This document shows positions 1 through 34,281 of a stretch of DNA of 34,281 nucleotides, in pieces. Within the stretch, counting starts at the first letter, position 1; the number at the start of each line of letters is the position of its first letter. Source of the stretch: a virus. Both the position numbers and the translations under genes were made by a program. Under the pieces are notes generated by a model, which did not search any database, had not been told where the DNA came from, and was given only the letters and a program-made list of their open reading frames with translations. The stretch is from IMG/VR virus record IMGVR_UViG_3300022751_000036, positions 1-34,281 of that record; one strand, 5' to 3'.

Positions 1-124
1 ATTTCTCGCGCGCGGTCGGGTTCGTGATTTTCATGGCACGGGCGGCGAAACCTGCGACGGTCAAGGACCATCCGCCTGGTGCGAGTTTATCTAGGGCGGC
101 GGTGATTTTTGGGTCGACGGTCAT
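1..124 (-). CDS. Small protein of unknown function, 3' end outside window
   Basis: The gene reads leftward from an ATG at 124-122 and runs off the window edge after 41 complete codons, so it is partial. The visible N-terminus begins MTVDPKITAALDKLAPGGWS and has no signal peptide or membrane segment. Its start overlaps the stop of the PAPS-reductase-like gene upstream by the sequence ATGA. This is the same coupling used through the whole early operon and is the main reason to trust the start. No function can be assigned. Confidence 0.6.
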   Translation of the reverse strand, partial: MTVDPKITAALDKLAPGGWSLTVAGFAARAMKITNPTAREK

Positions 125-987
125 ATGCCGCAAATCCCCTCGCACTCGTCGGCGAACATGTTTTCCTGTCCATCATCGCGACCGACGAACACAGCATCGC
201 GCAATGGTACGCGCGAACGGTGAACATATGCCTGGCCCGTCATGCCGGGAAACCCGGGCCGGATACCATCGTCAATTCGGATCGCCTCTGCGAAATCCTG
301 CGGCTCATTAACCCGCATATCCTCCCATGCCGCATCATCTCGGAACGGGCAATAAACGCATGACGATTTCGGTGCGCGACGGATTTGCCGATCATCGGAC
401 CATTGATGGCAATCGGCGCGATCCATGCCCAATTCCATGAGCGGCCAGCGGTTCTGGATGAACGCCAGTTCGCTTTCCTTCATGCGCTGCATTTCGTCCC
501 ACGAGATGCCGATCCACTGCTCGACCTTGATGCCTGCGGGTGCGCGTTCGCCCTTGGCTAGCCCGAGCTTGTCGCGCAGAACTTGCTGCACAACTCGCGT
601 TTTATATTCCTTGCTGCACTGGCGCGGCATCATTCCGTTCGGTTCTGCAACGTGCCACGGGATCATCGAGGAACCGGCGCGATCAACTTCACCGCTTGCG
701 ATTTTCAGCGCAGCCTCTCCGAGCGCATCACCAGCACGAGATGCACGGATGATCGGGAACGGAACCTGGCTTTCGATCCAGTCGAGATGCTCATAGACCT
801 TTTTCGGTTCTCCGCCCGTGTCAGCGAATACGGCAAAATCGAGCATCGGCAATTCGCCCCGCGCAGACATCAATGCCAGTGCAGTTGACTGCACCCCGGC
901 ACCTAGCGACAGGATTCGATACGTTGGGTTATCGACCGCTTTCGATATCGTCTTGCCCATACGGGCGCGGGTTTCCATTCGGCTCAT
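121..987 (-). CDS. PAPS-reductase-like (adenine nucleotide alpha-hydrolase fold) protein
   Basis: This is a 288-residue protein of the phosphoadenosine-phosphosulfate-reductase-like, PP-loop ATPase group found in many phages. What I see is a PP-loop-type motif SLGAGVQSTAL at residues 27-37, FADTGGEP at about 54-61, and conserved cysteines in RQCSKEYKTR and CVYCPFR. These are typical of the phage members of the family. The start at 987 was chosen over the longer reading from 1053. It follows a strong ribosome-binding site (GGAGAAGAGGG) and lies just 2 bp after the stop of the primase-polymerase gene, whereas the longer form would overlap that gene. The family activates a substrate by adenylation or handles sulfur nucleotides. 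The actual substrate in phages is not established, and involvement in nucleic-acid modification or defence evasion is only a guess. Confidence 0.8.
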   Translation of the reverse strand: MSRMETRARMGKTISKAVDNPTYRILSLGAGVQSTALALMSARGELPMLDFAVFADTGGEPKKVYEHLDWIESQVPFPIIRASRAGDALGEAALKIASGEVDRAGSSMIPWHVAEPNGMMPRQCSKEYKTRVVQQVLRDKLGLAKGERAPAGIKVEQWIGISWDEMQRMKESELAFIQNRWPLMELGMDRADCHQWSDDRQIRRAPKSSCVYCPFRDDAAWEDMRVNEPQDFAEAIRIDDGIRPGFPGMTGQAYVHRSRVPLRDAVFVGRDDGQENMFADECEGICGI

Positions 988-989
988 AA

Positions 990-3686
990 TCAACCCTCTT
1001 CTCCAACTTCCCGTTCGCGGTAGTGCCCGGTAAAATGCCCCATCGGGATCCATGTCAGACGTGACACGCCGCCGCCGATAAACCGCTCGGACGTACTCGA
1101 TTTTATCGCGCCCGGTATCGACCGCAGCGGGCGTTTCCAGTCAGCCTGCCACTGGGTCATGCCGCGCAGCAACTGCCGCGTGTTATCCGCGCTGTCCGAT
1201 ATCCCGACGAACTCGGTATCGACCTTGATGCCGACCATCCCCAGCGCCTCGCGGTATGGCCCGCGCCCGTTCTCTGTCCTGGCCTCATCAATCGCCGTGC
1301 CGATCGTCATTTCCAGCGCGCCCTTGCCCTGCACGTAAACCTTGATCGGGCGCGTGATGATATATTGCAGCAACCTCATTTCATCGGTTTCGGCATTCAG
1401 GGCGACATAATCACCCCAGTCATGCCTGCGGATAAACTCGGCGGCGACGTCGGCGGATATCGCGTCGGTCTTGTGGCAGAGGTAATAACCGGCCAGCATC
1501 GGCGCGATCTGGTTCGCCGCACGACGCGACTTGAACACATGTGCCGCAGCTGTCTCGAACGTCTTGATGTTCGCCAGCAACGTTGGCAGGTTTTCGACGG
1601 TGCGCAGGAACATCGCCGACGCAAATTCAGGCGTGAACCATGCGTCGATGTCGCGCACCAACGTCATGTAGTGGTCATCCGATTTCTCATGCGTGTTCGG
1701 CACCAGAACCAGTTTCGAGATACGGCTTTCGTCGGCCTTGTGTCGCACCGATGTGTTGATCGATGAAAAACAGAACGGAGACCGCATGATATAAATCTTG
1801 GCGACCCCGTTCGTGCCGCCCTTGGGGATACGCGCGCCGCTCGATGCCGACCGGGCCAGATCGAGGATCTGTTGCATCCGCAGTGCCGACGCCTCATCCT
1901 CGCCCTCGGCCTCATCGAAAATCACTGGCCGCGCGTCAAAGCCCATGAGCTGACGGATCGCGGCCTCGGTGACCTTGCCATCGACCTTTTCCGATGCAGG
2001 CCCTACCAGGCGCAGGATGATATCGAGCGCGGTCGTTTTACCCGATCCCGATGGTCCGGTCACCCAGATATGGGAACGCCAGTCCAGCGCGCCCGCAACC
2101 GGCGCAATCACGCACCACCCGCACATCAGGGCGCCACTCATGGGGTCGGCCCATGTCAGGCGTTCGCATATCTGCTTCACGCGGTTCGCATCCGACGATG
2201 ATGCGGCGTGGCCATATCCGAATTCCCACGGGTCGCCAGCCTCGTATATAAAACGGCTGGCCACCTGCGTCAGCGGCATAGATTCGGTCCCGATACGCGC
2301 CTCGCTGCCGGTGTTCACGATCACCCGTTTGCCGTCGATCCATGCACCACGGCCACGTAACCGGCCCTCATCGAAAATCCCGCCATCCTCGCATTTCCGC
2401 ATCAGGGCATTCGCGAACCCCTGCCAGACATCCTTGCCGAGCTTTTCGCCGTGGTTCAACGCCTGCCAGTAATCAAGACCGGCCAGTTCCAGCAACCGCA
2501 ACGGGGTATGCTCGGACGCGCGCAGGGCAACGATCTGGCCCGTTCCGCGTGGCAGGTAATAAAACGCCCCACGGTTATACCCAAGGCACTGGAACGCATC
2601 GTTGTTCCGGGGTTTCGGTTTCTCGGTCTGGGGTGCATCGACGGGCAATTCGTCGTGGCGCTCCTCGATAAATTCTCCTGTTTCTGGGTCGTAATCGGCA
2701 GGCACATCATCACGCGCTGGCGGCGACCATGAACCTTGCGGACGCGCATTCGGGTCAGCCTTGCCTACATCGAACCCGCGCCGGACCAATGCCTCTACCT
2801 CGGCGCGTTGCCATGCCGGTTTCCCCGGCGCATTCATCATCGACAAACCGGCATCGACCATCACCGAGATCGCATAATTCACGTCGAGCGAACCACCATA
2901 GGCAATCGACCCAACCCTACATGATCGGCGGAACAGGGTATCGTTCTGCGAACCTGGCGGGCAACCCCGGACCTCGCGCGCGTTTTCCTCAAGGATTTTC
3001 TCGCCGTATGCCGTGTTCGATCCCGATTTCACCGGGGCGATGCGGGGCGCGTCGGGGTTCCGTTCGGTTTTCTCGTGGCGCACCAGTTCCAGCAGCCAAT
3101 CCGGTGCCATTGCTGGGGCGCAATCGTCGGGAGACACGATCCATTCATACTGGCCATCTGGGCGAGTGGATGGCGCGACGATGAAATATCCGCCACGACC
3201 GCCCGGCCGTTCGCCCAACGCATCAAGACCGCCACCGTTGCCATCGATGTCGTATTTCGTTCCCTTGAGAAACCGGATCGTCCGAGGCAGTTCGAGACCA
3301 TCATCAGGCCATGCGAACACGCGATGGATGCCGCCCGATGGGGTTTGCTGCGTCGGTGTCATCGGCAGCGGTTCATGCTCAGTCGCCAGAACCCGGATCG
3401 TTTCCTCGCCGCCATCATCGCTGTCCAGCACCCATATCCCGGATGCCTGACAGGTGCGGACTGCCATGCCGCGCGTTGGTTTGGCGGTCCACCACTTGCC
3501 GATCTGGGTGGGGTCGGTGGTGGCGTTCAGGTGGCCGTTCGGGGTTCCGGGTTCGCGCCCGGTCGCGATTTTATCCTGACCCTTGGATTTATATGCCTCG
3601 CCGGCAACGCGGATCGGGAACACCTGCCAGCCCATGGATGCGTATTTCAGGGCGTGGTCGGCCATGGGTCGGGTGGTGGTGGTCAT
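990..3686 (-). CDS. Bifunctional primase-polymerase / ATPase (helicase-like) replication protein
   Basis: This 898-residue protein joins an N-terminal prim-pol domain (residues about 8-215) to a C-terminal P-loop ATPase (about 500-720). In the prim-pol part, the metal-binding acidic motif VLDSDD (D88, D90, D91) and the SGGIH motif (H121) are visible. In the ATPase, Walker A is GPSGSGKT (544-551, K550) and Walker B is VIFDEAE (D591, E592), the layout of D5/phage P4-type replicative helicases. It probably primes and unwinds DNA at the phage origin. The start ATG overlaps the stop of the upstream macro-domain gene as ATGA. The second methionine at residue 8 is an alternative start. The C-terminal 150 residues resemble nothing I recognise. 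Replication role: high confidence; exact initiation mechanism: unknown. Confidence 0.88.
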   Translation of the reverse strand: MTTTTRPMADHALKYASMGWQVFPIRVAGEAYKSKGQDKIATGREPGTPNGHLNATTDPTQIGKWWTAKPTRGMAVRTCQASGIWVLDSDDGGEETIRVLATEHEPLPMTPTQQTPSGGIHRVFAWPDDGLELPRTIRFLKGTKYDIDGNGGGLDALGERPGGRGGYFIVAPSTRPDGQYEWIVSPDDCAPAMAPDWLLELVRHEKTERNPDAPRIAPVKSGSNTAYGEKILEENAREVRGCPPGSQNDTLFRRSCRVGSIAYGGSLDVNYAISVMVDAGLSMMNAPGKPAWQRAEVEALVRRGFDVGKADPNARPQGSWSPPARDDVPADYDPETGEFIEERHDELPVDAPQTEKPKPRNNDAFQCLGYNRGAFYYLPRGTGQIVALRASEHTPLRLLELAGLDYWQALNHGEKLGKDVWQGFANALMRKCEDGGIFDEGRLRGRGAWIDGKRVIVNTGSEARIGTESMPLTQVASRFIYEAGDPWEFGYGHAASSSDANRVKQICERLTWADPMSGALMCGWCVIAPVAGALDWRSHIWVTGPSGSGKTTALDIILRLVGPASEKVDGKVTEAAIRQLMGFDARPVIFDEAEGEDEASALRMQQILDLARSASSGARIPKGGTNGVAKIYIMRSPFCFSSINTSVRHKADESRISKLVLVPNTHEKSDDHYMTLVRDIDAWFTPEFASAMFLRTVENLPTLLANIKTFETAAAHVFKSRRAANQIAPMLAGYYLCHKTDAISADVAAEFIRRHDWGDYVALNAETDEMRLLQYIITRPIKVYVQGKGALEMTIGTAIDEARTENGRGPYREALGMVGIKVDTEFVGISDSADNTRQLLRGMTQWQADWKRPLRSIPGAIKSSTSERFIGGGVSRLTWIPMGHFTGHYREREVGEEG

Positions 3687-4042
3687 AGTCCGAGGATCGC
3701 CTTGAATTCGTCAGGTATGATGATGTTCGATGGTGACCGGGCGAACAGCGGCGCGATATCGGAAAACTGATATCCAGCGAGACCGCATCCGATGGGCGTG
3801 AGTTGGAACGTCATGGATGGATTATCCGTAGCGAAAATCTGGAATTTCCGCACATGCGCTTTTACCTCATCAAGCGGCAACGTGCGCAGGTTCGCATCCT
3901 TGGTCGGGATGGCATACGAATTTCCCTGCATGCCCTCGCCTTGGCCATAGATAGCGCCTCGGTGCTGCCGCGCCCATAGTGCAGCACCCTTGCCATGACG
4001 GCCTGCGAGGTTGCTGCCGAATACGAATACAGGGTCGGTCAT
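3683..4042 (-). CDS. Macro-domain-like protein (possible ADP-ribose binding/hydrolysis)
   Basis: This 119-residue protein begins MTDPVFVFGSN. It carries FGSNLAGRHGKGAA at residues 8-21 and TPIGCGLAGY at 82-91, the two glycine-rich loops expected of a macro-like fold. Proteins of this type are frequent in phage early regions. Macro domains bind ADP-ribose or related nucleotides, and some remove ADP-ribose from macromolecules. Which of these applies here cannot be read from sequence. The start at 4042 is preferred over a 25-residue longer reading. It has an AAGAGGG ribosome-binding site and conserved residues begin immediately. Its stop overlaps the primase start (ATGA). A role in countering NAD- or ADP-ribose-based host defences is possible but is inference. 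Confidence 0.72.
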   Translation of the reverse strand: MTDPVFVFGSNLAGRHGKGAALWARQHRGAIYGQGEGMQGNSYAIPTKDANLRTLPLDEVKAHVRKFQIFATDNPSMTFQLTPIGCGLAGYQFSDIAPLFARSPSNIIIPDEFKAILGL

Positions 4043-4058
4043 GGTCTGCCCTCTTGAA

Positions 4059-4289
4059 TTATTCGACGCGCCCAACCCGATGCTTTCCATCCCCCTCTGG
4101 GGCGATGACGAATTCACCGACCAGAGGATTTTTCACACGCGCCCGAGCAAATCGGATTGTCGCGTAAATATGAGGGTAGGACCGATCAACCAGAATGGAC
4201 TGGCCGACATTAAGCATGCCGAGTTGCTTTGTCAGCCCCGGACCTTTGTTCACAGGCTTGGACATCGCCACGTTTTCGATTTCATACAT
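4059..4289 (-). CDS. First gene of early operon, 76-residue protein of unknown function
   Basis: This 76-residue protein starts MYEIENVAM. It is the promoter-proximal gene of the leftward operon. It has a good ribosome-binding site (TAGGAG, 8 nt before the ATG) and lies about 20 nt downstream of the predicted start site of the promoter at 4315-4343. It is rich in basic and small residues and has no membrane segment or recognisable motif. Sixteen bases separate it from the macro-domain gene. By position it could be a small DNA-binding or host-takeover protein, but nothing in the sequence demonstrates this. Confidence 0.7.
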   Translation of the reverse strand: MYEIENVAMSKPVNKGPGLTKQLGMLNVGQSILVDRSYPHIYATIRFARARVKNPLVGEFVIAPEGDGKHRVGRVE

Positions 4290-4314
4290 CGAACATTCTC
4301 CTAAAGAAAATCAA

Positions 4315-4343
4315 TTGATAGTTTGAAATCGAAACTCGGTCAA
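4315..4343 (-). promoter_or_regulatory. Candidate promoter of the leftward early operon
   Basis: On the minus strand, TTGACC (4343-4338) is followed after exactly 17 bases by TATCAA (4320-4315). This is a sigma70-like arrangement. The predicted start site near 4308 leaves a short leader with a good ribosome-binding site for the gene starting at 4289. The -35 and spacer are covered by a copy of the 17-bp operator-like motif (4327-4343). Confidence 0.55.
4327..4343. promoter_or_regulatory. Operator-like 17-bp motif, copy 1
   Basis: AATCGAAACTCGGTCAA differs at two positions from the copy at 24435-24451, which contains the perfect inverted repeat AACCGA-aac-TCGGTT. This copy covers the -35 element of the early promoter, a position suited to repression. 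Confidence 0.5.
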
Positions 4344-4446
4344 CGGGAAAACCAGCGTAACATAATCGACCCATCTGTTTCGACTTGTTATGCCGCCGTT
4401 GCAGCCCCTACAGCCCCTTTCTCCTATATATTTCATTAGGTTAGGA

Positions 4447-4464
4447 AGTAGTAGTAGTAGTAGT
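4447..4464. repeat. (AGT)6 trinucleotide repeat
   Basis: Six tandem AGT units lie in the control region and run directly into one CCGTTRCA-type site. Length variation here would change spacing between regulatory sites. Confidence 0.9.
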
Positions 4465-4571
4465 GTAACGGAAAAACACCTACCACAAGCCATACGTATT
4501 CCAAGGGTATCTTGCCTCTCATGGTCTCATCATGTTCGTTATAGGACAGTCGTGGGGAAATCCGTTACAGA

Positions 4572-4588
4572 GGCCAAATCGGGGTTAA
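4572..4588. promoter_or_regulatory. Operator-like 17-bp motif, degenerate copy
   Basis: GGCCAAATCGGGGTTAA matches the copy at 17045-17061 at 13 of 17 positions, with the GGGGTTAA half identical. It lies between two CCGTTRCAG sites, upstream of terS. It is the weakest of the four copies. Confidence 0.35.
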
Positions 4589-4653
4589 CCCATTGATCCT
4601 GCAACGTAACAACCGTTGCAGAGGTCTGTTTTTTCTGTAACGGGTTCTCGCCC

Positions 4654-4682
4654 TTGCCATCTTATGCGCATGAACCTATCTT
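4654..4682 (+). promoter_or_regulatory. Candidate promoter of the terminase operon, near-leaderless
   Basis: TTGCCA (4654-4659), a 17-bp spacer and TATCTT (4677-4682) form a sigma70-like promoter. The terS ATG at 4689 lies only 6 bp after the -10 box, where transcription would begin, and no Shine-Dalgarno sequence precedes it. That points to a leaderless mRNA. The same TTGCCA-N17 layout precedes the protease gene at 17073. Confidence 0.45.
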
Positions 4683-4688
4683 GCGGGC

Positions 4689-5210
4689 ATGACCGAACTC
4701 ACTGCGAAACAAGCGCGATTTTGCGAGGAATACCTGATCGACCTGAATGCTACTCAGGCGGCGATCAGGGCTGGGTACTCGCAGGACACTGCCCGGAATA
4801 TTGCAAGCGAGACCTTGGCAAAACCGTACATCCAGGAAAGGGTGGCGGAATTGCAGGCCGAAAGGTCATCCAGATTGCAGATCGACGCCGACTGGGTTCT
4901 GTCGCAGTCCGTCAAGCTCCATCAGCGATGCATGAACGACATCGAGGTTTTCCGCGACCGCAAAGGCGATCCGATTGTCGATGAGCATGGCGAACTGCAA
5001 TACGTGTTCAACTCGACGGGTGCGGCCAAGGCACTCGAACTGGTCGGCAAGCATGTCAGCATCAAGGCATTCGACACCCGCGTCGAACTGGTCGGCAAGG
5101 ACGGCGGACCCATAGAGGTGGCCCATACAGCCAGAGACCGCATCGCTGACAGGCTGGCACGGCTGGCGCCTCCGAACCCGGCCAGCGGCGATACCAGCAA
5201 GGGAGACTAG
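4689..5210 (+). CDS. terS: Terminase small subunit
   Basis: This 173-residue protein opens with MTELTAKQARFCEEYL and continues LNATQAAIRAGYS. This is the characteristic N-terminus of Terminase_2-type small subunits: a helix-turn-helix that recognises the packaging site. The length fits the family. A middle helical region (about 60-130) would oligomerise, and the basic C-terminal part would contact the large subunit. TerL follows after one small gene. There is no convincing ribosome-binding site, so a leaderless transcript from the promoter at 4654-4682 is likely. The repeats upstream at 4396-4643 are candidate binding sites. Confidence 0.92.
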   Translation: MTELTAKQARFCEEYLIDLNATQAAIRAGYSQDTARNIASETLAKPYIQERVAELQAERSSRLQIDADWVLSQSVKLHQRCMNDIEVFRDRKGDPIVDEHGELQYVFNSTGAAKALELVGKHVSIKAFDTRVELVGKDGGPIEVAHTARDRIADRLARLAPPNPASGDTSKGD

Positions 5211-5215
5211 GCGAG

Positions 5216-5422
5216 ATGATTATAGGCCGAGCAGATTATTCCCCAGACTACCGTTCCAAGGATGCCGCCTTAACCGGAACGGTCCACGTTGATCGTTCCA
5301 AGGAACTGGCCAATGCGGTATTGAAATTCAGCAATCATACCAATCATTGCCGATATCACGGCGGTCACGATTGCGATTGCGGACTAGATGAGGCTCGGGC
5401 TCTGGCACGTTCGGCCCTGTGA
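5216..5422 (+). CDS. Small Cys/His-rich protein between terminase genes
   Basis: This 68-residue protein has an AGGGAG ribosome-binding site and a stop that overlaps the GTG start of terL (GTGA). Its C-terminal half carries a cluster of potential metal ligands: NHCRYHGGHDCDCGLDEA, residues about 43-60, with three Cys and three His. I recall this C-x-CGL-x-x-A ending from many small phage proteins, but its function is not known. Zinc binding is plausible from the ligand spacing. The coupling to terL suggests a packaging-related or co-expressed role. Confidence 0.7.
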   Translation: MIIGRADYSPDYRSKDAALTGTVHVDRSKELANAVLKFSNHTNHCRYHGGHDCDCGLDEARALARSAL

Positions 5423-6780
5423 CCATCCCCATCGACCCCCGATCCATGGCCGAACGTGTCGCGCACCTGACCCCCGCCGAACGCGACCAGATATTCGCCG
5501 GCATGTCAGAGGCAGAACTCGCCCAACTCGAATACGACTGGCGGTTCTGGGGTCGCCCTGCCCAGATCGCGCCGGATGGCGAGTGGTCCACATGGCTGGC
5601 GCTGGCTGGGCGAGGGTTCGGCAAGACGGAGATGGGTGCAAGGTGGATCGATGAGCGCGTCACGGGTGGCGCCCGGATGATCGCGCTGATAGCCGAGACG
5701 CAAAAGGATCTTGAGGAAGTCATGGTCCCGCGCATCGTCGCGGTATCCAAGCCTGGCACCGTCCCCAGCGTCAGGTTCAAGCCCGTTCGCCTGGTCTGGC
5801 CAAATGGCGCTATGGCGTATGGCTACAACGGCACCGAGCCGGACCAGCTTCGTGGCCCCGAATTCGACACGGCATGGGTCGATGAGCTGGCGAAATACAA
5901 GCGCGCGTCCGACCTGTGGGACATGCTGCAATTCACCATGCGCAAGAATGATCCGCGCGTGTTCGTGTCCACGACGCCTCGACCGATTCCGGTTCTGCGG
6001 ACGATCATGAAGGATAAGCGAACCCGCGTGACGCGTGGATCGACCATGGATAATAAATCCAACCTGCCCGATACATTCCTGAAAACAGTCATCGATCGGT
6101 ATGCCGGCACTCGGTTGGGTCGGCAGGAATTGAACGCGGAAATCCTTGAGGACGTACCTGGCGCGCTATGGACCCGCGATATGTTCGATAAGACCCGCGT
6201 TCGTGGCGCATGGAATGGTCAGGCGATCATCACGACAGATGGGCGCATGATCGAGATGCAGCGGATTGTCATCGGCGTTGATCCATCCGGGTCGAAAGGC
6301 GACGATCCAGAGAAGGCCGACGACATCGGCATCATAGCTGCGGGGAAGGGAACCGATGGGCGCGGGTATGTGCTTGGCGACTGGACATGCAACATGTCGC
6401 CGGCAGGGTGGGGTAAGCGTGCCGTTGAGGCGTTCCAGCATTTCCGGGCAGACAGCATCGTGGCCGAACGGAATTTCGGCGGCGAGATGGTGCGGTTCGT
6501 CATCCATGCCGCATCGGCGACTGTTCCCGTAAAGCTGGTCACGGCCTCGCGCGGCAAGACGATACGCGCCGAACCCATCGCGTCCCTATACGAGCAGGGC
6601 AAGGTCTCGCACCTGACCGACCCTGATGCGAACTCGATGGAGTTGCTGGAAGACCAGGCATGCCAGATGACCAGCAACGGATATGTGGGCGACGGATCGC
6701 CCGACCGCGTTGACGCCAAGGTGTGGGCGCTATCCGAATTGATGCTCGATGGCACCTATGATTGGTCCGCCAGTTTATAG
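5419..6780 (+). CDS. terL: Terminase large subunit (packaging ATPase/nuclease)
   Basis: This 453-residue motor protein pumps DNA into the prohead and cuts the concatemer. The ATPase domain shows Walker A GRGFGKT (residues 64-70) and Walker B with the catalytic acid in TAWVDE (D155, E156). The RNase H-like nuclease domain shows IGVDPSGS (D288), VAERNFGG (E350) and a late aspartate in SPDRVDAK (about 434). Length and domain order are normal for Terminase_6-type large subunits. The start is a GTG overlapping the previous stop, chosen because of that overlap. An in-frame ATG at 5446 (residue 10) is the alternative. The gene ends immediately before a promoter-like TTGACA. Confidence 0.95.
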   Translation: MTIPIDPRSMAERVAHLTPAERDQIFAGMSEAELAQLEYDWRFWGRPAQIAPDGEWSTWLALAGRGFGKTEMGARWIDERVTGGARMIALIAETQKDLEEVMVPRIVAVSKPGTVPSVRFKPVRLVWPNGAMAYGYNGTEPDQLRGPEFDTAWVDELAKYKRASDLWDMLQFTMRKNDPRVFVSTTPRPIPVLRTIMKDKRTRVTRGSTMDNKSNLPDTFLKTVIDRYAGTRLGRQELNAEILEDVPGALWTRDMFDKTRVRGAWNGQAIITTDGRMIEMQRIVIGVDPSGSKGDDPEKADDIGIIAAGKGTDGRGYVLGDWTCNMSPAGWGKRAVEAFQHFRADSIVAERNFGGEMVRFVIHAASATVPVKLVTASRGKTIRAEPIASLYEQGKVSHLTDPDANSMELLEDQACQMTSNGYVGDGSPDRVDAKVWALSELMLDGTYDWSASL

Positions 6781-6809
6781 TTGACACCAAGCATATTATA
6801 TACGCATAT
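6781..6809 (+). promoter_or_regulatory. Candidate promoter for the microprotein/accessory gene cluster
   Basis: A consensus TTGACA (6781-6786) begins right after the terL stop. A 17-bp spacer and GCATAT (6804-6809) follow; CATATG with an 18-bp spacer is the alternative -10. The leader then carries GAGAGG 7 bp before the ATG at 6838. The same TTGACR-N17-GCATAT layout occurs at 15805-15833. Confidence 0.55.
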
Positions 6810-6837
6810 GCTGCGGTATCAACCGAGAGGGCATCTC

Positions 6838-6942
6838 ATGAATATCAAGACTGACTGCGGCGGCGACCTGGTACTGAAAACCGGCTGCGGATCGTGTTCG
6901 TATTGCAAGGCGCAGGCTCATGCGTTGCGGGTGTCGAAATGA
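6838..6942 (+). CDS. 34-residue cysteine-rich microprotein
   Basis: A short reading frame with the best ribosome-binding site of the region (GAGAGG, 7 bp spacing), placed directly behind a promoter-like sequence. The product is 34 residues with cysteines at 7, 17, 20 and 23. GCGSCSYCKAQ gives a C-x2-C-x2-C pattern that could hold a metal or form disulfides. Its stop overlaps the next start (ATGA). No homologue is recalled. It is judged real from the signals, not from similarity. Confidence 0.6.
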   Translation: MNIKTDCGGDLVLKTGCGSCSYCKAQAHALRVSK

Positions 6943-7034
6943 ACTGGATCATTCTGATGATGCATCGCAGGCCGACGACATTCGTGGCCGTGTGGATGGT
7001 GGCGGTTCTGGTGCCAGTATGGGTGTTCGCATGA
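6939..7034 (+). CDS. 31-residue single-span membrane microprotein
   Basis: The start overlaps the previous stop (ATGA) and its stop overlaps the next start (ATGA). The product has a short N-terminal part containing HRRP, then a continuous hydrophobic stretch, TFVAVWMVAVLVPVWVFA, to the very C-terminus. That is one membrane span with the positive residues on the presumed cytoplasmic side. Function unknown. Small phage membrane peptides include lysis and superinfection-exclusion proteins, but nothing here decides between them. Confidence 0.5.
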   Translation: MNWIILMMHRRPTTFVAVWMVAVLVPVWVFA

Positions 7035-7111
7035 TCTGGATTTTATACGCCGTGTTTTTGATTTCATGCGCCGTGTTCTGGGTGGCATGTCCAAGGGATG
7101 ATTTGCCATGA
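7031..7111 (+). CDS. 26-residue single-span membrane microprotein
   Basis: The product is almost entirely one hydrophobic helix (MIWILYAVFLISCAVFWVA) followed by a short tail, CPRDDLP. It overlaps both neighbours by ATGA and is thus the third link in a chain leading into the Lar-like gene. The in-frame upstream extension toward 6920 lacks a start signal and would overlap the other two microgenes, so the short form is chosen. Function unknown. It may work with the preceding membrane peptide. Confidence 0.5.
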   Translation: MIWILYAVFLISCAVFWVACPRDDLP

Positions 7112-8001
7112 CCCATGTAGAAGACGAGAGCCCGGTAACGAGCGAGATGCTGCCCTGCCCGTTTTGTGGCGAACCTGCCGAAGTCGACATGTCTCGCGGC
7201 TTCCGGGCATTACGCGAAGGAACGATCCACTCGGGCGTATCAATCTACTGCTCGGCGTATTGCCATGTGGAGATGATGTTGAGCCGCGCCGATTTGCCGG
7301 AATACGACAACGATCAGTTGCTGGCTATGCTCACCGAACAGTGGAACCACCGTTCCCTTGGTAAGGCTGATGGCGTGGGGGTTCGGGAACTGGAGTGGGA
7401 AACAGTAGAGGGGCCCCATGGGGTATGGTGGAGAGCCCTTAACCCAATGGGCGGAATGCATATTGAGGCCACCACAGAGGCGGAGAAGGCAGAAAAGCAA
7501 GCCGACTTCAACACCCGCATTCTTTCCGCCCTCTCCGTCCCTCTGCGCCCTGATGAGACAGAAGGGGGAGGGGGTGGGGAGACGGAGGCTCAGATGACCG
7601 TCTATTACCTCCGCCTCAAGCGCTACATGCAGAAGATCGCAGCCCTGCGGGAAAGCGAAGGGGCGGAGCCGTTTGATGACGCGCTAGATTTAGCCGACAC
7701 GGCCCTGCTTGAAACCGCCCATATCCCTACCCAAACCGAGATGGGGCAGGCTTTCTATGTTGACGTGTGCCGCCTCGAAGATCGTGTGAAGGAATTGGAA
7801 GCGGCCCTCGCCTCCCCTACCCCCGATGGGGTGGTAACTGACGCGGCTTGGCATGATCGCGGTTATGCTGCCGGGTTCAAAGCAGGTGTCGATTGTGGGA
7901 TGAACGGGACGGATGAGGAGATAAACCGCCGCCTCGCTGAAAACGCCAGGGATAACGCCGCCGCCCTCAAAGCCCTTCAACCCAGTGGGAGCGTGAAGTG
8001 A
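7108..8001 (+). CDS. Lar-like zinc-ribbon protein with long C-terminal extension
   Basis: The N-terminal 85 residues hold LPCPFCGEPAEV (C17, C20), then IYCSAYC and a closing WNHR. This is the pattern of Lar/restriction-alleviation-type zinc-ribbon proteins common in prophages. Classical Lar modulates type I restriction. Most family members are untested, so the name marks the fold only. The 297-residue length is far above the usual 60-100. The rest contains a WWRALNPMGG segment, a helical Glu/Ala-rich part and a region of likely coiled coil near 200-240 (VCRLEDRVKELEAAL). Such composite proteins are frequent in alphaproteobacterial phages. Translation is coupled to the microprotein before it. 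Confidence 0.65.
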   Translation: MTHVEDESPVTSEMLPCPFCGEPAEVDMSRGFRALREGTIHSGVSIYCSAYCHVEMMLSRADLPEYDNDQLLAMLTEQWNHRSLGKADGVGVRELEWETVEGPHGVWWRALNPMGGMHIEATTEAEKAEKQADFNTRILSALSVPLRPDETEGGGGGETEAQMTVYYLRLKRYMQKIAALRESEGAEPFDDALDLADTALLETAHIPTQTEMGQAFYVDVCRLEDRVKELEAALASPTPDGVVTDAAWHDRGYAAGFKAGVDCGMNGTDEEINRRLAENARDNAAALKALQPSGSVK

Positions 8002-8249
8002 TGCCTGACGACCGGATCACGCAAAAATATATCCGCCGATATCCAGACAGCAAGCGCACCCGTTCATGGGCTGACACGAACGTCCACATTGAAACGGAAA
8101 ACGGCGTCTGGCGTGTCGGCGGGGCTGGCTATACTTGGGCGCATCACAATAACGCTTGGGTGCTGCCGTTCGAGTTGGCGCAAGCCGAGGTAAACCACTG
8201 CGGGCCTGAAAAACAAGCGGCTTTCATTCGCGTGAGGCCCCACCCATGA
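8001..8249 (+). CDS. Hypothetical protein, 82 residues
   Basis: The product begins MPDDRITQKYIRRYPD and is rich in aromatic residues (WADTNVHIE, VWRVGGAGYTWAHH). The ATG overlaps the previous stop by one base (TGATG). A GTG three bases earlier is an alternative. No membrane segment or known motif is visible. The repeated WRVGG/GYTWAHH pattern suggests a small beta-rich fold. Function unknown. Confidence 0.6.
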   Translation: MPDDRITQKYIRRYPDSKRTRSWADTNVHIETENGVWRVGGAGYTWAHHNNAWVLPFELAQAEVNHCGPEKQAAFIRVRPHP

Positions 8250-8734
8250 CCCTGAACAAGCAAGTCCTACCGGCTGACGTGGTGGAACGGTTGCGCGATC
8301 TGATCGGCCAGTATTTCGATCTGGGATATGCCGAGGGCGTGACCGGTCGAGCGGTCGATACGATGGCAGGCGAAGCTCAAGCCGCTTGGTCTGAGATAGA
8401 CGCCCTCATCACTTCCCTCGAAGTGGATCTGGCAGCATCGGAAACCAGTCACGATGCCGCCCGCGCAAACTTCCTGATCATGCAGGGCGCGGCTGCTGAA
8501 CTGCTCAAGCGGGCGCAGAAGGCGGAAGCCGAACGAGACGAAGCCCTGTCATGGTTCGACGGCCTTCCATTCAGCGACATCGACGCGCTTATTGCACGGC
8601 TCCATGCCCGCATATCGGTCCTGACAGAAGCGCTGGAAAAGATCGCCTGCCGCCATGTGACGGAACAACCGCTCTGGTGGCAAATTGCCGCCCGTACCGC
8701 CCTCAATCCCAAGGGAGTGAGCGACAATGGGTAG
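8246..8734 (+). CDS. Coiled-coil hypothetical protein, 162 residues
   Basis: Residues about 45-110 are strongly helical, with heptad-like spacing and many Ala, Glu and Leu, ending in KRAQKAEAERDEALSW. The C-terminus has EKIACRHVTEQPLWW. It overlaps the previous gene by ATGA and the next by 8 bp. Proteins of this composition are common in the accessory strings of sphingomonad and Caulobacter phages, without known function. Confidence 0.65.
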   Translation: MTLNKQVLPADVVERLRDLIGQYFDLGYAEGVTGRAVDTMAGEAQAAWSEIDALITSLEVDLAASETSHDAARANFLIMQGAAAELLKRAQKAEAERDEALSWFDGLPFSDIDALIARLHARISVLTEALEKIACRHVTEQPLWWQIAARTALNPKGVSDNG

Positions 8735-9113
8735 GGATATTGCAGAACTGATCGAGCGGCTGAAGGCGGCTCAAGGGCCGGATCGGGAGTTGGATCGCCA
8801 TCTGCATGGCGAGCCGCTAGGAACCACTCGATGGAGCTTCATACCAAACTACACCGCCTCCATCGACGCCGCCTTGGCGCTGACAGAGCGGGAGTTGCCG
8901 GGGTGGGCCTGTATGATCTCGGAAAACTGGGATCATTTGCGCGGAATATCCGGGGAGAGGATGGCGTTTGTGGTCGAACTGCGTCCCGTGCGCGTTGATG
9001 GCAGGCTCAACGATGAGGACACATTCTCGCATGTCGTTTACGGAGCGACCAGACCCCTCGCAATTCTCGCCGCCCTTCTCTCCGCCCTCGAAGCCGAAAG
9101 GCAAACACCATGA
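8727..9113 (+). CDS. Hypothetical protein, 128 residues
   Basis: Starts MGRDIAELIERLKAA and contains IDAALALTERELPGW, a phrase I recognise from numerous alphaproteobacterial prophage proteins of unknown function. An aromatic-rich middle part is followed by a C-terminal helix, ILAALLSALEAER. It overlaps both neighbours by 4-8 bp. No catalytic motif is apparent. Confidence 0.65.
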   Translation: MGRDIAELIERLKAAQGPDRELDRHLHGEPLGTTRWSFIPNYTASIDAALALTERELPGWACMISENWDHLRGISGERMAFVVELRPVRVDGRLNDEDTFSHVVYGATRPLAILAALLSALEAERQTP

Positions 9114-9349
9114 CGCGACCAGAGGATATTTCCGACGAAGTGTGGAACGCTGCCGGTCGGGTGGTGAACATGCAAGGCTTCGCCGCAAAGCCTGAAATCA
9201 TCGAGCCGGTGGCCCGCGCCATCATGGATGAACGCGAGGAATGCGCCAAGGCAGTTGAGATGGGCGATAGCTGGACTAGCAGATTTGAACACGCCGCCGC
9301 CATCCGCAAGCGCGGGGAGCAAACACCAGTATTGACGCCACTCAAATAA
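9110..9349 (+). CDS. Hypothetical protein, 79 residues, last gene before terminator
   Basis: The product contains EPVARAIMDEREECAKAVE, a short amphipathic helix with a single cysteine found in many small prophage proteins of sphingomonads and rhizobia. The ATG overlaps the previous stop (ATGA). The gene ends 52 bp before an intrinsic terminator, so it closes the accessory operon. Function unknown. Confidence 0.65.
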   Translation: MTRPEDISDEVWNAAGRVVNMQGFAAKPEIIEPVARAIMDEREECAKAVEMGDSWTSRFEHAAAIRKRGEQTPVLTPLK

Positions 9350-9401
9350 TCCGCCAAACCTAGATTGCGCTCGGTTTCGTGCCCTCGACCTCGACGCGCA
9401 T

Positions 9402-9444
9402 AAGGCCCGCCACTATCCTCCCAAGGTTCGGCGGGCCTTTTCTA
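9402..9444 (+). terminator. Intrinsic terminator after the accessory cluster
   Basis: AAGGCCCGCC (9402-9411) pairs perfectly with GGCGGGCCTT (9430-9439) and is followed by TTCTATTTT. The loop is 18 nt. It separates the accessory genes from the portal gene. Confidence 0.75.
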
Positions 9445-9488
9445 TTTTCGGGCTATGCCGTATGTTGCGAAAAACCAAGGGTTGATCC

Positions 9489-11345
9489 ATGTCCGAAGCC
9501 AAGCCCCGCCATCGCGTAAAAGCCATATCGGCTCCCATGAATGATGGCCTGGTGAACATGGTCTCGCGCCTCGGAACCGGCGCCGACAAATCCGCCCATT
9601 ACCGCTACATCCGCTCCTATGTGAGCCAGCAGGATATCGACGCGGCATATCGGTCGAGCGTGTTCAAGAAGGCCGTCGACATCCCGCCCGGCGACATGGT
9701 GCGAGAGTGGCGCGCGTACAAGGGCGTTGATGAGGATCAGATTACGCTGATCGAGGCCGAGGAAACCCGTCTGGGTCTGCGCCAGAAACTGCGTGAGGCC
9801 ATGATTATGGCGCGCAAGGATGGCAACTCGGTGATCCTTCTGGGCGCTGGTGGCAACGCAGCCGGCAAGCTGAACCCAGAGGTCGTGCAGCAAGGTGGCC
9901 TGAAATATATCACCGTCCTGAGCAAGGATGACATCACGCCTCGCATGCGGGACCGTGACCCCTACAGCCCAACATTCAATGAGGCGTCATACTGGACGCT
10001 GAAAAACACGGCGCAGACCCAGATCCATCCATCGCGCGTCATCAAGTTCACGAACAATCCGATCCGTGAGCAATTCACATGGGACGGATGGGGCGGCGAG
10101 TCCCTGTTCGCCGTCATGCAGCGCGCCATCACGAATAACGACCAGATCGCAGGCGCAATCGCCGCACTGGTCGATGAAGCCAAGGTCGACGTCATCAAGC
10201 TGAAAAACCTGATGTCGAACCTGTCCACATCGGACGGTGAATCGCTGTTGGTGCGCCGGTTCGCGGCGGTGAATACGCTGAAATCCATCGTTAGCGCCAT
10301 GGTCATCGACGGCGATGACGAATACGACCAGAAAACCCAGACATTCACTGGCCTGACAGACATCCAGAACATAGCCATGGTGATCGTCGCCGGCTTGGCT
10401 GATATCCCGGTCACCCGTTTGTGGGGTCGATCCGCTGCCGGCATGAATGCCACTGGCGAGGGCGATTTGCGGAATTATTACGACAACATCCGCGCCATGC
10501 AGACGATCGACCTATCGCCGACCATTTCGCCGCTCGATGAGTGCATGTTCCGGTCTGCGCTGGGCGAACGTCCGCCAGAATTGTTCTATGAATGGAACCC
10601 GCTCTACCAGATGACCGAGACCGAATCCGCAACGGTCGAGAAAACGTTTGCCGATGCCGCTGTGGCGTTGGCGAATTCAGGTCTGGTGCCCGATACCGCG
10701 CTGATCGAGATGGTCAAGGGCGGAATCATCGAGCGCGGGCAATGGCCTGGTGCCGAAAAAGCCTATGGCGAGGCCGAAGCGGCTGGCGATGAACCCGGCC
10801 TGACTGCGGAACCAACCGAAGCCGAAATGGCCGAGGAAGAAGCCCGGACGGCGATTGCGCTGGCTGCGGCGAATGGGAATGCGCCGGCCCCGATGCGAGC
10901 CGCCAACGATGCCCGGTTTGCGCGTGATGCCGCGCCACGAACCCTGTATGTCCGCCGCGATGTCGTGAACCGGGCAGAAATCAAGAAATGGGCAGTGGCG
11001 CAGGGGTTCACGGATATCGTGCCTGATCTGCATGTCACCATCGTTTATTCCACGACGCCGGTTGATTGGTTCAAGGTCGGCGAAAGCTGGTCATCCAAGA
11101 TCGAGATATCGGCAGGCGGTCCGCGCCAGATGGCAACGTTCGGAACCGATGCGCAGGTTTTGCTGATTTCTGCGTCCGAACTTCGGTGGCGGCACGAAGA
11201 AATCATCCGTGCCGGTGCGCACTCGGATTACCCTGAATACCAGGCTCACATCACGATCACATATGGCAGCATGCCTGATGGCGTGACCCCGTATCAGGGC
11301 AAGATCGTTCTCGGCCCAGAGATTTTTGAAGAGGTTAAACCCTGA
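9489..11345 (+). CDS. Portal protein fused to a C-terminal Acb1-like 2H phosphoesterase
   Basis: This is a 618-residue protein. Residues about 20-430 form a portal of the DUF1073 type, with VSQQDIDAAYRSSVFKKAVDIPPGDMV, GNSVILLGAGG and PVTRLWGRSAAGMNATGEGD visible. It would make the dodecameric DNA channel of the capsid. After an acidic Ala/Glu linker (about 430-470), a second domain follows with two H-x-T motifs: LHVTIVYS (H515, T517) and AHITITYG (H587, T589). Paired HxT motifs are the signature of 2H phosphoesterases. The spacing and flanks resemble Acb1, the phage enzyme that degrades the cyclic oligonucleotides of CBASS immunity. That activity is known for T4 Acb1. Here it is inferred from motifs, and other 2H substrates (tRNA ends, cyclic phosphates) are possible. 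An AAGGG ribosome-binding site lies 7 bp before the ATG. The stop overlaps the next start by one base. Confidence 0.85.
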   Translation: MSEAKPRHRVKAISAPMNDGLVNMVSRLGTGADKSAHYRYIRSYVSQQDIDAAYRSSVFKKAVDIPPGDMVREWRAYKGVDEDQITLIEAEETRLGLRQKLREAMIMARKDGNSVILLGAGGNAAGKLNPEVVQQGGLKYITVLSKDDITPRMRDRDPYSPTFNEASYWTLKNTAQTQIHPSRVIKFTNNPIREQFTWDGWGGESLFAVMQRAITNNDQIAGAIAALVDEAKVDVIKLKNLMSNLSTSDGESLLVRRFAAVNTLKSIVSAMVIDGDDEYDQKTQTFTGLTDIQNIAMVIVAGLADIPVTRLWGRSAAGMNATGEGDLRNYYDNIRAMQTIDLSPTISPLDECMFRSALGERPPELFYEWNPLYQMTETESATVEKTFADAAVALANSGLVPDTALIEMVKGGIIERGQWPGAEKAYGEAEAAGDEPGLTAEPTEAEMAEEEARTAIALAAANGNAPAPMRAANDARFARDAAPRTLYVRRDVVNRAEIKKWAVAQGFTDIVPDLHVTIVYSTTPVDWFKVGESWSSKIEISAGGPRQMATFGTDAQVLLISASELRWRHEEIIRAGAHSDYPEYQAHITITYGSMPDGVTPYQGKIVLGPEIFEEVKP

Positions 11346-14300
11346 TGGCCGTAATCCGCACATCGACAGGCACCGTCCAGGAAGTCGCTACCGAGGATGG
11401 TCCGATGACCACGGCTGCGGGTTCGCGCCAATATGGCTTGAAGGATTCGACGGTAATCGGGGCCACGCTTATCCCCGGCGCCGATACGTATTTTTATCTG
11501 ACGCCGAGCGGCGGTTTGCAGGAAGTTTCGCCGCAGGCTGGCGGTGGTGCATCGCCTGTTCTGCTCGCAGCCCCGGCTGGTTTTGGGTATGTAGTGCCGT
11601 TTAGCGTGTATCGTTCGGGCACGACATATTCCACGAATTTCTCGATGGCTGCGGCCAAGCCGACCCCCACGGTCACCATCTATTGCGGGCCGGGCGGCGA
11701 CAACACCGCCGCAGGGACATCATGGGCAACGCGCGTTCGCTCGCTGAAGCAAGCGATGGTTCGGGCCAACGCGCAGGCCGCATCTGCCATTGTCAGGGTG
11801 TTGGCACAGGCCGGTAGTTACTTCTATTCCAATCAAGACGGCACCAGCATCCCGGACAGCTTTAATAGCCAGACCTGCACTCGCGCGGGTCTGATTATCG
11901 AGCCATGCGACAGCAACGGCAATGTTCTGACCGATAGCAGCTATATCGCATCCATCCAGAACCAGGTGATGCCGGCGTTTGTCGCTACGGCAGATGCGAA
12001 CATCTACGTCAGCACCTACACCACCGAAGTCCCCAACCGAGGGGTATGGGACGCTGCCTTTCTCAACGTCGATGGCAACCCCCAGTCGCTGCGCTATGCG
12101 TCGGGCGGGGCTGATGGCAACACGGCCACGATCTTCGCTGCGATCAACGCTCGGGCTTCGATCGGGCATGGTGCCCACTATCTCGATGTCACGAACAAGA
12201 AACTCTATGTCCGCTTGAAGGACAATCGCGCGCCGGACGCGAACCTCTACGTCGGTCGCGGGAACGTCGGAAACGGCGATGCCAACACCCGGAATTTCTA
12301 TCTATCGGGCCGATTCGGTAACACCAATACGGTGTGGATGCGGAACGTCCGCCTCTATGGAGGGGTGCCGCTCTATTGTAGCGGCTACGTGCCTGACGGC
12401 CAGAACCCACAAGTCTATCTGTCAGGCGTCCACGCCTGCTATTCGATGCTGAACAACATTTCGTTCGATGGCCAATATACCGCCACGCTGGAAAACTGCG
12501 TTTCCGGCGATGCCTACAAGGACGGCTACAATTACGACCAATCGTCCGGCCTCGACCCATCCGCTGTGGCGGTGTCGCGCTTCCATGAGATCAATTGCAA
12601 GGGCGACTGGAACGGCAATGACAACAATACAGGACAGTCGTCGTCCAACCTTTCGTCGGCCCATATGCGGCTTAGGGGTGTCCGCGTAAACACCACGGGC
12701 GAGAAGTCGCAGAACATCGCGATTGCCGACATCTCCGCCGCAAAGACGTGGAACCTTGGATGCGCCCCCAGCAACGGCCAGCAGACAGGCATTGCCATCC
12801 CCGCATTCTGCTCTGGTTTCTACTCGGCTACGGCTGGAACGGAAACCACCGAGATGTGGCTCGACGGATGCTCCAGCCCCGGCAACGACTATGACCTGGG
12901 CACCGACAAGGGTGGCAAGCTCTATTACACCAACATGGTGATCGGTGATTTCAAGTTGTCATACGGCGGCGGCGCCACCAACACCATCCAGCCTTACACG
13001 GACAGCCTTCCGCTCGAATACTCTGCCGTATTCGATGATGACTTTGCCACGCTAAACAGGTCGGTTTGGTCCCCGGCGCTGCGCGGCGGCGCAGATCCGA
13101 AGGGCTTCTCTCCTGGCCCAGAGTACCAGTTCAACGTCAATCCTGACCATGCTGGATGGGCGGGTTTCACGCCATTCTCGATCAGTGATGGTCTGGTCAT
13201 CAGCGCCACCAAAACGTCAACCGTTCCCGGTCTGGCGGGCGGTCAAGTGCCAAACGACCCAAAGACAAGCGCGCCATATTCCTGGCTGTCTGGCTATATC
13301 CAATCGTCCGGCGCGGTCACGTTCCGCTCGGGTGTGGTGGATTTCTGGGTCGAGGGCGTGACTTTTGCTACAGCGATGTGGCCGGCAGCATGGATGCGCC
13401 CGCTGGTTGGCGAGGTCGTCGGGGTGTTCCCCGAGATCGATGTGATGGAGCTGATCGGCAACGCGCCGACGCAGAACAATTTCAACGTCATCACGGCGGC
13501 AGGTCAAAACGCATTCCAGTTCGTTAAGGCCACATCTCAGTTCGTCGGGGCTGGCTGGTATCGGTGCATCATCACCGACACTGCCATCGAATTTTACTAT
13601 GATGGGCAACTCAAGTTCACAGTGGACATCACGAACAAACCCGAAGTGCAGGCCGAGCTATATCTGATCCTCAATCTGGCCTTCGGATCGAACCTCGGCG
13701 GCGGCTGGGTTCCTCCACCGACCGGGGCAGAGGCCAGCCCGCAGCAGTTCAAGTTCAAGCGCACCCGCGTGTCGCGCAAGCCCGGCCCTGACAGCCTCGA
13801 CATGTCCAACGTGGCGGTGCTGGACACCAACACGCCCGGCCCGATTGGTACGCTGTCCAGCACGGCATATGGATCGTCGCCGTCGCCAGCCTACTCGGTC
13901 TTGGCGGGCGGTTCTGGGCATGTATCGGTCGCTGGCGCTGCCTTGTCGTGGTCGCAGGCCAAGGTTGCCGGCACCTATGCTGAAAAGGTTCGCGTAACCG
14001 ATTCCAATGGAAAGAAATGGGATCGTCGCTTCAATTTGCAGGTCGTGACCGACAACATCGGAACCAACCTGCTCACGGCGCCCACTGACCTGACGAATGC
14101 CGCATGGAACAAATACGGCGTGACGATCATCGGTGGCCAGACGGACATGGCTGGTGGGACCACGGCGCAACGCATCCAGGAAAGCATCAGCAGCCCCGGC
14201 GTTCCAGAACACCATTCGCTTGAACGTTTCTACACCAAACCTGCATCATCCTTGCCCTACACGCTTGCCATGGATCTGGCCTATGACGGATCGACGCAAT

Positions 14301-14605
14301 GGGTACGGCTGGAGATGGACAACGGTTATGCCGCCCCGGTTTGGGCGTACATGAACCTGCTGACAGGTGAGTTCGGAGACGCATTCCCGTCCGATGCGGC
14401 GCAATTGTCCTTGCTATCCCGCAGCATGGTCAACCTTGGCGGCATTTGGCGGCGCGTTCAATTGCGGTCGCAGGTTGCGGCCTCGGTCACCAACCTTCGC
14501 GTCGGCGTGAAGCAAGTTCTTAATGGCGCTGACTATGGCCAGCATGTCGGCAACACTGCCAACGGCATCCGCGCCCGCACAAAGATGCAACTGGTGCAGG
14601 TTTAA
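11345..14605 (+). CDS. Large surface protein with beta-helix and GH16-type glycanase domain
   Basis: This is a 1086-residue protein. The N-terminal 100 residues look like a virion-attachment part (TVIGATLIPGADTYFYL). Residues about 105-550 are repetitive, Gly/Asn-rich strands, starting TIYCGPGGDNTAAGTSW, consistent with a right-handed parallel beta-helix. Residues about 560-825 resemble glycoside hydrolase family 16. The key motif is EIDVME at 697-702, whose E697, D699 and E702 match the family's E-x-D-x-x-E catalytic triad, flanked by MWPAAWMRP and FYYDGQLKF. The C-terminal 200 residues resemble a carbohydrate-binding or beta-sandwich module. It could cut a host surface beta-glucan or galactan during adsorption. 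The position between portal and MuF is odd for a tailspike. Its start overlaps the portal stop by one base, so it is transcribed with head genes. Confidence 0.75.
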   Translation: MAVIRTSTGTVQEVATEDGPMTTAAGSRQYGLKDSTVIGATLIPGADTYFYLTPSGGLQEVSPQAGGGASPVLLAAPAGFGYVVPFSVYRSGTTYSTNFSMAAAKPTPTVTIYCGPGGDNTAAGTSWATRVRSLKQAMVRANAQAASAIVRVLAQAGSYFYSNQDGTSIPDSFNSQTCTRAGLIIEPCDSNGNVLTDSSYIASIQNQVMPAFVATADANIYVSTYTTEVPNRGVWDAAFLNVDGNPQSLRYASGGADGNTATIFAAINARASIGHGAHYLDVTNKKLYVRLKDNRAPDANLYVGRGNVGNGDANTRNFYLSGRFGNTNTVWMRNVRLYGGVPLYCSGYVPDGQNPQVYLSGVHACYSMLNNISFDGQYTATLENCVSGDAYKDGYNYDQSSGLDPSAVAVSRFHEINCKGDWNGNDNNTGQSSSNLSSAHMRLRGVRVNTTGEKSQNIAIADISAAKTWNLGCAPSNGQQTGIAIPAFCSGFYSATAGTETTEMWLDGCSSPGNDYDLGTDKGGKLYYTNMVIGDFKLSYGGGATNTIQPYTDSLPLEYSAVFDDDFATLNRSVWSPALRGGADPKGFSPGPEYQFNVNPDHAGWAGFTPFSISDGLVISATKTSTVPGLAGGQVPNDPKTSAPYSWLSGYIQSSGAVTFRSGVVDFWVEGVTFATAMWPAAWMRPLVGEVVGVFPEIDVMELIGNAPTQNNFNVITAAGQNAFQFVKATSQFVGAGWYRCIITDTAIEFYYDGQLKFTVDITNKPEVQAELYLILNLAFGSNLGGGWVPPPTGAEASPQQFKFKRTRVSRKPGPDSLDMSNVAVLDTNTPGPIGTLSSTAYGSSPSPAYSVLAGGSGHVSVAGAALSWSQAKVAGTYAEKVRVTDSNGKKWDRRFNLQVVTDNIGTNLLTAPTDLTNAAWNKYGVTIIGGQTDMAGGTTAQRIQESISSPGVPEHHSLERFYTKPASSLPYTLAMDLAYDGSTQWVRLEMDNGYAAPVWAYMNLLTGEFGDAFPSDAAQLSLLSRSMVNLGGIWRRVQLRSQVAASVTNLRVGVKQVLNGADYGQHVGNTANGIRARTKMQLVQV

Positions 14606-14612
14606 TCTCGGC

Positions 14613-15410
14613 ATGAAAATTGACCTCCCATCCCTAGCCCGAGCGAATGGCGTCCGTCGCAAATCCGTGCGACTGCGACCGATCCGCCCGACGCAGGTAC
14701 AGTCGCGCGATCTATATCGGGTATATCTGCCTGCCGTTTCGGCATGGGAAAGGCTGGTTTCTGATCGGCTGATGCCGGAATACGCGCGCACGATCGCATC
14801 CATACAGACCGATTCGATCATCGACCTGGAAGCCATAATCAAATTTATCGAGGATGCGGTTTCCGTTGTCATCACGACAGATGTTCGCTCGGGAATGCAA
14901 CGATGGCTCGATAACATGACCCGCTGGCATTATCAGCGGTTCGTGGCGAACCTGAAATACGCGACCGACCTGGAATTGGGCATGATCCTTAATGCGTCCG
15001 GTTCGCCGGTCACCATGCAGGTTTTCATGGCGCGCAACACAGCCCTGATCCGGGATGTTAGCGACCAGTTGCGCGGTCGCGTTTCCGATATCGTGTTTCG
15101 GAATGTTCCGTTGCGGACGCCGATCCGCGAAGTCGCCAAGGAGATTTCCGAAGCGACTGGATTGGCCCGCAAGCGATCAATGAGGATCGCCATGGACCAG
15201 ACCCAGAAAATATCAGCATCTCTGGATCGGGAACGCATGTTGTCGATCGGGATCACCCAGTTTGAGTGGGTTCATTCTGGCAAGGCGCATCCACGGCCCG
15301 AGCATCTGGCGCGCAATGGCAAGGTTTATGACTGGTCGAGCGAGATTGCCAGAACAGATCCTCCGGGTCACGCGCCATTCTGCGGGTGTAAGGCAAGGGG
15401 AATTCTATGA
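14613..15410 (+). CDS. MuF-like head morphogenesis protein
   Basis: This 265-residue protein begins MKIDLPSLARANGVRR and has a helical N-terminal two thirds. The C-terminal domain ends WVHSGKAHPRPEHLARNGKVYDW...PPGHAPFCGCKARG. The spaced His, Pro-x-His and final CGC motif are those of phage Mu gpF-like (PF04233) proteins, minor capsid proteins that follow the portal in many phages. The start at 14613 lies 7 bp after the previous stop. A reading from 14523 would overlap the GH16 gene by 83 bp and adds no conserved sequence. The stop overlaps the next start (ATGA). Confidence 0.85.
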   Translation: MKIDLPSLARANGVRRKSVRLRPIRPTQVQSRDLYRVYLPAVSAWERLVSDRLMPEYARTIASIQTDSIIDLEAIIKFIEDAVSVVITTDVRSGMQRWLDNMTRWHYQRFVANLKYATDLELGMILNASGSPVTMQVFMARNTALIRDVSDQLRGRVSDIVFRNVPLRTPIREVAKEISEATGLARKRSMRIAMDQTQKISASLDRERMLSIGITQFEWVHSGKAHPRPEHLARNGKVYDWSSEIARTDPPGHAPFCGCKARGIL

Positions 15411-15808
15411 GCGTGAAATCGCATCAGGATCGTCTGCGCCGGATGGCGCGGGATACGGCGCAAGAGGTCGTGCGAAAACTGTATGTCGCCGGCCAGATGA
15501 TCGAATTGGATGCCGAGCGGTCCATCACTGCGGGCAGCGTATCGGGATCGGGTCACGTTCCCAGCGCACCAGGTCAGCCGCCAAACCGCGATACCGGCCT
15601 GCTGGATGGATCCATTGAGACTGAAATCAGATCGCAGATGCCGCCCACTGTGACTGTCACATCGCGCGCGCCATACGCCGCGCACCTGGAATACGGGACA
15701 TCTCGCATGGAGCCGCGACCATACATGCGCCCGGCGACCCAACGGAACCGCGATGAGGTCACGCGCGCGGTGGGCGAGGCTGTGAATATTATTATCAAGA
15801 GAGGTTGA
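15407..15808 (+). CDS. HK97 gp10-like head-tail connector/completion protein
   Basis: This 133-residue protein has an amphipathic N-terminal helix, then GHVPSAPGQPPNRDTGLLDGSI and APYAAHLEYGTSRMEPRPYMRPA. The LE-x-GTS-x-x-x-PRP-x-x-RPA stretch is the signature of HK97 gp10-family proteins, which join head and tail. Length is normal. The ATG overlaps the MuF stop. A promoter-like sequence lies over its last codons, at 15805. Confidence 0.85.
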   Translation: MSVKSHQDRLRRMARDTAQEVVRKLYVAGQMIELDAERSITAGSVSGSGHVPSAPGQPPNRDTGLLDGSIETEIRSQMPPTVTVTSRAPYAAHLEYGTSRMEPRPYMRPATQRNRDEVTRAVGEAVNIIIKRG

Positions 15809-15833
15809 CGGTGTGCGCGGGTTATGTGCATAT
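15805..15833 (+). promoter_or_regulatory. Candidate promoter leading into the structured RNA region
   Basis: TTGACG (15805-15810), a 17-bp spacer and GCATAT (15828-15833) repeat the layout seen at 6781-6809. It overlaps the stop of the gp10-like gene. Transcription would start near 15840 and could run through the structured leader, the 87-residue gene and the large structured RNA to the terminator at 17027. Confidence 0.4.
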
Positions 15834-16017
15834 CGTCGTATTGATAGACGCCCGCCGATGATTGTAGGGGTTGCAACCTCGGATTGTTGGAAAGACTATG
15901 GCGACCGTGGGTGGCGTTACCCTAGAAGCCCGAAGTCGGAACAGGTATCGAAGTCGTTTGATCCAGCGGCGAGCAGCCGATAAAAATCAGGTCCGCGTGG
16001 TCCCGGCGATACGGGAC
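15817..16017 (+). ncRNA. Structured non-coding leader upstream of the 87-residue gene
   Basis: This 230-bp gap has several clear inverted repeats: GCGGG 15817-15821 with CCCGC 15851-15855, CGTC 15834-15837 with GACG 15847-15850, CGGC 15967-15970 with GCCG 15976-15979, and GTCCCG 16000-16005 with CGGGAC 16012-16017. GAGGTTG (15801-15807) can also pair perfectly with CAACCTC (15874-15880). CGAAGTCG is directly repeated (15931 and 15949). It may be a regulatory leader or part of the larger RNA downstream. No known riboswitch is recognised. Confidence 0.35.
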
Positions 16018-16039
16018 AACAAATTCCAAGGAACCCGCC

Positions 16040-16303
16040 ATGCCAGAATTCACCCGATCGACCAAAGTCAGCGCGACGCAGTGGAACAAGAACGGCGACC
16101 ATCCTGCCGTCCGATCCATCCCGAGCGAGGATGACAGCCTGATCGAGCAATACGGGTCGGCTGAAAAGATCGAGGAAGGCGTCCGTGGTTTCGTTTCGAC
16201 GCCGCGTGGCGAGCGTCTGGTGAACATCGGCGACTGGATCGTCGGCGAGGGTGATAATCTGTCGGTTTATACCGATGAGGCGTTTTCCGAGATTTTTAAG
16301 TAG
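16040..16303 (+). CDS. Small phage protein with GDWIV motif, 87 residues
   Basis: The protein contains VSATQWNKNGDHPAV near the N-terminus and RLVNIGDWIVGEG near the C-terminus, ending in an aromatic F-S-E-I-F. The A-x-QW ... GDWI(I/V) pattern recurs in a widespread family of small phage proteins of unknown function. An AAGGAA ribosome-binding site precedes the ATG. It is isolated between two structured non-coding stretches and may be transcribed with them from the promoter at 15805. Confidence 0.75.
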   Translation: MPEFTRSTKVSATQWNKNGDHPAVRSIPSEDDSLIEQYGSAEKIEEGVRGFVSTPRGERLVNIGDWIVGEGDNLSVYTDEAFSEIFK

Positions 16304-16578
16304 GATCGAATACGCCAGAAATGGCAAACGATGACAGGCCGGAAAGAACGGTCAGCGAGGTACGCCGAAAGGCATGAGCCGTGATCCATGTGAGGCAAAT
16401 ATGCGGGCCTCATGTATCTCGCAGAAATTCGCTGGCGCTGGATAGCGACGGCAACGAGTAGGGAGTGATGCGCACTGAGGGGAAGATGCGGTTGATCCCG
16501 TAATCACTCTTGGTAGGCGGTCTGGGGAAAATAGCGGGCCTAATCAGCCTGCAACGATACCCAACTTCCGACTAATAA

Positions 16579-16666
16579 GCGTGGATAGCACAAGGTGTGC
16601 GCCGGATTTGTAATCCGTGAGGAGGGCGTCATGACGCGATGGGTTCAATTCCCCCACCCCGCTCCA
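16579..16666 (+). tRNA. tRNA-like element, anticodon UGU (Thr-like), long variable arm
   Basis: An 88-nt cloverleaf fits: acceptor GCGTGGA with ACCCCGC (5 of 7 pairs), T8-A9, D stem GCAC/GTGC with a short GG-containing loop, anticodon arm CCGGA-TTTGTAA-TCCGT (anticodon TGT), variable arm GCGT-CATG-ACGC, T loop TTCAATT, and encoded 3' CCA (16664-16666). The anticodon loop is like that of bacterial tRNA-Thr. However, a long variable arm belongs to Leu, Ser and Tyr tRNAs, and the T stem has only 3 of 5 pairs. It may be a decayed or unusual tRNA, or a tRNA-like domain of the surrounding RNA. Confidence 0.5.
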
Positions 16667-16993
16667 TAAACAGGGCTTGAGTGTCCGGCATTCGGTGGCC
16701 TCCGCGTCGTGGCGAGGATATTGTGGCGACGAGCTACAGCCGAGCGGATCGCCCTGCAAGAATTGATGCCGAAACCCGGACGCATCCGGTAGTTTGATAC
16801 GCGCTGTGGACCCGAGATAGCGCGCGGGCGGCATCAAAACAGGTTCGTGACGACGAACATGCACGGCAGGAAGATCGCGGCAATATTCCGGGTCGATCCT
16901 GCCAGCTAATTCGATGGGTGTGTTCTGGGCTGTAAGGGACGTGCAGCCAATCTTCCTGCGTTACACAATAAGCGACATCCCTGCGCCATCGAT

Positions 16994-17027
16994 AACCCGC
17001 CCAACCTCAACCGTTGGGCGGGTTTTT
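16994..17027 (+). terminator. Strong intrinsic terminator ending the structured RNA
   Basis: AACCCGCCCAAC (16994-17005) and GTTGGGCGGGTT (17013-17024) form a perfect 12-bp stem with a 7-nt loop, followed by a T tract ending at 17027. It insulates the protease/capsid operon from upstream transcription. Confidence 0.9.
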
Positions 17028-17035
17028 CTATGCCC

Positions 17036-17064
17036 TTGCCAGATAACCGAAACGGGGTTAATTC
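17036..17064 (+). promoter_or_regulatory. Candidate promoter of the protease/capsid operon
   Basis: TTGCCA (17036-17041), a 17-bp spacer and TAATTC (17059-17064) begin right after the terminator. The ATG at 17073 follows by 8 bp without a Shine-Dalgarno sequence, suggesting a leaderless or nearly leaderless mRNA. Confidence 0.5.
17045..17061. promoter_or_regulatory. Operator-like 17-bp motif, copy in capsid promoter
   Basis: AACCGAAACGGGGTTAA matches the copy at 24435-24451 at 15 of 17 positions. It fills the spacer and enters the -10 box of the capsid-operon promoter. Confidence 0.55.
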
Positions 17065-17072
17065 TGGCAACC

Positions 17073-18194
17073 ATGATCCTCACCGACCGCATGACATTCG
17101 ACGCACCGAAGCGCACCAAGGAAGGCTATATGGCCGTCCGTGCGAATTCGGCTCGGGCTGGCGTGTATGACTACATGGGATATGAGGTCGATCCGACCGG
17201 CACGAAATTCCAGGCGAACGACCGCGTTTCAGTTTACCGGCCCGCCGATGAAGTGTTCGATGAGAAGTCGGTTCGCTCATTCCTGCTCAAGCCCATCACC
17301 AACGATCACCCGACCGAGGCAGTCACCTCCGACAATCATTCGCGGCTGTCCAAGGGCGTCGTTGCCAAGGCGATCCGCGACGGCGACCATCTGGCGTTCG
17401 ATCTGGTGTTTTTCGATGCGGCCACGATCAAGGATATCGAGAGCGGCAAGCGCGAACTGTCCAATGGGTATGGCGTCGACCTGACATTTGAGGATGGCGT
17501 TGCGCCGGACGGAACCGCATATCAGGCGGTCCAGCGGAACATCGCTGGCAACCATGTCGCGCTGGTCGATAAGGGTCGCGCAGGACCATCTTGCGCGATT
17601 GGCGTTTGTGATGCTATCACTGACGCAAATCTTAACCAGATTTTGGATAATCTCGGAGAACATCCAATGACGTTGAAGCCCGTGACCATCACCATCGACG
17701 GCGCGAGCCATACCGTCGATCTTTCCGACGCTGCCGCCATCCTGGTCGGCCAGCTCAACACCAAACTCGCAACCCTCGCAACCGATCTGGCAACCGCCCA
17801 GACCGCAGTCGGCACCCATCTGGCAACCATCAGCACCAAGGACGGCGAGATCGCTGGCCTGACGCAGAAGCTCAAGGATGCAACGGCCATCGACCTCGAC
17901 AAGATGCTGGCCGATCGTGAGGCGGTCGTTACCGCTGCCAAGGCGATCATGCCGACGCTCGACGCCAAGGGCAAGACGGTCGAGGCTGTCCGAAAGGAAG
18001 CCGTCACCGCCAAACTCGGCGATGCAGCCAAGGATATGGATGACAACGCCATCCGTGGTGCATTTGCCGCGCTGACTGTCACCTCCGACACCGACACCCT
18101 GCGCGACGGCATCACCCAGATCGACCGCACCCAGACCAACGATGCCCGTTCAGGTTATCTGGGCCGCATCACCCGCAACGTGAAGGCAGCTTAA
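17073..18194 (+). CDS. Prohead protease with C-terminal scaffold (DUF2213 type)
   Basis: This 373-residue protein begins MILTDRMTFDAPKRTKEGYM. The N-terminal 180 residues match DUF2213-type prohead maturation proteases, with LLKPITNDHPTEAVT, SNGYGVDLTF and NHVALVDKGRAG. The His in NDHP and a following Ser are likely catalytic, by analogy with the HK97-like fold. Residues about 199-373 form an Ala/Thr/Lys-rich helical scaffold (QLNTKLATLATDLATAQTAV). The start was set at 17073 because the longer frame from 16914 would read through the terminator and promoter. The gene precedes the cement and major capsid genes, the usual order. Methionine at residue 7 is an alternative start. Confidence 0.85.
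   Translation: MILTDRMTFDAPKRTKEGYMAVRANSARAGVYDYMGYEVDPTGTKFQANDRVSVYRPADEVFDEKSVRSFLLKPITNDHPTEAVTSDNHSRLSKGVVAKAIRDGDHLAFDLVFFDAATIKDIESGKRELSNGYGVDLTFEDGVAPDGTAYQAVQRNIAGNHVALVDKGRAGPSCAIGVCDAITDANLNQILDNLGEHPMTLKPVTITIDGASHTVDLSDAAAILVGQLNTKLATLATDLATAQTAVGTHLATISTKDGEIAGLTQKLKDATAIDLDKMLADREAVVTAAKAIMPTLDAKGKTVEAVRKEAVTAKLGDAAKDMDDNAIRGAFAALTVTSDTDTLRDGITQIDRTQTNDARSGYLGRITRNVKAA
17667..18194 (+). CDS. Nested in-frame scaffold protein (internal start)
   Basis: Inside the protease gene, GGAG lies 8 bp before an in-frame ATG at 17667 (residue 199), exactly at the protease/scaffold boundary. Translation from there gives a 175-residue protein starting MTLKPVTITIDG that contains only the helical scaffold. 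Lambda makes its Nu3 scaffold from gene C in this way. The internal ribosome-binding site is better than that of the full-length gene, consistent with excess scaffold. This is inferred from the signals only. Confidence 0.5.
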   Translation: MTLKPVTITIDGASHTVDLSDAAAILVGQLNTKLATLATDLATAQTAVGTHLATISTKDGEIAGLTQKLKDATAIDLDKMLADREAVVTAAKAIMPTLDAKGKTVEAVRKEAVTAKLGDAAKDMDDNAIRGAFAALTVTSDTDTLRDGITQIDRTQTNDARSGYLGRITRNVKAA

Positions 18195-18196
18195 CC

Positions 18197-18688
18197 ATGG
18201 CACTGATCCCCGCCCCGCTCCTCCGCCCTCTCGCCGGCATGCCCGGCCAGTGGCAGAATATGGAAGAATTCAACGCCTTCACCGCCCATGCTGGTGCGGT
18301 TGTCGCGTTCGGCCAGGCTGTCATGAAGGGCGCCACCGATGATGCCGTTATCCCGCTGACCACCGGCAACAAGTTCGTCGGCATCGCGCAGGAAAACATC
18401 CAGACCAACGGCGCAGTCGCCAACGGCGTTGTTACCACATATGCCATCGGCGACCGCATGGGCGTTGCTGACATGGGCGTGATTTTCGTCACGGTCGGCG
18501 CGGCAGTCGTCAAGGGCAACGCGGTCTGGTATCTGCCATCCGATGGCAAGTACTATGCCGCCACCGGCACGGGCCGCATGCTTCTCCCCGGCTGCGAATT
18601 CGATCAGTCGGTTTCGACTGTCAACGCGGTCGCCCCCGTCAAAATCCGCATTCGCCCCGGCGAAGCCGCCATCACCGCCGCTGCGTAA
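18197..18688 (+). CDS. Capsid cement/decoration protein
   Basis: This 163-residue, mostly beta protein lies immediately before the major capsid gene and 2 bp after the protease gene. It contains FTAHAGAVVAFGQAVMKGATDDAV, KFVGIAQENI, YAIGDRMGVADMGVIFV and VVKGNAVWYLPSDGKYY. This pattern of alternating short strands and Gly turns is typical of phage structural cement proteins (Gp24-like), which sit on capsid three-fold axes. No membrane or signal region is present. It is likely abundant and co-expressed with the capsid protein. Confidence 0.72.
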   Translation: MALIPAPLLRPLAGMPGQWQNMEEFNAFTAHAGAVVAFGQAVMKGATDDAVIPLTTGNKFVGIAQENIQTNGAVANGVVTTYAIGDRMGVADMGVIFVTVGAAVVKGNAVWYLPSDGKYYAATGTGRMLLPGCEFDQSVSTVNAVAPVKIRIRPGEAAITAAA

Positions 18689-18700
18689 GGAACCAGCCCC

Positions 18701-19693
18701 ATGTCACATATGCTCACCGACGCGCAGGGTCTCAATTTCCTCCGCAGCCAGACTCACGTTCTGTCGTCCCGCGCTTTCGAGCAGCAGTACGACATCACCG
18801 ACTATGCCAGCCTGGTCCCGGTCAATACCGATTACCCCGAGTGGGCATCGGGTGTTGACTTCCAGATCGGCGATCTGACCGGCGCCGCCCAGTGGCAGTC
18901 CGGTTATGCCAAGGACGTTCCACTCGCCGATGTGCGACTGCTGTCCGTTTCCTCGCAGTTCGCGATGTTTGCGGTCGGTTATCGCTACAACGTTGAGGAA
19001 GTCGGCAAGGCCATGTTCGCCGGTTATCCACTGACCGCCCGCAAGGCTGCTGCCTCGCGCCAGGCTGCGGATATCTTCGCTGCCGATGCCGCCATGATCG
19101 GTGGCGGTCATCCAGGTTGGTCCGGCCTCATCAACCGCACCGGCACCACGCCCGCCCTGTCGCCAAACAACGGCACTGCTGGCGCGCGCAACTGGGTCAA
19201 TGCTACTGGCGTCGGCCAGAAAACCCCCGAACAGATCGTTGCAGAACTGAACCTGCTCCTGATGGGTCCGGCCACCCTGCAGTCCCTGCTGACCACCCAA
19301 ATCAGCGACACCCTGCTCCTGCCACCCGGCGCATACCGCTATATCACGGCGACTCCGTATGGCGTGACTGCACCGAACACGACCATCATGCAGTATTTTG
19401 CCAACAACAACGAATACACGAACCGGACGGGCCAGCGCCTGACGATCCGTGAACTCGGCGCACTGGCAACGGCTGCAACCGACGCTGCCGTCACTGGTCA
19501 GGGTCGCGCGGTCGGGTATCGCAACAACCTCGACAGCATCGAGCTGCCGATGCCGATGCCCTACAACTTCCTGGAAGTTCACCAGAACGGCCCGCTGTCG
19601 TGGGAAGTCCCCGGTATCGGTCGTATCGGCCAGCTTATCGAACTGCGCGCCGGCTCGATCAAGTATCTGGACGGCATCACGCCAGCGCCGTAA
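18701..19693 (+). CDS. Major capsid protein (DUF2184 type)
   Basis: This 330-residue protein begins MSHMLTDAQGLNFLRSQ and has an AAGGA ribosome-binding site. Features of the DUF2184 capsid family are visible: VPVNTDYPEWASGVDFQIGD, AMFAVGYRYNVEEV, then QTHVLSSRAFEQQYDI at the N-terminus and an SWEVPGIGRIGQLIELRAGSIKYLDGI ending. Length fits an HK97-fold subunit. It follows protease/scaffold and cement, and a terminator comes right after it, so it is the last gene of the head operon. Confidence 0.9.
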   Translation: MSHMLTDAQGLNFLRSQTHVLSSRAFEQQYDITDYASLVPVNTDYPEWASGVDFQIGDLTGAAQWQSGYAKDVPLADVRLLSVSSQFAMFAVGYRYNVEEVGKAMFAGYPLTARKAAASRQAADIFAADAAMIGGGHPGWSGLINRTGTTPALSPNNGTAGARNWVNATGVGQKTPEQIVAELNLLLMGPATLQSLLTTQISDTLLLPPGAYRYITATPYGVTAPNTTIMQYFANNNEYTNRTGQRLTIRELGALATAATDAAVTGQGRAVGYRNNLDSIELPMPMPYNFLEVHQNGPLSWEVPGIGRIGQLIELRAGSIKYLDGITPAP

Positions 19694-19716
19694 TCGGATC
19701 TGGTTATGGAATAAGG

Positions 19717-19745
19717 AAACCCCGGATTTAGGTCCGGGGTTTTTC
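19717..19745 (+). terminator. Intrinsic terminator after the major capsid gene
   Basis: AAACCCCGGA (19717-19726) pairs perfectly with TCCGGGGTTT (19733-19742), loop 6 nt, followed by TTC within a T-rich run. It lies between convergent genes. The left-going cassette also ends inside it. Confidence 0.85.
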
Positions 19746-20021
19746 TTTGAGGGCGGCGTCGATCATGGCCGACTGGTATTCGCCCATCACCGAATATCCG
19801 CCAATCCAGTTTGCACAAACATACGCGCCCATCTCTGTATTCATCTGCAAGTGGGCAGTCATCTCGGGCGTCAATTCGCGCATGGCCTCCATTGCTGCAC
19901 GGGCATCCTTGGCATAGTCCTCCCACAGCCAAGCATTGCCGTTAATGTGGCTCTTGCTGTCGGGGTCCATCTGGTTCGCCCAGCATAGCGCCCGCGCCAC
20001 TCGCTTAATCATCTCACTCAT
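19728..20021 (-). CDS. Hypothetical protein, 97 residues, end of reverse cassette
   Basis: It begins MSEMIKRVARALCWANQ and has WEDYAKDARAAMEAMREL, a phrase common in small prophage proteins of alphaproteobacteria. It is mostly helical with no membrane segment. The ATG overlaps the gcrA stop (ATGA), so it is the last gene of the leftward operon. Its C-terminal codons lie inside the terminator hairpin shared with the capsid operon. Function unknown. Confidence 0.7.
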   Translation of the reverse strand: MSEMIKRVARALCWANQMDPDSKSHINGNAWLWEDYAKDARAAMEAMRELTPEMTAHLQMNTEMGAYVCANWIGGYSVMGEYQSAMIDAALKEKPRT

Positions 20022-20539
20022 AACCTCGCCTCCTTCGGCATCCTGATCTTATCCGTCTCGCGATACATGATCCCATGATGCGCCTTGCAGTGGGTCTTGT
20101 CGCCTGATGGCTGGCCGCAATACCCGCCAACCACCGGAAACCGGCATAGGACACCCGGACGGTTCGGCAAGTCCAGTATGCTGATCGGCGTCGTTCCTGC
20201 CAGTGGCGGGCGGTTATTCTCGATCATCTCCATGACGGATGCCGATGGCGGTTCGGCGTCAGGATGTGCCGAGAATTTTGGAAGCGTGACAGCCGATCGG
20301 GGTTTTTCTCGACCCTGAACCTTATTCGATATCTTCGGCGCCTTGGTCGCCGCCGCCTTGACTGGTTTATTGGAAGATCCCGTCATCTTGCCACGGTGAA
20401 GGGCGCTGATGATCGAGTTCCTGGTTGCGCCAGTGAATTGGGATGCGATTTCTGATGCCGACTTCCCTTCCATCCACAGCGGGCGAATGGCAGTCTGTTT
20501 TTCGGCAGATGTCAGGGATGTCCAGTCCGGGGCGGTCAT
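20018..20539 (-). CDS. gcrA: GcrA-family transcription regulator
   Basis: This 173-residue protein starts MTAPDWTSLTSAEKQTAIRP. Residues 5-52 are a GcrA-type DNA-binding domain: W-x-S at the front, LWMEGKSASEIASQF, TRNSIISALHR. The C-terminal part holds SILDLPNRPGVLCRFPV, then GYCGQPSGDKTHCKAHHGIMY, the conserved sigma70-contacting, Cys/His-bearing end of GcrA. In Caulobacter, GcrA recruits RNA polymerase to promoters with methylated GANTC sites and controls cell-cycle genes. A phage copy could redirect this regulon or activate phage promoters; that is inference. The start at 20539 overlaps the upstream stop (ATGA). The longer frame to 20746 has no similarity. Confidence 0.85.
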   Translation of the reverse strand: MTAPDWTSLTSAEKQTAIRPLWMEGKSASEIASQFTGATRNSIISALHRGKMTGSSNKPVKAAATKAPKISNKVQGREKPRSAVTLPKFSAHPDAEPPSASVMEMIENNRPPLAGTTPISILDLPNRPGVLCRFPVVGGYCGQPSGDKTHCKAHHGIMYRETDKIRMPKEARL

Positions 20540-20808
20540 CGGTTGAGGATCCCCATGCCGACCTGCTGGCTCCAACTGGTAGTGATCTTGGAAATCTCGT
20601 CGGCATCCTTGGTGCCCTGTAATTCGAGTGGTGGCGCCCATCGCATGGCGAATGCGTGTTGAGCGCAGGCGGCTCGTTCGGTGAGGATGACGAGGGCGAT
20701 ATGAACCCACGGGTCTTGCGTAAATGATGGCATGGTCGTGGCCCAATAAGCCTTCTCAGCCATTTCCATCACATCATCCGGTATTTTCGATACGTCGATA
20801 TCGCTCAT
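20536..20808 (-). CDS. Hypothetical protein, 90 residues
   Basis: Starts MSDIDVSKIPDDVMEMAEKAYWA. WVHIALVILTERAACAQ is an arrangement seen in many small prophage proteins (helix with E-R-x-x-C-A). A strong GGAGG ribosome-binding site precedes two adjacent ATGs. The second, at 20808, has the better spacing. Coupled to gcrA by ATGA. Function unknown. Confidence 0.7.
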   Translation of the reverse strand: MSDIDVSKIPDDVMEMAEKAYWATTMPSFTQDPWVHIALVILTERAACAQHAFAMRWAPPLELQGTKDADEISKITTSWSQQVGMGILNR

Positions 20809-21020
20809 CATTTCCTCCTGAAAACCAGCTCGGCAATCTCAACCGGCGCGCCCATGTCGCGCTCGGCCTGTTCATATCGTTCCCGAAATTCTCGGACCGC
20901 CGCCAGATATGCGGAGTTGTCCGGCTTGGGATGCGCGACGGTCTGGCGGATCGTCGCGGGATCGAACCCGAACGGCTTGGGTGGTCGCTCGGGGAATTCG
21001 GGGAACATGGATTCGGTCAC
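20808..21020 (-). CDS. Hypothetical protein, 70 residues, GTG start
   Basis: The GTG at 21020 overlaps the upstream stop (GTGA). The frame then reads TESMFPEFPERPPKPFGFDPATIRQ, a proline-rich head, followed by a helix (AYLAAVREFRERYEQAERD). The longer frame to 21128 would overlap the two-span membrane gene almost completely, so the short form is preferred. An ATG at 21008 is the alternative. Function unknown. Confidence 0.5.
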   Translation of the reverse strand: MTESMFPEFPERPPKPFGFDPATIRQTVAHPKPDNSAYLAAVREFRERYEQAERDMGAPVEIAELVFRRK

Positions 21021-21199
21021 GAAAAACCCGCCACCATTATGAAATAGAGCGCAATCAATGGGGGCATAATGGCCACGCAAAAACCCCACCATTGATAATC
21101 TGATATGGCCGCGCAAAAATTCACCCATGCCAACATGATGATGCTTAGGACGACGATGGCGATAGTTACTCCTGCCGCCATAACATATGGGCTATCCAT
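21017..21199 (-). CDS. Small two-span membrane protein, 60 residues
   Basis: The product has two hydrophobic segments, about residues 7-27 (MAAGVTIAIVVLSIIMLAWV) and 37-57 (WWGFCVAIMPPLIALYFIMV), separated by a short NFCAAISDYQ loop. GGGAG lies 7 bp before the ATG at 21199, which overlaps the end of the upstream gene. Size and two spans are compatible with a class II-type holin or an immunity/exclusion protein. There is no endolysin nearby, and the N-terminus is not charged like most holins, so no role is assigned. Confidence 0.6.
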   Translation of the reverse strand: MDSPYVMAAGVTIAIVVLSIIMLAWVNFCAAISDYQWWGFCVAIMPPLIALYFIMVAGFS

Positions 21200-21626
21200 T
21201 CCCATTCTCCCGCAACACGGTAGCAATCTGGGTCAGGACGTATGCGGCGGCGTCGAGTTCTTTGGCGGTCATGGATGCATCAATGCCGATGCGCACTTCG
21301 GTTATCGGAATCTGATTAGGGTCATCGCAATCGGGAACCTCGGCAAGCCCCACGACATGAACTGCGCCATACCGACCGGGCACGATTTCTTTGCGGGTGA
21401 TTTCGCGGATGGGGGACGCGGTTTCCGGTTGGGCATGTTCAAGTTGGATATCAGCCCAATTTGCTGGCCCGCACCGACCGTTGTCATTTTCCCATTCAAT
21501 TCGCCAACCGTAGATTGGATCTTCTTCCTGGCCCACAATCTTGCCGACTGCATTCTCAACGAGACCCATCGCTTGCGAGTGACCAGAAATATCCCGCACC
21601 CGATCGCCAACCTTAAAAATCGTCAT
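21192..21626 (-). CDS. Hypothetical protein with N-terminal SH3-like segment, 144 residues
   Basis: The first gene of the leftward cassette begins MTIFKVGDRVRDI and continues AVGKIVGQEEDPIYGWRIEWEND, the pattern of an SH3-like/KOW barrel (FKVGDRVR ... G-x-I-V). The C-terminal half, ASMTAKELDAAAYVLTQIATVL, is helical. A TAGGAG ribosome-binding site precedes the ATG at 21626. The longer frame to 21683 lacks one. Function unknown. Confidence 0.65.
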   Translation of the reverse strand: MTIFKVGDRVRDISGHSQAMGLVENAVGKIVGQEEDPIYGWRIEWENDNGRCGPANWADIQLEHAQPETASPIREITRKEIVPGRYGAVHVVGLAEVPDCDDPNQIPITEVRIGIDASMTAKELDAAAYVLTQIATVLRENGNG

Positions 21627-21648
21627 TCTCAATCTCCTATTTCCCCAC

Positions 21649-21711
21649 AACCATGCGCACAAACAACCCGCACATGTCAACATTGACGAACCATGCGCAT
21701 ACAGATAATTT
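21649..21711. promoter_or_regulatory. Shared control region between reverse cassette and HTH gene
   Basis: The 11-mer AACCATGCGCA occurs at 21649-21659 and 21689-21699. Between them lies the inverted repeat GTCAA-CA-TTGAC (21676-21687), which supplies TTGACA on the minus strand and TTGACG (21683-21688) on the plus strand as back-to-back -35 boxes. On the plus strand GATAAT (21704-21709, 15-bp spacer) or TAATTT (21706-21711, 17-bp spacer) could be the -10. The minus-strand -10 is unclear. Confidence 0.45.
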
Positions 21712-21718
21712 CCAGCCC

Positions 21719-22195
21719 ATGAAAATCACCAATCGAAATCAGGACATCGTTGCGCGGCACGTTGCCGGTGAAACCCTGTCAGCCATCGCCAAGTCCCTCG
21801 ATATCAGCCGAGCGAGGGCGCACAAGATTTTCAAGGATCATGCGACCGATGCGGATCGTGCCGCGCGTGGTCGTCCGAAACCGGCAATCGAGCCAGTCAT
21901 TGACCCTGATTTTCCCAAGGATGAGGATCGCGTTCGCATCCATGTACCTGCCGCGAAAATCGGTGATATTCGCCAGCGTGAAGTCCGCGCCGGCATCCGT
22001 CGATGGCTGTCCGGTGAATTCCCGGTCACCGACGAAATCGAAACCGGCAACCGCGACCGCATGGATGTCGTTGTGGCATCGAGCATGCACATCCGTCTGG
22101 CAGTCCGTTGCGCCGATCTGAATATCCCCATTGCCACGGCTGTTCGTGGCATCATCGCATACGTGGAGAATGAGAATGCCAAAGATCACCAATAA
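21719..22195 (+). CDS. Helix-turn-helix protein upstream of connector genes
   Basis: This 158-residue protein starts MKITNRNQDIVARHVAG. ETLSAIAKSLDISRARAHKIFKDHA at residues 18-42 reads as a Trp-repressor/resolvase-type helix-turn-helix. The rest (RVRIHVPAAKIGDIRQREVRAGIRRWL...) is unrecognised. The start at 21719 has no Shine-Dalgarno but lies 9 bp after a -10-like GATAAT, suggesting a leaderless mRNA. It faces the reverse cassette across a shared control region and so may regulate it and itself. It overlaps the next gene by 20 bp. An earlier in-frame ATG at 21653 would cover the regulatory repeats. Confidence 0.65.
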   Translation: MKITNRNQDIVARHVAGETLSAIAKSLDISRARAHKIFKDHATDADRAARGRPKPAIEPVIDPDFPKDEDRVRIHVPAAKIGDIRQREVRAGIRRWLSGEFPVTDEIETGNRDRMDVVVASSMHIRLAVRCADLNIPIATAVRGIIAYVENENAKDHQ

Positions 22196-22676
22196 GCAGC
22201 CCGGCCCCGCATCGGTATATGTCGGCGGCGTATCGATGGCCGTTGCGCCCGGCGAATTCATCGAGAGCGATGATTTTCTGGAAAGCGAGCTGAAGTTTTA
22301 CGGCGGGTTCCCGGAGAGTTTCGAGGTCAGTGGGTCGGCGGTCGAGAATGACGATCCGGCCCGCAAGGCATTGCAGGATATCGCCGACCTGTTCGGTACG
22401 CCCGATGTCGATTATCTGAACGTCAAGGCGGCTGTGGCGCGGCTGATCCAGGATGCGGCAGATGCGAATAAGCCGAAGCAGAGCCAGTATGACGAACCTG
22501 AAACCGATACCGACCTCGCATCCGCCATCGCCCTACTTGACGACGCCAACGATGAACACTGGACGCAGGCCGGACTGCCCGATATCTCGACGCTCAAGAC
22601 CCTGACTGGCGGCGATGTGACGCGCGCCATGGTCGATCAGTTGCCAGATGGTGACAAGCGGGTTCGCAAGGTCTAG
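22176..22676 (+). CDS. Hypothetical virion-associated protein, 166 residues
   Basis: Starts MPKITNKQPGPASVYVGG after GGAGAATGAG. The N-terminal 55 residues look like a small beta domain (VAPGEFIESDDF, LKFYGGF). The C-terminal part, DDANDEHWTQAGLPDISTLKTLTGGDVTRAMVD, resembles a short module found at the end of various phage structural proteins: H-W, then D-x-S-T-L, then TG-x-x-V-T-R. Position between capsid and connectors suggests a head-tail joining or minor capsid role. This is inference from position. Confidence 0.65.
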   Translation: MPKITNKQPGPASVYVGGVSMAVAPGEFIESDDFLESELKFYGGFPESFEVSGSAVENDDPARKALQDIADLFGTPDVDYLNVKAAVARLIQDAADANKPKQSQYDEPETDTDLASAIALLDDANDEHWTQAGLPDISTLKTLTGGDVTRAMVDQLPDGDKRVRKV

Positions 22677-22722
22677 GTTCACGGTTCGCTGCTAACGTAG
22701 TGAATTCTTGCTGTAAACTCCG

Positions 22723-22755
22723 CCCGGATCGCATAATAGCGTTCCGGGTTTTTTC
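22723..22755 (+). terminator. Intrinsic terminator
   Basis: CCCGGA (22723-22728) pairs with TCCGGG (22743-22748), with an inner CGC/GCG that can extend the stem, followed by TTTTTTC. Confidence 0.7.
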
Positions 22756-22771
22756 TTGATATGGTGGTGAC

Positions 22772-23020
22772 ATGGAATTCAGAAGCCCAACGCCGACAGA
22801 TCCAGAATTTCGCGCCGCAGGATGGACCTCTGATGCGGTCAACTATCCATTGTCGGATGAGGCGTACGCCTACCGACTGAGATATAACGGCGTGGCATCG
22901 TCGGATAATGAGGCATGGAAGTATGCGCCCAACGAATGGGTGCAAAATGATCTTCACGCGAAAGGCTCCTTGCCGGTGGTCGAGCAGGACGAGCATATCG
23001 CCTTTTCCCGGAAACCATGA
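22772..23020 (+). CDS. Hypothetical protein, 82 residues
   Basis: Starts MEFRSPTPTDPEFRAAGW and contains many acidic and aromatic residues (LSDEAYAYRLRYNG, NEAWKYAPNEW). It follows the terminator at 22755 by 17 bp and has only a weak GGTGG ribosome-binding site. It overlaps the DUF4054-like connector gene by ATGA. No motif is recognised. A small connector or accessory role is possible from position. Confidence 0.6.
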   Translation: MEFRSPTPTDPEFRAAGWTSDAVNYPLSDEAYAYRLRYNGVASSDNEAWKYAPNEWVQNDLHAKGSLPVVEQDEHIAFSRKP

Positions 23021-23502
23021 TGGCCTATACCCTCCCAACCCCGCAGAACATCAAAGACCGCTGGCCTGCAATCTTCGGCGCGGTCTCGGATGGCACCATC
23101 CAGATATGGATCAACACCGCTGCCCTGTCCGTCGACCAGTCATGGCTCGAAAGCGATTACACATACGGGATCGAGCTGCTGGCTGGTCACCTTATGATCG
23201 AAAACGGCATAGGGGCGGGCGCACAGGCCGAAGCGAACGCGGGTGGCATGTCGGCATTCCAGACGATCAAATCGGGCCAGTTGACGCTTACACGAGGCGC
23301 GACTAGTCAAGATGGCGGTTCGGTGCCGTCGCCATGGAATACGACCCAGTTCGGCATCCAGTGGTACTGGCTGGCGCGCAAGAATAAGCCGCCTGCCACG
23401 GTCGCCAGCGCAGGGCCATTCGGTGGCGTTTCCGGGTATGCCAAGGATGTCCCGTACTATGGCGGGAATTTTCTGGTTTATCCGCCGTATGGGAATTCGT
23501 GA
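23017..23502 (+). CDS. Head-tail connector (DUF4054 type)
   Basis: This 161-residue protein begins MMAYTLPTPQNIKDRWPAIF and carries AALSVDQSWLESDYTYGIELLAGHLM, AEANAGGMSAFQTIKSGQLTLTR and TQFGIQWYWLARKN, a sequence plan I recognise from DUF4054 connector proteins, which bind the portal and open the tail interface. A second ATG directly follows at 23020. It overlaps neighbours on both sides. Length is normal. Confidence 0.8.
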   Translation: MMAYTLPTPQNIKDRWPAIFGAVSDGTIQIWINTAALSVDQSWLESDYTYGIELLAGHLMIENGIGAGAQAEANAGGMSAFQTIKSGQLTLTRGATSQDGGSVPSPWNTTQFGIQWYWLARKNKPPATVASAGPFGGVSGYAKDVPYYGGNFLVYPPYGNS

Positions 23503-23852
23503 TGGGCATCCTCAATGGCGGAATTCAGTCCCTGTTCGGAACCGTCATGGGTGCGTTCTACCTGGACGCGACCCTGACATCCACGACGCAGGTTTACGAC
23601 ACCCAAGGCGGCACAACCGAAACCACCACGACGCAGGCCGTCAAGGTGCAGGAGGATATGGTCAGCGAGGCGAACCGCGCGGCAGGCGGTTTCTCGCAGA
23701 ACGAGAAACAATTCATCGTTCTGCAGAAGGGTGTGACGGGTCCGCTGACCGGCGATTCAAGGTTGACGATCGACGGCATCACATATGCCCTACGTGAGCC
23801 GCAGCAAGACCCAACCAAGTCGTATTGGCTCGTTCGTGGGGTTCCGCTCTGA
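23502..23852 (+). CDS. Head-closure/tail-joining protein, 116 residues
   Basis: Starts MGILNGGIQSLFGTVMGAFY, a hydrophobic head followed by LTSTTQVYDTQGGTTETTTTQAVKVQ and a beta-rich C-terminus ending SYWLVRGVPL. The gene lies between the connector and the tail-completion gene, where stopper/head-closure proteins are found. Sequence similarity is too weak to name a family. The ATG overlaps the previous stop (TGATG). The GTG three bases earlier is possible. Confidence 0.65.
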   Translation: MGILNGGIQSLFGTVMGAFYLDATLTSTTQVYDTQGGTTETTTTQAVKVQEDMVSEANRAAGGFSQNEKQFIVLQKGVTGPLTGDSRLTIDGITYALREPQQDPTKSYWLVRGVPL

Positions 23853-24025
23853 TGGTCCGCAAATCAACGCCGAAAACCCGCGTTCGCATGAACGTCGACC
23901 ATGACTGGCCGGTTCCAGGCAAGCGGTCGTGGATTGCGTTCAAGGCTGGCAAGGAATACCCAGTCACGCAGAAACAGGCCGATGACATGGCCGGGCTATA
24001 TGAGGTCGTCAGTGGCAACCGATAA
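23852..24025 (+). CDS. Hypothetical protein, 57 residues, basic
   Basis: The protein MVRKSTPKTRVRMNVDHDW... has a basic N-terminus followed by WPVPGKRSWIAFKAGKEYPVTQKQADDM, a small beta-hairpin-like module. The ATG overlaps the previous stop by one base. Its end overlaps the next gene by 14 bp. Small proteins of this look sit between connector and tail-completion genes in related phages. Function unknown. Confidence 0.65.
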   Translation: MVRKSTPKTRVRMNVDHDWPVPGKRSWIAFKAGKEYPVTQKQADDMAGLYEVVSGNR

Positions 24026-24419
24026 TTCCCTGCTAGTACGCCGCGAAACCGTATCGCATCTGAAATCATTCGCGCCGCTCACCGCGTTGATTTCCGCCAC
24101 CTCGATTTACCCCGAGAACTCGCCGGCCAATACGCCGTGGCCATTCATTCGATATTCAGCGTTTGCGTTGCCATGGGGCGGTCAGGATTATTCCGGTTCG
24201 CAGCACAACGTTGACATCCATGTTTTTTTCAATGGTCCGGGAACCGATCAGGTCCACAACGCTGCGGCCCAAGTTATCGAGGCCATGAAGTCGCTGGAGT
24301 TTCCAGGCCGTGCCGAGCATGAATGGATCGGCACGGTCGGGCCTTTGAACGATGCACCGACTGGGGAAACCTATAAGTGGCATTCCATCGTTTCATTCCG
24401 GGTTTCGGTCGCTCGATAA
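24012..24419 (+). CDS. Tail completion protein (DUF3168 type), GTG start
   Basis: This 135-residue protein is read from a GTG at 24012. SLLVRRETVSHLKSFAPLTALISATSIYPENSPANTPWPFIRY is the typical N-terminal part of DUF3168 (gp17-like) tail-completion proteins, and NVDIHVFFNG...AAAQVIEAM...and ETYKWHSIVSFRVSV follow as in that family. The longer frame from 23901 is out of character and covers the preceding gene. The gene ends the connector operon. A promoter-like region follows. Confidence 0.8.
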   Translation: MATDNSLLVRRETVSHLKSFAPLTALISATSIYPENSPANTPWPFIRYSAFALPWGGQDYSGSQHNVDIHVFFNGPGTDQVHNAAAQVIEAMKSLEFPGRAEHEWIGTVGPLNDAPTGETYKWHSIVSFRVSVAR

Positions 24420-24425
24420 TCCCCG

Positions 24426-24454
24426 TTTACCCTAAACCGAAACTCGGTTAATCT
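24426..24454 (+). promoter_or_regulatory. Candidate promoter of the tail operon
   Basis: TTTACC (24426-24431), a 17-bp spacer and TAATCT (24449-24454) overlap the operator-like motif. A leader of about 67 nt precedes the tail tube gene. Confidence 0.45.
24435..24451. promoter_or_regulatory. Operator-like 17-bp motif, best copy
   Basis: AACCGAAACTCGGTTAA contains a perfect 6-bp inverted repeat with a 3-bp spacer (AACCGA-aac-TCGGTT). It fills the spacer and part of the -10 box, as does the copy at 17045-17061. Confidence 0.6.
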
Positions 24455-24527
24455 CTCCCCAGATCAGCGCAACATCGCGCCTCGACACCGTGACGCGCTT
24501 CGGCGGTCCAGATGGGGATTATCTATC

Positions 24528-25247
24528 ATGGCATTGGCAAAGGTCATCAAGTTCGGCGAGCAGATCCTCCTGTGGGGTGATGGCGCCGATCCCGAAGAAT
24601 TCACCCCTCTGTGCGGCTTTACGTCGCTTGAACTGACGGTGAATATCGAGACCAACTCGAACAATGTCCCTGACTGCGATGATCCAGAACTGCCAGCCTG
24701 GCTGGTTTCGTCCGAAGTCTCCAAGCAGATGCAGATCGGCGGTTCCGGCGTTATTGACGCCGATGCGCTCGATCGGTTCAACGATTGGATTTTGGAAGGC
24801 GGCGAGAAGAATTTCCGCTGGCTGACGAATTCCGCCACCAACACCGAGGCCAATGGCTATTGGGAAGCGCCCGGCATCATGTCGGCATATGGCCAGACAG
24901 GCGAACGCGGCCAGCTTTGGAGCCAGTCCACCACGATCCTGCTCAATGGCCGTCCGAACCGCGTCAACCTGAATGTGGCGCCATCCCCGCTCACATCGCC
25001 GGTCCTGTCAGGCACTGCGGAAGTCGGCGAACTGCTGACCGTCACCAATGGCACATGGTCCAACACGCCAACCAGCTACACCCATCGCTGGACCCGCAAT
25101 GGCACCCTGATCCCCGCCGCAACTGCCAGCACCTACACGTTGGTTCCGGCAGACGAAGGCGCGCTGATCCGTTCGCGCGTCACGGCAATCAACGCCAGCG
25201 GGTCGTTCACTGCCAGCTCGAACACACTCGGCCCTGTCGCGCCATAA
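24528..25247 (+). CDS. Major tail tube protein with C-terminal Ig-like domain
   Basis: This 239-residue protein begins MALAKVIKFGEQILLWGD. The first 150 residues resemble TTP_2-type tail tube subunits (TSLELTVNIETNSNNVPDCDDPELPAWLVSSEVSKQ). From about residue 152 an Ig-like module follows, PVLSGTAEVGELLTVTNGTW...YTHRWTRNG...VPADEGALIRSRVTAINASG, of the kind displayed on the outside of phage tails and probably binding carbohydrate or cell surface. It is the first gene of the tail operon, with its own promoter-like region. Confidence 0.85.
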   Translation: MALAKVIKFGEQILLWGDGADPEEFTPLCGFTSLELTVNIETNSNNVPDCDDPELPAWLVSSEVSKQMQIGGSGVIDADALDRFNDWILEGGEKNFRWLTNSATNTEANGYWEAPGIMSAYGQTGERGQLWSQSTTILLNGRPNRVNLNVAPSPLTSPVLSGTAEVGELLTVTNGTWSNTPTSYTHRWTRNGTLIPAATASTYTLVPADEGALIRSRVTAINASGSFTASSNTLGPVAP

Positions 25248-25259
25248 GGGATATGCGAC

Positions 25260-25709
25260 ATGGCAAACCTGAAAGCCGAGGTCACCCTTGATTGGGGTGA
25301 TAGCGAATACACGTTCGCACTCAAGGCCGCGCAGATCGAGGAGCTTGAGAAAATCTGCGATGAAGGCATCGGGCGAATTTGCGCCCGAGCATTCTCGCGG
25401 GTCGATTTCAAATACAAGCATATCCGGGACACGATCCGCCTCGGCCTGATCGGCGGCGGACTGCCAGCCGTAAATGCCGCGCGATTGGTCAGCACTTACG
25501 TCGATGGCGTTCCAATGGACGCCACCAGCGACCCATCCAGCCCTCTGAAAACCGCGATTGCAATTCTGCAGGCCGTCTATTTCGGTTGGGAGGATTTGCC
25601 AGAGGCTCCATCGGGGGAACAGGTGAGCCCGGAGGCAAAACAGACTTCGGGCTCTACCGAGCCGCATTCTTCCGAGCCCATATCGACCCATCCGCAGTCG
25701 GAAAAATGA
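25260..25709 (+). CDS. Tail assembly chaperone (GTA-type)
   Basis: This 149-residue protein starts MANLKAEVTLDWGDSEYTFAL and contains AQIEELEKICDEGIGRI, HIRDTIRLGLIGGG and RLVSTYVDGVP, matching the GTA-type tail assembly chaperone family (Phage_TAC_11-like). The C-terminal 40 residues are low complexity (Pro/Ser/Glu). It sits between tube and tape measure, as G-type chaperones do. It ends on a run of five A followed by ATGA, which also starts the next reading frame. That arrangement could allow -1 frameshifting or restart. Confidence 0.8.
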   Translation: MANLKAEVTLDWGDSEYTFALKAAQIEELEKICDEGIGRICARAFSRVDFKYKHIRDTIRLGLIGGGLPAVNAARLVSTYVDGVPMDATSDPSSPLKTAIAILQAVYFGWEDLPEAPSGEQVSPEAKQTSGSTEPHSSEPISTHPQSEK

Positions 25710-25849
25710 GCCTATACGAGTTGGAGAGCATGATGCGTTCGTTCGCCAAACTCGAAAAAACCGAAGATAAGCCGATGACGCAAGAACGCATGAATGAACT
25801 CAAGGGGCGATGGGCGTCCATGGGTTTGCCAGATGTTAAGGTGAACTGA
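25706..25849 (+). CDS. Second tail assembly chaperone, 47 residues
   Basis: The ATG overlaps the first chaperone's stop (ATGA). The product is MSLYELESMMRSFAKLEKTEDKPM... with a short helical end. In gene transfer agents and related tails, a small second chaperone follows at this spot. It may be translated on its own or as a -1 frameshift extension of the first chaperone, since the frame relation is -1 and the slip-prone GGAAAAATGA lies at the junction. Confidence 0.65.
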   Translation: MSLYELESMMRSFAKLEKTEDKPMTQERMNELKGRWASMGLPDVKVN

Positions 25850-25850
25850 C

Positions 25851-27734
25851 ATGGCTGTGACGGCGGATCAGGTTGAAGTCGTATTGCGCGCCCAGACCGC
25901 GCAATACCAGACTGACCTACGTGCAGCCGACGCGACGTTTACAAAAGTGGCCGCGAATGCCACTCGATCCGCTGCGCAGGTAAATTCAGCCGCTTCGGGA
26001 CTAAATACGGCAAACATAGCAGCCCAGTTCCAGGATATCGGTGTCACTGCCGCGTCAGGGATGAACCCGCTCATCATCGCGTTGCAGCAGGGCACACAGT
26101 TATCGGCAATTATGAATGAAAGCCTCCAACGCGGCATATCTCCAGCCAAGGCGCTGGGGGCTGCGTTCCTGCAAGTGCTGAACCCCATATCGTTGGGTAC
26201 GATTGCTTTGGTCGCACTCGCTGCCGCTGCCGCTCAATATTTTGGGTCGCTGATTTCTGACGGCAAACTCTCGAATGAAGAACTGAAAGAGCAGGAAAGC
26301 GCCATTCGCGCGGTCGCGGATCGATGGGGCGATGCTGTGCCGGCTTTGCAGGCGTATGTCGCGGAACTGGACCGGGTAAAAGAAGCAAACGAGACCAGCA
26401 CGGCATTCGACGTTGCGGTCGAACAGCAGTTCGCCGCGCTCAAGGCTCAAGTCGGGGATATTCGGGCTGAATTTACCGCTGCCAGAGTTGACCTCCAGCA
26501 GCTAGGCGAAAGCGCGCAAGGTATCGATGCCTTGCAGACTGAATTTGATGGACTGATTGAAAAGGTCGAAAACAACACCGTAACGACAGAAGATCTAAAC
26601 CGTCTGATGCAACTTCTTGCGTCAACGACAAGCGCACAAACATCGCCTGCCCTTATCAATCTGGGCTCTATCCTGAACTCTCTATCTGGCGCCTTGGCCA
26701 ATGCCGCCGCAAACACTGCGGCGCTTCGGGCCGAGCAGGCCGCGTTGACTGCCGGAACACTATCGCCCGGCGACGTTTACCGCGATGCACAGACCGCGCA
26801 GTTTCAATTCGCTGCCGAGCAAGAGCGTATAAACGGCCTGACCAGCGAGCAATTGCAGCTTGAAAACGAGATCAAGCGGGTAAAAGCTGAATACGCGCGC
26901 GCCAACGGTGATGCCGTATTGGGCGATAAGGAGGCGCTGTCAGCAGCTCAAGGCCGTCTAGCAGCAGAGGAACGTCGACGCGCGCTCGCAGCCGGCGATA
27001 AGGCTGGCGTTGGCGCGTCCAACGATGCCGTCAAAGAAAGAGATGCGGTTCTCGAACTAATCGCCGCGCTTGAATACGAGCAATCCATCCTCGGCATGAC
27101 CAACGAGGAAAAGGCCGTTTCCAATGCCCTGCGTGAGGCAGGAGCCGCAGCGACCGATGAGCAGCGCGCCAGGATAACGGAACTAATCGAAGCGACCATG
27201 GCCGAGGCTGACGCCATCAAGGCCAGCGAACAGGCCATGCAGCAGTTCCAGAACATGGCATCAAGCGCGATCACTGGTTTTATCGGGGATCTTCGCAGCG
27301 GCAAATCAGCGGCAGAAGCCCTGTCCAATGTTTTCGATAACCTCGCCGATCAGCTTATCAAGATCGCTGTCCAAAATCTGGTTAGCGCAGCATTCGGTGG
27401 CATCGGTGGTGGCGGAGGCGGGATATTCGGCGCCATATTCGGCGGGTTCAAAGCCAACGGCGGGCCAGTCTCATCAAATAAATCCTACATCGTCGGCGAA
27501 CGCGGGCCTGAATTGTTCACGCCGTCATCTGCCGGAAACATCACGCCAAACGGCCAGTTCGGTGGCGGGTCCGGCGGTGAGGTGGTCGTCGTAGTCGAAT
27601 CCGGCGAATACTTCGATGCGCGCGTCGCGCGCGTATCTGGACCGGTCGCAGCTCGAACCGTTGCATCCGGTATTGGCCAATACGATGCCAATCTGTCATC
27701 GAGAATGGTGGAGCAAAATGCCCGTAATAATTGA
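25851..27734 (+). CDS. Tail tape measure protein
   Basis: This 627-residue protein begins MAVTADQVEVVLRAQTAQYQ and is largely helical, with coiled-coil stretches (residues about 320-470). A hydrophobic segment lies at about 98-130 (SLGTIALVALAAAAAQYFGSL). The Gly-rich end has GGIGGGGGGIFGAIFGGFKANGGPV, then SYIVGERGPELFTP, a motif shared by many tape measure C-termini. Length sets tail length. About 630 residues suggests a tail near 90-100 nm by the usual rule. The start follows the chaperone stop by one base. Confidence 0.9.
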   Translation: MAVTADQVEVVLRAQTAQYQTDLRAADATFTKVAANATRSAAQVNSAASGLNTANIAAQFQDIGVTAASGMNPLIIALQQGTQLSAIMNESLQRGISPAKALGAAFLQVLNPISLGTIALVALAAAAAQYFGSLISDGKLSNEELKEQESAIRAVADRWGDAVPALQAYVAELDRVKEANETSTAFDVAVEQQFAALKAQVGDIRAEFTAARVDLQQLGESAQGIDALQTEFDGLIEKVENNTVTTEDLNRLMQLLASTTSAQTSPALINLGSILNSLSGALANAAANTAALRAEQAALTAGTLSPGDVYRDAQTAQFQFAAEQERINGLTSEQLQLENEIKRVKAEYARANGDAVLGDKEALSAAQGRLAAEERRRALAAGDKAGVGASNDAVKERDAVLELIAALEYEQSILGMTNEEKAVSNALREAGAAATDEQRARITELIEATMAEADAIKASEQAMQQFQNMASSAITGFIGDLRSGKSAAEALSNVFDNLADQLIKIAVQNLVSAAFGGIGGGGGGIFGAIFGGFKANGGPVSSNKSYIVGERGPELFTPSSAGNITPNGQFGGGSGGEVVVVVESGEYFDARVARVSGPVAARTVASGIGQYDANLSSRMVEQNARNN

Positions 27735-28434
27735 TTGGCCCGCCAACCTGCGCATATCTGACCGATCCGATCCGATGCTGATGGCCAATACACGATCTGG
27801 CGGCATCGCGCTCAACGGCGATGAGCAGATCATCAGCACGGGTTCGCGCATCTGGCAGTGGCAGATGCAGGTTCCGATCTACAACGCCGGGCACATGCGC
27901 GCCCTGCGCGTCGTGCTGGCCCAACTCGATGGCCGTTTCGGATATGTGCGGACGCGCATTTGCGATCAGTATCGGATATCGCGGCGGAACATGGGTGCGT
28001 ATCCAATTCGCGGATCGGTGCCACACTCCGATGACGCATATTTTTCCGACGGATCGGGCTATGACCTGTCTGGCGGCACCGCATACCCGATAAACGATTC
28101 ATCGCCGGGTCAGTCGCAATTTCAGATCGACTATGGCCCCGATGTTCCCATGTCTGCCGGCATATTCATTTCGATCAAGGGGTGGCTATATCTCATCACG
28201 GCGATCGATGATCCTGCCAACCTTGATGATCCAGGCACGGTGCGCAATATCCACGTATCGCCGCCGCTTCGATCTGCTATCGGCAGCGATGATGAAATCC
28301 TATGGGATGCGGCACCGATCTGGCGGCTGGCAAGCGACGGCGAAGGTCAGGCATTCCTGCGCGTCGGGAAATTCGGCGTGGTCACGATCAATCTGACCGA
28401 GCCAGTGGGCAGGGATGAAGTCGATGCTCCCTGA
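27718..28434 (+). CDS. Distal tail (Dit-like) protein
   Basis: This 238-residue, beta-rich protein starts MPVIIDWPANLRISDRSDP. It overlaps the end of the tape measure gene by 17 bp, and the next gene by 20 bp. Directly after the tape measure, siphoviruses encode the distal tail ring protein. That position, the length and the absence of membrane or catalytic motifs make this the best assignment. No family motif is seen, so the name rests on gene order. The longer frame from 27616 is inside the tape measure gene and is not used. Confidence 0.65.
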   Translation: MPVIIDWPANLRISDRSDPMLMANTRSGGIALNGDEQIISTGSRIWQWQMQVPIYNAGHMRALRVVLAQLDGRFGYVRTRICDQYRISRRNMGAYPIRGSVPHSDDAYFSDGSGYDLSGGTAYPINDSSPGQSQFQIDYGPDVPMSAGIFISIKGWLYLITAIDDPANLDDPGTVRNIHVSPPLRSAIGSDDEILWDAAPIWRLASDGEGQAFLRVGKFGVVTINLTEPVGRDEVDAP

Positions 28435-28981
28435 TGTTGTCGCCGCCATGTCGAAAAATCAGCGCGTCAATGTCTCGACGCTCTACCAATTTGAGTTCCT
28501 GTCTCGCACCATGCGGTTCTGGGATGGCGTCAGGAAGCTCACAGCGGGCGGAAACGAATGGGAGGGGTCAGGCTCGGTAATTTCCGTTTCCGGCCTTGGG
28601 CAGTCGCGCAACATGGCTGCGCAACAGGTCACATTCAACATGTCCGGCGCCCAGGACGACCTTATCCAGTTCGCTTCTGGAAATCAGCAAGAGGTCGCAA
28701 ACCGGCCATGCGTGGTTTTCATCCAGTTCATGTCCGATGAATTCACCCCACTTGATGAGCCAGTGGCCATATGGTCGGGGAATATGGATACGATGTCATT
28801 CTCGGTTGGCGGGGATAATCAGAGCATCCAATTGACTGCCGAAAGCGTGTTTGTTTCCCGCGTCCGCGCGCAATACGCATACATGACCGATGTGGATCAG
28901 CAGGTTCGATGGCCCGGTGATCGCGGCATGGAGTTTATGCCGACGCTGCGGAATAAGACCGTACCGTGGTTGAGGGGGTGA
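28415..28981 (+). CDS. Tail tip/hub protein, 188 residues
   Basis: Starts MKSMLPDVVAAMSKNQRVNV and contains LYQFEFLSRTMRFWDGVRKLTAGGNEWEGSGSVISVSG, with later VAIWSGNMDTMSFSV and DVDQQVRWPGDRGMEFMPTL. This looks like the hub proteins found before the NlpC/P60-like gene in many alphaproteobacterial phages (related to DUF2163 by position). The methionine at residue 4 is an alternative start. Order and overlaps support a baseplate-hub role. Confidence 0.65.
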   Translation: MKSMLPDVVAAMSKNQRVNVSTLYQFEFLSRTMRFWDGVRKLTAGGNEWEGSGSVISVSGLGQSRNMAAQQVTFNMSGAQDDLIQFASGNQQEVANRPCVVFIQFMSDEFTPLDEPVAIWSGNMDTMSFSVGGDNQSIQLTAESVFVSRVRAQYAYMTDVDQQVRWPGDRGMEFMPTLRNKTVPWLRG

Positions 28982-29379
28982 TGATGTTCGATCCGACTGA
29001 ATTTATCGCCCGATCCGCATCCGCGAAAATCGAATATGGCACCGATGACTGTGGGCTATGGATCGCCGACTGGTGGAACGAATGCCACGGCGTCGATCCT
29101 GCCGCCCATCTGCGTGGCAACTATTCCGGCGACAGCCAAAAACGCGCCATCGTTGCTGGTGCTGGCGGGTTGGCAAATCTGGTTTCCGGTATCGCTGATA
29201 AGTCAGGTGCGCGTGAAATCCTGTTGATGGCCGATATTCAGGTTGGTGATTTCGCGGTGATTGCGCCGGGCGTTTGCGCGATCCGCGCTGATGGGTACTG
29301 GGCAGCGCGGGCGGATGAGGGTGTTATCTTCGTCGTAGCCGACACCCGCGTATGGCGCGCATGGAGCATCACGGAATGA
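28981..29379 (+). CDS. Tail-tip peptidase-like protein (NlpC/P60-related, DUF6950 type)
   Basis: This 132-residue protein begins MMFDPTEFIARSASAKIEYGTDDCGLWIADW. The DDCGLW motif carries the likely catalytic cysteine (C24), followed by CHGVDPAAHLRGNYSG and later MADIQVGDFAVIAPGVCAI, the pattern of the small DUF6950/NlpC-like tail proteins. Such proteins cut cell-wall peptides during DNA entry. A clear catalytic histidine is not identified here, so activity is uncertain. It overlaps both neighbours (TGATG and ATGA). Confidence 0.75.
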   Translation: MMFDPTEFIARSASAKIEYGTDDCGLWIADWWNECHGVDPAAHLRGNYSGDSQKRAIVAGAGGLANLVSGIADKSGAREILLMADIQVGDFAVIAPGVCAIRADGYWAARADEGVIFVVADTRVWRAWSITE

Positions 29380-31511
29380 GTTGGGATCGGATATTCAGGC
29401 CGAGGCGGTATGAACACGATGGTGCGGTGCGTCGTGATCCGCTGTCGATCGGCGTGGCGTTCCTGGTCAATATTGGCTGGACCGGCGCAATCTCGGGCAT
29501 CGGCGCCACCATCGTGGGTTCGGTTATTCTCGGCGCCGCTGCGTTGGGCGTTTCCCTGCTGTCAAACGCCCTGTTCGCCCCGCGCGTTCAAGAGCGGTCG
29601 CCATCCGAGCGACAGGCGACGATCCGCCAGTCCCTTGGTGCGCGCATCAGGTTTTACGGGCGCGTCAAGGTTGGCGGTACGCTGTGGTTCCTTGAGGCCA
29701 AAAATGGCTACCTATATAGCGGCGTGACATTGAACGAAGGCCGGATTTCCGAAGTCAAGGAATACTGGCTCAACGACCAGAAAGTCACGCTGGACGATGA
29801 TGGTTATGTGAAGGAAAAGCCATACGTTTACACATCCGGCAGCGGCAAGAAAAAGCGGGTTGCGCGGATATTGGTGAAGGATGGGCACCCGAACCAGACC
29901 GTTCATGGCGCGCTCGATAATGCGTTCATCGCGGTAACGGCGGCGCATCGGCTGCGCGGGGTTGCAAATTTCCTCTCCGTTTTCGATGAGGTTCCGGCTG
30001 ATAAAATCGCAGAGGTTTACCCCCAGCTAAACCCGCAGGCCAGATTGGTCATTGACGCATCTCTGGTCAATGACGTTCGGACTGGCGTTTACGCATGGTC
30101 GGATAACCCTGCAAACGGGATTTACGATTACCTGACAGCCGTCGACGGTGCGGGATATGCCTATGGCGCAGGGTATCTCGAAAGCCAGATCGACCTGCCA
30201 AGTTTTCAGGCGCTGGCCGATTTGAGCGATCAGTCGGTGCAACTCAAGGCTGGCGGCACAATCAAGCGATATCGCATGTGGGGCGGTTTCGCCATGAACG
30301 AGGAACAGCGCGCCGTCCTGCCAAGGATGCTGCGAACCTGTGACTGCGACCTGTTCATGACGAATGCCGGTAAGATCGCAATCCGTGGCGGAAAGTGGGA
30401 AGAACCAGTTCTGACCCTTGACGCGCGCGAGGGCCATATCATCTCGGCCCAGTTCAAGCATGGGCAGGGCACACTGGCCGCGTTCAACGAACTGACCATC
30501 ACATATACCGAGCCTGCAATCGACTTCCAGGAGAACGAGGCCGAGCGTTGGCTTGATGCTGGAAACGTCGCGATGCGGGGTCAGGTGCTGTCGTCGCAGC
30601 TCGACCTGCTGATGGTCCCGCATCACGCGCAGGCGCGACGTCTAGGCAAAATATATACCGCCAGATCAAACCCGGAATGGGTCGGGACGATCACGACGAA
30701 TTATTTCGGGTTCAATGCAATCGGCGAGAATACGGTCAGGGTGATTTTCCCACTGCTGAATATTGACCGCAGTTTCGTCATCCAGTCGGTGAAAATCCTT
30801 GACGACATGACGGGCTGCGAAATCTCGGTCACGTCGATGAGCGCATCTGCATATGAGTGGGATCCCGAACTTGAGGAAGGCGCCGCGCCGGGCATGCCGC
30901 CAGATACATCCTCGCCGATCACACTCGATCCGCCATCCGATATCAACGTTTCAGCCGTGCTACGCGATGGCGTCACATTCCTTGTCGCGACATGGACCGA
31001 GCCGGAACGAACCGCGCTTGAGCAGGAAGTGGAATATCGCACCAGTCCGGGCGGCACATGGATCAGGATGCTTGTTTCAGATGGCGTCGGCGTTGCGGAA
31101 AGCGGCGTTGTCACCACTGGCGCGGATTACGATGTCAGGGTCAGGACGCGCTCGCCTGGTGGTCAGTATGGCGATTATTCCCCAACGTTTACCGTCGAAG
31201 CAACCGCCGATATCACCGAGCCGCTGCCTGTGACTGGCCTGTCTGCATCGGTAAATGACGATCAGGTGGACATGTCGTTTACAATGTCATCGTCGCTGAA
31301 TTCGATAGGTGCAAGAATTTACCGAAATTCAGTTAATGATGATACGACTGCATCTATGGTAGGATCGGTTTTCGGATCGCCATTGACGCAGGGAATTTTC
31401 TCGGACGCGGCGTTGAGTGCCGGAACATACTATTACTGGGTTGCATCGATAAACGGCTCCAATTTCGTTGAAGGCGATTTCGAGGCAACGGGACCGCAGG
31501 TGGTGATTTAA
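29376..31511 (+). CDS. Host-specificity J-like tail tip protein with FN3 domains
   Basis: This 711-residue protein begins MSWDRIFRPRRYEHDG. An N-terminal hydrophobic stretch at about 30-65 (AFLVNIGWTGAISGIGATIVGSVILGAAALGVSLL) is typical of J-like/tip proteins near this gene position. The middle includes IRFYGRVKVGGTLWFLEAKNGYLY and phage-tail beta domains. Two C-terminal FN3-like modules follow (about 520-620 and 620-711). It would cap the tail and contact the receptor. The start overlaps the previous stop (ATGA). The longer frame from 29352 is not needed. Confidence 0.82.
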   Translation: MSWDRIFRPRRYEHDGAVRRDPLSIGVAFLVNIGWTGAISGIGATIVGSVILGAAALGVSLLSNALFAPRVQERSPSERQATIRQSLGARIRFYGRVKVGGTLWFLEAKNGYLYSGVTLNEGRISEVKEYWLNDQKVTLDDDGYVKEKPYVYTSGSGKKKRVARILVKDGHPNQTVHGALDNAFIAVTAAHRLRGVANFLSVFDEVPADKIAEVYPQLNPQARLVIDASLVNDVRTGVYAWSDNPANGIYDYLTAVDGAGYAYGAGYLESQIDLPSFQALADLSDQSVQLKAGGTIKRYRMWGGFAMNEEQRAVLPRMLRTCDCDLFMTNAGKIAIRGGKWEEPVLTLDAREGHIISAQFKHGQGTLAAFNELTITYTEPAIDFQENEAERWLDAGNVAMRGQVLSSQLDLLMVPHHAQARRLGKIYTARSNPEWVGTITTNYFGFNAIGENTVRVIFPLLNIDRSFVIQSVKILDDMTGCEISVTSMSASAYEWDPELEEGAAPGMPPDTSSPITLDPPSDINVSAVLRDGVTFLVATWTEPERTALEQEVEYRTSPGGTWIRMLVSDGVGVAESGVVTTGADYDVRVRTRSPGGQYGDYSPTFTVEATADITEPLPVTGLSASVNDDQVDMSFTMSSSLNSIGARIYRNSVNDDTTASMVGSVFGSPLTQGIFSDAALSAGTYYYWVASINGSNFVEGDFEATGPQVVI

Positions 31512-31512
31512 T

Positions 31513-34281
31513 ATGGTTGACGATATCGATGTCGTGTGGCGCGACTTCAACAGCATCAATGTCCCGTCCAGCGGAGAATATGAGCCGGAAAAGGCTCGCA
31601 TCCGGGCATTGCTCAAGAAGCTGCGCGACAGTGGTGGGCAGTCGGTCACGCGCAACACATTGGGCGCGCTGCTGGCCGTAACTCCTCCCAGCGAGGACTA
31701 CATGGGCATCGTGCTGTCAGGCACGGGCGCAGGCTATTATTACCGATCGGCTGGGACGTGGGAGTTCGGTCGTAGGTTCCCGGACACTCTGGCCCGGCTC
31801 GGTTCGGTCGCAGGGTCTGCCAATGCGGTAACGGCGATCGTCACGCCAGCCGTCGACCCGGCGCAGGTTATCCTGTATCTGATCGAACCCGTATTGACCA
31901 ATTCAGGAGCGGTCACCCTCTCGATCAACGGAGGCGCACCCCGCCCTGTTCTCGACGTCAATGGCCAGCCGCTCACATCTGGCCTGTGGCAGGCTGGCAG
32001 GCTGATTTCGCTGATCGACGCCACGACATCATATCGCATGACATCGGACCCCGATGCTGATGGCGCCGCCGCTGCGGCTGCGGCATCGGCGGCACTGGCT
32101 GCGGCATCGGCTGCGACCGCCGCAACATACACGTTCGCCGAATTCGCCACGGTCGCCGCCATGATCGCGGATAACACCCAGTTCGGTTATACCGGATCGG
32201 GCGCGTCGATTATCGTTTCTGCCGGGTACATCATGCGCGCGGCTGGGTTCCGATATACCGTGGCGGCATCAGGCGCCACCGACCATGCCCTGACCACTGC
32301 AAAGGGCGTCAAGCTATACGTGCAGAGCGACAACGTTCTGGCATATGGCGCGCCGACCGATGGCGTCTCATCCATGAGTGCGGCGTTCCAGATCGCCGTG
32401 AACAACGCTCCCAAAATCCCGTCGCCATATGGTGACATGCGCGTCGTTCGTGTGCCGGCTGGCAGGTACATCATCACAAGCGCGATGGAGGTGACGGACC
32501 ACTTCATCCTGCTACTCGAAAACTGCTCGATCAAGTTGGCAGACGAATCTTATGACTGCATGATCCGCAACAAGAACGCCCGCGCAATGCGCGCGCCGAC
32601 CGGACTTGCAGCCGATACCCGTGACGATGGCATCCGCTCTGCCGTCACATCGAACGCGACATATTCATACACGCCAGGCTCTGGCCTGACCGTGGTGGCC
32701 GACGGATCGATCGTCACCATCAACGGCTTCCGATATCGCGTCATGGCGTCCGGCTTTACGGCCACGCCATTGGTCAATGTGAACGGCGTTAAGTTCGCGC
32801 CGGATCGCGATGACCGGATTTATGTGAAGGGTATCGGCAAGGTCACCCTCGACGGCAATGGCATGAACAATTGGGCGGCAGGTTCTTCTGGTGCAATCAG
32901 CCATGCGCTTTACCGCCGTAACGGCGTCAACTTCGGTTTCGCCACCAATTACGAGATCGACAACATCACCATCGTGAATACGGCTCGGTGGGGCATGTCG
33001 AATGAGCATGCCCGTTGGTTCAAGATCACGAATATCACGCTTGAGCAGCCGGGGTGGTCAGGCCGCACGATACAGCCTGGTGCATCGAACTGGAAAAGCC
33101 AGAACGGCCTTCCAAACCAGGACGGGATCAATATCCGCTGTGGTTGCTACGATTGGGACATCGACGGCGTTTTTGGCCGGACTGGCGATGACTGCATTGC
33201 TGTCACGAACCTATACCCATCCAATGACCCAGCCGAAGAACGGACGAATCATTATTCGTCCACATGGGCACCATATGGCAAGGATGTGATGCGTTTCGCG
33301 ATCAGGAACGTTCGCGCCAAGGCCATCGGGACGCACCATACGGTTCGACTGCTGACCAGCGACGATCGCGTCATTCAGGGCTTCGATATTTCCGATGTTT
33401 TCGACATGACCACATTGGCTGATGTGGCCGGAAACGAATATTCCGTCACCACTCGGGGTGCAGAAGCTGTCGTCCTGATCGGCGACAAAAAATATGGCAA
33501 GAAAAACGGGCCAGCAACCAGCATCGGTTATGGCAGCATCACCAATATTCATGGTCTTGCCTACCACATCGTCCAGCATAAATGGTCCAGTTCGAATATC
33601 GAGTTTACCAATATCGGGACCACTGCTGTCGGGCTTCTGAATGAAGGCTCCGCCGTCAACCAGAACGCCGTGACATACATGGACGGTCTGGAACAGGCGG
33701 ATTACGATGATCCGGGGTATGTGAATACTGACGCCGAATTCCGCTGCGAAAACCATACCTACGATGGCGTTACGGTGAAAAATTCCGTCCCATCGGGTGC
33801 CGCAGGCCAGACGACAGCATTCTGGATCAGGACCAACGTTCAGATTAATGGATTGTGGATCAACGATATCACGGTCCGGGGTTGCCAGAATGTGATGTGG
33901 ATCATGGGCGGTCCAACTGGCAAGGGATCTTATATCTCTGGTGGCATCGACGGCGTGAGCATTCGCGGGACGACAGATGATCCGTTCAAGGTCGACGTCG
34001 GCGCCGATACAGCGTCGATGAATTTCTTCATCCGCAACATCGTTATCCGGGCGTTGACTGCACTTAGCACGGTAACTGCGGCTGGCAGGTTCTACACGCC
34101 ACGGTTTTATTTCAAGCTCGATGATTCCGGGCCTCGCGTCCGGGCCGTCGATACTATTCCGCAGAGTTATGCAGGAAGCGGGCCGATCGCATTTGATAGC
34201 GGCGTAAATGGGTTCTCCGTCCTGACACTGGCCGTCAGCACGGCATCCGCATGGGTGAAACTTGGGGATTACTATGACATC
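31513..34281 (+). CDS. Tailspike with right-handed beta-helix (pectate-lyase-like), open at window end
   Basis: The frame runs from ATG 31513, 1 bp after the tip-protein stop, to the window edge: 923 codons with no stop, so the gene is partial at its 3' end. The N-terminal part (VDDIDVVWRDFNSINVPSSGEYEPEKARIRALL) is a tail-attachment region of the type seen in sphingomonad and rhizobial phages. An Ala-rich linker (DADGAAAAAAASAALAAAS, about residues 180-198) follows. From about residue 275, AYGAPTDGVSSMSAAFQIA starts a pectate-lyase-3 type beta-helix, with repeated GNG/Asn-rich turns. It probably binds or cleaves a host surface polysaccharide. Catalytic residues cannot be named. Confidence 0.82.
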   Translation, partial: MVDDIDVVWRDFNSINVPSSGEYEPEKARIRALLKKLRDSGGQSVTRNTLGALLAVTPPSEDYMGIVLSGTGAGYYYRSAGTWEFGRRFPDTLARLGSVAGSANAVTAIVTPAVDPAQVILYLIEPVLTNSGAVTLSINGGAPRPVLDVNGQPLTSGLWQAGRLISLIDATTSYRMTSDPDADGAAAAAAASAALAAASAATAATYTFAEFATVAAMIADNTQFGYTGSGASIIVSAGYIMRAAGFRYTVAASGATDHALTTAKGVKLYVQSDNVLAYGAPTDGVSSMSAAFQIAVNNAPKIPSPYGDMRVVRVPAGRYIITSAMEVTDHFILLLENCSIKLADESYDCMIRNKNARAMRAPTGLAADTRDDGIRSAVTSNATYSYTPGSGLTVVADGSIVTINGFRYRVMASGFTATPLVNVNGVKFAPDRDDRIYVKGIGKVTLDGNGMNNWAAGSSGAISHALYRRNGVNFGFATNYEIDNITIVNTARWGMSNEHARWFKITNITLEQPGWSGRTIQPGASNWKSQNGLPNQDGINIRCGCYDWDIDGVFGRTGDDCIAVTNLYPSNDPAEERTNHYSSTWAPYGKDVMRFAIRNVRAKAIGTHHTVRLLTSDDRVIQGFDISDVFDMTTLADVAGNEYSVTTRGAEAVVLIGDKKYGKKNGPATSIGYGSITNIHGLAYHIVQHKWSSSNIEFTNIGTTAVGLLNEGSAVNQNAVTYMDGLEQADYDDPGYVNTDAEFRCENHTYDGVTVKNSVPSGAAGQTTAFWIRTNVQINGLWINDITVRGCQNVMWIMGGPTGKGSYISGGIDGVSIRGTTDDPFKVDVGADTASMNFFIRNIVIRALTALSTVTAAGRFYTPRFYFKLDDSGPRVRAVDTIPQSYAGSGPIAFDSGVNGFSVLTLAVSTASAWVKLGDYYDI

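Follow-up and report, generated by a model that had tools for sequence, protein, structure and literature searches.

The window, by which we mean the whole stretch of DNA analysed here, is an IMG/VR virus record of 34,281 bases, and the closest relatives of its head protease among bacterial genomes are found in sphingomonads. Its head operon encodes, in this order, a portal protein with an Acb1-like C-terminal domain, a Mu-F-like head protein, a neck protein and an 87-aa ORF; 769 gene-free bases then precede the genes for a DUF2213 head protease, a cement protein and the major capsid protein. An earlier note had pointed to a gene-free region in this operon, and we found it at 16304-17072, between the 87-aa ORF and the head-protease gene. 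The window was compared with two related phage contigs: L004, whose protease is 73% identical to that of the window, and L326, which was located via a conserved core of the RNA described below. Both have a similar kind of region ahead of the protease gene. The features flanking the RNA are as follows.

15993-16025, + strand: 33-nt block ahead of the 87-aa ORF, containing the hairpin GTCCCG-GCGATA-CGGGAC
16040-16303, + strand: 87-aa ORF immediately before the RNA, with a weak match to PHROG (E=4e-4)
17036-17070, + strand: hairpin TTGCCAGA/TCTGGCAA in the leader of the head-protease gene, near-invariant in the window, L004 and L326
17073-18194, + strand: DUF2213 head maturation protease gene (Pfam DUF2213, E=3e-54; PHROG head maturation protease, E=4e-79)

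The true start of the protease is 17073, and the start at 16914 is a mere upstream extension of its ORF. The 33-nt block is 100% identical to L326 5291-5323, within the gene-free region of that contig. The 87-aa ORF has partial relatives (51%) in L002 and L003 and was not found in L004. Hairpins also lie close to the DUF2213 start codons of L008, L009, L012 and L014, with differing sequences. Elsewhere in the window, the portal protein (9489-11345) is fused to a C-terminal Acb1 (anti-CBASS, 2H phosphoesterase) domain, and a 297-aa ORF at 7108-8001 carries a Lar restriction-alleviation domain near its N-terminus.

Conserved blocks and covarying helices

The RNA runs from a hairpin, here called M, through domain P2, a tRNA-Thr-like domain, an optional module and a 3' hairpin block to a closing helix and a terminator. 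Its parts are listed below; R1 is a covariance model of M.

16332-16354, + strand: hairpin M, UGACA-GGCCG-GAAAGAA-CGGUC-A (R1, 25.9 bits, E=0.001)
16355-16422, + strand: domain P2, with a 9-bp closing helix (16355-16363 with 16414-16422)
16426-16456, + strand: middle anchor AATTCGCTGGCGCTGGATAGCGACGGCAACG, which includes the hairpin CGCT/AGCG and is identical to L326 over 31 nt
16579-16666, + strand: tRNA-Thr-like domain with CCA (Rfam tRNA, 23.7 bits at 16579-16663, E=0.035)
16669-16840, + strand: optional 172-nt module, containing the 9-bp helix 16763-16771/16829-16837; absent from L004
16841-16910, + strand: 3' anchor, 91% mean column identity over the window, L004 and L326; hairpins GTTCGT/ACGAAC (16843-16858) and GGCAGGA/TCCTGCC (16865-16871/16897-16903)
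16911-16992, + strand: closing helix P9 (16911-16917/16986-16992), with a variable insert within
16994-17029, + strand: intrinsic terminator (stem 16994-17024), whose arms differ yet stay paired in L004 and L326

The earlier note had argued for a structured RNA from the abundance of perfect helices. The three that it quoted (9 bp in the optional module, 7 bp in the GGCAGGA hairpin and 7 bp in P9) are present base for base. The excess over random sequence claimed for their number was not confirmed: the region has seven perfect helices of at least 7 bp where shuffled versions average 3.7, and seven or more turn up in 10 of 100 shuffles. The fold z-score was -3.6 with the terminator (20 shuffles) and -2.3 without it, where coding segments of the same window gave values from +0.5 to -3.3; the opposite strand was less structured (z -1.5). 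Helix counts and folding energy are therefore not decisive. L004 does not preserve a GAAA hairpin that lies near 16364-16373. By its pattern, the terminator noticed at the end of the region was confirmed, with a 12-bp stem, a 7-nt loop and a T tail at 16994-17024; it is the strongest site found and is likely the 3' end of the RNA.

The relatives were more informative. The window, L004 and L326 have in common short blocks that occur in the same order, with unalignable sequence between them. Within IMG/VR, the exact 22-nt core of the middle anchor was found only in the contigs of L004 and L326, as was a 28-nt core of the 3' anchor. Moreover, three helices covary, as the earlier note had proposed to check in homologous regions: changes on both sides affect 4 of the 9 pairs of P2, 4 of the 7 pairs of P9 and 1 of the 5 pairs of the anticodon stem. 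The P2 arms read GCGAGGTAC/GTATCTCGC in the window and GCGATGGGT/ACCCATCGC in L004, and one further pair is changed on a single side and none is broken. For P9, the arms are TCGATGG/CCATCGA in the window, TCGATGC/GCATCGG in L004 and TGGTAGC/GCTACCA in L326, which leaves one wobble and no broken pair over the three sequences. Pairing by chance is unlikely, because the arms hold fixed places beside conserved anchors; a random-pairing estimate puts it at about 0.001-0.01 per helix, for what is a limited sample of two or three sequences. A perfect 10-bp pairing of 16866-16875 with 16950-16959, which competes with the conserved GGCAGGA hairpin, is absent from L004 and is therefore either chance or a window-specific switch.

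This comparison demonstrates, at the sequence level, that the blocks are conserved and that P2, P9 and the anticodon stem covary, and the structure is credible because the helices covary in relatives. The claim of a structured RNA ending in a terminator within the head operon thus holds by virtue of the relatives and fails as an argument from helix counting. On this comparative evidence, the stretch from 16304 to about 17027 appears to encode a real structured, modular non-coding RNA.

The known family of this RNA has three members only. A DNA search with the whole region gave no match in cultured phages, a plasmid search with its 3' part gave no match, and 398 genomes of one sphingomonad family gave chance-level matches only. 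We considered whether the same RNA lies upstream of several other protease relatives and rejected this, as those regions resemble small coding ORFs instead. A homologous hairpin M stands at the corresponding place in L004 (19.0 bits) and, in canonical form, in L018 (42.1 bits), a more distant relative with a protease just 39% identical; canonical M was not found in L326.

The tRNA-like domain and known RNA families

The domain at 16579-16666 has cloverleaf arms, a canonical T-loop (TTCAATT), the GG of the D-loop and CCA. It also has two acceptor mismatches, a short D-loop, a long variable arm and a broken T-stem; ARAGORN called no tRNA there, and its score, like the 23.3 bits of L004, does not reach the cut-off of 29 for Rfam tRNA (RF00005). 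The two domains are about 91% identical. Their anticodons are both for threonine, UGU in the window and GGU in L004, and in the anticodon stem a C-G pair of one is compensated as T-A in the other, and a mismatch of the window is a pair in L004. Position 33 is U in the window and A in L004. U33 is universal in functional tRNAs, and its loss in L004 would argue against decoding. With these features, the domain resembles a tRNA mimic more than a tRNA that decodes. It shares with phage tRNA genes and arrays an acceptor with CCA, a T-loop and, in both window and L004, an anticodon for one amino acid; it differs from them in the sub-threshold score, the lack of an ARAGORN call and the irregular D-loop, T-stem, variable arm and, in L004, A33. 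The corresponding place in L326 is occupied by a tRNA-like array, and two of its pieces bear a weak likeness (23.2 and 20.8 bits) to the permuted tRNA mimic of YrlA Y RNAs, in which T-arm, hairpin and D-arm follow one another.

Such a degenerate tRNA-like unit could also be expected at a variable cargo site, where decayed tRNA genes and intergenic debris accumulate and where the shared blocks would reflect recent exchange between phages and not function. The inserts at this place do differ between relatives, and neither helix counts nor fold energy are exceptional. However, P2, P9 and the anticodon stem all carry two-sided compensatory changes, the block order is kept across three contigs, and M is shared with L018 at so low a protease identity. 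These points speak against mere debris, and we consider this explanation unlikely.

We then compared the RNA with known families. The whole window gave no match to Rfam at the gathering threshold, GOLLD (RF02032) and ROOL (RF03087) included, and these two also failed to match 15780-17120 in a search with relaxed filters at E<=5. In that search the only matches were sub-threshold ones to the Rfam families named tRNA, P9 and anti-hemB, and the model of the YrlA Y RNA (RF02553) gave none. GOLLD and ROOL are reported near tRNA islands, and GOLLD linkers at times contain tRNAs (PMC12286853). Phage origin, size and tRNA-like content of the window RNA resemble what is reported for them, all being large, structured RNAs from phages or prophages; the window RNA differs in consisting of short conserved blocks, exchangeable modules and hairpin M. 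Given that neither model matches even at the relaxed threshold, a divergent GOLLD or ROOL RNA is very improbable, and the kinship suggested in the earlier note found no backing in Infernal-type model searches. Its other guess, a new class, was the better one, in view of the tRNA-Thr-like domain and of a recurrent hairpin that is not in Rfam; both the domain and the hairpin at 16332 had escaped it. With YrlA, the likeness lies in the order of T-arm, hairpin and D-arm in the L326 pieces, with a similar order at L316 and L256. However, the L326 pieces remain far below the cut-off of 69, it is the module alone that resembles YrlA, and the tRNA-like unit of the window is in normal order, with no Rsr-binding stem identified. 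By their models, the window RNA is not GOLLD, ROOL, tRNA or YrlA; it resembles other tRNA-linked phage RNAs.

Hairpin M in other phages

M is defined by UGACA, a 5-bp stem with a G-C closing pair, a GARAGA loop and a 3' A. In the window it is the one real match to R1 (the next best reaches 10.2 bits), and it differs from the definition by one extra loop base, for which reason we treat it as a divergent member. M was found in at least 200 other phage sequences; a sequence scan of IMG/VR alone gave at least about 120 stretches, and R1 usually finds a single copy per phage record. The same model gave 1 match over 299 sphingomonad genomes.

In a second IMG/VR scan the commonest pair was excluded and nine base combinations were allowed at one stem position. 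Among the matches listed, 102 distinct copies had C-G (83), A-T (13), T-A (5) or T-G (1) at the tested pair, that is, 101 Watson-Crick pairs, one wobble and no mismatch. Other copies have very different stems (TGCGG/CCGCA, CTCTG/CAGAG, GCCGG/CCGGC) around a constant UGACA, GARAGA loop, G-C closing pair and 3' A. The loops of GACA-preceded hairpins were GAAAGA in 146 cases and GAGAGA in 88, the next reaching 8, in a tally skewed by the many loci that had been collected with the motif itself. G-U pairs are frequent, with CGGTC in 26 of the 77 copies that have a GGCCG 5' arm, and M is co-directional with the next gene in 91 cases and opposite in 24, as counted with a crude ORF caller that placed many copies inside spurious ORFs and whose gap lengths were for this reason kept out of the evidence. 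These two observations point to M being an RNA element. An outer helix around M beyond U-A was considered and rejected, since the flanking bases pair no more than composition predicts. From these patterns of substitution, M is a recurrent phage RNA element, widespread and covarying.

An Rfam 15 search of M-bearing loci returned no family at the motif, save sub-threshold RprA matches lying across M-like hairpins in the leaders of two prophages. A search of open-access journal papers by motif letters returned unrelated work only. Within the open-access literature and Rfam, M is thus apparently a phage RNA element not described so far, and it may be categorically new. RprA-like sRNA tails (43 and 38 bits; cut-off 70) occur at L249 506-405 (-), L225 401-300 (-) and L320 about 3828-3900, in M-bearing gene-free leaders of enterobacterial prophages. 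The L320 leader, of an E. coli prophage (3400-4150; about 930 nt), holds several GGAAAGAC hairpins with different stems, together with GAGGAAAGACCAA repeats.

The neighbourhood of M establishes its association with tRNAs and tRNA-like RNAs. Of the T-arm signatures counted up to about 1.2 kb away from M, 124 share its strand and 4 are on the opposite one. Among the 104 T-arms at -400 to +800 of M, ARAGORN accepts 44; of the 60 that it does not, 26 have a perfect 7-bp acceptor partner, as compared with 5-7 in controls, and about half of these partners begin 1-5 nt after M. Where an ARAGORN tRNA follows within 300 nt (n=20), M sits 0-9 nt before it in 15, and this is its usual distance from a following tRNA or tRNA-like RNA. 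In the annotated genome of Bacteroides phage BS-TP2, for example, a tRNA-Leu-like RNA that the annotation lacks lies 3 nt beyond the end of M. Pseudomonas phage Itty13 and Planktothrix phage Pag-Yong1 carry M as well. Permuted tRNA-like modules (T-arm, hairpin, D-arm) were seen in the M-bearing contigs L316 (about 364), L256 (about 1181) and L274 (about 2425).

Most copies of M have no recognisable tRNA nearby, and many stand 20-40 nt before unrelated protein genes, which would fit a cis-acting element as well. The genes downstream are mixed (ssDNA-binding proteins, polymerases, helicases), and a single functional class was rejected. In this alternative, the region would be an intercistronic control RNA that works in cis, where M and the domains behind it might influence RNA processing or the polymerase during transcription, much as HK022 put or nut sites do; some transcripts would pass the terminator, and this would set the ratio of the upstream connector to the downstream protease and capsid. 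The terminator lies within the head operon directly ahead of the protease gene, the hairpin in the protease leader is kept in the window, L004 and L326, and the co-direction of M with the next gene points the same way. M also occurs in early-operon-like leaders, one in an E. coli prophage and one in a phage of Stenotrophomonas, and in phiEt88 it follows the antitermination gene; antitermination signals of lambdoid phages occupy such places (HK022: PMC9378689). HK022 put and M are both short structures in phage leaders, put acting as nascent RNA and M being similarly placed in some phages. However, put spans about 70 nt and folds into two stem-loops (PMC9378689), whereas M is a single small 5-bp hairpin with fixed UGACA and GARAGA, and no such hairpin occurs in the part of HK022 examined. 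Same-strand terminators are not enriched behind M (for 245 copies, one terminator within the first 100 nt), phages usually have one copy, and the tRNA-like association is left unexplained, unless untranslated RNAs need protection from Rho. We therefore regard a cis-acting role as possible but doubtful.

A proposed tRNA-mimicking RNA headed by M

We favour the reading in which the window RNA mimics tRNA and has M at its head, with a probability of roughly 55%; its function is less certain than its identity. The RNA would be transcribed toward the head genes and end at the terminator before the head-protease gene. M, in the 5' part, would serve a tRNA-like RNA gene as its leader hairpin; behind it come, without a gap, the closed helical domain P2 and then the tRNA-Thr-like domain with CCA, optional modules and the 3' hairpins. 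The RNA would work in trans as a tRNA mimic, without decoding. Its acceptor/T-arm half could engage host machinery that binds tRNA, namely RNase P, CCA addition or EF-Tu; alternatively, the target could be defence nucleases that attack tRNA, with the RNA as a decoy. M may serve as a processing or protection signal for the RNA downstream.

The conserved blocks and covarying helices in two relatives support this explanation. The tRNA-like array at the corresponding place of L326 supports the mimic reading, as do the same-strand T-arms, the acceptor partners after M and the position of M 0-9 nt before tRNAs. Against it stand the distance in the window, where the tRNA-like unit begins about 225 nt after M and not directly after it as elsewhere, the small family, in which L326 is without canonical M, the majority of M copies that have no recognisable tRNA close by, and the unexceptional fold energy.

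A broader reading, which we hold to be about evenly balanced as a whole, would place M at the head of a class of non-coding RNAs among which tRNA mimics, changed in their D and anticodon halves, are frequent, and of which the window RNA would be the head-operon member; M would then be undescribed, usually single-copy, and carried by phages of Proteobacteria, cyanobacteria and Bacteroides.

If this is true, many phages would have one locus that makes non-decoding, tRNA-like RNAs, marked by a hairpin unknown to annotation pipelines. This would raise the question of which host or defence machinery is engaged by phage tRNA mimics, and of what reads M. A short covariance model would let such loci be found in any phage genome.
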